Shown in pieces: positions 1-64,000 of a stretch of 64,000 nt of DNA. The notes under the pieces are model-generated. The model saw only the letters and a list, made by a program, of their open reading frames with translations, did no database searches and was not told where the DNA came from. The stretch lies in the NCBI GenBank assembly GCA_963969395.1, contig OZ017795.1, positions 3,782,001 through 3,846,000 on the forward strand, given 5' to 3'. The position numbers and the translations under genes are program-made. The DNA is from Pseudoscleropodium purum. Lineage: Eukaryota > Streptophyta > Bryopsida > Hypnales > Brachytheciaceae. Positions within the stretch are counted from its first letter, which is position 1. Every line of letters starts with the position of its first letter.

Positions 1-3000
1 ATGGGTCTATCTAAAAAAGTTGTTGTACATATATACCATCGTAGTCATGTACACACCTCCAAGGCTAGCTCTTCTAGGATTGTGCTTTATACCAAAACTA
101 GAAGATTTTAGCATAGACAATGATGCATAGAAAAAAAGCCATGACTTACAACTACACTTTACTTCAATGTAAATGTAACAATAATGGGGTTCAATTGATT
201 TTGTGTCGTTAACAATGTAGTACAAAATCTAATATTGACAATGCCTTCAAAAGTCATTCAAATGTACACATAAACAACTACGTCTTGACTTTGTTGTAAT
301 TACACAAACAACTTCTGGCAATAGAAAATGGGAATGTAGAAGTCATAGACTATTGAGTAGCTAGTGTACTATATTTTTGAAGTCCTTCATAGTTCCATTC
401 ACTATGTGGTTTAGATACATTCTCCATGCTTTCTATACCACTTTCCCTACATCACTATCAAAGTGCTAAAACAACTATATATGTGCATGTTTTTTGTTGG
501 TGATCTTCATAATCCTTGTATTCTTTATGTGCTAGTAAATTTTCTTCTATGATAAATTCAATGACCCTTATTAGATTAATTGTCTTCCTTGGTTGAAGTT
601 AGGGTCATCACAAGAAACATTGTGCATTTTTTTATAGCATTTTGGCAAAAAATTGCATTTTTAGCATAGAGTAATATGAGTACTATGTAGTTGAACACTT
701 AGCCATTGATTGGAAAAATCAATGGCTAATAGTATTGTTGGACGACTTGCAAGCATTGAAAAAAGACAAATTGTCATAGAAAATAGAAACAATGAGGTAT
801 AAATTAATCAAAAATAAAAAATAAAAAAATTGAACATTTGAGAGGGCTTGATGGTGATCAAAATTCACCAAAAAAATTAAATCTAACACCATTTTCAATA
901 TTTAAAAGTGCTCATGCAAAGAAGCCCTATTTACATGGATCTAGAAGACACTAAGTAGTATATTTTTAGATGCACCTTGGTAGGTATATGCCCACCTAGT
1001 GTGAAAATAGACCACCAAAAGTTCAACCCTAAATCATTCAATTTGGGTACTCCAAATATAGTAAAAACCCATAAACCTTAAAGTATGACAAATTAACAGA
1101 ATTGAATTTTAAATATAAAATTATTTTTTTAATTTATAAAAAAAAAAATTTTTAATTGCCTTCAAGATAGATATCTCTAATAGAAATTTCAAATTTGTAC
1201 AACATAGGATTGAAAACTTATAGTGAAAGACAACAATGTCACTCCAATTGTGACAAAAAAAAATAGGACTAGAATTTCTTACAATGACTCGTTATTAGAA
1301 TGAAAGGTGAAGCTTACTTTGCCTTTTTTGGGGGGGATATTTAATGGTTTAAAATACGAAATATGGGATATGGATAGAGTTAAGGGGCTAAAAGAGATGG
1401 CCAATGGATGAATTATGATTTGTGTGGCATCTAGGGGTGAAATCTACTTGCTTAGGTGAATTAGGTATAGGATGAGGTGGAGGATGAGGTAAAGAACCTT
1501 TTTCTTCCTTCTAATTATTAATTAGAGAGAGAGAGAGAGCCGTGAATTTGGAGTTCTATAGAGTTTTGTGTTTTTAGAGTTTTGCAATGAAATTTTTTGA
1601 GGATATTCTTCTCTTTGATTTGATTTCCAAAAATTATCACTTTCTTATTTGGAATTTTTATGTGAAAGTTATGCTTGATGGAGTGAGAGAAATATAATTG
1701 TCTTTAAGTTTGAAGACATAAATTTTGAACATCTATAATTGTTTGGTAAAAAGGTATTTAGCTTTGAAATTTGGTAGGATTATGCATTGAATTTTTATCT
1801 TTTCAAAAAGCTATCATACTTGTAGTTTGGAATTAGGAAGTGAAAGTCATGGGCTAAGAAGTAAAGTAATGATGAGTTGCCTTTGAATTGATGAGGGAAA
1901 AATCTTGGCCAACTATAGAAATTGGATAGTATAGTATTTTGAGTTGAGATTTAAGAAGATAGTACTGTCATTCCTGATCAATTTTGGCAACCATTGTTGA
2001 ATAATTAATAAAAGTTAACTTTTTAATTTTGGTAGCAAAAAAAAAATTATTGCAATTTTTGTCATTCTAGATGTTGAATTAATAATATATTTGGCATGTA
2101 GATCCAAAATCAACTTTATTTATGTATGTGGAGTTGAGAAAGACAAGCTATTTATACAAATTGTATGGTAAAAGGTAAAAACAACTCATGTGGTATATGT
2201 AAATATTTAGGATTAGTAGGATTTTTACTTTGAATAAAATTACTACTTTTTGACAATGAGAGGTCAAACCTTCATCTTCAAATCATCCTTGATCCTTTAA
2301 GGGTTCATGAGAGACAATGGCTTTCACTTATAAAAACAAACTCTCCATATTGTCATTGCATTAATTTTCAATGAAAAAAATACCTTTTAGCTTCCATGAG
2401 AAGACTTCTTGATGGTAGATGATCTTTGGACTTTTCATTGAACCTTCTAATTAACATTGAATTTTTTGTTTTCTTAGAACAACTTGGTAATTCAATACTT
2501 GCTGAATTTGGTAGGGGCTATAAACCCTAAAATCTCCTATATTTCCATTGATTCCGGCAATTGGCGTTGTCAATTTTTAAAATATTCAACAATTATCATT
2601 ATAATTTCCTAAAATTACAATACATTAAAAAACCAATTAATTTTTGCCAAAATTGAAGATATACTAAAGTATATATATATTTGAATTGGCCTTCCGAATA
2701 AATATCATACGATCAATTTGGAGTTATGAAGTGAGATATGGGCTTTGAAGTGGAGTAGTAGTGAATTGCCTTTGAATTGAAGAGAGAGAACTTTGATCGG
2801 CTATAAAAGTCACAAAGTATATTTTTTTGAGTTTAAATTTAGAGGGGTTGTAGATCTTTGGACTTACTTTCTATTGTAATATCACACATGCAATTTGGAG
2901 CTTAGGAACATTTGTAGCACTCATTGGAATAATAGGTTTTAAGATATATAGGAGTAATACAAATTTTTGACATCATCTACCAGTATAGATTTCAAATTGC

Positions 3001-3916
3001 TCAGTTTAACTTATTAAAAGTGCCAAATTAAGGGGATAGTGCCAAATTAATGAAATTGACCATCTATAAAGTGGAAACATCTTTTTAGTAAATTTTAATT
3101 TACACAATATTTTTGATAAATTTTGAATGGTTGTAATTAGAAACACTATTATTGATTTGTGAATCTCAAAAATTATTAAAGCATTTGTATAACAAAACAC
3201 TTTGAGATTATGCTCTTTGAATTTGGGATACAAATGTTCAATCTTCATATAGCATGATGTATTTTATTTTAGAATTTTTCATTTTATAAGACCCTTCTTG
3301 TAGAAAAATACCTCAAAATTTAGAATCTTGTCCTCAAAGATTTAATCATAATCATTTCAAAAAATAATGAAGGTGCCATGGCATACAAGTATAAAACCTA
3401 TTAACTTATTTCTTTGTACAATAGAGTATATGGGATAAAACCCCATGGTGTTAATTAGGAAGGATATTTTGTGGGGAATTTTTTTTTTAAAAGTCACACA
3501 GAGTATCATAGACAATACAAGAAAATGTAAAGGAATTATTGCATTGTGCATGAGTGGTTTGTACCACATACCAATAATTTTTTAGACAAAGTGCTCCAAT
3601 CTTCTTTTTTACGTTGGAATAAATCTTTGAAGAAGGAACTTACAAAATATTGTGAGGATGAGTGAAAATCTAAACCTAAAAGAGATTTAATGAAAACATT
3701 GGAGTTTCCAAAGGAAGGATTAGTTTTGAGGTGGAAAATTAGTAACATTGTGAGGCATGTATCGACCATCAAAAAATATAAGAGAAGTTTGAAAGGCAAG
3801 AAATCACAAAATTTAGAGGACCTTGCCTATATTGCATCAACATCAACAAAGATGGAAGTTTTAATTGAGGAGGTTCCAATTGGCAACTAGCTATCACTCA
3901 CGGGCTAGAAATTCTT
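1..3916. other. AT-rich intergenic DNA, no gene recognised
   Basis: No open frame here has a recognisable protein signature; the short frames present are AT-rich noise. A short GA microsatellite lies near 1525-1540. The stretch around 2140-2380 resembles 10.9-11.05 kb: a 'TTGACAATGAG' phrase followed by 'TATAAAAACAA'. This suggests a dispersed repeat, perhaps an LTR remnant with a TATA-like box, but no ends or target duplication were found. Confidence 0.5.
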
Positions 3917-4431
3917 CTACTTGGAATATAGCACAAATTGCCCCAAGATGTTCACCCAAGTTGGAATGAGCGTGACTCCCATCTCAACCCCAATGGCCAT
4001 AATTGTATTTAACCAATTCTTTTTGTTCATCCCCTCTCTCAGATTGAGCACATGAATCCCATTCACCACCACCTAAGTAAACAAAAATGTTGTTATGCCT
4101 CTAGGGACACAATTCAGATTGGTGAAAACAATCGCAGAAAATTTTCCAATCACTCCTAAAATGAAGAGCCAGGCACAACATCCATAGCCGGTATAGTGAA
4201 AAGCGCATTGAGAGAGAGAGAAAGCACGCCATTCTTCTCAGTGTAGATGGTGACAAGCGTAATGGTGCCAAATAGGTAGTTGAGCCCATCGGCGTGGGCG
4301 GCACTTGGGATGCGTTGATCGAACTTGTGATCCATGGGCTCTAAGTGGAAGGCTTCATTGGTAGTTATGATGTTGCTAATGCGTTCTATGGTGGTCACCA
4401 TGAATGTGAAATGCACGAGAGAAAAATCATT
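3917..4431 (-). pseudogene. Broken NCS2-family (xanthine/uracil-type) permease fragment
   Basis: Reading the minus strand gives the C-terminal half of a nucleobase permease of the NCS2/NAT family, membrane proteins that import purines or pyrimidines by ion symport. Visible landmarks, in family order, are a TTIERISNI stretch (position of the family's VE-x-IGD helix), ADGLNYLFGTI (family ADGLN-S), EKNGVLSLS (family QNNGVIALT), then in another frame CCAWLFILGVIGKFSA, a TTFLFT helix and GVTLIPTW. The frame changes inside a CT/GA dinucleotide run at about 4210-4222, so repeat slippage is the likely cause. An in-frame TAG follows TTFLFT, and the reading ends with TAG at 3917-3919. The N-terminal half was not found upstream, so this is a truncated or formerly spliced copy. 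The exact substrate class (xanthine, urate or uracil) cannot be told. The family match was made by eye. Confidence 0.72.
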
Positions 4432-4760
4432 AATTTCATTCTATTGGTGCGATCCCTGTGACAATCAATTAGTACATTCGTGAACACAAAGCTCAAAATA
4501 CTACAACACAAATATAGTTTGTTGTTTTAGGTCACACATATTGAAAAATGTCAAAGTGATAGAAAACCGCCAATTTATCAAAAGTTGAATTTGACAATCA
4601 AAGAAATTGGTTGATTATGTCTTTATTGACAGTTGTACTTAAATCTTTATGTGTTGCCACATTCTTCATGTCTTTTTAAAAAAAATACAGATATATCTAT
4701 CACTTGTCATTTCCAGAAATAATAATAAAATGTGAGGCAAGTGAAAAAAGTCACAACATA

Positions 4761-4785
4761 GCGGCTCATCGGTTATCTAATACAT
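4761..4785 (+). repeat. 25-bp direct repeat, copy 1
   Basis: A 25-base string starting GCGGCTCATCGG and ending CTAATACAT. It is identical, in the same orientation, to 6140-6164. The flanks do not match, so the shared segment is short and sharply bounded. Confidence 0.9.
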
Positions 4786-6139
4786 AACTCATAGCATGTC
4801 ACATATCTTGTTAGAGAAAAATTAGGACTCTCAAAGTGCAAATCAAGAGTTGATATGAAGAGTTATTTATTAGAGGTTAGGGATGATAGTCCAAGTACAT
4901 CAATATGTATATAAATGTGTCCCTATCTTGTGTGAATTTCATCAAATATCCATCACAATAAGAAATTCACTCATAGAATCGAGGACCCAAGTGATGAGAT
5001 GTACCTAATGTCTCAGTGGTCAGTGATAGCATTCATTGTGCAAACATCATGAGCATCAACTATCCATGAATTTTTCAAAATGTAGAATTCATACCTACAC
5101 GAATGTAACTTTGTAACAACATAATCACTACACCATAGTTTGAAAATATCTAGAACATTATGCTTGATTTTCTTTCTCCATAAATTCTCTCCAAATTCCT
5201 TGTACAAGATTCTAAATTGGTAGATTTTACAATGCATTCACACATCATATTTTGTGTTGTTTCCATTCAAAGAAATTGATCAATTGTAGAAGATGCAATT
5301 GTCATGTCTTGATTGTCAAGAGTATCATGAGGTTGAAGATATACATTAAAAGATATTCAACTGCTTTAAAAGGCTTCAAGTTCCTTGAGGTTTTTAGACT
5401 TTAAGAACTCATTGCACCCGCTGTTTAGCATAGCAACTACCACAATATTAAAAAAACATTTTTTTTTCAAAAAAAATTTAATTTTTTTTTCATTTAAAAT
5501 TTTTTTTCAAAAAATTGAAATCAGTTGTTCTCATGTTGCCTAGAGAACAACCATGGGAATGGCCTTGAAATGGCCCTCCCAACCTCCAAAATCTTCTAAT
5601 GAGAGATGTAAGTTTTCAAACATTGAAGTTTTTGATTCTATTTACAGAATTTGAAAATTAATAAACTCTAAAACTCTAAAGAAAATTCAAATTCTAACAA
5701 ATTTCATTTTTTTTTATTGAACTACAAAAATCTACAAAATACAAGATTTTCACTTTTGAAATCTGCAAATCAAAGAGATTAGTTCTTCGAAATCTACAAT
5801 CTAGTTACAGTTAAGCTTCCAAAGTCTATGAAATATTTACATTATATGCTACAAAATGTAAAGAAAAGTTAGATTTGGAAGTGAAAAATTTGACATCCCA
5901 CAAGATTCAATTTTGCCAATTGAGTTGATTTTGAGATGGTAAACATCTTCATAAAAGTTATTGACTTTTCAATGTGGTACCGTTCCATTGACAATCCATC
6001 ACCGTTGCCATTACAAGTTACAACTCATGACCTTCTTTCCTTTCAACTTGCTTCCTTCACCCTTGGATCATGAAGATCAAAGATTGTGATTGAAAAATGT
6101 ACAGCCCAGTTATTGTACAATAACCTATTCGGTGCTACT

Positions 6140-6164
6140 GCGGCTCATCGGTTATCTAATACAT
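6140..6164 (+). repeat. 25-bp direct repeat, copy 2
   Basis: Exact match to 4761-4785, 1,379 bp downstream in the same orientation. It could mark the ends of an inserted segment or be a piece of a dispersed repeat. No mobile-element ends were recognised next to it. Confidence 0.9.
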
Positions 6165-6400
6165 GTATGATTTTTAGAAAAGCTTAATCTCCCCCAACGA
6201 AAACATGCAAAATATTACCTGGATCATTTTCCACCTGAGACTAAAAAGAACCGGCAAGTGTTCGTGCTGTGTCTCAACAACATGAAATGCATGCAATACT
6301 GCATTTCGAGTGGGAGCTGGCTTGCTAATTTCAGCGCTGGAGATGATGGGCGTTGAGTTTGATGCTGTCGCTACCATTGCTTGACATTGTCGCGCCATCT

Positions 6401-8945
6401 CCAGGATTGGGAATGACGTATTGTTTGGACCACTTCAGCATAGTTCTGCAAACAGGGCACGTACTGAATCGAATCTGGAGTCACTGGTAGAGGCAGGGCC
6501 AGCAGAACAAGCGACCTCAAGCGGTTGCTATAGGATTCGTTGGAATTGCCATGCAAATGTGGCTCTCTTAAGCACATTCTGTGTTGTAACTTGCTTCATG
6601 GAGCCATGAAAATTGATCTTACTTCTGCATTTACCACACTCTCAGTCTGTAGCAAGGCCTCACAAAATCCTAAGCTCGCATCAAGAGGGGATCGTGGACA
6701 ATGAAAGTAGCAAATTCGATGCTCATGGTCAAGCTGGAATCAAAGATGGCAAGTGTGAAAGATGCAAAGAACCTCGCTAAATGAAGTTCCTTGGATAGCT
6801 ACAGAAACCATTTAGAGGACGAATCTCGTAGTGAATGATATCTGCTCAAGAGTCCGCAAATTGGTCATCAAATTATACAAGTTATTCCTAAAATTCTACC
6901 ATCTTGAAAATGATGCGGAGTTGTCTGAACATGTGGTGTTCGTATTTCCTAGTGAATAGGGGTCAACAGTACTTATGGTAAAATACAATTTGCCAATTGA
7001 GGTTTACTAGGTGACGAGTGACAAAAGAAAACAAAAGACATTTGGTCGCATTTCACGGCATGCAGGGCAAGATGCTGGGTACTTCAGTTTAGAAATGGGT
7101 TTGAGAATGTCCCTTGATTTTTCATCAGGTGGATAGATTAATCAGGTTGGGCAATTGATGAAAACAACCTCGTCCAAATTGCCCCAAGGAGGTTTAACTG
7201 GATACCCTTGAAGAAGGGAAACCCTAACCTTGTGTTATCTGTACATCACCTTCAATCCCTCTGCAAACTCCAACACATTCCAACTCCTGTTTGCATGCAG
7301 TGCTCAACTATGTCCAGCTAGGAGCCCCAACAAATGTCAGGAAATCACATCCCCGCTGCGAAATGAGGATTCCAATTAGGGCTCCGCACCACGAGAAAGT
7401 AGGATGAGTCCCATAAGGCGAAGTGCACTGAACGTGTAATCTGTTTAGTGACAAAGAAGTAACATATGACTGACTCAGAAATTAGCCTGGTTTTGCCCAT
7501 GGTCATCTGTCTCAAGTTGAGCAGTATCCATGGAGAATTTTCATGGACATTTACCTAAGCTTTACATTTTTACACTTTCGGCTAAAGGACAATTTCACGT
7601 GGCTGCCGTGTAACTAGAATGAGGCACTCCCTTTCGTTGAATCCGTCAATTATCGAAGAGGAGCATTTTGAAACGGATTACTCACCTCTGGAAATGAAAA
7701 TGAGCAACAAGGGACTCCCGAGGTTGACGGCTAGTGCAGGTCTGGCTCGGATTGTGGGCCAATGTGTCCAGGAATGTCCAGGAAGTACGATACCAGCAGA
7801 AGAGAAGGGTAAACGACTGAGTCTGTAATCCTTAGACAGCTTCGGGAAAAAGCGTCAGTTGAGGCTCCCGTTGAACACTCCGATCTGGCGTTCTTCCCAA
7901 GACAGGCTCCGCGAGTTGCTGCGCTCCATGGGCCCGACGAGGTTTGACGCTATGGCCCTGGACAGCACGTTGCACAACGTGTGAGGTGCGAAAGAGCCGC
8001 TGCGTCGTGACAGCGTCTTCGTCGAGCAGTCCGAACCCCCGACCCACCACGACGGCGTGATGCCCGAACGCGCGTTTGGGTTTGACCGTCATGCTCGCTC
8101 GCTTCGCCGTGATGTCAGTCGTGATCTCCATCAAACCACTCCCCCCAGGCAGATTAGTGCCTTTCCCTACCCCATTCGGACAGGCCGAGGTGCTACGCGG
8201 AATCCGATGCGGCTCAGTCTGCCAAGCTTGTCGTTAGCTCGCGGCGAACATGAAAGGCAGCTGCATGTATATGTAACGAACCCGCGTTGTCCACCGTGGT
8301 AACAACGAATCGCTCCAGTGCGGGCATGTTAATTAAAGCTAGACCAATCTGGCTTGCGCTGCGGCCTCTAAGCCATACGAGTGCGTGAATCCGCCCTCGG
8401 GGCCGGGAGGATGGAATTGATCAGTTGTCATGTATATGCATATCTTCTGCGCTAGCATGCCCGCGCGCGTGGGGCTTGGTGCCAGTGACGCCCCACCTGG
8501 CCTTCTATGTTCACATTCGCAGTTGCCATCGCTGCAACAGCTAGATCGTCGAACTCCAGCAATGTCAAGGCAATCTCAACACAGAAGGCTGACTCCGAGA
8601 GGGTTCTCATGGGGTGAGCCGTCTCGAATCCATGACCAGCTGAGACTTTATCATAGCCGATACCTCTCGAAGTTTTCGCCACTACACTTGGGCGGGTGGA
8701 CGGGCGATGCATGACTACGACATGCACAGGGAACAACAGTAAATACACTGATGTGTTCCACCGAGGAATTGGTTTAGGTTTGTCAATGCCGACATTAGCA
8801 TGTATATCTAGTTCCCGATCTAGTTCTTCATGTGCTGCGGCAACGATTCAAATCAGTTCTAACATGTATCGAATCGTCCTTTGCAACGATCATGGTCGAT
8901 GATTAGGCGTTGCACTGCACCTCAAGACTGGCACGAGTCTTCAGG
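6401..8945. other. Less AT-rich geneless stretch
   Basis: Base composition here is visibly more balanced than in the AT-rich DNA on both sides, with CpG-containing segments at 7.85-8.7 kb. Several short frames of 60-100 codons exist on both strands, for example at 7832-8134 and 8452-8748. None shows a family signature, start context or conserved motif I can name. It may be ancient unique host DNA, an eroded gene or a noncoding transcript. Nothing is called. Confidence 0.4.
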
Positions 8946-10364
8946 TTCTTGGTGGATCCACCTTCTTTGTCCTAGGAGCGTCGCGAAATTCAACGCGTCT
9001 AGAATATTTGGATTGAGGTAGTTTAGACTCCTTTGTTGTTGATTCATTTGCATGGGAAAAAAATGCAAAAACAAAAAACAAATTTTTTTAAATTTTTTTT
9101 AAGAGATGAATAGCATCCTTTTCATTATTACCCTAAGATCATGAATTTATCACATATTGTGGGTGGAATACTCAATCAAGTTTCCTACCTGTAATCCATC
9201 ACTGCCTATACTTTCCACATATCATGCTGCTGCATGTGCGGTAGATTAAACACTAGTTTGAATTTGTAAGCAATTGCAACTAGCATTATGGTTTGATGTG
9301 TTTGGGTGGTTGAACCTATTCAATTGTGATGCACTGTGTGATCTGTCTAATTATAGTGTCAACATAATGCGTCTGCCAAATTGTGTAAAACTTAGGTACG
9401 TTTGCGCAATTACTAGTAAGTTAAGCATCCCTATCATTCTTTTGGAAGCAATATAGCTTCAAATTAGTATATGCTAAGATATTATTCTTGGTGACATGAA
9501 TTGCAGCATGAAGTCCATGTGAGATGAAGAGTAAACATGTACCTTGGAGACTGCAATTTTTTTTACTAATACCACAAATTAGATGTTGGTTTTTGAGAGT
9601 GGGTCGCTTATTTTTCTCACATACAACTTAACATATTAACTTTCCAATCAATAGGAAGTCTTACAATGTGTAAAAGCAAAAATAATTTATCATTTATGAC
9701 TTGCAAATTGTTGAGGGAAAAAAGAAGGAAATGGTTTGAGTCTAAGTTGTGAAGCCTATAAAAAAATTATCCGTTTAAGAAGGAAAAACTAATTTGGGGG
9801 TTCATTCCAAGCATTAACCTTGAGAGGCATAGACAATTGATTTTGGTCTTTTAGATGACTTTAGGGACTTGTAATGGCCCCAAAAGATAAGTTTTCATCT
9901 AATTTTTGTGGAAATTGTTTGAATTTGTTGTGATGGATGGTAATAGAGGCTTCTTCATTGAATTACTATTGACTTTTCTATATGAAAAAATATGTAATCT
10001 AGAGATCACCTTGCACTATATTTTGACCCATTCTAACTATTTTAGATCTTAATTTGAATTTCAGCCTTTAGTAGAAATAATGACTTTTGAATTTGAATTT
10101 AATTAATGACATTAGAAAAAATTTGGGTTTTTTATAGGGCCATTCCTAAGTGATAATTTAGTCTATTAAAAGGAAAGTAGATATCCTATCAAATTTGTCC
10201 AAAATGCATAGTCATATGCTCTAACTTTTGCAAAAATCACCAAGAAAAAGACTTTTACAAAAATCAACAATTTGGCCTAACTTTTTCAATACAAAAGCTA
10301 GTGCTATATGATTTTAAATTTTAAATTTTAAACAAAATTGTCTAATGAAGTCTAATTAAGCCAA
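8946..10364. other. AT-rich intergenic DNA
   Basis: No gene, RNA or mobile-element end recognised. The switch from the less AT-rich block to AT-rich DNA occurs at about 9.05 kb. Confidence 0.45.
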
Positions 10365-10780
10365 CTTAGTGGCTTTTGAAGCTAGTTGCTTTGGAAGGCA
10401 AGTAGCTTCAATAGTCACTTACTTAATTTTGTGTGTTTGATATGAGAAAAAAAAGGCCTTTATACAAGTGGATTAGTAGTAGGTAAAACTATTTATGTGG
10501 TAATGTAAATTGAGATTAATAGGAGCTCAACCACTCATAGAAAAATCAAATGCAGAAATTGTATTTAAAGTCAAATTTCACACTTCATTTAGGCGTAGTG
10601 GAAAGACTTTTTTTTTAAACTTTGAATTAAATTAATGTAGAGAATCAAGTTAAGTTTCATCTCCAAAAATTCATTTGAAATTTCAAAACTTGAAATAAAA
10701 GTTACACCCAAATTTCAAGGAGGAGTTGGAAAGGACATTTTTTTGGACATTTTCAAACACCCTCTTTGAATTTTGTCTAT
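10365..10780 (+). repeat. Inverted repeat pair 1, left arm
   Basis: This arm aligns with the reverse complement of 13382-13791 over about 410 bp, at roughly 80% identity judged by eye. It starts near 'TTAGTGGCTTTTGAA' and ends near 'TTTGAATTTTGTCT'. The segment just after it (about 10785-10970) resembles 13465-13640 in direct orientation, so this locus is itself a fold-back. No coding sequence was seen. Confidence 0.75.
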
Positions 10781-10970
10781 AGTTTTTAGTTGGAGTCTCT
10801 AAATTCAAATAGATTTTTGTAGATGAAACCAAAACTTGATTCCCTATAATAACTAAGTTCAAAGTTTTTGAAAAAAATTATTTTACTTTACTTAAATGAG
10901 GTCTGAAATGTGACTTTGAATACAAATCCTACATTTGACAATGAGTGGTTTATCTTTAAATTATCCCATA

Positions 10971-12864
10971 GTCTTTGACGATTCATGATGGAATATTGAT
11001 TTCTCTATAAAAACAACCTCTTTACCCTTATTCACGCCAAAACAAAATCAAGGATTTTAATTCCAAATATGTTTCAAATTTTTCACCTTTAAATAGTACA
11101 CAACAATCCCTAGTCTATTATTGGCTTTGGGCACCTTTGCCACTCTTTTGGAAAAACCAACATGTAGTTGTTTTCCCCAACATTGTGCACTTGTTCTTCC
11201 ACTATTTTAAGAAACTTTTAAGTTCATATATGCATCTCTTTACATTTGTTTTACAATTGAATTTATTCAATAAATGATTGATTTATCATTAGAAACTTTC
11301 ATATTTCTTATACATTTTATTTTGGAAAAATGAAAAGCAGCTATATCTAAACATCTAAAGTTCCAAGTCTTTTTTTCATCAAAAACCACTCAAAATTGTG
11401 ACTTCTATTGCAAAGAGTATAATACTTTAAAAAAAAATTTAGATTTAATTGTACAATCTTGTACTAGACTAATAGAAGAAGGTGTGGAAGAAATTTTAAA
11501 AACTTTAACTACATAAATTGCAAGATATTTGCATTTGAAGTGAAGAAAATAAGTTTTTTACACCTTCTTCAATTTGATTTTTGACTTTGAATCTTTCTAG
11601 CTTAAATTTTTTGCAATACTAATTTTTTTTTTTTTATTTTTGATGTTGAAGAATTGAGTTAAAATTTTTTATTTATAAATAAATAAATAAACATTTAATT
11701 TTCACTCATGAAATAAATGTTAAAATAGAAATAGATTTACGATTCAAGGGAAAACTAAATTGATAATAGTTCTAAGATTGAATTGAAATAATCTAATTTC
11801 AATGGTAAGATTGTTCTAGCAAGAGATTTTAACCTTAACAAACCTTTTTTTTCAATTTAAAAATTGAACCCTCAAAGTTATTTTTTTGAAAAAATGCTCT
11901 ATTTGCCATAAAAATGAGAGTGTCCGTAACTTTCACATCACTAATTTAAATGGAATGAATCAAAGCTTCTCATTAGATAAAACCACGATCTATAAAAAAT
12001 AACTTTTCAAAATTTATTTTAATATTTTGTGGGATTTTTTTCTACCTACTCAACTAAAATTTGGGCTTATTTTACCAAAAGTTTTGTTTCCAATAATAGA
12101 TAGAAATAAAATTATATTCTTGTATGTAAGTTTAACCATCTTTACAAAAAAAATTAAAAACTTACAATGAACATTGAGACAGTAGGAGCTTTTCTAAGTT
12201 CTAACATCCATTTTGTCCCCCAAGGGAACAATGGGACTTTTGGAATTAAATATGTTTGTTCTATTTCAAATTTCAGTAATGTTCTAAGGTCACCCTAAAC
12301 TATCCAAAACAATCCTAAGACATTTCTCGATTCAAATACTCATTTTTTCCCCTTTAATGTCACAATTAGATCTTTTGGTCAACTTATAAGGTAATTTCAA
12401 AAATCATGAAATTTTAGGGATAAAGTACAACTTCACTAATTTACAACTTAAATGAGTACTAAATAATGATTCCATCACCATTCTTGGAGTAACTTTAAAG
12501 AACTCTTGTACATTGCATACAAATGGGTATGTATGTGATTCTCAATGACCATCATTTCTTTTTTACACAAACTTAATAATGGTGAATTTGATATTTTATT
12601 ATAAATACTTTGAAACTCATGTACATTCATACATGTGCATATTTGTTGTAGCTACTTTTGTAAATATTAATCAAATGACAAAAAATTATCTTTTGCAAAT
12701 AGTTCAATGAGCCTACTAAAAACATGGTTATTAAAAGAGCTATTACTTCTTATAGAGAGGTGATGTCACTTGAATCTACACTAGTAGTGATTGTGATGAA
12801 AAATTTAGCATATTCACTATGTACCTCACTAGTTAGGATTTTAAAAATATGACTTCCAAAAAAT
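10971..12864. other. AT-rich DNA between repeats
   Basis: Contains no recognised gene. Apart from the dispersed repeat at 11340-11640 I see only low-complexity AT-rich DNA. 'CTATAAAAACAACCTC' near 11015 looks TATA-like and may be a remnant LTR promoter. Confidence 0.4.
11340..11640. repeat. Copy of dispersed AT-rich repeat family
   Basis: Resembles parts of 14.3-15.06 kb, 18.97-19.76 kb, 28.56-28.76 kb and 50.15-50.40 kb. The shared order is a 'CAAAATTGTCATTT'-like phrase, a 'TAGGATCTTGTAGTA'-like phrase, then a 'GTAAGATATT'-like phrase. The family is noncoding and diverged; its full length and class are unknown. Confidence 0.45.
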
Positions 12865-13086
12865 CACTACAAGAGAAAAGGATGTTTTCAATGAATTTTG
12901 AAGTATAGTCTTAGACATAAGATTATAAGTAATGACCTTTAAGGAGATTTTCAGCAAAAAATTATTAGAAATTAATGTGTTTTTAATAAAATTTTGTTGA
13001 AAATCTCCTTAAAGGTCACTACTTATAGTCTTATGTTTAGCACTATATTTAAAAACTCATTTGAAACACCCGTTAATCTTGTAGCA
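12865..13086. mobile_element. CACTA-type MITE, copy 1
   Basis: A 222-bp hairpin-forming element beginning CACTACAAGAGAAA, the terminal motif of plant CACTA (En/Spm) elements, and ending CTTGTAGCA where CTTGTAGTG is expected. The two halves are near-complementary: 'AGTCTTAGACATAAGATTATAAGTAATGACC' in the left half pairs with its diverged inverse in the right half. It has no coding capacity. The second copy, at 45924-46147, has perfect ends. Here the right end is mutated and the flanking 3 bases (AAT / TAT) do not match. Confidence 0.8.
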
Positions 13087-13381
13087 TATACCCTAACTAA
13101 AAAGTGAAAATGTATTAAAGAATGTTGTCACCAAATCCTAATAAAAAAAAATATCAAATTTTTGAAAATAAACATTTTTCTCCAATTAATTTTAGAAATA
13201 ATGAAAGATTGAGATAAGTTTTAATGAAATAGACATGTCCATTCTCACTATGAATTTCAACTACTAAGATCATTATCCCAAAAATTATGATTGGACACCT
13301 TAGGCATGATAAAGAAAATAGTAAATTTCTTTTATTGCAATCATCAAACATGGATGGTGACAATAATAATACCTACTTTTG

Positions 13382-13791
13382 GACAAAATTCAAAGAGGGT
13401 ATTTGAAAATGTCTTCAAAAATGTCCTTTCCAACCCCTCCCTAAAATTTGGTTGTAACTTTTATATGGAGTCTCAAACTTTTAAATGAAATTTTGCAAAT
13501 GAAACTTAATTTGATTCCCTACATTAACTTAGTTCAAAGTTTTTTGAAAAAATTATTTTACTCTACCTAAATGAGGTTTGAAATTTGACTTTAAACACAA
13601 TTTCTAATGTGACTTTACTATGAGTGGTTGAGCTCCTATTACTCTCAATTTACATTATCATATGGATAGTTTCACCTACTACTACCCTACTCATATAAAA
13701 ATCATTTCTTCTTATATCAAATATATAAAGTTAAGTAAGTGGCTATTGAAGCTAGTTGCTTTCTAAAACAACTAGATTCAAAACCACTTAA
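13382..13791 (-). repeat. Inverted repeat pair 1, right arm
   Basis: Reverse-complement partner of 10365-10780; together they bracket about 2.6 kb that includes the CACTA MITE. No coding sequence, and no target duplications were found at the outer ends. Confidence 0.75.
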
Positions 13792-14274
13792 TTTGTTATA
13801 TTTGTCAATCAAATAAAACAAATTAAGATGTATATTGTAGGATCACTATTTCTAATATTTTCCCTTTAGGGCTTCTCATGGGAGGATATGGATCTAATGC
13901 CTTGTACTCTCTTGTTGTGATTTATGAATCTTGACAATTTTGGCGAAAGTCACATGACGTAAACTTTGTGATATCAAGAATTTGTAGGACCAACGGTGAC
14001 ATTGAAATCTTGAAAGATGTCACTGTTGAATGGCCCTTGAGATGCATGGTATTTTTTGTAATGTTTAGCAATGTAGTTTACTGTGAAGACATGACTTGAA
14101 GTAACTTAAACACTACTTAACCACTAAATGCCCAAACTACATTTTGTTGTAATGTAGAAATTTTGGGCAACTCTCCATGAATGAAGCTTTTATTTATTTT
14201 TTGTTGAAATTTTAATACAACATGTGGCCAAGGAGTAGCTTTAAGGCCCAACAATTTTCATAACTTTTGACTAC

Positions 14275-15060
14275 ATGGTTAAAAAGTTATTGTATAATAT
14301 GCTCTTTTCATTACTTGACACGTAGCTTGGGTAGCCAAAATTTTTTTTTAAATTATTTTCTTCAGAAATGAAAATTTAAGATTCATTCTTTAGATTTATA
14401 TATACTTAAAAAAACTTTGAATCATTCCATTTTGATCAATGAGTCAAAAGTTATGAGGAATTTTAGTTTGTAGGAGTTTTAGGGTCATTATTGAATCTCT
14501 ACTATTAGACAAACTTTGAAGTCCTTTCTTTAACTCAATTTTCAATATTTTTGGAAAAAAATAAAAACATTGGGTGTAGATTGTTTATCATAACATTGCA
14601 ACCGTGGGGATTGGCATTTTTCAATTTTATAAATAAATTGTTAACAATTTAGTATTTTGAATTATTCTTTATTTATTTCTACTTACTATTTTTTTCCTAT
14701 ATGTTATGTAATTCCAAGTGATCTGAAATTTTTCTAAACATGAAGCCAACTTGACTTGAAAAATGAATTCAAAGAGTAACCACCATTTTCGACAATTTTT
14801 CATACAGATGTGACCTTTTGAAGTGTAGCTACCTCATTTTTGCAAGGCTAAAAGAAAGAAATTTCAAATGCTAATATCTTGCAAATTAAATAGTGAAAAT
14901 TTCTGAAATCTTTTTTACATCTTTTCAAACAAGCTTACTACAAGATCCTACAATTATATGTGTCCAAAAATGTTTTTTTTCTAAAATTTGATACTTGTAC
15001 TACAAATGACAATTTTGGAGTGGTTTTGGTGAAAACATATTCAAAATCATTTAGGACATA
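14275..15060 (+). repeat. Inverted repeat pair 2, left arm (upstream of desaturase)
   Basis: About 0.8 kb that aligns with the reverse complement of 18970-19755. Landmarks shared in order: 'TTGATCAATGA-TCAAAAGTTATGAGG', 'CTCAATTTTCAATATTTTTG', 'AAATAAATTGT-AA-AATTTAGT', 'TTTTTTTCCTATATGTT', 'GTGTCCAAAAATGTTT' and 'TTTTGGTGAAAACATA'. Similarity may reach back to about 14160. Boundaries are approximate. It belongs to the dispersed AT-rich family seen elsewhere in the window and has no coding capacity. Confidence 0.75.
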
Positions 15061-15599
15061 AAGGCGCTACAAAGTGGTACTTGGATAATTTCAAATAATC
15101 AATATAAGATTGAAGATTGTGATATTGTGCACAATTTCATTTTGAAATTCTTGTAAGGATGTTAGTTGCAAATGGTAGCAAAATATTAATTTTTTTTGTC
15201 AAAGAAGATGTTTAAAAATGAATTAATAAAAATGCATTTTTAGAATGTATGCAAATAATGTCTAGCCCTTGGTACCAATTTGAGTGGATTTTGACCATAG
15301 AAATGACCTTTTAAAAAAAATTGAGGTAAACTAATGAAATGAAGTTTATCTTGTATATTACAGTTTCTATTCCAATTCAATAATTTGAAAATTCCTAAAA
15401 TTAAATATCAATTCCAATTTGAACTTTGGGGGGATAACAAAGGTACCCTTATTTTCTAATTATAGAATAATGAAAAAACAGACCTTTAAAGGAGATTTTA
15501 TTTTATTTTTTTAACACAAATAAAGGTTTCCTTTACTGCAAGAATTGTAAGGAGATTTTTCACTTTTTCACGGTACTTTGACCTTTGTAACCCAAATCT

Positions 15600-16062
15600 G
15601 AGAATTTGATGACACGATTTTATGACTCACGGGTTATGCCAGTCGGTGACTTGCTTGGTAAGATATTACCGTGCGACGTTGCCCTCTGCCAGTTCGGTCC
15701 TTAAACTCTTGTGGTTGAGATAATTTCACCTTTTGCAGTGAAATTCCGTTTCATTTGTTTAAGAAAAAAATTCTTCTGGTTGCAACGTTCATAACCGCAT
15801 TCCACACTCAGATACGTTTAGGTGGAACGTACTTAACTTACTTGAGTGCCAGGAAATGCACGCCGCCATGGTTTTTTAGGTTGGTGTACGTCTTCAGCAA
15901 CACTGCTTAATTGTATTTTGGTTTCTGTTGCTGCAGTTTTGTTGCAGTCGTTCCTTTGCGAACTTGCGTTTATGAGGGTGAAGTTTGAACGAGGAGTTTG
16001 CGCGAGGAAAATTGAGGTTGAACGTTAACTCAGCTGGACCACACCGGCGGCGCACATCTTCG
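15600..16062 (+). promoter_or_regulatory. Putative promoter and 5' leader of the desaturase gene
   Basis: Composition changes from AT-rich repeat to more balanced sequence at about 15.6 kb, and the coding region begins at 16063. A small perfect palindrome (GGTAA-GATA-TTACC) lies at 15657-15670. I see no convincing TATA box and cannot place the transcription start. The frame stays open upstream of the chosen ATG without another ATG, so an upstream spliced exon cannot be excluded. Confidence 0.35.
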
Positions 16063-17472
16063 ATGGAGAAACCAATGCTGATGGAAGATACTAAGGCGGC
16101 AGCAAGTGCTGAAGCAAATCAGTCCTTGAAGCCAGGGATTTTCAGCAGGCAGTGGCGCTTGTTTACTGCACCGAAACCAAGCAAATTTTTGACGAAAATC
16201 CATGGCAAGTGGTATGACTTGACGGAATTCGAGAAACATCACCCGGGCGGACCGGTGGCGCTCGGCTTAGCTCGCGGCCGCGACGCGACGGTGTTATTCG
16301 AGAGTCACCACCCGTTCACTTCTCGCGCGGTCTTGAACGCCATTCTTGCCAAGTATGAAATCGACGCTTCCGACAGCGAGCATCTGCAGACGCTGGAGCA
16401 GCAACACGGCATCACGGAGCACGAGTTCGAATGGCCGGGTGCCTTCGGGGAGGCTTTGAAATTTCAGGTGAAGGAGTACTTTCAAGGGGAGGCCGATCGG
16501 CGGAATGTGTCGCTTTGCGAAGCCACGAAAGCGACTCCAGCCAGGTGGGCAGAGATCGCGATCATTGTCGCGCTCTTCATCGCCACATTTCCGGGTTTCT
16601 TCCGCGGCGACTGGCGATTCCTGGTGCCCTTCTCGGTCATGTCTTGGATCACCTTTGCGAACACCTTTCACGATGGAACTCATTTCGCGCTCACCTCCAA
16701 CTGGCGTATCAATGCCACAGTTCCTTACTTCTTCCCATTTTTTTCTTCCCCGTTGGTTTGGTACCATCAACACAACATCGGTCATCACAGCTACCCGAAT
16801 CTCGGCGACCGCGACCCCGACGTGCACCACCATGACTGGATGAAGCGGGAGCATCGCGATGTGAAATGGTCACCCCTGCACTATTTGCAAAGGTTCTGGG
16901 TGTACACACTGTTTCGGTGGAGCTTGGCTGTGCAGATCGGTATGGCCACCACGGCGGACCTCTGGATGCTGCAGAGCAGTTTGTACAACGATGCTGTGCC
17001 CATGATGGGCATTTCAGGCCTGCGTCGGATTGTGCACATCGTCGGACGCCTCGTGACGATGGTTGTCATTCACGCGTGGCCTTTCCTTTGCCTGGAGTCT
17101 TCCAGCAAGAGCTACGCATTTGCCCTCGTGCCTTACGCGATATTTTCCATTCTATTCATGATGAACACGCAGATCAACCATCTGCTCCCGCATACAATGT
17201 ACATCGAGGACTCAGATTGGTACAAGCACCAGGTGATTACGGCGCAGGATTTCGCAGTGGGCAGCAAGTGGGTCCATCTGTTCAGTGGGGGCTTGACTTA
17301 CCAAGTTATTCACCATTTGTTTCCTACGGTGAATCACTGTCACCTCCCGCAGCTGCAACCGATTGTTGCGCGTCTCTGCGAGAAATATGACGTTACGTAC
17401 GCTATAGCTTCCGGATATGTTGAAGCAATTACTATGCACCATGAGCATTCCAAGAGCTTGAGTTCCAGATAG
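16063..17472 (+). CDS. Cytochrome b5-fused front-end fatty acid desaturase (delta-5-like)
   Basis: Intact, intronless 469-residue frame. It probably introduces a double bond between an existing one and the carboxyl end of an acyl-lipid chain, at the ER membrane. The N-terminal part holds a cytochrome b5 domain with the haem-binding HPGG motif (about residues 60-63) and a second haem histidine in ESHHPF, so electrons are passed within the same chain. Three His boxes follow: HDGTH, HNIGHH and QVIHH; the Gln that starts the third box is diagnostic of front-end desaturases. Hydrophobic segments lie before box 1 and between boxes 2 and 3. Length and order fit the family (about 440-480 residues). 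The box sequences and spacing look more like delta-5 than delta-6 enzymes, but position specificity cannot be proven by eye. ATG 16063 has G at +4; the frame is open upstream without another ATG. GC content is far above the flanking DNA. Confidence 0.93.
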   Translation: MEKPMLMEDTKAAASAEANQSLKPGIFSRQWRLFTAPKPSKFLTKIHGKWYDLTEFEKHHPGGPVALGLARGRDATVLFESHHPFTSRAVLNAILAKYEIDASDSEHLQTLEQQHGITEHEFEWPGAFGEALKFQVKEYFQGEADRRNVSLCEATKATPARWAEIAIIVALFIATFPGFFRGDWRFLVPFSVMSWITFANTFHDGTHFALTSNWRINATVPYFFPFFSSPLVWYHQHNIGHHSYPNLGDRDPDVHHHDWMKREHRDVKWSPLHYLQRFWVYTLFRWSLAVQIGMATTADLWMLQSSLYNDAVPMMGISGLRRIVHIVGRLVTMVVIHAWPFLCLESSSKSYAFALVPYAIFSILFMMNTQINHLLPHTMYIEDSDWYKHQVITAQDFAVGSKWVHLFSGGLTYQVIHHLFPTVNHCHLPQLQPIVARLCEKYDVTYAIASGYVEAITMHHEHSKSLSSR

Positions 17473-18969
17473 GATACTCACGTTGATTAAGTTAATCTTC
17501 GCACTCACGTGAATTTGGTTATCAATGTTGGCGGATGTCCACGACTTTGCACTCTTCCGGGTGCACGGCCTGAAACGTAAATCTAAATCGGCCTTAGTTT
17601 CTAGAGCTCAAGGTAGAGCCTTAACCAGCGTTAGATAACGCAGCTTAGAGCGGATGCATGCCATAATTTTGGCACCTGGAATGGCGTTCCAAATTCTCCC
17701 CTCCACGTCCGGACGTCAAAGTTCTGGACGACTGAACTGAGTTGTAAGTTATCTAGAGTAGTTAGCTCACAGGCAAGAGACAGCTAGCTTTCATCAGTTT
17801 TTTTAGAGACTGGTGTGTGTGTGTGTGTTTTTCTGACCGTCAAACAGTTCATGGAACTACGTTACGGGATGTAAACATTTTTGAAATTTAGGAAATGTTG
17901 AGAGATTTCCAAGATATCTTGAATTTTTTCAGTGCCGGTGGTATGAGTAGTGAGAAAATTGAAGTATTCGTACTTGGGTAATGTGGTAGTGGGGTCAGAA
18001 TTGGGTAGAACGTTTTATTTTCCTTCGAATTAAAATTGTGCACTTCAGTATATGGCTAAGACACATGCACTGTGACATGTCAAGGAAACGCATCAATTAT
18101 ACTGGAGATTTGGAGGCAAGAAGTTACTGAGTGCCACTGTATGCGTGACTCTTTCTCGTCAGAAGAATTGATAACGAAAAGATGCAGTGCTATGTTTGTT
18201 TTATTTCATCCCTCTTCAACACAACCGATTGTTCCTTATCTTGTTGTCAAGTCAGATTCTGTGACCGTCATGTACATTACTTACATTAGCTTCCAGCATC
18301 CAAAGTGAGCAGCTTCCAGCATCCGAAGTGAGCAGCTTCCAGCATCCTTCTGTAAGTTACTGACAATCCCTCACCAGGCCACTTGCGGCTGGTGGGCCTT
18401 GTACTGTTCTTTTATTTTGCAATGTAATCTCCGTTTCATTTGTTTAATTTTTAATTTTTTTCAAATTACTGACAGCAGAGTGCAGTAGATGCAACCATTC
18501 AGGTTAGTCAGACATACCGACAGTTCAACGTCTGACGAAGATAACCTGCCTGGATGGTTGCTGAAGTCGCGAAGAGTGCCCTAAAGTAAGCTTATGCCCG
18601 AAACCGCCCACTGCCAAATTGCGACCCTTGCGTTACAATTGGCCCAAATTGTGCCTCCGGACATATTATTGTAGTGTTAAGTGTTAAAAATTGGCATTAG
18701 ACAACTTCAGAGTGGAATTGAGGTTATGAAGGTTGGAATTGCCATTTGAAAAGTGACAATTTTACAATGGATAACAATAGGGAGTTCAAAGAACACTTCA
18801 ATGTGATCTAAACATGTGGTGAAGGATTTATTTATTATTCTATAATTTAAAGGGACGTTTTTGGATTACCATTGAAGCTGCGTAGGAAGTTGAAAGAACC
18901 ACATTAGAACTCAAATGGATGAGATGAATAGTCCCTCCTAAGAACAACAATGGGAAGCTAAATATTTTT
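17473..18969. other. 3' flank of desaturase; no gene
   Basis: Mixed-composition DNA without a recognised gene. It contains a (GT)n run at about 17814-17828 and the 23-bp tandem repeat listed separately. A clear polyadenylation signal was not identified. Confidence 0.45.
18286..18347 (+). repeat. 23-bp tandem repeat, about 2.6 units
   Basis: The unit begins AGCTTCCAGCATCC and continues AAAGTGAGC or GAAGTGAGC. Two full units and a partial third occur head to tail, with one substitution between units 1 and 2. Confidence 0.85.
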
Positions 18970-19755
18970 GCTATAACTCCTAAAGTTCCGTGACTATGTT
19001 TTCACCAAAAATGCTTTAAAATTGTCATTTCATGTACAAGTTTCGAATTTTAGAAAAGAAACATTTTTGGACACATGTAACTATAGGATCTTTTAGTAAA
19101 ATGGTTTGACAAGATGTTGGAAATTTTTTTAATTTCCACCATGTAGATTGTAAGATATTAACATTTAAAGTGACAAATATCATTTTTTTGGTCCTTGTGA
19201 AAAATTAAGTAGCTACACTTCACAAGGTCACATTTGCATAAAAAAATGTTCAAAATGGTGGTGCTTCTTTGGATTCATTCTTTAAGGCATGTTGGCTACA
19301 TTGAAAAAAAATTTAGATTATTTGAAATTGTACAACATATAGGAAAAAAATAATAAGTAGAAAAATGTAGAGAATGATTCAAAATACTAAATTATTTACA
19401 ATTTATTTATGGAATTGAAAAATGCGAATTTCAATGGTTGTAATGTTGTACTAAACAATCTTCACCAAATGTTTTTATTTTTTTTCAAAAATATTGAAAA
19501 TTGAGTTCAATAAAAGACTTCAAAGTTTATTTTGGAATAGAGAATGTATAACTACTCACAAACTAAAAGACCTCATAACTTTTGATTCATTGATCAAAAT
19601 AGAACAACGTGAAGTTTTCTATGTATATAAAAAAAAAAATCTAGAAAGCCAATTTTTTTTTTTAAAAATTTGAAAAAAATGATTTTTTCAAATTTACCCG
19701 GATTGCTTGAATTTGAAAAATAAACTACATATTTGACCATAACTTTTTATTTATA
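18970..19755 (-). repeat. Inverted repeat pair 2, right arm (downstream of desaturase)
   Basis: Reverse-complement partner of 14275-15060. The two arms face each other about 3.9 kb apart with the desaturase gene between them. Similarity may extend to about 19830. The arms have diverged by substitutions and small indels, so they are not recent duplicates. Confidence 0.75.
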
Positions 19756-22010
19756 TTTTCAAATGTTCTAAAATTTATGCACATGACAGATATTCTAGGT
19801 CTACACCCTCTATTAAAATTTGGGCCAAAAACATGGAAATCTTTAGTCACCTGCACCTATCTAAAATTTCTATGTTTCCAAAAAATGCAACTTGATCCTT
19901 TAGGGGTTAACTACACATAGTATGTCTTCTTTTTTTTATTGAAAAATAAGTTGAGTTGAAATACGAGTGAAAAACTCTCCAATTTGTTCTACTAGATCAA
20001 ATAAATTGTGAATCTGATCGGTTCCAATGTAGGGAATGACTAAAGGGATGGCAATGGGTGCACATACCTTAATTACAACCTTCTTTTTTTAAACAAATCA
20101 AACTGAATTTCCTTGGAAAGGGCCGGCAAAGTAGACGACCTAGTCTCAAGTGGCCTGGCGGGGTTAATTGCAACTTCTTCTTTTTTTTTCACACAAAGAA
20201 ACGTTTCATGTCAAAGGCGAAAAAAGAGGTATAAAGTTAAAAGGTTTAGGTGTGTGAAAAAAGAGTGACAGTGTGAGGGGCACACAGCACCAGGGACTTA
20301 AGCTTAACTTAATTGCAAATTTACAGGACTTAAGCTTAACATAAAAAATGTAAAATTTATAGGACTTAAGCTTAACTTAATTGCAAATTTGAAAGCCCAG
20401 TAATGTAACCTATCTCACTAACCTAATACTGCCGCTGGTAGCTGAATTCTTAAAGAGCGCGACTAATTGCAAGCTCAGGCTTTATTTCACTAACTAACTT
20501 TATCTTAGGTATTTGGAAATTTTGTGCACTGCATCTGTCTGTCAGTGGTGCAAATCCACAATTCACTCCTTGTCAGTCTGTAAATTTTTCATTTTTTTCC
20601 AGGCCACGCGTGACATGCATGGACCAATGTCATATTATGGTGAGCAGCTGCAAGTGGCATTTTAGTCAACATACCATAATTCATACAGTAAGTAATTATT
20701 TGGGATATTTTTGGGGTTTTACCAGCTATCAGTTTCCTCCAATTCCTGTATTGAACTCTTTTTTTTCGAACACAGAGTCCAGTTTTTTTCTCTATTTTTT
20801 ATTTCATATAGAAATTTTATAGATTTTATCACCAGTTTATTTCCTATGTTTCTAATTGCAACTAATTTTTTTTTCCCAATTCCAGGCTAACAATGAATTA
20901 TTCAACAATTCTCCCCAAACATTGCAATTGAAACTCATAATCTTGTAATCTATTAATCGTTTTTATTCTAGTATAAGACTTTTGATGCTTCAACTCCTTC
21001 TCAAGAAGGGTAATCTCCCATCTATCCAAGAAAAGGGCGATGACAGCCTTCATGTAATCTTCCATTAATTGTAGAAGGATAGATCCATGAGCATTGATTT
21101 CAAGCCTCATTGTCCATTACTCTAATTGTTGCCATTTTGCAACAACTAAATATGAATGAAAAATTTTATATTTATTTTTCAGAAATGAAATCACATGTTT
21201 AATACAGTATTAAATTTTTTTAAATTATCATGAAATCAATGTCTCAAGAAAAACAAACAAGGAATGCTCATAACAAATAAAAAATATATATTTGAAAAAT
21301 CCAAAATTCTCACCATAGATGAGCATTATAGTGTATCATATCATGGTATAAACCAAAATTATTGTGTCATTCTAAAATTAGAAAATCAACAAACCATTGC
21401 CTTATATGTTCAAAGATTGTATTTCTATAAAATATTGAAATTTACAAATTTTTCAAAATTTCCAATTGGAGGAGAAAATGCACTTGATAAGCCATTTTTC
21501 ATTAATTTGGATCAAACTCAAAAGTATCATTTTTATGGGTAAAATTCACATCTAGACTAAATAACAAGAAATGGCTTGAACACACTATAATGGTGATCCA
21601 TGGATTAAGCATCTTCTCCTTTAGAAAAGTCAATAAGACCTAAATGAGGGAATTTGCAATACTATTTATTCAAAATATACTCAAGCAATTTCCAAAAAAA
21701 TTGGATAGAAAAAACATTTTTTCCATCTTACAATATGAGGTGAAGTCATCCGCATCAAAACACTTAGTGTCTACGGAGTCCTTCTAGGGATAATAGTCTA
21801 GGCTATAAAACATTGAGACCATCACCAACTCACATAACATTTAGTAGCCTTCAAGAAAGTTTTTTTTTTTTTTTTTTTTTTTTTTTTCTCTTGAGTTGAG
21901 ATCCACAAAGTTCATTCCAAATATCTCATAAAGAATTAAAGTAATCTATAATATCGGTATGGTGGCTAAAATGCACCGTATTTGGATAGCAACATTGACT
22001 TCAATGAATT
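19756..22010. other. AT-rich intergenic DNA
   Basis: No gene recognised. It contains a three-unit repeat at 20293-20391 (listed separately) and a T tract of about 28 bases at 21860-21887. Open frames here, such as 21264-21542, are AT-biased and lack any motif. Confidence 0.45.
20293..20391 (+). repeat. Three-unit tandem repeat around GGACTTAAGCTTAAC
   Basis: GGACTTAAGCTTAAC recurs three times at spacings of about 31 and 36 bases. Units 1 and 3 continue TTAATTGCAAATTT; unit 2 has a different AT-rich spacer. Confidence 0.85.
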
Positions 22011-22322
22011 CATGGTTGTCATAACGGGCGAGTTATGGTCATCGGACGGGACAGACGGACGGTCGGTCTGAACGGCTTTAATTTTGTAACTTGTGCAATT
22101 TTGCGGAATGACACGTCACCTCGGAATGCGAAATCCAAGGCCCTGACGATCTCGTCTGCGCCCTAATGATCTCGTCTACGCCTAGCATGTTCCTTAATCC
22201 ACATGGCATCCACATGGCCTATTTTTCCGTTATCAGAAAGTCAACTATGTGTTGACTGTATCAGACGGGCGGAACCTCTAACGGACAGATGAACCGGACG
22301 TCCGTCCACTATGACAACCATG
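22011..22322. mobile_element. hAT-like MITE, 312 bp, with 8-bp target duplication
   Basis: A 13-bp terminal inverted repeat (CATGGTTGTCATA at the left, its complement at the right) bounds the element. A perfect 8-bp direct duplication, AATGAATT, flanks it at 22003-22010 and 22323-22330. Both subterminal regions are rich in GGACGG/CCGTCC-type words while the centre is mixed. It has no coding capacity. An 8-bp duplication with ends starting CA-GGTTG fits the hAT superfamily. Its ends resemble, but are not the same as, those of the large element at 23620-35261. Confidence 0.88.
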
Positions 22323-22330
22323 AATGAATT

Positions 22331-23611
22331 AAAAAAAGTGTTAAAAATATTTTTACTAATTCTAAGACTAGATGGCCAAATCTACAAATAAATATTCCGC
22401 ATAGCTTGTTTTAGGACACCACCACCTTACTTGTATAAAGAACTCATCTTTTCTTCTCTACACAAAAAATAAGTGGCTTTGAAGCTACTTGAGGTAATTG
22501 TTGAATATTTTGTTTTATTTGAATTTAGTGTTAAAATTTTTAAATTATATTTTAAAGTGCTAGAAATCATTTTTAGACTGCAATTAAATGTTGAGTATTG
22601 AAGTATTAAAGCTACTATCTAGATACCATACTCACTATTTATTTGTTTAATGCCACATGCCCCCATAGCTGTTGATGGGAAGTGAAATATTCTACATCAT
22701 TTCATTGAAGGATGAAATGATGTGTAATATTCTACATCATTCAACTGGAGAAGGACAACCTCTTTAACCCTTAAACGTTCAAATCCTTTTCCAAAATTGA
22801 CAATTTGGAAAAAATCGTTATAAAGTACTATTTAGAAGAATATTTTGGAATTGACATATAAGTAGGAGTTGTAGATTTTAATTTTTAGATTCCATCCATA
22901 CGGTTAGATTCACTAGTGCTATGACCAATAAATTTTTATTAATTTTGAAAAAAAAATTCTAAATTCCTTTTAAATTCAATTACAAGCAGAATTTTATCAT
23001 TTTTGAGTAAAACTTGTTGGAATGGATTTGAAACGAGTTTCTCTCAATATGGTGATTTTTGAAATTTTTGTGTTATTTTAATCTATAATCTCATTTTTGC
23101 TAGTCCAATTTTGAACTAAAATCAATGCAATTTTTGGTTTGACTCACTTCCACATTTGTAATTGTAGAAAAATATAAACTCTAGTAACACCAAATCCAAC
23201 CATTAGATAGAACAACAACTTGATAAAGTATCTCCACAATTTAGATGACTTTCATCCAAGTAGTAATGAGAAAGAAAATTGAATGTCAATATGTTTGTTG
23301 TCTAGATTTTGGATGTTGAAGCGATCCATGGTTAAAGAATATTGAATGTTATGCAAATTTTGAATTCTAAGGTAGGAGGTCTTAAAAGCTCAGGCTTTAA
23401 AATAAGTGGTTAGGCTTTAATAGCACAAAGATACGTTTTGCTTTCTTATTGCATGAAGAATATACAAATAGTGTATATTTCAAGAGGTGGATGCTTATTG
23501 TAACCACTACGTTCCAACTTCAAAAATTCATAATTAATTCCTTGAAGCTTAAAAAAACTTGAAATAACTTGGTTTAGATGCCAGGATGCTCTCTGGACTT
23601 CCTACTTCCTA
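22331..23611. other. AT-rich intergenic DNA
   Basis: No gene recognised. A short block near 22430-22500 ('AAGTGGCTTTGAAGCTA') resembles the inverted repeat pair 1 family. Confidence 0.4.
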
Positions 23612-23619
23612 CTTCCTAC

Positions 23620-23790
23620 CAGGGTTGACACGACGTCCGGACGTGGACGCTGTGTCCGCAGCGTCCGCTGACATTCGCGGTCCCGACGGACGTAGCGTCC
23701 GCCCTGTCCGCCCCGTCCGTCCACCCCGTCCGCCCAGACGGCCCTATTTCCCTCGACCGCCCTACCCAAACTGCCCCGCGGTCACTCCCT
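23620..23790. repeat. Left terminal and subterminal region of the large element
   Basis: Begins with the CAGGGTTGAC terminal repeat, then about 160 bp rich in GTCCGCCC, CCGTCC and GGACG words. The stretch around 'GCTGTGTCCGC' and 'TGACATTCGCGG' matches the right end of the 192-bp derivative at 39.3 kb, apart from a 9-bp difference. Confidence 0.85.
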
Positions 23791-24179
23791 TAATCTTTAA
23801 ACAATTAAATGTTAAATGAAGTGCAATGGTTCGCGATTTGTTATTAAAACAATGTCTCTTATAAGTTGAAAGATTATAAAGTTTGACCACAAGTCCATGA
23901 TAGTCTTGAAACTATGAAAAAATTCCAATTCATTTTCAAAAGGCAAACTAAAAAAATTTGTGACTTCAAATATATATATATACTATTTAAAAAATCAAGA
24001 TCAACACAGATACAAACATAATCAATATGGGCAAAATGTATTCAATTTAATGTAAAATACCATACATTGTGCACATTTGGCTAATTGCAGATATAATTTT
24101 TTTCATTCCAATTCTATATTTCTAAACTAATTTTTAATGCCTATATAACCTATTCAACTACTACTTCTGCACTACCAAT
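23791..24179. other. AT-rich 3' flank of the kinase-like gene
   Basis: No gene. Lies between the left subterminal region and the end of the minus-strand kinase-like gene; presumably its 3' untranslated and termination region. Confidence 0.4.
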
Positions 24180-25676
24180 CTAATATAAATGGCGGAAATG
24201 TTCATCTGGCATCGGCCAACGATATATATTAGAAAATCGCGTAATAACATGGGCCAAACTAGTATTTTCATCGTCAGTCTTCGAAGAAATGCGCTTCAAG
24301 TAAGCATAAAACACTTTTGCAAAGTCATGAAAGGCAAATTGTGTCGCACTAGGTGTTTTTCGTAGCAAGTTGAAATACGCCTCTGACATGTTGTTTCCAT
24401 TCATCCGCCGAGCAATTTTTCGAATGGTATACTCTTTCGACTTACGTGAATACATCGGAATGACTTCCACATCTGCACCTGCTTTATGCAAATATGCAAT
24501 ACGTGGATCCACCCACCATCTCCTCTGCAAAGTTTGTTTCATCTCATCTGCTGATGTGAATGTGTACAAAGACTTCATTGGCTGAGAAGCTAAGGTGGTC
24601 ATGCTCCAATCGCAAACTCCAATATACACACGTGACTCATCCTCTGGAAAATGCAACAAGATGTTGTCCGGAGAAAGATCATTGTGCAAATGTCCAGCAA
24701 GATGCACTGCATACATTATATGCATAAATGCCCATGTCAACCCCGTGCGCTTCTTCCGATATCTTCCTAAACGGTGAACTTTTACAACCTCCTCTTCGGT
24801 TGGATTTGTATACATCAAACGTATTTGAATGTTGTCTAGATAGTCTTTATCCATATTCAACATTTGTCGAAGAGTTCCACCATTCCACCAATACGCATAA
24901 CCTTCACATGTCGTTCCGTGCACTGTAGAAAATCGTATCACACCCGCGTGTGGAATTCGAACAGCCATTGATTCGTTTTGATGTTCTAACTTTGCAAAAT
25001 CGGGTCGAGTTTGGTGGTGAATGGATTTCTTTGTCGCAAATTCCTAATAAGGAAGTATTCCTGGACATCCTTCAATACGAACTTTTCGAATCGTTGCATA
25101 TCCACCTCTCATCGTTCTATCATCAACAGCAATCACGCGTGCTGTATCTGGAAGTGCTATGAGGTGCCGTTTGGTCCTTTCCGCTTCAGCAACTCCATCA
25201 TTGCTTTTCCACCAACCAATTGAACCAACTCGATTGTGCTTTTTGGCGAATGGAGCACATCGCTCCCTAAACAAGTCCGCTTTTAGAATCACTTCTTCAA
25301 ACTGGGCGTCATTGGATCGATATTCCTTGCCATATTTAACCAAAATGACTTTGAAATTCCACAAAGCGTCATGAACCTTGTTCTTCAAACATTTGGTGAA
25401 GTACATTTTATGCATTTCGTCATGCCACTTCGCCACATTCAATGCATCCAACAACATCTGTGTCATGTCTACCTTGAATTTAGACACGCACTCCTCTTGA
25501 TATCTGATGTACTTATTGTTTAAAGACAATGATGTTTCCGATTCATAAAATTGAACGATGTGCTCGATCATGAATTTTTTGCATTCTTCCGAAGGACTTT
25601 GGCGAGCTACTTCCAAGTTCAATGGTCCCTCTCCATGTTTAAGCTTCGCAACCTTTTTCTTCCCCTTCGGCATCAT
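24180..25676 (-). pseudogene. Protein kinase-like gene with one in-frame stop
   Basis: A single 498-codon frame, broken only by TAG at 25044-25046 (codon 211). Residues 1-180 are a basic, otherwise unrecognised N-terminal region (PKGKKKVAK near the start). From about 187 the kinase fold can be followed: Gly-rich loop RGGYATIRKV (about 190-199), a Lys pair in EFATKKS just after the stop, the catalytic loop HNDLSPDN (about 331-338) with Asp333 and Asn338, and CDWS (about 355-358) where most kinases have DFG. The catalytic Asp and both metal-site residues are present, so the ancestor could have been active; DWS in place of DFG is unusual. The C-terminal lobe is hard to align. ATG 25676 lies 193 bp from the nearest GC repeat. 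It may be cargo or a core function of the mobile element. The kinase call rests on the loop motifs alone. Confidence 0.72.
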
Positions 25677-25868
25677 GACAAATGAAATTGATATAGATCA
25701 AATTTTTTAATTTGAAATTGAATTCACGGGCAAGTGTCCAAAAAATTGGCAACAAGGGGGCCCCAATAAACCACTCTTGCCTTGCCTCGGAAAGGAGCCA
25801 ATGGAGGATGAACCACCAAGCTCTCCGCTCCACCTTGCATTCACAAGGGGCAAAGCAAAAGTGACAAT

Positions 25869-26222
25869 GCGGACGGCCCGTCCGCCCCATCGGACGGGCT
25901 GGAGGTGGCGGACGCATCGGCCGTCCGCCTCCCTGAAACCCTCGAGCCCCGTCCGCCCGATCGGACGGCCACGGGTGGACAAATCTACTGTCCGCCCGAT
26001 CCGATGGGCAGCGGCTGGCGGACGCATCAGCTGTTCACCTCCCCGAAACCCTACAGTCGCGTCCACCCGATCGGACGGCCACGGGCGGACAAATCTGGCG
26101 TCCGCCCGATCGGACAGGCTGCGGGTGGCAGACGCATCGGCCGTCTGCCTCCCCGAAACCCTCGAGCCCCGTCCGCCCGATCGGACGGGCACGGGCGGAC
26201 AAATCAAGCGTTCGCCCGATCC
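25869..26222. repeat. GC-rich 110-bp tandem repeat array, about 3.2 units
   Basis: The phrase GACGCATCGG recurs at 25911, 26021 (GACGCATCAG) and 26131, an exact 110-bp period. Each unit holds GTCCGCCC and GGACGG words, a GAAACCCT phrase and a near-palindrome CCGTCCG-CCCGAT-CGGACGG, perfect at 25949-25968 and present at about 26169-26188. The array lies 193 bp upstream of the kinase-like start codon. Long open frames across it come from repeat composition, not a gene. Confidence 0.9.
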
Positions 26223-26819
26223 AATTTATTTTTCATATTTGAAAATAGAATCTAAAGAAGAACCACTAATTGTCTAATTTGGGCATTTCTTCATACGAAT
26301 AAGAAATCATTTTAGTTTTTAGCAATCGTTGAATGAAAAATAAAAAAATTTCAAATATTCAAATAATTCAATCTTTCATAAATTAATTAGAAATACATTT
26401 ATACCATTTACGAGTTTCTAAATGTAATAAACACAGAACAATAATTTCAAAATACACACCATGCTAGTACATATTTAACCTCGAATGCTAAATTCAAAAA
26501 TAGACATAATATGGCTCTTATAAAATTACATTTCTTCTTCATATTTTTATTATTTATCAAAGTCGCTTATAGCCTTATACATCAACGCTATTATAAAATA
26601 ATACAATGATGTCTTCAACAATATGCTTGCCTACATACATACTTGGTGTACACTATTACACAACACTTTTTGAAAAAGTGAACAAAATTGTTGTTCAAAA
26701 TTGTTCTATTCATTTAAAATTTTGTACTACTTCTACCAATCTAGTGCTCTATACTTATCGTGAGAGTTAAAATGAGAAAATTGAGCAAATACATGCTCAT
26801 TATATACTTGCATGTTTTT
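26223..26819. other. AT-rich spacer inside the large element
   Basis: About 600 bp of AT-rich DNA downstream of the minus-strand zinc-binding-like gene. No gene or structured repeat recognised. Confidence 0.45.
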
Positions 26820-28083
26820 TTATTCGGAATCTGAATCGGACTCAAATTGTTGACCGCTGCCTCTTCTTTGTACTCCAATGAATGTACCACCTCCGTAGTT
26901 TCCGTGATATCCACTTGGTGCACCTCCTTGTCCATAATTTGAACCTCCAAAAGTGGGAGGAGGAACCGGAATAGTAGGCTCTGATCCTCTTTCATTTGAA
27001 GCTCCGTAATAAGAGGCCCCATGATGCCCGTATGAATCACTTCTAGTTGATCCCGGATAGTATTGGGCGCTTCCATGAAGAAAACAACTATACTGCGGGG
27101 TTACATGGCTTCCTCCACTACTTTCAGAGCCCACTTGAGTGGGCGTCGTATAATATGAACCAGATTCAGTAGACCTACCATAGTACGTGTTGCCATAACT
27201 ACCTGTTCCACCTAGAGAGCCAATTTCAGGGGGAGTGCCATAATGAGAACCAACTGCACTTGAACCACCATAATGCGTGGATCCATAGGCTCCTTCTTCC
27301 ACCTTCATATCTATTTTGAGGATCGTAACCAGAGTATGAACCACCTCTTCCTTGTTCAGATTCTTGCGTTCCATGTTCATGTCTGTAGGACCCACCATGC
27401 CTATCTTGTCGTCCACGATCTTGAAGGCTTCTGCATGCTGCCTCTTGCATTTGTTGTTCGAATTCAATTCGTTCTCGTTCTTCTACCCGCTCGTGCCTAA
27501 CTCCAAATGTGACAGGCGCTTGCATATCATCGTCATCATCGTCATCTGTCCACGCATCTTCAGCATCTCGTAGAACAACTGAAGGTTGTTGTAGATAACC
27601 TCGATTAGACCACTCTGGCATGCAATCGCTTGTGTCCCTCCACTGTATATCTATAATGGCATCCGTGCGCGTATAGTTCTCCACATTGCGACCTATAGCG
27701 GTACGCCAGTCCACGTCTTTGTGGAGTACAATCTCTGTCCAAACCATTGCCATAATATTATAATTCATTATATTTGGTTTGGCGCTTTTAATGCCAAGAA
27801 CTCGATGCACTTGTGTGTATCGTTGTTTGAAGTGCTCACTTTGGCACGTAGACATTTGTCCTTCCCAACGTGGCGCTTGGTACTCTATACGTTCACGTCG
27901 CCAAAGTTTTTGAATGTGAGTCATTTTCACATACTTCTTGCACATTGAGCAATCCCACACTCTTGTTGGTTCTTCTTCCCATCCCGGTTCATCCACGCAC
28001 AATGGATCGGCTCAAACATCCCAATCGAACAATTGGGGTCTTCCCTTTCGACTACTTTTTTTGGGTGTTCTATCTTTCGACAT
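26820..28083 (-). pseudogene. Zinc-binding-like protein with Gly/Tyr/Ser-rich tail; one stop and one frameshift
   Basis: ATG at 28083 opens a frame with a basic start (SKDRTPKKSSRKGR), a TGA at codon 24 (28012-28014), then a Cys/His domain: W-D-C-x2-C, KMTHIQKLW and C-x3-H. This domain aligns with the start of the plus-strand gene at 31387 (same order: C-x-x-Y-[VI]-K-M-x-H-I-x-K-L-W, then C-x3-HF, then a V/I-DW-T end), so the two are paralogues. An Asp-run linker and an Arg/Gln/Glu-rich stretch follow. Near 27310 the frame shifts by one base in a Gly/Glu-rich stretch and continues as a low-complexity tail rich in Gly, Ser, Tyr and Thr, ending SDSDSE at 26820. Such tails are common in RNA-binding or condensate-forming proteins, but the function here is unknown. 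The Cys/His part recalls a BED-type finger only loosely. Confidence 0.65.
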
Positions 28084-28251
28084 GATGAAGCCGAAGCAAA
28101 GAGAATGAAACAATTAGAAAGCTTAAGAACCAAAATTTTGATTTAATTAATTAATTAAAATTTTACAAGCGTGAACTTTGTGAAAATTTGTAACAATGCC
28201 ACAACAATCGTTCACTCAAAGCGGAAGGGGCGCGTAGAGCTTCCAATGCAT

Positions 28252-28490
28252 TGGTCCGCCTACTCCAAAAGAGAACGATTGTTCGGAATGAGCCGTCCGC
28301 CTCCCCATATATATATGCGGACGCCTCGAGGCGGACGTCCAGATCATGCGGACCACATCAGTCCGCGTGTCAATCGGACGGCCGTAACCGGGCGGACAGG
28401 TATCGGGGCGGACAGGGCGGACGGGTATCGTGGCGGACGGGCGGACAAGGCAGACGCCGGATCGGGTGGACAGGGCGGACGGCTCATCTT
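28252..28490. promoter_or_regulatory. GC-rich GGACGG array upstream of the zinc-binding-like gene
   Basis: Dense GCGGACGG, GGGCGGACAG and CCGTCCGCC words with a short TATATATAT run at about 28306-28315. The dense part starts 209 bp upstream of the minus-strand start codon at 28083. It matches the spacing of the other two arrays in the element, so it is likely a promoter-proximal or protein-binding module. An AAACCCTAAA telo-box-like word follows at about 28491. Confidence 0.6.
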
Positions 28491-28554
28491 AAACCCTAAA
28501 CCTAATGAAACAAATTGTTTTTTTTTTCAAAATCTCACAGTATAGATGTTTAAC

Positions 28555-28760
28555 CCGTAAAGTTCTTTTCACTAAAAACACTTCAAAACTGCCAATAGTA
28601 GTGCAAATATCAAGTCTTAGAAGAAAAATACTTTGGGGCATATGTAACCGTAGGATCTTGTAGTAAATTAGTTGGAAAAAATGTGGAAAAATTTTTAGAC
28701 AAATCCATCATTTGGATTGTAAGATATTAGATATTGAATGTTTCATTTACGGGGGCTACT
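28555..28760 (+). repeat. Copy of dispersed AT-rich repeat family inside the large element
   Basis: Aligns in the same orientation with about 19000-19190: 'TTCACTAAAAACACTTCAAAA', 'GTAACCGTAGGATCTTGTAGTAAA' and 'GGATTGTAAGATATTA' match the corresponding phrases there. The element therefore acquired, or inserted together with, this repeat. Confidence 0.7.
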
Positions 28761-28958
28761 CAATTATGTCTATTAATGAACAATTGGTAGGCTAACAAAC
28801 CTAACTTAGCATGTATTTTAATATTTGTTGCAATTGTTTTAGGAATATTATAACATAACACGATTATAATATTCTTATAAATGATATAGTACTAAATCAT
28901 TTCAAAATCAACAACATTCGAACATAATCTGTCAATCTTGTCTTTCATACTCGTTTAA

Positions 28959-28960
<2 letters not shown>

Positions 28961-28995
<35 letters not shown>
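28961..28995. repeat. (AT)n microsatellite
   Basis: About 17 uninterrupted AT units in the core of the large element. Confidence 0.95.
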
Positions 28996-28999
<4 letters not shown>

Positions 29000-30740
29000 C
29001 ATAAAATATATTAGATAAATCAACATGAACAAATCAATGATTATATATTTCATAGATCTATTCTTCATCAATCAAATAACAGTGCATGTGCAAATATAGA
29101 CAAAAATGGTTTCTCCATTTGTTCCCAAAAAATAGATAAACAAATAGAGAAAGATATGAAGTGAATGTTATTTGGAGAATTGGAACGAAAGAAATTGAAG
29201 TACTCAATTGCATTTTATTAAATTGGAAAATTGCATGTGGATGGCATGAATTAATCTTCATAGATGCTAAACTCATACAAGTTGCATTTCAACATTTATG
29301 ATTTATGCAATTGATTGAATTGAAAGCTCTTGTAATTACATTTTCAAATTTTCGATTCAATCATTCAAATTTGCAAGAGTGATTTATGATAGATTTATAA
29401 CTTTAAATGTGAAAGCATTCAATGCCTTTATGCGTTTGTTCATCAATATATTAATTTTAGATAAATAATATATATTTTTTATAACATATGCATAAACCAT
29501 TACATTAAAAAAAACAAAAAACTAAGAGCCAAGCCAAATAGGCTAGTCAAATGAAGAGAACAAGAGAATAAGAGCCCTACGAGACAGAAAAAAAAGGAAA
29601 AAAAAAGAAAATATCAAAAGGATTCAAAGGAAGGAGCAAGATGCATTCTTGCAAGACCGTAGAATACATAATGATTTCAAAATCCAAACACAAATATATT
29701 TTCTATTTCAATGAGAGTCAAAAATGAACTACCTTGCTCTCAAAAATTGTACAATGTACACGTTATACAAAATGAACATATAATAGAAAGAGTAGAAGAC
29801 ATCGTTTATCATGATTGAAAACTGAAATGATTTTTTTTTCTATGTAGAATATTTTATGAAATGTAACAATGTATTTAATTATCATAGTAATTGGTAGAAA
29901 TCTTTGTGCAATATATAGAAATATTTCATTCATGTGGAGTTTTTTCATTTATTTAGGATTAAAATTGAAGTATTATACTCTACAAAGTACAAACCAAAAA
30001 CAATACCATATACCTAAGTTCAAAAGTTTGCAATTGTTTCGTGAATTCATTTTGAAAACTCAAACAAAGAAATATTTTATAATCAATATCTTGTTCATTT
30101 GAATCATTTAAAAAATCGAATTCCGAATTCAATTCCTATTTATAATAGAAATTATATTTGTCAATTTTTTAGATCTTTAAACAATGAACCCTCTTTTTTA
30201 AAATTAATATTTAAAAACATCTGAAATAAGAATATTGGAATTACCCTTCAAAATAAATATAGCACATGTATAAGTGTATAATGTATTCTACTCCACCAAC
30301 TCAAGTAATGAATTTTTCTATGTTTTTTAAGTAAAAATATAGCCATACATGATTTGAAAGTTAAAATATTGATTCTTTTTCTTTGTTTTCAAATCTAATC
30401 AAAATTTCATTAAAAAATATGAAAGACTCGATGTTCATTTGAAGATCGTGATGCACTTTTAATGAGAAATCACAACCTTTCATTAAATATCATGAGGTTG
30501 AAATCCATTAAACTGTTATTCTAATTATGTATTGGGGCCTTTTTTTAAAATTTCATTTGCTTACAATGAAAATGGAATTGATTATTTCTGCAAAACATTT
30601 GATTTCCTAATGAACTTTGAAAAAATCCCCACCATCTTCTCAAAACCTATTTAGAGGAATAATATCAGTAAATAATTCAAACATATTCAACTTAACCACA
30701 TTCCCCTCATTCATAAAACAATTTAAGGGAGAAAAGAAAA

Positions 30741-30775
30741 GGTTTAGGGTAATTAGGGTATAGGGTTTAGGGTTT
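30741..30775 (+). repeat. Short telomere-like TTTAGGG cluster
   Basis: GGTTTAGGGT, AATTAGGGTA and TAGGGTTTAGGGTTTA occur in a row: two intact plant-type TTTAGGG units plus degenerate ones. Single telo-box words are common in plant promoters, so this need not be telomere-derived. Confidence 0.7.
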
Positions 30776-30904
30776 ACATTTAAAAAAAATAAAAAATGAT
30801 AAATCAATTACATTGATCCTCATTTAGCAGTGATTATTAGGCTGTTTGATTTTTGAAATGTTACTGCTCTTTTTGAATAATAATGGCCTCATAGGATGCA
30901 CCAA

Positions 30905-31168
30905 TGGACAGCTAGGCGGACGCCATCGGCGGTCAGTGTTTAAGTGGGCGGTCGGCGTGTCCAAAGCGAGGACGGCGTTGGAAGGCGGACAGTACGGACA
31001 GTCTGGGCGGACACGCCGGTCAGACGGGGCGGTCGGACGGGGGATGGGCGGACGGGGCGATGGGCGGACGGCGCGTCCGCTGTCGAAGCGAACGTTGTCG
31101 GTCCGCGCGGTGGACACGAGGTTCGGGGCCGCTTCGCGCGGTCCGGGGCAGGTCCGGCGGCGGACGGC
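30905..31168. promoter_or_regulatory. GC-rich GGACGG array upstream of the RING-H2-like gene
   Basis: Dense GGCGGACGGGGCG, GCGGACAG and GGTCCG words, ending about 219 bp upstream of the start codon at 31387. A TATAAG follows at once (31169-31174) and could be the TATA element. Same placement as the arrays before the other two genes of the element. Confidence 0.6.
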
Positions 31169-31386
31169 TATAAGGGTGGAGTGACTTTCATTTCTTCTTA
31201 CTTCAATTCTCCTTCGGTGCCAAGTTGGATGTGCTACTATTGCTTTATGCGCTAGTTGCTCCTACGGGGTGGAGAGTTGGGGTCCTCTATCTTGTGTTAC
31301 TGTGTTGCGGTTGATGCCATCACTTTTGACTATTACGTGAGATTTTTTTATTCACTTCAATTGGTTATTGAATCCAATTGACAATC

Positions 31387-34300
31387 ATGAACGGCGAAGG
31401 TGATCGAAATATGGATGGGGTGACTCCGGGAAGCGAAGCCAGGAAAAAGAGCAAAGTAAAGGGGGCTACGCATGACCTTCGGCTTGACATTTTAAATGAC
31501 CTTACAATTAAAGCAGAGAGCGGGTGAGAAGATGAAGATGCGGAGTATTGGACATAAAAAATGTGCAGGACCTATATTAAAATGTACCACATTGACAAGT
31601 TGTGGCCTCAGGAGTCGCACAAGAGTCATACACGGGATTTTTGTTGTAAACCATGGACTTGCAACAACAAACATTTTGTCCATCGATCTGAGGAGGTGTG
31701 GCGTGTTCTATTCGGAAATAAGCGCAGAAGTAAAGGCTATATTAATTATAGCGTGGCGTGTATGGTTTACGTGGAACTTATATTAGAGCACAAGATCGAT
31801 TGGAGCACGTTTCCGACGACAACAGCTTGCCCACTTCTACTTGAAGCCAATCAAAAGGACATTCCCGACTTGTACAATTCAGAGGGAGAAACAGAAAAAG
31901 TATTAAAAAATACTATTGAGGTGAAAGCGGATGGTGTGAAAAAAGTCTCAAATGTTGAAGAATTACGGTCTGTACAATCTCCAACAAAAGCAATCAATGA
32001 AAGCTCTTCGAAAAATGTGGGGAAAGATGTGGAGAAAGATGTGATGAAAGATGTAGAAGCGCAGGAGGGTGAAGTCTTTTCCACAGCTCCAACGCGTTTG
32101 ACCTTTACACCAAATGTTGCGGCACAAACGCAAACAGAGTTTGTAAACAAAGGCAAGGTTTGTACGGAACGCGGGGAAACTTCAAAAAGTAAAGTAGACG
32201 AAGTCTTGGCGGAGAAAGTAGCAAAGGCTAATGCTACAATTGATAGTTTGATAGCCAATAATTGTTTTGATAGTTTGGTCTACAAATCTCCACCTGTACA
32301 TCAAGGCGTTGAATCTAGTCCAATGTTAAGTTTAGAAGACAAAGTACATACGCCTCGTGAACAAGGCGCGACGATTGATAATATATCCTCATTATGGAGT
32401 TCCGAGCGTAAAAGGCGGGCGGAGGAGTTTCCGTTTACAACGGCATTGCCAAGTCCTCTACATCGAATTTTGCAAGACATGTCCAATCCAAAACAATTGG
32501 AAAATCTTTTGAAGCTCTCGGTTCAGTTTGCTAACCTTCATGAAGAAATAGGCGAATCGTCTAACCCCGATGATGGTGCTACTGCTGTTCCAATGAGTCC
32601 ACTTGCAGATCCAAAGAATGTTGCACATATACTTGATACAGCTTTCAAGATGATGATGTCAGCTGAATTTTTAGCGAAAGTTGTTCCGACTTTTATGAAT
32701 TTGGCCAAGGAGTTTTCTTTCATGGCACCAGAGATGTTGAAAGCTGCTATAGCATTTCAGAATCTTACGAAGACTTTCGAATCACTTTTCGAAGAAAGAG
32801 ATGTTCACATACTACAATTGGTGAAATATGAGAAGAAAATTGCTGACCTTGGAGGAGTGGAAGCAAGGTGCAAAGTGTTGGAGTTGAAATTAAAGACTTC
32901 GAAGGGTGAAGTTGAATATTTAAATCAACAATCATCGAGGCAAATGGAGGAGTTGATGAAGATGAGTAAACGGATTGCAGAATTGCAAGGGACCTCCAAA
33001 AATCCAAGTGAGGTTGCAATCTCACCAGTGATTGTACTCGGAGACAGTCAAGAGACTTAAGACAGTGAAGATAAGCTCTTCCTTCCTTTTGATAAGGCCG
33101 AAGCAAGCGACAACCCTGCCATTATGAATGTACAAGAAAGTCACGATATGAGCATGTTAAAAGCGACACAACAACCATCAATGGAAAAACTTTCATCCGT
33201 TTACGTGAATGCGGAGACGCAAACGGAGAGTTGTGACTTTGAAGAGTTGAAGCATAAATTGGAGGAGGCAATTGAAGCAAAAAGAATCGTTGAATCCAAG
33301 TTGAATCGATTGCAATTGTGCTTGGATTTGAAGAAGTTTATGCCATCTAGCGGCTTGGAGTCTCGATGGTTAGCATGGGTACAAAGACTCTAAGACAGAC
33401 CCTCTGTAGTATCTCGAGCAATGGTAGGTCTTCAAACATTGGCAATGGAGTCGAATGAAAATTGCGATGCCATTCAAAGCTCTTTGAGTTGGTTCAAGAC
33501 TATGTTTGACCAACATCCTTCAAAGGGATATACGGAGATCACATGTTGGGGAGACATGGATGCCATGTTTGAGCGGTTAAACTACACAAAGAAGGACCAA
33601 GCTCCACCCATCAATTGGGCTTTGGAAGTAGAGGAAGGATGGGTCCCTTATAATACACTTTCAGCACACATCAATGTGAAAGACAAGCGAGTGGTGCATG
33701 CTTGTGATCCAGTATCTTCAATCTTGGATGGTTGTTATAGCCTTTGCCAAGGCCTCTTCGGACCGGAAGGTGCGGTAACCATGGGCCAATGTCGCCACAG
33801 TTTCCATGTCACTTGCATTGTGAAAGCATCACTCATTCGTTCGGTGTGTGCCAAGTGTCGTAATCCATTGAGTACTAGGTTCTACGAAATGTTTGGTATC
33901 TTGGAAGCTATGCCTCCAGGCCATGAGTACAATCGTTGGAATCTTCCTCTTGATCAAGCGCCGTACAAATTCCAAAATTATCAACATTGGGGGAAGCCAA
34001 TCCAGTAGAATGCAAATGAACAGAGGCATGATTTGTACGAGGAATCTCAGCAACCATTGGATTTGGATGTGTAGATGACTCACAATAGAAAGGTGGAATT
34101 GCGGGCTCGAGGAATCGTAGATGACGCGGCCCGTGAAATGTTTTGTCGCAACATGGGGGGACATTGGAGCTTGCAACACGAAAAGTTCTTTCGTTTTCCA
34201 GATAAAAAAGTAGAAAGAGGACCAAAAGACAGTTGGGTGGAGGTGAACCATGGAAAAGAGTTCGATGAACAGTATAAAGCATACGACCACACCCTCGTAG

Positions 34301-34797
34301 GTAGGACCCTTCTATTGTCGAAGTTGGAAGAGGCTGCAAAAGTTCGTGCTGTCTACGATACAAATGGACTAACAAGCACAGAATATTCATCTGTAGATGT
34401 GGTAGCAGCATTTGATAGGCGCATTGGCGATATTATAGGGCATTGGAAGGCTTTCCTATTGGATGGAGACTGCCTCACAGTATGGCAAGGGAAAGGAGAT
34501 GATGAAGTTGTTCAAGCGATGGTAGATCGTGTGGAGAGCAACTTGAGAACCTTGAAGGCAGACGAAGTCGATTTATCACCGAAAAGAAAACAAAAAAGTA
34601 AGCGTGAAGAGGACGATGACTTCTCTCCGGAAACCAAGAAACAATTTCATAAGGTGGATATCGAAGTTCAATCTGGAGGGCGAATAGTCCGTCCAAGTCA
34701 ACAACGGTCAACTCGTCAATCATCTGCTAAACTCCTCGGTACAGCAGATTTTCCTTTTGTTTTGGGAGAAGGTAGTGGTCCATCCAGTGGAAAGTAG
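31387..34797 (+). pseudogene. Long coiled-coil, RING-H2-like protein of the large element; six in-frame stops, no frameshift
   Basis: One continuous 1,137-codon frame from ATG 31387 to TAG 34795-34797, broken by stops at 31525 (TGA), 31555 (TAA), 33058 (TAA), 33391 (TAA), 34006 (TAG) and 34072 (TAG). The absence of any frame change over 3.4 kb argues that it was coding until recently. The N-terminus has the Cys/His domain shared with the minus-strand gene at 28083. A low-complexity region follows, then a heptad-like coiled coil (about codons 460-545). A RING-H2-like knuckle lies at about codons 783-824: C-x3-C-x14-C-x-H-x2-H-x2-C-x10-C-x2-C, ending CAKCRNPL. The first Cys pair is one residue wider than usual. 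The tail is basic with a probable nuclear signal (SPKRKQKSKR). A ubiquitin-ligase role is possible but unproven. It has no recognisable transposase motif, yet it is the longest gene in the element and the best candidate for an unknown one. Confidence 0.75.
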
Positions 34798-35095
34798 GAT
34801 TTGAGGAGAATTTTGTTTTTTAAAAACAATGGTCCTTTCATTGTTTAAAAACAAAAAAGAATGTGAAAGATTTAGATCTTAAAAAGATCGTATAGGATTC
34901 AATAGTGATATTGAAACTATGTTTGCATATATTTTGTTTATACATATATATTTATATATAAAGATGCTATATTTTCATTTGCGTATAAAAATATTTTTAT
35001 ATGTACATCTTATTTTACGTGAATGCATTCATTTTTTATTGTGTAACATTCAAATTACATAACAATATAAAATTTTCTAATGACTAATGGCAATG
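34798..35095. other. AT-rich 3' flank of the RING-H2-like gene
   Basis: No gene. Presumably the 3' untranslated region; runs up to the right subterminal GC-rich region. Confidence 0.4.
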
Positions 35096-35261
35096 CGAAG
35101 TCCGCCCCATCCGCCCTGTCCGTCCGCCCCGTCTGGTCTGTACGTCCGACCACCCCGCCCGTCCGCCTTCCGACGGCGGGAGGGACGCTGCGTCCGCTAG
35201 GGTCCGGACGTCCGGAAAACGGACGCTATTTTGGGGCGGACGTTGAGATTCGTCAACCCTG
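35096..35261. repeat. Right subterminal and terminal region of the large element
   Basis: GC-rich GTCCGCCC and CCGTCCG words ending in the terminal repeat GTCAACCCTG at 35252-35261. Read inward it matches about 80-90 bp of the left end of the 192-bp derivative at 39272: 'ACGTCCGCCCCAAAA', 'AGCGTCCCTCCC' and 'CCGTCGGAAGGCGGACGG' are shared. Confidence 0.88.
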
Positions 35262-35269
35262 CTTCCTAC

Positions 35270-36896
35270 ATTATCTTGCTACAATGGGCCATACCCAAAA
35301 TTCACACCAATCCTACGTGAATGATGGCTAGGGAGGATTGACCCTTCTCTTGCCCTACCAGAGAATAAATGTAAAAAATTTCCCCTTATTTTGTGCCACT
35401 TTAATTTTGTATTTCATCACATTCCCTACTTCATTTGGGGTCGCTAATTGCAAATATGAATTCAGAATTTACAAATTTTGCAACTGGGGTATCATACCAG
35501 TATCTCAATCCAAGTCTCACCTGGTATCAATTTTTCACTAGGGTGATTAAAACCAGTGATGTCAGTTAGCAATCTCTCTCCTGAGAAGTAACTAACTCAA
35601 CCCTTAAGCGGCACTGGTCGTGCACAGGGCTCAGAACAAGAACAAAAGCACCAGATGTAACAGAAGCGCTGAATTGTGGAGAATGTAGATCGGCAATAGA
35701 GGAGCCGTATGATCTTCACTAGCGTGCTCTATGCTGTCGACCTGGAGAAGAATTGAGCCATATAATTGAGTGGATTAGCAGATTATGAGGTTTGATCAGC
35801 ATGTAGGAGATGTTGACCTCCGCGGGCAGTGCGTGTGAAACTGCAGTTTCTTGTAATTGTAGCGACGTCGAACATTCAAAAAAATTTGAAAAATGTGGAA
35901 TGTCATGAGCGGCGTCTCTGCTACCGAATCATGTTTGCACACCGTCCTAATACAACAAGAATTGATCGTTGTGCACTTTGCAATTGGCATGTCTTCATGC
36001 AGAAGCGCTAATTAAGAAAGAGTTTTGAGCTTCATCCCCGCTGACGTGGTCGTCTGGCCGAGGAAGAAAACGGTCACCACGAAAACACTGCCCTACTGAC
36101 CATTGCCTGCGTCAGATGGTGACCGCTCAGGAAAACGACAAAGCATGTGACATCCGATGAAGTGGGCCTCAGTTCTGACGTGGCCACCCAAATTTTTTTT
36201 TTGAATTCGATTCGTACGCACTCGTGCAGTGCATAGCAACAACGAATGCACGGTCCTGAACGAATGCATAGAGGAATGTAGGAGAGCTCATTCGATCGTG
36301 CATGCAGAGCGGCACAACAAGTGCATGCGACAGAAATCGACGATCTGGTCCGGGAAAAAAAACGAGGCATTCACACGGAATAAGCTGAACAGGAGGGCAT
36401 GTACACAAAGGAATACTTTACATTACATTACAAAAATACGTGCACATTACATATTATGACGATAGAAGCAGACACTGATCTCGATTCTAGCGTCGCATGC
36501 TCGGACGACAGAAACGTCGCCCACTGAGAATCTCAGTTCTACCGAATTCGAGCTACGGGTGCGCATAACGCTCAACGTAAGTGCGTGCAACTGGTGCTTT
36601 ACCTTCGTTGAATGACACAGGGGGTGCCTATTATGTGTTTATACATTAATATTAGAGTTTCTAATGTGCTCCTGAGATCTGGTGCGTGCCTGTGAGCTAT
36701 TTTCCCTGTACGTGTCTCTCTACGCATCTCTGTGCATCTTTCTGTATACCTATGATATACATGTTAATATATTATTATAAAAAAATTTAAGTGATTTATT
36801 TTACACCTTCTCATGTTATATACACAACTTCCTACATCTACGCTAATTCCTTGCTTTTCTAATTACATTCATCACATTACTTGTTCAAGTGCGACG
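35270..36896. other. Intergenic DNA upstream of the Cys/His-module pseudogene
   Basis: No gene recognised. The part from 35.6 to 36.6 kb is less AT-rich, with several GCA/TGC-rich stretches. Transcription signals for the following gene cannot be placed. Confidence 0.4.
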
Positions 36897-37693
36897 ATGG
36901 GCTCTTGTGAGGATACAAATTGTAAGCAGACTATCTCTCTCCAGAGAAAGCTTTTTCAAGAACTTGGAACAGAGCTTGATGACACAGTTAAATGTCTCAA
37001 CAATGAGATTCATGAGAAGGTCAAAGAATTGGAAGAAAGTATCCAAAATAAACTTCATAATAGTTTGTTTTTGACCTACTCTAAAATATATGCTAACTTT
37101 CATACTTTGACTTCAGATCAAGTCAAAGAAATCGATGCTATGAAAGCAAGACTTATAGCGGATTATCGTACACATACTAGTAATAGTAATAGTGCGAACA
37201 GTGATAGTAGTAACAGTAAGGGTATATGTAATGCTAGGATAATGACTGGTCAATCAAAAGGTGCAAAATGTTTCTATCCAGCAAAGGGTGGATCACCGTA
37301 CTGCGGTAGGCATAAGAATTATAATCCAGAGATTATACAACTAAATGAAAGTAAACATTCTAATAATAGAATGTGTGAAGGCACTATACTTTATGGAGAT
37401 AACAAAGAATCAAAGATACTCCATGTCTCAATCCAGCTAAGACTAATTCTAAATATTGTCGTATACATGTTAACTATAAACCCATCCCAACACATCCTCA
37501 AGGATTTAGAACTATGGGTAAACATTTACTAGTTTAAGAGAATACTTTAAAATCTGCAGAAGAACGCATGACTAGAATGAAACTTGAAGGTAGCAGATCT
37601 ACAAGTTCTAATACTCAAGCATATCCATCTAGTGTATTAGAAGGTTCATCTTCCGTTTATGATATTCAAGCCCTGAGAAAGCTACAAATGTAG
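36897..37693 (+). pseudogene. Gene with two tandem small Cys/His modules; one frameshift and one stop
   Basis: Starts at ATG 36897 (MGSCEDTNCK). A helical, coiled-coil-like region of about 80 residues is followed by a Ser/Asn-rich linker. Module 1 reads C-N-A-R then G-A-K-C, an AK-GGS step and YCGRH-KNY-P. Module 2 repeats the plan (C-E-G-T, then TPC, AK-NS-KYC-IH-NY-P), but in another frame after a one-base shift near 37410. A TAA then interrupts the tail, which ends with TAG at 37691-37693. The C...C...YC-x2-H pattern resembles short zinc-binding modules that are frequent in large DNA viruses and also occur in eukaryotic proteins. An endogenous viral origin is possible but not shown. No function is assigned. 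Confidence 0.6.
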
Positions 37694-39263
37694 CGAGCGA
37701 TGTAGTTTGACATAGCCAAGAGAGTGTCACGTCATTGCCCCCCCAAATTAAATTTTTTTTCAACTTTTTTTTTTTGCATTCTAAGAATTATTTAATTTTC
37801 TTTTTTTGAATTTTTTTTAGGGAACAACTGGTTGTACCCTTTGCTGCGAGGGAACAATGATTGGAACATGCCTGAAACAAGCTATTGGAGCCCTCAAATT
37901 TCATCTAATATGGTTGGTGCCTAACCTTGGAGGTTTCAGTTTTCATAAATTTAATTATATACAAATATTAACCAGGAGCAAAATTAAGAAAGAATAAGAA
38001 TATCATCAATGTGATTTTTTTACTACTAGTCTTACAACTATAGTTATAAAAATCTACAATATTGCCATTGCATATTTTTATTCTCATAATTTTATTTGCA
38101 AGAGATAGTAAAAACATGTGCATGACAAATCACAAGAATGATTGTCAAGTTGTAGGATTTCATTGTGAGTGTTGAATGAAATAAATGGATGATATTTCTC
38201 CAAGATGAAACAATAAAAATATGACATATTTTGTGGCAAGAGTCGTGAAAAGGATTGACACTATACACATAATATAATAGATTATATGAAATATTTACTT
38301 AATATATTGGCCGCGTGGATTAGTATTTAGTTTATTTCGCTTGAAATTGCAAAGAGTTCAATTTTTAGGTTACCTTTTATTGACTATTGTTTTTTTTATT
38401 TAATTTTTATGAACAATGCAATGGACAAAGTTAAACTTAAATTTAGTTTTATATGCCTTTTATAGATTAAACCAATTTGTTTCCCTATTTGGAGAAATTG
38501 TTTGGTTATCAAATTCCCTTAGCATTGACAAATCTGGTGCAATTGCAAATGGCCTAATGTTTCAATTTAAAAAAAATAAATTTGTAGATGATATCATTAT
38601 TCATACTTGTTATGCATGTTTTGTAGTCCCAAATCATACCAATAAATAAGGTTGATTGGAACATGAATTTTTTATTGATACCATCTTTTCAAAATTGAAG
38701 TGGTTTTCCAAACCAATATTCTTTTCTTCAATGATACTAGTCAAAACTATTAAGCAATATACGGTTGGTATATAGTCAACATGATCAAGGATATCAATCA
38801 AAACTTTAGACCGGTATCCGGTTGATATCAATAGAAAACATGACCAAAGATACTAGCCAAAATTCTAGACTAGTATTTGGCTGGTATATAGTCAATAAAA
38901 CCAAAATACAAAATTTATAATTTTTGCATTTGGCCATTGAAAATTGCACTTATGGAGTGTACAAAAAAAACTAATGATATTGCCAATAGGGAGGCTTGAC
39001 TTTCTTCATTTCTTAGTTTGAATAGAATTGTAGAAGGGGTTTGCAATTTTTTTTGTGCAATAATAGCATCTATAAATATTATATTTCATGATTTATCATT
39101 CAAAGTGAAAAGTATTCAATTTCAACAAATAGACAACTCTACAACTTCATGTATGCAGTTGCATATAGAATTCAACATTATTGAAATGTAATACAAATTT
39201 CCATTTGCAAATATGAATTCTTCAAGTTTACAATTCCATGTACATTGCAAGAAGGAAGTTTGA
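37694..39263. other. AT-rich intergenic DNA
   Basis: No gene recognised. A short internal repeat of 'GACTAGTATTTGGCTGGTATATAGTCAA'-like phrases occurs around 38740-38900. Confidence 0.4.
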
Positions 39264-39271
39264 TATCCTGC

Positions 39272-39463
39272 CAGGGTTGACAAATTAGTACGTCCGCCCC
39301 AAAACAGCATCCGTAACCCGGACGTCTGTCCTCATGGACGCCAGCGGATGTAGCGTCCCTCCCACCGTCGGAAGGCGGACGGGGCGGACGGCATCCACAA
39401 ATGTCAGCGGACACAGCATCTGCGTCCGGACGTCCCGGACGTCTGACCGTCTTGTCAACCCTG
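39272..39463. mobile_element. 192-bp deletion derivative of the large TIR element, with 8-bp target duplication
   Basis: The ends are CAGGGTTGACAA and TTGTCAACCCTG (12-bp inverted repeat). A perfect 8-bp duplication, TATCCTGC, lies at 39264-39271 and 39464-39471. Its left half matches the right end of the 23620-35261 element read inward, and its right half matches the left end read inward. It is therefore the two ends joined with the 11-kb middle missing, inserted in the opposite orientation. It has no coding capacity and must have been moved by a transposase supplied elsewhere. Confidence 0.93.
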
Positions 39464-39972
39464 TATCCTGCTATGACACTTTTTAACTACATGCAATACT
39501 CTTATAAGTTGTTTTATAATAAAAACTATAGATCAATATGCACCTACATCATTCCATAATTTTTTGTTCTCCAACTCCTCACATTGCATTGCAATATACT
39601 CCAACAAATGAGGTTTCACTATTGTTGAAATGCTCACTTCTTTCTTTTTTACCTCTCCATGTACTATTACATTATTCTCTTGCACGAACCCACTCTTCAT
39701 TCTTTTTGGTGTGTCATTTCAGAGAATATAGCTACTTCTTTTTTGACCTATGTATACTTCTCTCTAGATGGTTCCTATGATGCCTCCATATAGTTTTTGT
39801 ACCTTTCTTTACTTGAGCTCCCTCTTCTTCTCACACTCTCCTTTACAATCAACCAATACCATAAAACGTTCACCTTTGTTGCCTACTTTTGTTGACTAAA
39901 CTCCAAGACTTCCCCTATATAAAATAGGACTTCTGCTCTTACTTCAATTGACTCCATTGAAAGTGCCGTGAA

Positions 39973-40593
39973 CTATCCAACTTCAAGGTCTTTCTTTGGT
40001 TCAAATACAAGAAACGGATCTTCAACTTCATCTGCACTCCGTCTTGTACTTATCTCTCCCCTTTCATTTATACTTATTTTTCTTGGAGCTCTCATCATTG
40101 CCATTTTTTGTGGCCTATTCCTATGTGGATTGAAGTAGCCTTGAGCTTTTGGATTTGGTATTGTCACCATGATAGAGTCCACCACTTCCATCATACTTGA
40201 CTCTTTTCCTTCTTTTGGAACATTAATTAAGTGGACAATGTCCCCTTCATTCCCTACTAACATTGATGGCCAAAACGACATTTTTGTCTTTGCAATTCTA
40301 TTCTAGCTAGAGAATTCCTTCAAGTACTTTATGAAATTCTATGTTTTCAATAATACTTCAAGGTTGTGCAGTACATTCACTCCTCTGTCCATACATTTAT
40401 CCTTGTAAATGATAAAATCTTCCAATGCCCTCAACTCTCTCTTGTTTGTTGTAGTCACTTTTGCTAAAGTTGACTTCTCTATCATGCTTGGTAAGCATTG
40501 CAAGCACATATATCCTTTAGTTGGTCCCCACAAGTCTTTGCATAACTGCTTGTGTTGGACCCTAGGTACTCCATATTTGATGTAGAATCTCAT
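39973..40593 (-). pseudogene. Degenerate ORF remnant, unknown family
   Basis: Two open stretches (40593-40339 and 40281-39973) lie in the same frame, separated by a TAG/TAA pair, so they were probably one coding sequence. The encoded text is charged and not simple-sequence (for example QLCKDLWGPTKGYMCLQC and FEPKKDLEVG). I do not recognise it; a mobile-element ORF is the likeliest source. Confidence 0.35.
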
Positions 40594-40630
40594 ATGGTGT
40601 AGGAACTTGATACTTGAGAATTAGTATCCT

Positions 40631-40653
40631 CCCCCCCCCCCCCCCCCCCCCCC
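40631..40653 (+). repeat. Poly-C tract of 23 bases
   Basis: An uninterrupted run of 23 C in AT-rich DNA. Long C/G homopolymers are rare and prone to sequencing error, so the length is uncertain. Confidence 0.8.
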
Positions 40654-43600
40654 TTAGAAGGTGTTGTATAATGAAAGACTTCTAGTCTTGAACATTCTCT
40701 AGCTTTCTTGCACTCAAAAACGCTTGTATATATAATGTCCTTTTCTCTACCAAAGACAACAACTCATCTATATTGTCAATACTCTTCTTCTTCAATATAT
40801 TTGAAATAATCACTATAATAATAGGGGTCTTTTACAACCAATTGAATAATGACTTACTGTCCTAAATGACTACAAAACAACTGAAGCTCCTTAATTGGAC
40901 ACACAATGTGACATGTACATAAGGTTAGTCATTTTGTAGATAGTGGGATGAACAATGTTGGGATGATGACTAAACAGTCTTTTCATTTGTTTTTTTTCAT
41001 TGAGGAAATCATTGGAAGGCATGACATGGACCTTTGAGGCCTAGTGCATGATTGTCTCAGTCATGTACCAATTGTGGAATGACCGTGTATTGATTGTGTC
41101 TATGTACGTGAATGACAAGGATATTACTAGTGAATGACTGGAAGACCTATTGTAAACTACCATTCTAACTTAATGTTTTACAAGCGCATTTTGTTCAAGG
41201 AATGCAGGCTCTGCTCTTCTATCTTAATATTGACACAATGTAGGTATATATAATAATACAAACATGCATCCACATATTACATTAGAACTTTTTATCTTGC
41301 TTTTGTTAAAGAGATAAAGTGGTGTTGGCACAATTCACTAGAAAAGGATAATATCTAGTTAAAACTCTACATGTGCTAATAGATTGTCCTCAAGAGACAA
41401 TTCAATTGCCCCAATGAGAGAAGGTACTTGCAAGGGTGTTGGGCACGACTTCCAGAGCTTTGAGACCGTCTGTTTCCACTATAGTGCTTATAAAAACGTC
41501 TTTTGAGTCAAGCACCTCCCTCTTAGCTTGTGTTTCTTTCTACAAAATTACTTTCTAGCTTGGTTTTTTAGGCACATTAGAAAAGAAAACTTGTGTTACG
41601 TGACTTGAAAAAATGAAAGGCTCCAATATGCATGGCAATTTGTGGCGGACATTAACTAGGAGAAAGTCGGAATCATCTCAAATATATATTGCATTGCCTC
41701 TATTATTTGTTGTCTTCACCCACTAGCATCTGAAAAGGATAATCGGTATATGAAGTGGCCCATAACTAGCTCTGTGATGTACACAATATTACAATCATTG
41801 TTTAGTTTTGGAAATGATTGCAACATGAAGAGTTTATAAAACTTAAGCAAACACTATGTACATCCGCACCTTTTCATTCAAGAAGTAGTTGAACCTCTGA
41901 TGTGAAAATTTATTAATTTGAGTTGGAATGGATGTAGTTGTAGATTAGTCATAAAACAATTGTAGATCAATTATAGAATAGTCATATTAACACTAAGTTA
42001 GGGTTGCCATGTCACATCCTATGATTCAATCTGATGCTTAAATAATACAAACAGCTCAAATTTCACCTCTCTCTTTGGCATGAACAAAACCCTATATTTC
42101 TTCTTAGTTGCCACTATGTTTTTGTGCTTGTTGCATATTACCGTTGCTCCATCTTTGCAAGAAGTGAGTTGATTCATTTTAGATATTACAACTCTTATTT
42201 TGTTTTTTTAGAATTTTTATAAGTTGATTGTTCAAAATAATGATTGATTTCTCTTAGATATCATAGCTTTTGTTTTGGTTTTCTCAGGATTTTTATAAGT
42301 TGATTGTTCCAAAAGATGAGTTGATTTCTCTTGGATATCACAACTCTTTCTAAGTTCAGTTCTCGATCTTAGGATTTTTATAAGTTCATTATTAAAAAAA
42401 ATGAGCCGATTTCTCTTAGGTATTACAATTTTTTTTTAACTTTGGTTATTTTAGGGTTTGTATAAGTTGGTTGTTCAAAAATATGAGCTAATTTTTCTTG
42501 GGTATCACAACTCTTTTTAAGTTTGGTTCTTTGAGGGTTTGAATAAGTTCATTGTTTCAATAATTGGATTCATTTGTCTTGGGTATGATAGCTCTTACTT
42601 TAGGTCTCTTAGAGTTTGTGTAAGTTGATTGTTCAAAATAATGCATTGATTAGTTTCAAGAAGGGCATGAATACATTCAAAATTAAGACACCAATGATAG
42701 TGTTGAATCAATGGAAGGTGAGGGGACTTGTGAACCATGTGGTTCTACCTCATTCATGTTCCTTCACCTTATATTCATTTTCAATTCTAATTTTTTTTAA
42801 TGCGTATTAGCAAAGGAAAGTGGGGACAAGGGAGATGAAGTTGAAGACAACAATGGTGGAGGAGAAGAAGCGTGATACTTCTAAAAAGGAGGTGAGGTCA
42901 AGGAGCGACAATGTGTCACTTCAGAGATTTGCATGTCAAGAAATGACATTTTAAAGTCCTTTGTGCTTGCATTGTAGTGGTAGGGAACGACTAAGCTAAC
43001 ATTTAGTAGTCACTCTCTTGTCATTGAATAGTCATATGTCAATCGTATTTGCCATCTGTGAGTTATAATATAGTCATAGTAAGTATCCAAGACTCATAGA
43101 ATGACTGTGCCTTCATTTAGTACTTGTTATCATGTCATTGAATAGTCATATGTTAGTCATACTTGCCATTTGTGAATCATTGTCAAAATTGAAAGACATT
43201 TATTAATAGAAATTCACGGTTGGGATTGTTGCCAACTGAAACTATTACTATATTGTTTTTTGGTTGTCTCCCACATTCTCAAAATTTGGACATCCTTCAC
43301 TAAGGTAGGACTCTCACATTATGGCAGTTGTCATTTACCACTGTAGTAACCTTTCATGCAGTTGTATGTAACAAATTGGTCACGAAACGAACTCCACAAT
43401 AAATAAACATCTTCTTATAATAATACAGCTACGTAGAGTAGAACAATAGTATGATTTAAATACAATTCACGTATCACTACACTAAAACCATATAGAAAAG
43501 AATGACTATATCTAAAGTTAGACTCAACTATGTTGTTACTAAGAAACAACTCGCAAACAACCCTAAACCATGCTAAAACCGCCCCTCCAATCACATCCTA

Positions 43601-44845
43601 CCATGTCGACAAAGTGAGACTCACCATAACAACCACCAGAACTACAATACGACTAAAGTATGATTGAAGGAATCCCCATACCACGTCATACAATCATCAC
43701 CACGTTAGGAGCCATGTTGGACAATTTCATGGATAAAGTTTTCATATACAAAGATGGAAGGTGATATAAAAACGTAGTCATTTATATAAAGGAGTTGTCC
43801 ACAATAATTGCTACACTCAATTTCTTACAACAATTATACATATTCACAATAACTGAAAACATAGTCATGTATGTAGTTATAGAATGCTCATATTCTTGTA
43901 GTGAATGCTGAATCTTTGGTCAATGTCTGTATATGTGTGTCCAACTATTAGAAATGACAATTATACTTGTGGTATGTAACAATCCAAACCTATGCATGCA
44001 ATCCAATTCTATGCACTAGCACTCCGCAAAGATAAGTTTTAATAAAGCGCGACTCTATGTTCTTTACAGATTGCCTTGTCTTTGGCACCATGGTCGTGTT
44101 CTGGTCCATGCCATTCATTATCACATATACAAGTCTGGTGTTATCATTGTTGACCGCTTAAACAATCATTAATCATGCTTCTCCTCCATTTGATGTTGGA
44201 TGTGTATAATTTACCACTTTTTGATCTCCACACGAGCTATGGTATTTGTTGTAGCTTCCATTCCAAACTTATACTCCCAACAATGGTAACACTTTGAAAA
44301 TCGTGAGTATGGTAGAACTTATATATGTGCATACTCTTCTCTTCATAACAGGAAAAATGAAGTGAGACTCAATGGCTCTCCATCCACCATCTTCTTCACA
44401 TCTTCAATCATGTAGTGAAATGCATCCAACTTTTTTATGTTCATGGGTAACAAAACCAAAAACATTATGCTATTATCAACCCTCCTCCATATATACCTAT
44501 GAAGTTGTGTGCATCTTACTTACTTCACAAATTCTTTGAAACTTACACATAATACTGACATTCTAGCTCCTTTTCTTAAGTGGCACGTGTTACCATGTAC
44601 TACTGCCATCTCTTCCTTGCTGTTGGTGAAATTGTTTAAGCTACTTGTATTGCCTTTGTGAATAACCAAGTGCAGCTATGTAGCATGCATTGTAGACATT
44701 GAAGCTATCCAACTTTGTCTCATACTTGTGTCTCTTACCAACTTCTATTCTTTTGAAGAATGCATTCAATGTTTGTAGTATCTATGTTGATTGAAGCTCA
44801 TATTTCTGTTTCTACGCCATGTACATGTGGTTTAGTATGCACTTC
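40654..44845. other. AT-rich intergenic DNA, no gene
   Basis: No intact frame or known motif. Around 42160-42620 a loosely repeated phrase ('GAATTTTTATAAGTTGATTGTTCAAAA' type) occurs about five times at spacings near 80-100 bp, an eroded tandem array. Confidence 0.45.
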
Positions 44846-45277
44846 TCATCTACTCCCATCAAGTAGTTTTTTTAAGCATGTACCTTTATTTTTTGCTTCC
44901 AGCACACTTTGCAACGTCATCTTCTTACTAATGACCTCTCTTCTTACATAAGGTCTTCTTTTCCACCTCTTTTGATTGACCATTGAAAAACTTTTGTTAT
45001 TTTTTAATTGCGTTAATCCATCCCTTATTTCTTCATAAGGTCCACTATCATTTTTGCTTTCATTCATTCTTCTCATCTGCTCTAAGGGGCCACCATTGTT
45101 TGTTGTAATGAATATCTTCAAAAGGTTGGGACTATTGTTGCTCTTATAGAAGTCAAATTCAAGTATTGCAATAGGAGAAAAAATAAAATTATGTACTCCT
45201 CTTGATTCTGAGGTACTTGACCTTCCTCCACCTGCTATACAAAATTTAGATTTCTTCCAACGAATCACCAACCCCAC
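44846..45277 (-). pseudogene. ORF remnant, unknown family
   Basis: A 143-residue open frame rich in Lys, Arg and Asn (for example KRWKRRPYVRREV), continuing upstream into sequence with several stops. The composition looks like real but decayed coding sequence. No family was recognised; it may belong to the same mobile-element fossil as 39973-40593. Confidence 0.3.
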
Positions 45278-45923
45278 ACATTCACCAAGACGCTCCCTAT
45301 TTATTCACATGTCCATACAATTGCATCCACAACATGCAATATATGCACAACAACCTTAATCGGCCATAGTTTAGCATGATGAAGTTCCATTCTACGTGTA
45401 ATACTTCCATCTATGACGCACATTCCAACAATAGCTCTTGCTTTTAGAAATGAGCTCCATTATATCTTCCATTGTTTTTGTTTATATATCATGCCTTCCA
45501 AAAATGCCACTTTGGAATAGTTGATCATGACAAGATCTAATAATTCTTTGGCCTATACTTTCTTGATTGGGCCCTCCCATTGTTGCCAACACGGGTAATG
45601 CCAAAGGACTCCTCCAACCCCTAGCATCCACTATTGCTCTTGTTTCTTGGTTTCATAAAACTCTTCTATGAGTATGTCTATAGACATGAGACATATGGAT
45701 TCACCTCTTCCACAAAATACTTATGTACCTCAACATATTAAGAACTTCCTTACAGTTCATGTTACAGTCATAAAATTTCATAATGCCTCCAAATTTTTTA
45801 GTCTTAAATTAATATCACTATCATTCTTGCATGTACATAAAACATGAGTTTTCAATGTTGCTTAACACTTCTAACCATGAGTTCTTTTCCACGCATCACT
45901 CAATGGAATTCAACATAACTATT

Positions 45924-46147
45924 CACTACAAGAGAAAGGGGTGATTTAAGTGAGTTTTTAAGTATAGTCTTAGACATAAGATTTTAAGTTATTGCCTTTT
46001 AAGGAGATTTTCAGCAAAATTTTACGAAATTCACATATATTTCTAGTAAATTTTTGTTGAAAATCTCCTTAAAGGCCATTACTTATAATCTTATGTCTAG
46101 GACTATACTTAAAAACTCACTTAAAAACACCCCTTTCTCTTGTAGTG
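45924..46147. mobile_element. CACTA-type MITE, copy 2, with 3-bp target duplication
   Basis: A 224-bp element beginning CACTACAAGAGAAAG and ending CTTTCTCTTGTAGTG, a perfect terminal inversion. The target duplication ATT (45921-45923 and 46148-46150) is the 3-bp length typical of CACTA elements. The whole element folds into a long hairpin. It is clearly the same family as 12865-13086. Confidence 0.93.
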
Positions 46148-46150
46148 ATT

Positions 46151-49100
46151 TTTCTTAGAAAATAAATGTACACTCCTCTTTTTCATTTCTCTTAATTCCA
46201 TGTGATAAAAGTTTTTATGAACTTTGACCTTATTGAGGTCTACAACATTTAACTTCATTGTTCCAAAATAAAGTAATTGTGAATGATAAGTTTCAATTCA
46301 TACAAACTTGCAAAAAAAATTGCAAGAAATTTGTAAATTTGTAAATTTTACAATCAATTTTTTTGAATATCCATTATTACATTCCAAGCACCAAAAAAAT
46401 TTAATAAATAGAAACAAACTTCATGAATTCTATGAAAAATGTTTTTTAATATAGTGTTCCATATTGCAAATATATTTATACCATTTACAAATCATTCACA
46501 AGATTGGCAAAGAACTATTCCTAATTCAATGATGTTGATGACAATGATTACTCCCACTTCCAACATACTTAGTGCAACTTCTTACATTTTAATTTGAAAG
46601 TTACATGACAATTTCATAAAAATTATGAAGACATTTGGTTTCATTAACCCTATATTTATATACACAACACACATATCTCATTTTGTTTTTGAAAAAGACA
46701 CAATTGTAGCCAAAAAATTAAAATAATGGAAATTCATTTTCTTACAAGTTGCCTTTTTGTTCCTATCACATTCAGAGGAAAAAACAAATCAAATTTGGAA
46801 AACAACAATGAAATCAACTAGACTTAGAAGAATAAAAAAAAAACTACAAAATTCAATTGCTTGAAATGTACAATTCTTACAGTTCTAGACAAGCAAAGCT
46901 TTTTTGACACCAAGCTTTTCTCAAAGTCTTTTTCCAATGCAATTTCAAGTGCTTTGAATTTGTTCTCTTATAAAGGAGGAATCAAAAGATTCTTTGATCT
47001 ATTCTTAGCTCAAGGTTTGTAACAAATATAACTGCAATTAAGCACTACGACAAGTATTAGTGATTTCATAGTGTGTAGTCACGCATTTTTGCCACTCTTG
47101 AAAATGCAAGTTCTTATATGAATTCAAATGCAATCATAATTAAGAAATGAAATAGAGACCACATAATTTGTGACATTTTATCATTTCAATTTCACATAAG
47201 ACATTACAATTGTAATAATTTATGAAATTGTTAGGGATTTCCAATATATAATCAAAAGTTTAGATAAAATTTCTCATAGTTTATATTATTATTTTAAATC
47301 ATATAAACATAATATATATTTGTACATACTTCATTAAATTAAGACACATTAAATTGATTACCAAGAAATGTAGAAAATATCCACCCTTCAACAAACATTT
47401 CCACAAAAGTTGTAGAAATTCGTCTATAGAAATTTCAATGTTCAGGTGACAATGACCACACTTTGTAAAATATATATATTTCTATATGCAAAAGTTATGA
47501 AAGGTCAAAGTTTTATTTGTTAGATATTTTAAAATCAATAATTTCTTCAATATATGTACATATTCATTTTAGAGATGTATATAGAGTGATGATGGTGGTT
47601 TTATACAAGATGTGATTTTGGATGTATCTACCTTGTTTTTTTGCTTCTAATTGCACTCAAGCAATATATGACAATACATGTGATTAGACATTGACTATTA
47701 TATGTAACTTGGGTATATAATTTGGTAGACATATATATAAAGTTATTTAAAAAAAAACCTCTAAGTTCTTACTTTGGGTCTTAACTTTTATCAACCAGTC
47801 TTTCATGAGGCTAGGTGTGATTGTACTTTAAGCTTTTAACCTCATTTAGTGATGTTGAGGATTTAGTGAGGCTTATGGTAAAGATACATAGGCAAAGGCT
47901 TTTCCATCATTTAAAAATAAATAAAAATGTTAAAGGAAATGGAAAAGGGCATGTAAGTCAGAGAAAATGTACCTACTGCACCTTGGAGGGTTCGTTATCA
48001 GGTCCTCTCCCAAGCACCTACCACGGTGTTCTATATCCCAAGTTTCCCTCAGTTGATTAAGTACTTCTCCAACGGTTGTAGATCAATCATCCATTCCTTG
48101 ATTGTTGTTGGTTGTTTCTTCAGTTGCTATCGATTGTTGTCTCTTTTCTTTGCCGTCCTCTTAGTTTTCATGTCCTTTGCTTCCCGTCCATATTAGTTCA
48201 TTGAAGAATTGCTTTCCTTATGGACACTACTAGAGTAAATGATGATGAGGTGAGTTATGTAAACAAAACTTGATTTCCCTTCTAAGAATACTACTAGGAT
48301 CCACTGTCTTAGGGTTTGCTCTAATTTACGGACTTTCAGTTGCAGTTGCAGAGAGGTCTACCTCTGATTTCACGGGAGCGTAGGAATTGTTCAACTATCT
48401 TCATTGAAATGCTAAGATTCCATAAATGACTTGCATTTACTTTCTTCTGTGATTATCTTGGATTTTGATTCTCCATCCTCACGTTGCTATGGTAGAACTC
48501 TTCCTCAAGTAAGTATAATCTATATAAAAACCAACCTTTTCAATGAATTGAAATGAAAATGTAGCACACTTGCTAAATTTTGAGCACATGATAGACACTT
48601 ATGTGCAAATTCATGTAGCCTTTCCTTTTCTCATGAGATTCATAAAGTATATAGGTACCTGAAATCAATAACTGATTGTCTTGGTAGAAATCACATGCAT
48701 TAGGAAGGAGTCATTCTATTTGACTTCATTTCTTGAATAGGACATTATTGATTTTGAGGAAGCTAGACCTTTCTGTTCAATTTTCCCGTTGCAATGATAA
48801 TCAACACTATATGTGAAGGCTAGAATATATATGACAAAAACTCCCTATCTAATAAATTGCAAAAATGCTTCTTATTAGCAACAAATTTAACATACTTCAT
48901 ATGGAGATCTAAAGCCCTTAGTTCAACACACATCTATCAATTTTTCTCAATTGGTACTCACTAAGAAGATACTTCATTTTTCAATTTCACATATCCTCTT
49001 CAAGACCTTGAAGTAGTTTATAACTAAGACTCCTTCTTCTTCACATTTGGACACCAGGTACCCTTTTCCTTCTCATAATGCCTTCCTTCTCTTTGTTTTT

Positions 49101-52100
49101 TCACCTAATTAGTCTCCATCATATTCATATAGTCTCCCAAAGAATTTTGTAAGCAAGAATGGCATCAAGAGGAGGTCATTTTAAACTCATAACAAATTCT
49201 TTCCTCATGTACAAGGATTACTATTGGCACTTAAGGATTTTCCTTAAGATTACATTTACAAACTTGACATAAGAACTCACTTCAAATAAGCAAGCTCATT
49301 TCCTAAACAAGAAGCTTATTTACTTCAGAAGTTCTGCAAGCTAGGTATGAGCAGAGTGGCTTGAAGGATAGTTTGGAAAGCCGCTTTCTATGCAATGACG
49401 AAGTTAGCCAAGACAAGGCGTGGCCTAGGCTACATCGGTTGCTCAAATATGGAATTGCTCGGGTATAGAAGGTAAAGTCTCGCAGACCTCAAATTTTCTA
49501 AGTTTTCTCAATGGCGGCCTAGAAGTTGGAGTTGACTCCACCAAGTCCTTTCACTCTATTAGTTTTTAGTATTAAAGAAGTCCCATTTAGTATACATCTG
49601 AGCTACAGATTCTGTATGTAATTATGTATGAACCTTCCTTGATTTGTTCAAATAAAGTCCATCTTAGTTTGTACATATAAAGGTAGCTTCCACATGAATT
49701 TTGATTTGGTTTTTAGAATTGTTATCAACTTACTAGTTTGTGCAAAAGAAATAATTAATTGTCATTGCTATGTCACTACAAAGCAACTTCCTAGAAGTTG
49801 GAGGTATTCACCTTAAATTTGGGCTTTCCAATTTTGCTAGCTAAAGTGCTTTGAGCTAATAAATATAGAATGTTCAACTCGAACATGCTCCATTACAAAA
49901 CTAATGATTCCAATTGTCCAACTAACAAGTTAGTAGAATTGACAAGGTTTTCTATTCAATATCCAATACAAATGTATATTCTATAAGTGTAGGCAAAGTG
50001 TAGCTTCAACTAGGGATGGGATGCAACAAATCATAGAATTCATGCATAGCAATTATAGAAATAAATGTGTCGGGTAAAACAAACAATAGATAGTCTATAT
50101 ATAGGTATATATGAATAAATATCAATGATGTCTATTGGAGTACTAACAAGATCACTATAATTGTCATTTCTATAGCAAAAATTAAAAAACTGATTTTTTT
50201 CACATCTAACCATAGAATCTTATACTTGACTATTATAGGAATGTGTGGAAAAAATTTCAAAATTTTGGACTGCATAGAGTGCAAGGTATGTGCGTTTAAA
50301 GAAAAAAAAAATAAGTTCTTCAACATAGTAATTGACTACATTTTTGACTTTGAACATTTTTAACTTAAAATTTGTGCACTATAGAATTCTGAGCTTTTAA
50401 GATTTTTAGAAGAGAATTGAGTTGAGAGTCTAGGGGAAAAAAGAATTTAATTAAAATTTATCCTTGAAAAAAATGTTTGGTAAAAGTAGATACAAGATAG
50501 AAAGAAAGTCTAAATTATAAATTATTAATATCTCTAAAATGGGATTAAAATATACTATTTTCCATAGTGATATTTTTTTTAGAAAAAATAACAAATCCTT
50601 CGAAAGTTTTTTTTTTCTAAACTATAAAAATTGCATTCAGAGATGAATCTTAAAAGTTATCTTTTCAAGAAGATGTTGTAATTGCCTAGATAACAAGATT
50701 GTCCATAATTTTCTCATAACAAATCCAATTAGAATGAATTAAAGTTTTCCATGTAGACAAAAGTATAATCTATAAGGAAATAAAATGAAAAATTTGAATT
50801 TGAAACTTATGCAAATGAATCAAAAATGCACTATAAGAGAAAAACCCACAAAAACTTAAAATTACACAAGTAAAAATGTACTAGATGAGCTTTATATATG
50901 CATTTACAAATGAAGAGATTTTAGGGTCATATATATTTTTTCAAAGTGCTAATAGACTATTTTCAAAGAAAGAAATTGCTTTCAATGTTTAGGATTGCAG
51001 ATTTAATACAATAGTTGTTATTCAAAAAAGCGGACTATAAGTATGTAAATGCATGCAATTTTTTTGAGTTGTTGTAAAGGTGATATAAAATTTGCATAAT
51101 AAGTTGCTCCAAATGTCAACATTAATCCACATACAATTTATAAAATATCACATAGTACAAGTGGCATGTCCATAACTCTATTGTTATTCAAAAAATGGCT
51201 ATTCCATCCATTTATTTAAAGTAAGGAATACATGCTTTCTTGCCACTTTTTATCAAAATAATTATTTTTTTCTGTTTTATACAACCCTAGTAGCCAAAAA
51301 AAACTATACATACAAGTGTGTTTTATTCATTGGAAACATGGCATGCACTTGAGAATTCCAAAAATGGTCTCTTTAAAAAGAATTTAACCTTTGTTTTGTC
51401 TAATAAATCTCGAGGTATCTAATTTGTATATTTTGTTGATTATTAGGATTTTTTGCACGTGAGAAATATTTTTGTTTATGAATAATTGTACTTTACAATG
51501 GTACAAATGGCAAGGCAAAAAATTGTATAATGTATATTGACAATTATTGACAAAGAAGAAATGCAAGATTGTGTGGAGTTAATTGAATTTCTATGAAGTA
51601 GGCAATGCTCTAATGTATATCTTTTGTTTATGATAAATTAGGTGTGTAATTTTTTGAAAATTTAGGCACCTTTGTTATTATTTATTTTTTGACCAAGTTC
51701 TTAAGAAACTAAAGTAATAAATGGTTGACCTTGCAAAAATATTCTTTTCTAATATAGGAAGAAATGTAATTTCACTTGAGAGAACTCTATCAAAACCAGA
51801 TATATTTTTTGAGCAAATTCAATAAAAGAAATTTGTGTTTGCCTAAATGGAATGTACATGACATCTTTGTTGAGGCAAACGCAAAACTTGTGTTTTCATG
51901 CTTTCTTCAATACAAATTTTGCATTTTACTCAAAAAGCATATCATGTAAATTTTGTTTAGGCAAGCACAAATTTCATATATTTTTTTGGTAAACAATGAT
52001 GCAAATTCTATTGTACGAAAAATTTGGCAAGGTGTTCATCTATTTTTTGGGAGTAAATTTCAAAATTCATATCAAGTTTTAGAATTGTATAGTTCTATTT

Positions 52101-53439
52101 TGGATACATGTACACTCCTCTATTTTATAGAATTAGCAATGATAGGGAATTTTATTGTTCTTTTTTCATATTGAAAGAATTGTGAAGTACATAGAGATGA
52201 AGGAAGGAAGTTAATACAACACTATAAGTTGGAAGCACATATTTTTTGGGTATATATTTTCAATGTGGAAGATGTTTTTTATTTTTCATTCACATTATGC
52301 AAACTTTCTTTTAATATTGAAGTACCATTGATTTTATGTTGGGAAAACTGTGGATCTTGAATAATTTGAGGTATAGGTATTTGAAATGTGTAGCATACCT
52401 ACATTGTTGCTTGCATGTATTTGATTTCCTGAAGTTTTATTTTTATGATAAGTTTCTTCATTTTAAGAGAGAACAATAGTTAAACTATCATAATAAACTT
52501 GAAGAAGCGCAAAGAATTTGAAGAAAATTAAAGTTATAGAGAAATTTTCATTCAACCTATATTGAATGGCAATTCAATTAGAACAAGTTTTAGTATTTTT
52601 ATATTCCTTTCTTTCTATCGTGGAAAGAAGTTTATACCTTTGATTATAATGTAGTTATTGTTGTTATGTAAAATGAGTAGGCATCCATTAATTTAGGAAA
52701 GTGATGAGTACAATTTGTAAGGAAATTTACAAAATTTAGGGAATTTTACAAACTTCTTTAATTTAAAGGATAATTTAGTATCAAGCCAATTGTGGTTTAA
52801 TAGGAGACAATGTCTTGTGAAAACTTGACATGAAGCATAACAATAAATATAAATGTAGGATTTTATGTATTAAAAATTTGAGGTGATTTTTAAATTTTTT
52901 CCAAGAGTGGAATATGCTAGAAGAGATGGTGAAATTTGAAGTGAGTGAATACATTAGTTGTGCACATATACTATTGTATAGAATGTAGCTTTCATTGATA
53001 TTATGTAATAGTAGAGGATTTCCTACCCAAATTTTTTGTGAAACTATGGTTTCTTTATTGTCATGGAATTGAAGGTTTTTGTTCTAAGTTTTTTCAATGT
53101 CAAAGTGATATTGTACACTTATAAAGACTACAAAGTCTTCTATTCTAAAGATGTATTAAAATTGAAATGAAGTTTATTTGATAGCGGAACAACTTTCAAA
53201 TGATTTAAATCTATAAATGTTGAATTTTTTTACTGATTATGTCAAACTATTTGTTCTTGAGATTTAAAAAAATACACGTGTCAGGGAGTGGAATCTTCAA
53301 ATGTGAAGACTATAAGAATAGAGGTCACGAATTTAATTTTTTGTTGTTTGTATTGGAAAAAAGTATATTGTGTGGGAAAAATCATACGGAAGAGTTTTTA
53401 TAATTTTCTTTTGCTACATGTTTTTTTTATAGGACCATT
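46151..53439. other. AT-rich intergenic DNA, no gene
   Basis: About 7 kb of AT-rich DNA. The only structure seen is a diverged copy of the dispersed AT-rich repeat at about 50150-50400. Open frames such as 47821-48060 and 51953-52174 are short and lack motifs. Confidence 0.45.
50150..50400. repeat. Copy of dispersed AT-rich repeat family
   Basis: 'ATAATTGTCATTTCTATAGCAAAA', 'CATAGAATCTTATACTTGACT' and 'GTGTGGAAAAAATTTCAAAA' follow the order of the copies at 11.34, 14.9, 19.0 and 28.56 kb. Noncoding. Confidence 0.5.
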
Positions 53440-56400
53440 ATGGGTACCAAAATTTTCAATGAATGGGTAGAGCATGGATGGTGGATTGCAACAATGGATG
53501 TTGAATCACTAATGCTATAGATAATAGACAAAGCTTTGCAAAATGGATTGTTCTTGACAGCTATAGGAAAAGAAAGTGGAAAAGTGAAATTAGTAGTCAC
53601 TGCCCTACATGATGTGATTTTTCTACATGTAAATATAGAAGAAGGGAGGCTTGGAAGGTTTAAATTGTAGAGGTAGTTCATGATGGCACCTATTCCTCCT
53701 TGTTGTTTGGATGTTAATCAATCCATGCGAGTGTTGCCTAAACTTCAAGAGAATTGGATTTCTATGCCATAATTATTATACACTACACATAGTGAAGCAA
53801 TGTAGAGGTTCTAGAGATTGAATCTTGAGAATGTTTTGCGAGCTCAACGATTATTGCAAGAAGTCTTGGCTTACAAGGAGATGAAGAGAACAAGCGCATC
53901 TAATACTCGACATCCAACTCCACCTTGTGCTCTTGAAGAAACGGATCCTATACATAAGGTTCTAGCTGCAACCAAATTCAGCTAATGATATAGAAGCCCC
54001 TTGTATGGCAATTGGAAAAAAGAATGTAAGAACAAATCGAGGTAGGAATGCATGAGGAGTTCTTTGCGCATTCATCATTAGGAAGGGACATATTTGAAGG
54101 AAGCCTTTTACAGAGCATTTCAACATCAAGGGAGGGTGGTCCAACAACAATTGGTATAGATCATATGTTGATGCCGATATGTGTAGCTATGAGCACCAAT
54201 TCAAGTCCAGCATATACTAAGGCTGAGTCATCTAGAGCAACAATAGATCGTATAAAAAGATCACGAAGTACCCAAGCAATGAGAAGACAATCTAAATAGA
54301 GAAGAAGAAGGATACGACAGGAACATTTTTGGCAAGCATCAATCACACGAGCATTCATAAGGTGTGCGAAGCCTAGTTTGTCAAGAGACGAAGTTGAAGA
54401 AGAGGTTGCAATGATTGATGAATCATTAGATGAAGAGAAGGAGGCTTTAATAGCTCACAAATTAGTAAAATTACCAACTATGGGCCTGCTTACATAGTTT
54501 TCAACCATTGAGGAATACCTTGGAGGATATCGTTGAGAAATGGAAGTTGTTTTTGATGTGAACATTTCAAATATTTAGAATGTACAGAATGTAGAAATAA
54601 ATCACCAAGCTTTGACTACGAGGTGCATTTCAATAATATATAAATGTCTTTGTGGAAGGGAGGAGCCTAATATGTCACTTTTGACCTTACAACCAATAGC
54701 ATATCTTAAAGAAGGTATAGATGATGAAGGTGTTGTACTACAAAGGAAGATTCAATTTTCACGTGTAGATACAATGAAGGAATTTGAAGAGGTATATTTG
54801 CATGATGCTTCAATAGTAGCAAATGATCCAATTGCCTTGAAGATAAAATGGTTACAAAACAACATCATTTGGGAACCAATTGATGGTCAACATGTTGTAG
54901 TGGTAGGCAAGCAAGTTGAACAAGAGCATACAATGGCTTTGATGGATGACAAGAAATACTACAACATATTTGTAAAGAGGAAGGTCCAATTTGTAGTGTA
55001 CAATGGCCTCTATGCAAATAAACGCAAAGGAGTTTGAGAGGGAGTTTTACACAACAATGGATGAGGATTGATGAAGCTACAAGCCATTTGGGAAGTATGC
55101 AAAAGACCTAATTCAAAGGTACGAGTACATGACATACAACAAGCACGTGCAATGACAATGGGTCAATGGTTGCAAGTGCATTACATTGGACAAGGTCGTT
55201 TACGGAAAACATATTGTTGGGGGTGTATATGTGTATAAGTGGATGGCTAAATACACTCGTCCTACATGGCAAGAAGATGAAGCAGCCTATTATGCTCTTT
55301 TGCAAGTGTATCATGATTATGAGGATGAAATTTTTTGGTACATTGAAGAGGAAGAGAGGAAGTAGAGAAAATATGCAAGTCAAAAAGTTTTGGATCCAAA
55401 TGTTGATGTGAAGGAAGGGAGGAAGAGGATGGAGCAGCTTTGGTTAAGACCACTAGTATGTGTTCAAAAGACAATGTACTTGTAGTTGGATAAGGAATTG
55501 ACTGCAAAACCCATAATTGATGGTCAACACCAACAATAGAGGTTTTATTTCAATATTGCTAGCAATAATGCTCCAATGAAAGAAACATTAGGTTGAACAA
55601 TAGATTGTATTCAACAAAGAAAAGAAATTAGAAATGTGATACAGTGGCTGGTAGTTGAAGTTGGAAAAGAGCATCCAAGAAGTATGTATGATTTTTTCCT
55701 CATTAATGTATAGAGATTTGAAAGAAAGAACTGTGAGCAATTGAAATTGTTAGCCGAAGTTGTTGACAAGAAAATGAAGAAAGCTTCGTCGTCTCTATTA
55801 GTGAGGATAGTTGACACTTAGGGGAGGTTTGAATCTCTTATACCTCCAAGGATTAGAGTTCATGTTGCTAGTATCCAACATGGAAAAACTAAGTATTATG
55901 GCTTCAATGCTCATGTAATAAATGTAAATCGGGTGCATTGGGATTGGCATCATATAATACTATGCATCACACATGGTGATTCTAGTGTCAACATTCCAAT
56001 TTGATGTAGAAAAAGGTTCTCTTTAAAAAGAGTTGTGGAATTAGGAGTACCTTGCTTGTGGATTCTTGATTGCAAGCAATGTGAGACAAAAGATGAGGAT
56101 AAAGCGAGGACAAATGTCGAATACAATACTGTACTACGGAAGTTAAAGCAAGTGGAACGTCATTTTTTTGTTTCTACTAGGAACTTTTCTAGAAGACAAC
56201 ATGAGGGAGAAGATGGTACTTCTAACACAAAGTTCTTTGTTGAAAGGCATTTGGGTTTTTTGAAAGCAGACTATATCAACTTACATTCATGATTTGCGAC
56301 GTAATGGACAAATGGAGCGTATTGTATTGTACAATGAATGGGAGGTGTTGCAGTTATAATGGTGAATCTTAGAGCATTGGGTATGGTACACAATGTACGT

Positions 56401-56872
56401 AGTGGTCATGATCAACTACCTGTTGTGTTCATAGATTTGTAGATAGAAACGAAGATGCCGAATGATGTTGAATAATTTACAAAGAACCCCAACGAAACTG
56501 TGGAGGTTGGTTGTTGCATATCTATCAAAAGATTGGAGGCTCATAGCAATTGGCATTACAACATCAATTAAAGTATAATTGTAGTTTTTTTTGTGAGTAA
56601 TCAAATCATTGTATTAGATGGTTCCAGAGATTGAACTTGATTTTTGTACAACACACTATATAAAGTGCATCATATGGGAGTGTAGGGTAGAGGAATTGCA
56701 ATATTAAAAACTCAAAATCTAGAAGCAGCAATACCATAGTACAATAGAGGACTTTGTACACAATCTTTAGTAGTCCCCATGGTATAGAGTAGAACATAAG
56801 AAGAAGAAGACATCCTTGAGGATGAAGAGGAGGATGTAGAAGATGGTGAAGATTTGCACTCCGAGGATACAC
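53440..56872 (+). pseudogene. Long decayed ORF of unknown, probably mobile-element, family
   Basis: From ATG 53440 a protein-like text can be followed for about 3.4 kb across many stops and at least one frame change. Recognisable protein-like stretches include NEWVEHGWWIATMDVES, EDTMKEF-like charged helices at 54612-55037, VPCLWILDCKQCETKDED near 56050, and a final acidic run EEEDILEDEEEDVEDGED near 56800. The phrase IDGQH appears twice (near 54880 and 55520), reminiscent of the DGQH step in ParB-like folds, but that link is weak. No reverse transcriptase, integrase or known transposase motif was found. It ends within 170 bp of the syntaxin exon and has probably replaced the upstream part of that gene. 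Confidence 0.5.
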
Positions 56873-57039
56873 CGGTGAGAGAAGGGCTTTCTATTCTCCA
56901 TGCTAATCGCAACAAAATGGGCTGTCACACCTTCTTCACAAAAAACGGCTCCCCATTGAATCCTTGTTTCCCTCACCAACTTCTCCAACTTCATAGAAAC
57001 AAAGGAGGAGGAGGAGGTGTTACTACCCCTAATTTCAAG

Positions 57040-57317
57040 GGGATTATGAGAGCGGACGCACTGAAAGCGCTACCGATGGACAACGACGTCGCCTCAGTAT
57101 TGAAATCCGCGAGGCTCATCAAGAAGAAGATGATGGAACTTGATGGTTCCAATCTTGCGCACTACAAGGTGTTGGGTTGTAGCACTGAGACGGCTTTAGA
57201 TCAGTAGTGCGTCTTGCTGACGAATAATCAACGCAAGAAGCTCAAGGAGTTCAAGGACGAGTTCTAGGAATTGCGTGGGAAGATGGTGGACGAGTACAAA
57301 GATACCATCGGGCGCAG
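57040..57317 (+). pseudogene. Syntaxin (SYP1-type Qa-SNARE) internal exon with two in-frame stops
   Basis: Encodes part of the N-terminal Habc region of a plant plasma-membrane-type syntaxin: MDNDVASVLKSARLIKKKM, then RKKLKEFKDEF and ELRGKMVDEYKDTIGR. Stops lie at 57205-57207 and 57265-57267. The second replaces a Gln that the family usually has between EF and LRGKM. The exon ends CGCAG/GT (57318), and the split Arg codon is completed by the next exon at 63115, so the splice sites fit. The left edge is inferred from an AG at 57038-57039. The first helix of Habc is missing, and a decayed foreign ORF lies directly upstream. Part of a broken gene. Confidence 0.8.
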
Positions 57318-57465
57318 GTTGGTCTCAGCTTCCCAAACCATAAATGATTCCCTAATTTCTTTCTCCTAATGGGATCTAATCCTCCTAGCTCTTAGCTCAG
57401 CTAAAATCCAGCATCAAAACTTATGTCAATTCTATTAAATTACCGGTATTTACAATAGCTTGCTG
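57318..57465 (+). other. Syntaxin intron, 5' segment
   Basis: Starts with GT after CGCAG and runs to the copia insertion. The bases just before the insertion, TGCTG (57461-57465), nearly duplicate TGCTC at 62875-62879. Confidence 0.75.
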
Positions 57466-57720
57466 TGAAGAAAAAGAAGAACTAAGGTGAGAATACCTTG
57501 CTAGATAAATTTTAGGGCATAGACAAAGCGCTTAAATATACAAAGTTAGGTTAAGAATTCTTAACCCTATTAGCAGCTAAAACCTTAAAGTGCTAATTAT
57601 TTGTATGTACACTAGTTATGAGAGTAAGATACAAATCTTCCTCTGAAGATCATAGTAGGACGGATGAATGACAAATCCAGTGGTAGGGCGAAGGCTGGGG
57701 TTTGAGAGCATACATCATCA
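57466..57720 (-). repeat. Copia 3' LTR
   Basis: On the plus strand it starts TGAAGAAAAAG and ends CATCATCA, so it reads TG...CA in element orientation. It carries a 3-bp insertion (GAA) relative to the other LTR. The sequence just outside it, GAGAGGG on the minus strand (57721-57727), is the likely polypurine tract. Confidence 0.92.
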
Positions 57721-58301
57721 CCCTCTCGTGCTCGAAGAACCTTAACCTGCGCCAAACAATGAGTTGAGGACAATGGCGCGCGTACTAGGATTTCCCCTCG
57801 ATGGAATTCTGGTGTTGCAGTCGTTGTGGGGCAGTTGTCCTTGGTGAGTATCGAGTGTTGGTTTTAGCCGAGGGTCTCTCCAGGTGTTAGTTTTAGGTGA
57901 TCTCCTGAGTGTGGCGAATGCGTCCAAGTGCATATTATTTTGGTGGTGCTGTGGCTCTGCGTAGCAGCTCTGCATCAGATTTGTGACAATGTTTTGGAAG
58001 TTTTTGTACTGTTGTAGGATCTTCTCTAGCAATGGAGCGAGAGGACGCCTGCAATCACAAAGGTTAGCCCGTTTTGTAGCCCTTCCAAGAGTGAAGCTAC
58101 GATTTTGTGTAAAGAAATTGGTCCCAAGACTTTCGTAGCTGTCTGTTGGGGAAATGTATTGGAACATTTTGAACAATGGTGGGATAACTGAGTGTCAAGG
58201 AGGAACTCGAGGGCTCCTAATTTCAAGCACAGAGCGACTAAGAGAGCACTATAGTTAGATAATGCTCAGACTCCTGAGTGGACTTGAGTTAGGTTTTAGG
58301 A

Positions 58302-58670
58302 CTAGAGAAAAGGATTTGGGATAACTCTGGCTTGTTGTTGATTGATGACAAAACTCTTATGCGGAAGAGGTTTCGTGAGAAAATTAGCTAGTTGGAAAAG
58401 TGTAGATACGTAATGTACTTGTATTTCACCTGCTTGGGCTACTTTTCTTATAAACTGGTGTTGAATTTCAATATATTTGGTCCTTGCATGTAAAACTGGA
58501 TTCTTCACAAGTTTGATGCAGCTCTGATTGTCATTCAAGAGTGTTGTTGGGGCATCTATGGGAAACCCTAGTTCTTGAAATAGCTTGCAAGAATGAATGA
58601 TATCCTTGGTGGCATCTGTGATTACTTGATACTTTGCTTTTGTGCTTGACAGGGGGACTGTTGGTTGCAT
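58302..58670 (-). pseudogene. Copia RNase H domain
   Basis: Recognised from QPTVPLSSTKAKYQ, where the family has SSTEAEY (the Glu is catalytic), then NDNQSCIKL (family CDNQSAI), ARTKYIEIQHQFIR (family RTKHIEIxxHFIR) and LANFLTKPL (family xADxLTKxL). Three acidic positions have become Lys or Asn, each explicable by a single G-to-A change. Catalytically dead as written. Confidence 0.9.
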
Positions 58671-59093
58671 TTTGCTACTCTAGTAAATGGGTGAATTTCC
58701 AAGCTTGTGTAGAATGTCGGAGGTGGAGCGTCATGAATCTAGGTCATGATCCCAATTTGCATCAACATATGTGAGGTAAGTAACTCCCCCTTCCGATGTG
58801 AAAAGGATTCCACAGTTGATTGTCCCACTCAAATATCTAAGGATCCTTTTAGTTGCTAGGTAATGTGCTATTTCGAGTTCTTGCATAAAACAGGAGATGC
58901 AACTTACTACATAGCTAATGTCTGGCCTAGTGTAGGTTAGATAAAGTAAACTTCCTATTAAAGATCGGTAGAGGTTGAAGTTTGTTTTTCCAGTCCATGT
59001 TTCCTTCTACAGATGGGTTCTGGAGTCAATAAGGAGATTTTTAGGGTTGCATCTTTCTATTCTAAATTTCTCCAGTAATTTCTTGATGTAACC

Positions 59094-59790
59094 TTACTGA
59101 CTTATGAAGATGTCGCTTTGGACTCTGTAAATTTCAATGCCGAGATAACTATGTACTTCCTTAAGATTTGTCATTTCAAATTCAGTTTGTAGTTTGGTCT
59201 TGAGTGTTGTAATTGTCTGAGGGTCATCGCCAATGATGATCAAGTCATTGACATAGAGTAAGAGGATGGTTAGTTTCCCATCTTGCTTTAGATAATTAAG
59301 GTTTGGGTGGTTGTCACTATGGTTAACCCCTATTCTAGCAACCACTTGTTGATCTTGTCATACCACGCTTTAGGTGATTGTTTCAAACCATATAGAGCAC
59401 GCCTGATCCTACAAACTTTTGTATTGTCGCCTGCTCTTGGGAATCCATCGGGAATTGCCATCAAGATTTTCTCATCGATAATGTCATTCAAGAAAGCAAA
59501 TATAATGTCCATTTGATGCAAACACCAACTATTCTTCGCGGCCAGGGCCATGATGAGTAAAACTGTCCACCATTTAATGACAAGTGTGAAAATTTCGTGA
59601 AAATCAACCCCCTCCTTCTACTAAGAACCTCTGGCTACCAAGCAGGCTTTGAGTTTGTTGATTTTTCCTTCAACAGTCTTCTTTATCTTAAACATCCATT
59701 TGGCTAAGATTGATTTTCCTTGTTGTGGTCGATCAATGACCTCCTAAGTGTCGTTCTTCAAGATCGAATTCACTTCTTTTCGTATAGCCT
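59094..59790 (-). pseudogene. Copia reverse transcriptase domain
   Basis: Landmarks are HQMDIIFAFLN, IPDGFPRA, RRALYGLKQSPKAWYD and, after a frameshift near 59.33 kb, LLLYVNDLIIIGDD. The catalytic YVDD box reads YVND (59244-59255), again one G-to-A change. Sequence between integrase and this block is frame-continuous but has several stops. Confidence 0.9.
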
Positions 59791-60239
59791 CTTGCCATTC
59801 TATCTATTGAGAAGCAGTTGTAAAGTTTTGGGGTTCTTCTAATATTTCTGATACTAGGGTCCCAAAATCTGTTAATTCAACCAATGGTCTTCTATATCAA
59901 CTGGGGTACCTCCGTGTAGCAGGTCTTGCGGACCGATCTGTTGGTTGTGGGAATCTCTGGCTCTGTATGTGAAGGATGGTCGGAGAGAAAGGTTCTGGAT
60001 GTTGTAGGTTTGCATCAGGATTGTTGACGGGAACTAGAAACAACTCTGGATGCTCTACGGGTGAGTCTATTTGGTTTTGAATTTGGTTGTTGTCTAATTC
60101 TATGTTGCAAGTTTCAATACAAGTAGGGTTCTCCATATCTAATGAGCTATTCTGTTCAGGAATGTCAAAAAAGTTAGGATTTGGTTACCGTAATCTTTGA
60201 TAGTCAAAACCTACCCTTGTTTCATCAAAGACTACATCT

Positions 60240-61063
60240 CAATTGACTATTATTTTTTGTTTGTTGTGGTCATAGAGGCGGTATGCTTTGGATTCATCAT
60301 CGAGTCCAAGAAAGATACAGGTTTGGATTTTGCTACCTAGCTTCTTCCGATACTCCTTTGGAATATGTACGTGAGCGATACAACCAAAGATTTTTAGGTT
60401 TGAGACATCGGGAATCATACCTGAGTATTTGGCTTGCGGTGTCTCTTCTGAGTTTGTGCGAGTAGGGCTGAGATTTACCAGATAAGTGGCATGCAAGACA
60501 GCTTCAATCCAAAGATAGGGTGGTAGGTTGCAATCATGGGAGATGCTCCTGACCCTTTCCATAATCATCCGATTGCATCATTTAGAGACCCCATTTTGTT
60601 GCGGTGTGCTAGCTTGTGTCAACTCATGTTGAATTCCATCTTCATGGAAGAAAGAATTAAAATCCTCTAAGGTATATTCCCCTCCTCGATCTGAAAGTAG
60701 GATTTGAATTCGATTTCCGGTTTCTATTTCGATTATGTTCTTGAAGATGCAGAATTTAGCTAATGTCTTGCTCTTGCATTTCATGAAGTGTATCCAACCT
60801 TTGCGAGAGTGATCATCTGTAAATACGAGAGCGTATTTGGAGCCACCTAAAGAGGTATGTTGTATTGGTTCCATCAAATCTGTGTGTATCCGTATTCCTG
60901 ACTTCAGAGCTCTGGTCTCTGAGTGGCAAGGAAAGCATTTGTGATGTTGCCGCCCTGCCATGCAACATGCACATACTGACTTGATTATACTGATGGTGGG
61001 AAGTCCTATGATGTTGGAAGTTCGTGATAGATGTTGCAGTCTAGGAAAGCTTAAGCGACCCAT
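60240..61063 (-). pseudogene. Copia GAG-pre-integrase and integrase domains
   Basis: A zinc-binding HHCC region (HRRMGR ... CACC) leads into the integrase core: HTDLMEP with the first Asp, LLSDRGGEYT with the second, and TPQQNGVSK where the family has NGVAE. The catalytic Glu is thus Lys (codon 60581-60583), followed by TGA at 60578-60580 in place of the family's Arg. The C-terminal part continues in frame to VN at 60240 (SPTRTNSEETP, KIFGCIAHVHIPKEYRKKL). Confidence 0.9.
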
Positions 61064-61399
61064 GCGTCGGTGTCAGAGTGTTGAAAGGCTCATACTTTCT
61101 GCAAATAATGTCGTAAGATAATTACCAAAGTAATATAGCCCATTTGATGGATCCCTTCTTCTTGATTCTATAATATTGCCATCTAGATTTGATATCGCAC
61201 ATTTCCAGTTTAGGAAAATAATTTTCTATCCTAAGTCAACTAGTGCTCCTATTGATATCAAGTTCTTTCTCATGCTAGTTACATACTTAACAGATTTCAG
61301 CTTTATTGAGCCATTCTCAGTGTTTACAGTGGCTAAACTGGAGCCTTTTACTATATGCAACTCTCCTCTGCCAAACTTAATCTCACTGATCTCTACTCC

Positions 61400-61594
61400 T
61401 AAAGTGTTGGGTGGATGATCTAGTTTCTAGTAATCTGAAGCTATGTGGCCTAACGCCCTACTATCCAAATACCAGGGGCCATTTCCCCAATGGTAGTAAG
61501 GGTCATAACTCTCTAACTAATCATCGAAGATCTCTACAGAGTTATCATAGCCTGTAGACTTTGCAGATTCAAAGTTGGGATATACCTAAGGGTT
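61400..61594 (-). pseudogene. Copia protease region
   Basis: WYLDSRALGHI marks the aspartic protease active site (family W-x-LDSGAS-HI). The catalytic triad DSG reads DSR (61457-61465), a Gly-to-Arg change explained by G-to-A. A stop follows shortly after. Confidence 0.8.
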
Positions 61595-62395
61595 TTATAG
61601 CATCCTACAATCTCTGGCAAAGTGACCAAGTTTGTGACAGTTAAAGCATACTGGTGGTGGTCGTGGTGCGCTATATGGTGTGCGACTTGGGAAGCCACAT
61701 CCTCTCACTGCCCAATGTCTTCCTCTTCCGCAGATGGTGGATTGACGTTGTAAACTTGTAGCTAGAGCTTCGTCTTCTCTGAGTGTCTGACTCCAATGCT
61801 TCCATCGATAGGACTCCGACAGAGGGTTTACACTCAATTTTTCAAATGACATGCTAGGGTTCAGATGCATGAGCATTTGGATCATGCTTTCGAATGAGCG
61901 AGGTAACGCATTCATTACCATCTGATTGATGTTGCAGTTCGTTAGTTTTTCTCCCATACTATTCAATCGATTCTTCAACTCACGTGCTTTCTTCAAGTAT
62001 TCTTCAATTGAATCTCCTTTGTTCATTCTGAGAGACTGGAGTTATCCTATGAGAGTCAAAATCTGGGATTGATCTCCTAAATTGAACTACTCCTTGAGAA
62101 CCTTCCATGCTAGGGTTGGATCTAAATGTTCTGCTATTAGATCGACAAGGTCATTAGAGACTGACATCATTAGCAATCGATACGCTAATGCTTTCTTCCT
62201 ATTCAACTTAGTTTCTATCAATGTTTCTCCGTCTACTGTAGTTGGAAAAATGGTAGGATTTTGCTCACTTTCTGTAACCGTCCACTGTCCCTCTCTTCTT
62301 AGTACCGCATGCATCTTAAGGGCCCACACATAGTAGTTGCATGACCCTCTCAATTTGTCACTGTCTCTAAGCATTATGCTGGATGATTCAGCCAT
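61595..62395 (-). pseudogene. Copia gag
   Basis: Starts MAESSSIMLRDSDKLRG with the typical gag phrase NYYVWALKMHAVL. A stop-containing gap at about 62030-62086 is followed by EYLKKARELKNRL. It ends in a CCHC knuckle, CFNCHKLGHFARDC. Same frame throughout, and in frame with pol. Confidence 0.92.
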
Positions 62396-62609
62396 CTTTC
62401 CGTATACAAGAGCAGTACTTCTACAGTATTGATAATTAAAAAAATGTCACTCTCTCTAATCTGTTTGATCAATCTCTCTACTAAATTTGCGCAGCTTGAC
62501 TAGTCGTTCTCTCAACTCGAATCTCTAGTATTCTAATGAGATCTTCTGCAAGTGTTTAGAAGTAGAGCTTCGACTAGGGTATGCCTATGCTATACAAACT
62601 GTGAACATC

Positions 62610-62621
62610 GCTCTGATACCA
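62610..62621 (-). promoter_or_regulatory. Copia primer-binding site
   Basis: TGGTATCAGAGC on the minus strand, the standard plant copia site complementary to initiator methionine tRNA. It directly abuts the 5' LTR and so fixes the LTR boundary. Confidence 0.95.
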
Positions 62622-62874
62622 TGAAGAAAAAGAACTGAGGTGAGAATACCTTGCTAGATAAATTTTAGGGCATAGACAAAGCGTTTAAATATACAAAGTT
62701 AGGTTAAGAATTCTTAACCCTATTAGCAACTAAAACCCTAAAGTGCTAATTATGTTGTATGTACACTAGTTACGAGAGTCAGATACAAATCTTCCTCTCG
62801 AGATCATGGCAAGACAGATGAATGACAGATTCATTGGCAGGGCAAAGGTTGGGGTTTGAGAGCATACTTCATCA
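62622..62874 (-). repeat. Copia 5' LTR
   Basis: Starts TGAAGAAAAAGAACTG and ends CTTCATCA on the plus strand. About 92% identical to 57466-57720 by hand count. Confidence 0.92.
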
Positions 62875-63114
62875 TGCTCTGCAAATAGATATGCAAATTG
62901 CAATTCATCTACAACATTCTGGTAGGCTAGGATTTCCAACCCCATCCCCTGTCTTTCGACACTCTAAATCATTTCATTTCCTTCTTTGCTTGAGGTTATA
63001 CTGCGCCGTTTTGATGGAATTGCGTCAATGAAACTAAGTTCATGTTTCAACCGGCATTATTGGGCTTGTACCTATTTCCGTAATCTGATCAGCTTTGCGA
63101 TGTTAACCCTGCAG
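62875..63114 (+). other. Syntaxin intron, 3' segment
   Basis: Resumes after the copia element and ends CCCTGCAG at 63114, a normal acceptor with a pyrimidine-containing run before it. Confidence 0.75.
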
Positions 63115-63541
63115 ATACTACAATCTCACCGGAAAGCAAGCCGACGAAGAAACGATTGAGAGCATGATCCACACGGGCGAGAGCGAGACGTTCTTGCAAC
63201 AAGCAATTCGTGAGCAAGGCCGCGGGCCCGTGCTGGAGACCATCCGGGAGATTCAGGAACGGCACGACGGCGTGAAAGAGATTGAGAAGCACTTGCTGGA
63301 GCTTCACAGCATCTTCATGGACATGTCGGTGCTGGTGGATGCGCAGGGCCACATGGTCAACGACATCGAAGCCAATGTGAACCGCGCGTCGTCGTACACG
63401 CGGGAAGGCACCCAGCACTTGGTGCAGGCGAGACGGTTTCAGCTGAGCAAACGAAAGTGGACCTGCATTGCAATCTTGTTGCTCACCATCATCTTGGTCG
63501 TGCTCATCCTTGTCATTTTGAAGACTACTCGTACAATCTGA
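63115..63541 (+). pseudogene. Syntaxin (SYP1-type Qa-SNARE) last exon, itself intact
   Basis: Encodes [15 protein letters not shown], the [11 protein letters not shown] helix, the full SNARE motif ([20 protein letters not shown] to VNRAS, with the zero-layer Gln in DAQGHM) and a C-terminal membrane anchor ([16 protein letters not shown]) followed by KTTRTI and TGA at 63539-63541. Syntaxins of this group sit on the plasma membrane or cell plate and pair with SNAP-type and VAMP partners in vesicle fusion. The exon is open and undamaged and joins in frame to 57317. The upstream exon has two stops and the intron holds a 5.4-kb retrotransposon, so a normal full-length product is not possible from this copy. 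An internal ATG (63164) could give a Habc-less SNARE fragment if transcribed. Confidence 0.85.
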
Positions 63542-64000
63542 TTCACCGGAGCTGCTAGATTGTTGTAACATATGGCTGGGTTCTAGTGTACATTCTTTCA
63601 ATCATTCATCAGGCAGAAACAGCTTGTTTAGGAGTTAGGACGACACCATCAAACTCTTGCAAAATGTAACACGTTCAACGTAACTGGATGAAGATCCTGG
63701 TTATGGAAGGTTCCACATGTCGAGCCGCACAAGCGACTACGGATGCATTACATTATCTTCCATGTATTAGCTTGATTTTTTTTTAAATTCGTCCCTAAAA
63801 TTGCTTTCCACTGACAGTACTACTTTTTACTAGTGTGCGTAAGAACTCCACTCGAGTTCACAAAACTTCAAGACTAGACAATGAGGGATTATTCGTCATT
63901 ATCAGTGCGTGAACCGCTCTACGGTGTGGAGGCACCTGTCTTGTCACTCGAATCATGTTCGATATCATGAATATACATCTGACCGAATGATTCATAAATG
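63542..64000. other. 3' flank of the syntaxin gene
   Basis: Presumed 3' untranslated region and downstream DNA. No further gene begins before the window ends. Confidence 0.5.

Follow-up and report, generated by a model that had tools for sequence, protein, structure and literature searches.

The 64-kb window analysed here, that is, the whole 64,000-nucleotide stretch from Pseudoscleropodium purum, contains an element of 11,642 bp that spans positions 23620 to 35261 and encloses three genes (Table 1). The initial annotation had described a terminal inverted repeat (TIR) element with hAT-like ends and an 8-bp duplication, carrying a kinase gene, a zinc-binding-like gene with a Gly/Tyr/Ser tail and a coiled-coil RING-H2 gene. 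This description was borne out, as the ends CAGGGTTGAC and GTCAACCCTG are exact, CTTCCTAC lies outside both, and all three genes are present, though broken. Indeed, the window copy is decayed and dead: besides the stop in gene 1 (g1), gene 2 (g2) is interrupted by a stop at codon 24 and by a frameshift, and gene 3 (g3) has six in-frame stops and no frameshift.

Table 1. Features of the element, with positions in the 64-kb window
Feature	Position	Strand	Basis or remark
Left target-site duplication CTTCCTAC	23612–23619	.	exact; paralogue L039 without element
Left end: TIR CAGGGTTGAC (23620–23629) and subterminal GTCCG-rich array	23620–23790	+	GC 0.70; array bounds drawn by eye
g1, protein-kinase-fold protein, 498 codons	24180–25676	-	one in-frame stop, codon 211
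GTCCGCCC array preceding g1, with the left edge of the g2 module at ~26033	25860–26230	.	BLAST block ends
g2: zinc-binding-like N-terminal domain, Gly/Tyr/Ser-rich tail, acidic DSDSE at end	26820–28083	-	
g2 N-terminal domain, a homologue of the g3 one	27625–28083	-	hhalign probability 99.7%, E 2e-25
GTCCGCCC array preceding g2, with the right edge of the g2 module at ~28501	28280–28490	.	BLAST block ends
GTCCGCCC array upstream of g3; A/B divergence point inside	30900–31185 (divergence ~31003)	.	BLAST block ends
g3, 1136 codons: N-terminal domain, coiled-coil-like middle, RING-H2, C-terminal tail	31387–34797	+	
N-terminal domain of g3, in common with g2	31387–31890	+	hhalign
RING-H2 region of g3	33742–33861	+	RING matches
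Right end: TIR GTCAACCCTG (35252–35261) preceded by a subterminal GTCCG array	35095–35261	+	
Right boundary of g3/transposase module, within right end	~35153		BLAST block ends
Right target-site duplication CTTCCTAC	35262–35269	.	exact

The perfect TIR match is limited to 10 bp; further in, both ends have GTCCG-rich sequence in common and no long TIR. In the window copy, CAGGGTTGAC at either end follows the hAT consensus for the start of the TIR, (T/C)A(A/G)NG, as quoted in PMC6027215. On the plus strand of the 64 kb, the 10-mer of each end is present at just two places; the second pair delimits a miniature element of 192 bp that is flanked by a perfect 8-bp duplication of its own. The left CTTCCTAC sits within a short CTTCCTA tandem repeat and is therefore weak evidence if taken alone. 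Other genomic copies bear different perfect 8-bp duplications at boundaries identical to those of the window copy, coinciding with the annotated 23620 and 35261. The flanks are themselves repeated DNA, and two related places were examined. At one of them (L039; C1:3861449–3861767), ~44 kb from the window element, a single ACTTCCTAC is followed by the right flank (81–83% identity) with no element, which provides the empty site that the initial annotation had called for, in a paralogue. At the other (L040), the flanks are oppositely oriented and there is no empty site. Genome-wide, all 40 left-end candidates scored (of 2,367) matched, with identities of 85–100%.

In sister elements that agree with this one in ends, kinase gene and middle, the position of g3 is occupied by a hAT transposase gene. 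Its product carries the hAT domains DUF659 (E 2.1e-21) and Dimer_Tnp_hAT (E 7.1e-9), both above cut-off, and all 102 candidates scored for this gene (of 950) matched. One family holds two alternative gene sets between the same ends: type A, with kinase, g2 and g3 (11.5–13.6 kb; eight copies read), and type B, with kinase and transposase (9.6–10.1 kb; five copies read). Ends, kinase gene and a middle of 2.5 kb are common to both. The type B copy at C47:1416807–1426810 is flanked by the perfect duplication CAAGATGG and has open frames of 505 (kinase) and 1155 codons (transposase). Perfect duplications likewise flank the B copies at C45:13922833 and C40:41490552, and the transposase frame is free of stops in three of the five non-hybrid type B copies read. 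The N-terminal 229 residues of the transposase matched no Pfam family, and a sequence search of PDB with this protein returned no relative (one match at E 0.73, not a transposase); kinship of this N-terminus with the g2 domain was rejected (hhalign probability 0.2%). As for the window copy, eight pieces of g1–g3 yielded no transposase-family match, in keeping with the annotation of three genes without a recognised transposase, and non-autonomous membership is the only kind open to this copy.

Ten of the 14 copies of both types read end to end are flanked by 8-bp duplications, eight of them perfect, at the boundaries of the window copy, and four have none. The transposase is absent from all type A copies read (seven; the eighth matches the window copy over its whole length), and g2 is absent from all five non-hybrid type B copies. 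First-look candidates point to similar abundance of g3 (661) and the transposase (950). For each gene the best 102–150 of 661–1624 candidates were scored, 136–150 in the case of g1, g2 and g3, a non-random sample, and the linkage counts that follow are therefore lower bounds. Among scored genome matches, g2 precedes g3 in 67 pairs (56 of them 6.0–6.7 kb apart) and the transposase in one, with ~0.4 and 0.3 expected by chance; the latter count leaves out at least the hybrid at C46:2483257, whose transposase was unscored. Out of 136 scored kinase matches, 33 are linked to g3 (26 at 9.0–9.7 kb), 21 to the transposase and none to both. No g3–transposase pair lies within 6 kb on one strand among the scored matches; one same-strand pair lies 8.9 kb apart (C43:7299112/7308041). 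In the left 190 bp, identity to the window copy spans 83–94% in type A and 87–92% in type B, and these ranges overlap. The C46:2483257 hybrid, which no duplication flanks, has a kinase that groups with a type A copy and a middle that groups with type B copies. The assembly contains many near-identical inverted pairs.

The two types switch at defined places. Within the 64-kb window, 21 of the 24 GTCCGCCC words fall in five arrays (1,206 bp), one at either end of the element and one ahead of each gene; the module junctions lie inside these arrays or at most 11 bp away.

Regarding the kinase gene, the g1 piece from the window scored below the cut-off for Pkinase in Pfam; an AlphaFold model of the g1-type protein P0001 (pLDDT 83.8) gave Foldseek kinase matches with probability 1.00. 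Stop-free g1 frames of 505 codons are present in other copies, and 58 homologues occur in other records, those in Ceratodon, among them M758_3G001500 and KC19_VG055000, being named 'hypothetical protein'. A viral or prokaryotic origin of this kinase was considered and rejected, as none of 20 pattern matches in viral contigs and 19 in genome contigs was a relative.

Neither g2 nor g3 matched any Pfam family above cut-off. Homologues of both exist in other records (12 for g2), and stop-free frames occur elsewhere in the genome, of 430 codons for g2 (e.g. C45:10918574) and 1137 codons for g3 (C40:40409000). The genome copies listed for the g3 N-terminal domain are 50–56% identical to P0062 over its residues 2–226, and no divergent g3 subfamily appeared among these listed matches, for which 93 out of 1335 candidates had been scored against P0062. 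In the RING-H2 of the window copy, Tyr replaces the first metal-binding Cys of P0059. The N-terminal domain common to g2 and g3 is new. With no PDB match to the g2 domain at E ≤ 0.001 and a weak structure model (mean pLDDT only 43.8), DNA binding by this domain is a guess.

Copies differ mainly by C-to-T changes in CG and CHG contexts, near-neutrally, as expected for methylated DNA. Copy-specific changes have corrected N/S values of 0.79–0.87, near neutral, in all four genes. Shared changes have N:S ratios of 41:25 in g1, 11:6 in g2, 45:16 in g3 and 12:2 in the transposase, with neutral expectations of 2.86, 3.30, 2.80 and 2.90, respectively; these evidence some constraint on g1, perhaps constraint on g2 and none on g3, in a selection test that is largely uninformative on such copies.

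We consider it likely (probability about 0.72) that the window element is a decayed, gene-bearing, transposase-less type A member of a high-copy hAT family with two gene sets, in which type B mobilises type A in trans, with g2 and g3 as putative element-encoded regulators. The type B transposase would recognise the ends common to both types, and mobilisation of type A in trans by this enzyme is very likely. That g2 and g3 encode regulators binding the GTCCGCCC arrays is moderately likely, and their low-complexity and RING (ubiquitin-ligase-like) parts may influence silencing, expression or transposase level. It is also moderately likely that the kinase, retained in both types, acts on these regulators or on the transposase. 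Of the two options in the initial annotation, the better supported is that of a large non-autonomous element bearing genes of its own, probably regulatory ones, while a transposase among g1–g3 found no support, a recognisable hAT transposase occupying the g3 position in sisters with the same ends. The proposal of an undescribed system stands in part: mobility is that of hAT elements, whereas the extra genes and the split over two element types appear undescribed. A stronger version, in which A and B form a bipartite DNA transposon, is rather unlikely. Here the two types, with common ends and kinase, would depend on each other in trans, B providing the transposase and A two putative array binders, one a RING ubiquitin ligase, and they would stay separate, with occasional re-assortment through recombination at the GTCCGCCC arrays.

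A closely related reading, which agrees with ours in everything but help to type B, is plausible, if somewhat short of even odds: type A would be a plain parasite of B, its kinase, g2 and g3 serving only its own spread (e.g. its own de-silencing) or remaining from a past autonomous ancestor. In its favour are the lack of transposase in every type A copy read despite an abundance close to that of B, and the lack of g2 in non-hybrid B copies, three of which have stop-free transposase frames. Nevertheless, the same array sequence is found at the ends and middle of A and B, so that any array-binding protein working in trans would probably affect the two types alike.

Plants have transposons carrying captured genes, and g2, g3 and the kinase could be Pack-type passengers of host origin with no role in transposition, as near-neutral copy-specific change would allow. 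We regard this as quite improbable, however, because these genes recur together at constant distances (g2–g3 in 56 of 67 pairs, kinase–g3 in 26 of 33) and have homologues in other records, and because g2 and g3 are related to each other. The lack of a Pfam family for g2 and g3 leaves some room for a new transposase among g1–g3, with the hAT transposase of the sisters as an intruder. This is very improbable, as that hAT gene lies between the family's own ends in the three B copies with perfect duplications, the CAGGG end and the 8-bp length of the duplication resemble those of hAT elements, and g1–g3 match no transposase family. Finally, a chance composite or assembly artefact, which the four copies without duplications and the inverted pairs might suggest, has a next to negligible likelihood against an order, spacing and ends repeated in many copies on different contigs and an element-free paralogous site.

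Plant hAT elements are usually shorter and have a single gene. This family resembles the hAT superfamily (Ac/Ds-like) in its CAGGG-type TIR, 8-bp duplication, miniature derivatives with the same ends and, in type B, a transposase with DUF659 and Dimer_Tnp_hAT, but differs in the added kinase, g2 and g3, divided between two element types. In a 2018 survey, the longest consensus measures 7144 bp and no hAT is reported from Physcomitrella (PMC6027215). Like the Ac/Ds pair, it combines an autonomous member with a transposase-less one having its ends; non-autonomous elements are typically internal deletions according to the same survey (PMC6027215), whereas type A retains three genes, two of them missing from its autonomous partner. 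Pack-type or transduplicating DNA transposons also bring non-transposase genes between TIRs, but here many copies carry one and the same set, for which homologues exist in other records. Arabidopsis VANDAL elements are Mutator-like, with a Mutator-type transposase and a 9-bp duplication. They share with this family an extra element protein beside the transposase, in their case the anti-silencing protein VANC, and dense arrays of one motif in non-coding regions; the motif differs, and our elements have 8-bp duplications and, in type B, a hAT transposase. VANC21 binds arrayed YAGTATTAY (PMC5735166). In the open-licence literature, we found no paper on kinase-carrying hAT elements or on such an A/B pair.

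The usual view of non-autonomous DNA transposons is that they arise by deletion or consist of captured junk. In this family, type A, which is abundant and has no transposase, keeps three genes in fixed order and regularly placed motif arrays. If g2 and g3 act in trans, the family would be to transposons what multipartite genomes are elsewhere, and would parallel the Mutator anti-silencing systems independently and on a hAT basis. It would do so in a lineage of plants from which the 2018 survey, with one moss included, recorded no hAT (PMC6027215). For annotators, kinase genes like g1, such as those labelled hypothetical in Ceratodon, may be transposon genes.

Full-length reading of 14 elements (the window copy, those at C40:40399140, C40:41490552 and C47:1416807, and ten others) revealed two gene sets between the same ends, a two-type family structure to which we assign a probability of about 0.95. 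Type A consists of a kinase gene (g1), a gene for a zinc-binding-like protein with a Gly/Tyr/Ser-rich tail (g2) and a coiled-coil/RING-H2 gene (g3), and accounts for eight of these elements, window copy included; copies were chosen mainly by their left end, and sampling by likeness to the window copy favours this type. The five type B elements carry the kinase without g2 and encode at the g3 position a protein of ~1,138 codons that matches DUF659 (E 2.1e-21) and Dimer_Tnp_hAT (E 7.1e-9), both beyond the curated cut-offs, with no Pfam family matched in its N-terminal 229 residues. The initial annotation had reported no recognised transposase, which holds for the window copy but not for the family. 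The type B element at C47:1416807 is structurally complete, with a perfect duplication and open frames of 505 (kinase) and 1155 (transposase) codons. A single element among the 14, C46:2483257, combines kinase, g2 and transposase; it is probably a recombinant, since it clusters with a type A copy by its kinase (support 0.89-0.92) and with type B copies by its middle region (support 0.84-0.99), and no target duplication flanks it.

That the inverted repeats and 8-bp duplication proposed for the window copy are more than chance was borne out by the scarcity of the end 10-mers in the window and by the many copies in the genome. Each 10-mer has two + strand occurrences in the 64-kb window, the second pair bounding a miniature element, and all 40 candidates scored (of 2,367) in a search of the 313-Mb, 52-contig genome with the left 151 bp matched at 85-100% identity. 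Similar miniature elements of 289 and 347 bp lie in or beside other fetched copies. The duplication is perfect in 8/14 elements read, window copy counted, matches at seven of eight positions in two and is absent from four. One of these four, the type A copy at C40:40399140, whose g3 frame has no stops, appears to lie beside or inside another copy, because the 175 bp following it on the right match the middle region of the family itself.

A related site empty of the element was also found. The flanks of the window copy are repeated DNA, and matches to the joined flanks (40 of 1,537 candidates scored) mostly cover a single flank. A related locus ~44 kb past the right end of the element (L039) holds both flanks in order and continues through one ACTTCCTAC into the right flank, with the element absent; identity is 81% (160 columns) and 83% (64 columns), and 96 bp separate the two blocks in place of the query's 27 bp. 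The second flank-related locus fetched (L040) has oppositely oriented flanks and is uninformative as an empty site.

Features located in the window and in the same genome (C numbers are contigs, C1 being OZ017795.1, with the window at C1:3782001-3846000)
Feature	Position	Type	8-bp duplication and remarks
Window copy	23620-35261 (11,642 bp)	A	CTTCCTAC adjoining both ends; TIR CAGGGTTGAC/GTCAACCCTG
Miniature element	window 39272-39463 (192 bp)		Perfect, TATCCTGC; same TIR
Element	C41:2776008	A	Perfect, ACTATAAG
Element	C46:3114524	A	Perfect, TCCAATTG
Element	C40:38481242	A	Perfect, ATGAAATT
Element	C1:32091886	A	Perfect, ACCCCTAT
Element	C45:13922833	B	Perfect, CTCAAATT
Element	C47:1416807-1426810	B	Perfect, CAAGATGG
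Element	C40:41490552	B	Perfect, AATAAAAG
Element	C1:16624349	A	7/8 positions
Element	C44:2381051	B	7/8 positions
Element	C40:13751325	A	Absent
Element (L029-L030)	C40:40399140-40410925	A	Absent
Element	C44:5740525	B	Absent
Element	C46:2483257	Hybrid	Absent
Empty site (L039)	C1:3861449-3861767
g2 module (BLAST blocks vs type B)	window ~26033 to ~28501
g3/transposase module (BLAST blocks vs type B)	window ~31003 to ~35153
Inverted same-gene pairs (examples)	C46:391431/405915; C1:12223022/12240927; C49:701813/733512; C1:42078432/42084096 (L003/L004)
Uninterrupted 496-codon frame in GC-rich island	window 15982-17469 (+)		Resembles, by eye, a fatty acid desaturase fused to cytochrome b5
Copia-type gag/integrase-like fragments	window 60581-62041 (-)		Recognised by eye

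Among scored matches the A/B split is sharp genome-wide. Every candidate scored in the four protein-piece searches matched (g3 RING piece, 150 of 661; transposase, 102 of 950; g2, 146 of 1,624; kinase, 136 of 1,379), and the linkage counts are lower bounds from this non-random sample of best matches per gene, a few inverted duplicates included. In the right orientation and within 12 kb, g2 is followed by g3 in at least 67 pairs (chance expectation 0.38), 56 of them spaced 6.0-6.7 kb, and by the transposase in one pair among scored matches (chance expectation 0.26); the hybrid is missing from the latter count because its transposase falls outside the scored set. Seven of the 67 pairs are spaced 9.2-9.5 kb instead of the usual ~6.2 kb, as if sharing a ~3-kb insertion or forming a subtype. 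Within 16 kb, the kinase leads to g3 in at least 33 cases (26 at 9.0-9.7 kb) and to the transposase in at least 21 (19 at 5.6-6.4 kb). Of the 136 scored kinase matches, none is linked to both and 82 are linked to neither. The 25 kb downstream of the 40 scored left ends contain a scored g3 at 11, a scored transposase at three and neither at 26, unlinked genes and ends being expected when only the best matches per gene are scored. No scored g3 has a scored transposase on its own strand within 6 kb. Four pairs fall within 15 kb, of which one, known from match positions alone, is same-strand (C43:7299112/7308041, 8.9 kb apart). Many same-gene copies form inverted pairs spaced below 40 kb and, for the most part, with the same score (three g2, six g3 and eight transposase pairs among scored matches); these large palindromes are genuine inverted duplications or else fold-backs of the assembly.

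The kinase assignment of g1 is supported by an almost invariant HND(L/I)SPDN and DW of the kinase DWG in its relatives, and by Foldseek matches of the AlphaFold model of the homologous record P0001 (mean pLDDT 83.8) to protein kinases with probability 1.00. TM over the whole model is 0.3-0.4, a value that partly reflects ~170 additional helical residues at the N-terminus, which belong to no Pfam family. Relatives with plant names come only from the moss Ceratodon purpureus (P0022, at 47% across the full length, and P0037, at 41%), and nearer ones (up to 72%) are environmental records or a bacterial MAG. Relatives of the kinase and of g3 (P0002 and P0061) are filed under the 'Bacilli bacterium' MAG IMZ40, which probably carries eukaryotic contamination.

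The 12 homologues of g2, whose Gly/Tyr/Ser-rich tail ends in acidic residues, mostly show C-x2-C...H...C...H; the g2 structure model is weak (mean 43.8; about 75 at residues 61-150) and yielded no PDB match. For g3, with four homologues, the RING-H2 of the window piece scores best against zf-RING_11 (E 8.4e-5), under the Pfam cut-off as in the relative P0059, and matches the RNF24 chain (E 0.00048). Homology links the N-terminus of g2 with that of g3 (hhalign 99.7%, E 2e-25). P0062, which is related to g3 and belongs to a different record, is 50-56% identical to the genome copies listed over the first ~220 residues and 22-28% beyond, so it is the shared domain that is conserved in g3.

In the decayed window copy g1 has one stop, g2 has one stop plus a frameshift and g3 has six stops, those at codons 558 and 669 being Gln in the near-identical P0059 (94%). 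When the non-coding middle was aligned from 11 copies, giving 10-13 events in each CG or CHG class, copy-specific C-to-T (or G-to-A) changes reach 0.029-0.041 per site per copy in CHG/CG and 0.013-0.015 in CHH, against 0.001-0.002 where A or T changed, a pattern that DNA methylation would be expected to leave. Copy-specific, spectrum-corrected N/S is 0.79-0.87 of neutral in all four genes, and shared changes (N:S) are 41:25 in g1, 11:6 in g2, 45:16 in g3 and 12:2 in the transposase; these ratios point to some constraint on g1, perhaps to some on g2 and to none on g3. The argument for long-term constraint on g2 and g3 comes solely from homologues in other records.

Five GC-rich arrays (65-70% GC vs 36.7% in the rest of the element; 1,206 bp in total, bounds drawn by eye) occupy both element ends and the regions upstream of g1, g2 and g3, and contain 21 of the 24 GTCCGCCC words in the window. 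All four junctions of the exchangeable modules fall inside arrays or within 11 bp of one; the arrays therefore look like regulatory regions and also sites of module exchange.

By ends, duplication and sister transposase, the element is a non-autonomous hAT member. It spans 11.6 kb; PMC6027215 gives 7,144 bp, from a green alga, as the greatest length of a plant hAT consensus and reports none from Physcomitrella. We found no description in the open-licence literature of a two-type hAT family of 11.6 kb that carries kinase and RING genes. The element is not a VANDAL, but its mode is perhaps like that of VANDAL/VANC, where an extra element protein binds arrayed motifs (PMC5735166). The whole analysis covers one genome. 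Because both types have the same ends, the hAT transposase supplied by type B would very probably move type A as well as B in trans, Ac/Ds fashion. Type A would contribute g2 and g3, which a common probable zinc-binding domain, the adjoining motif arrays and the RING-H2 of one of them mark, tentatively when this step is taken alone, as putative regulators acting at the arrays, where they would most plausibly affect silencing or transposase dosage.
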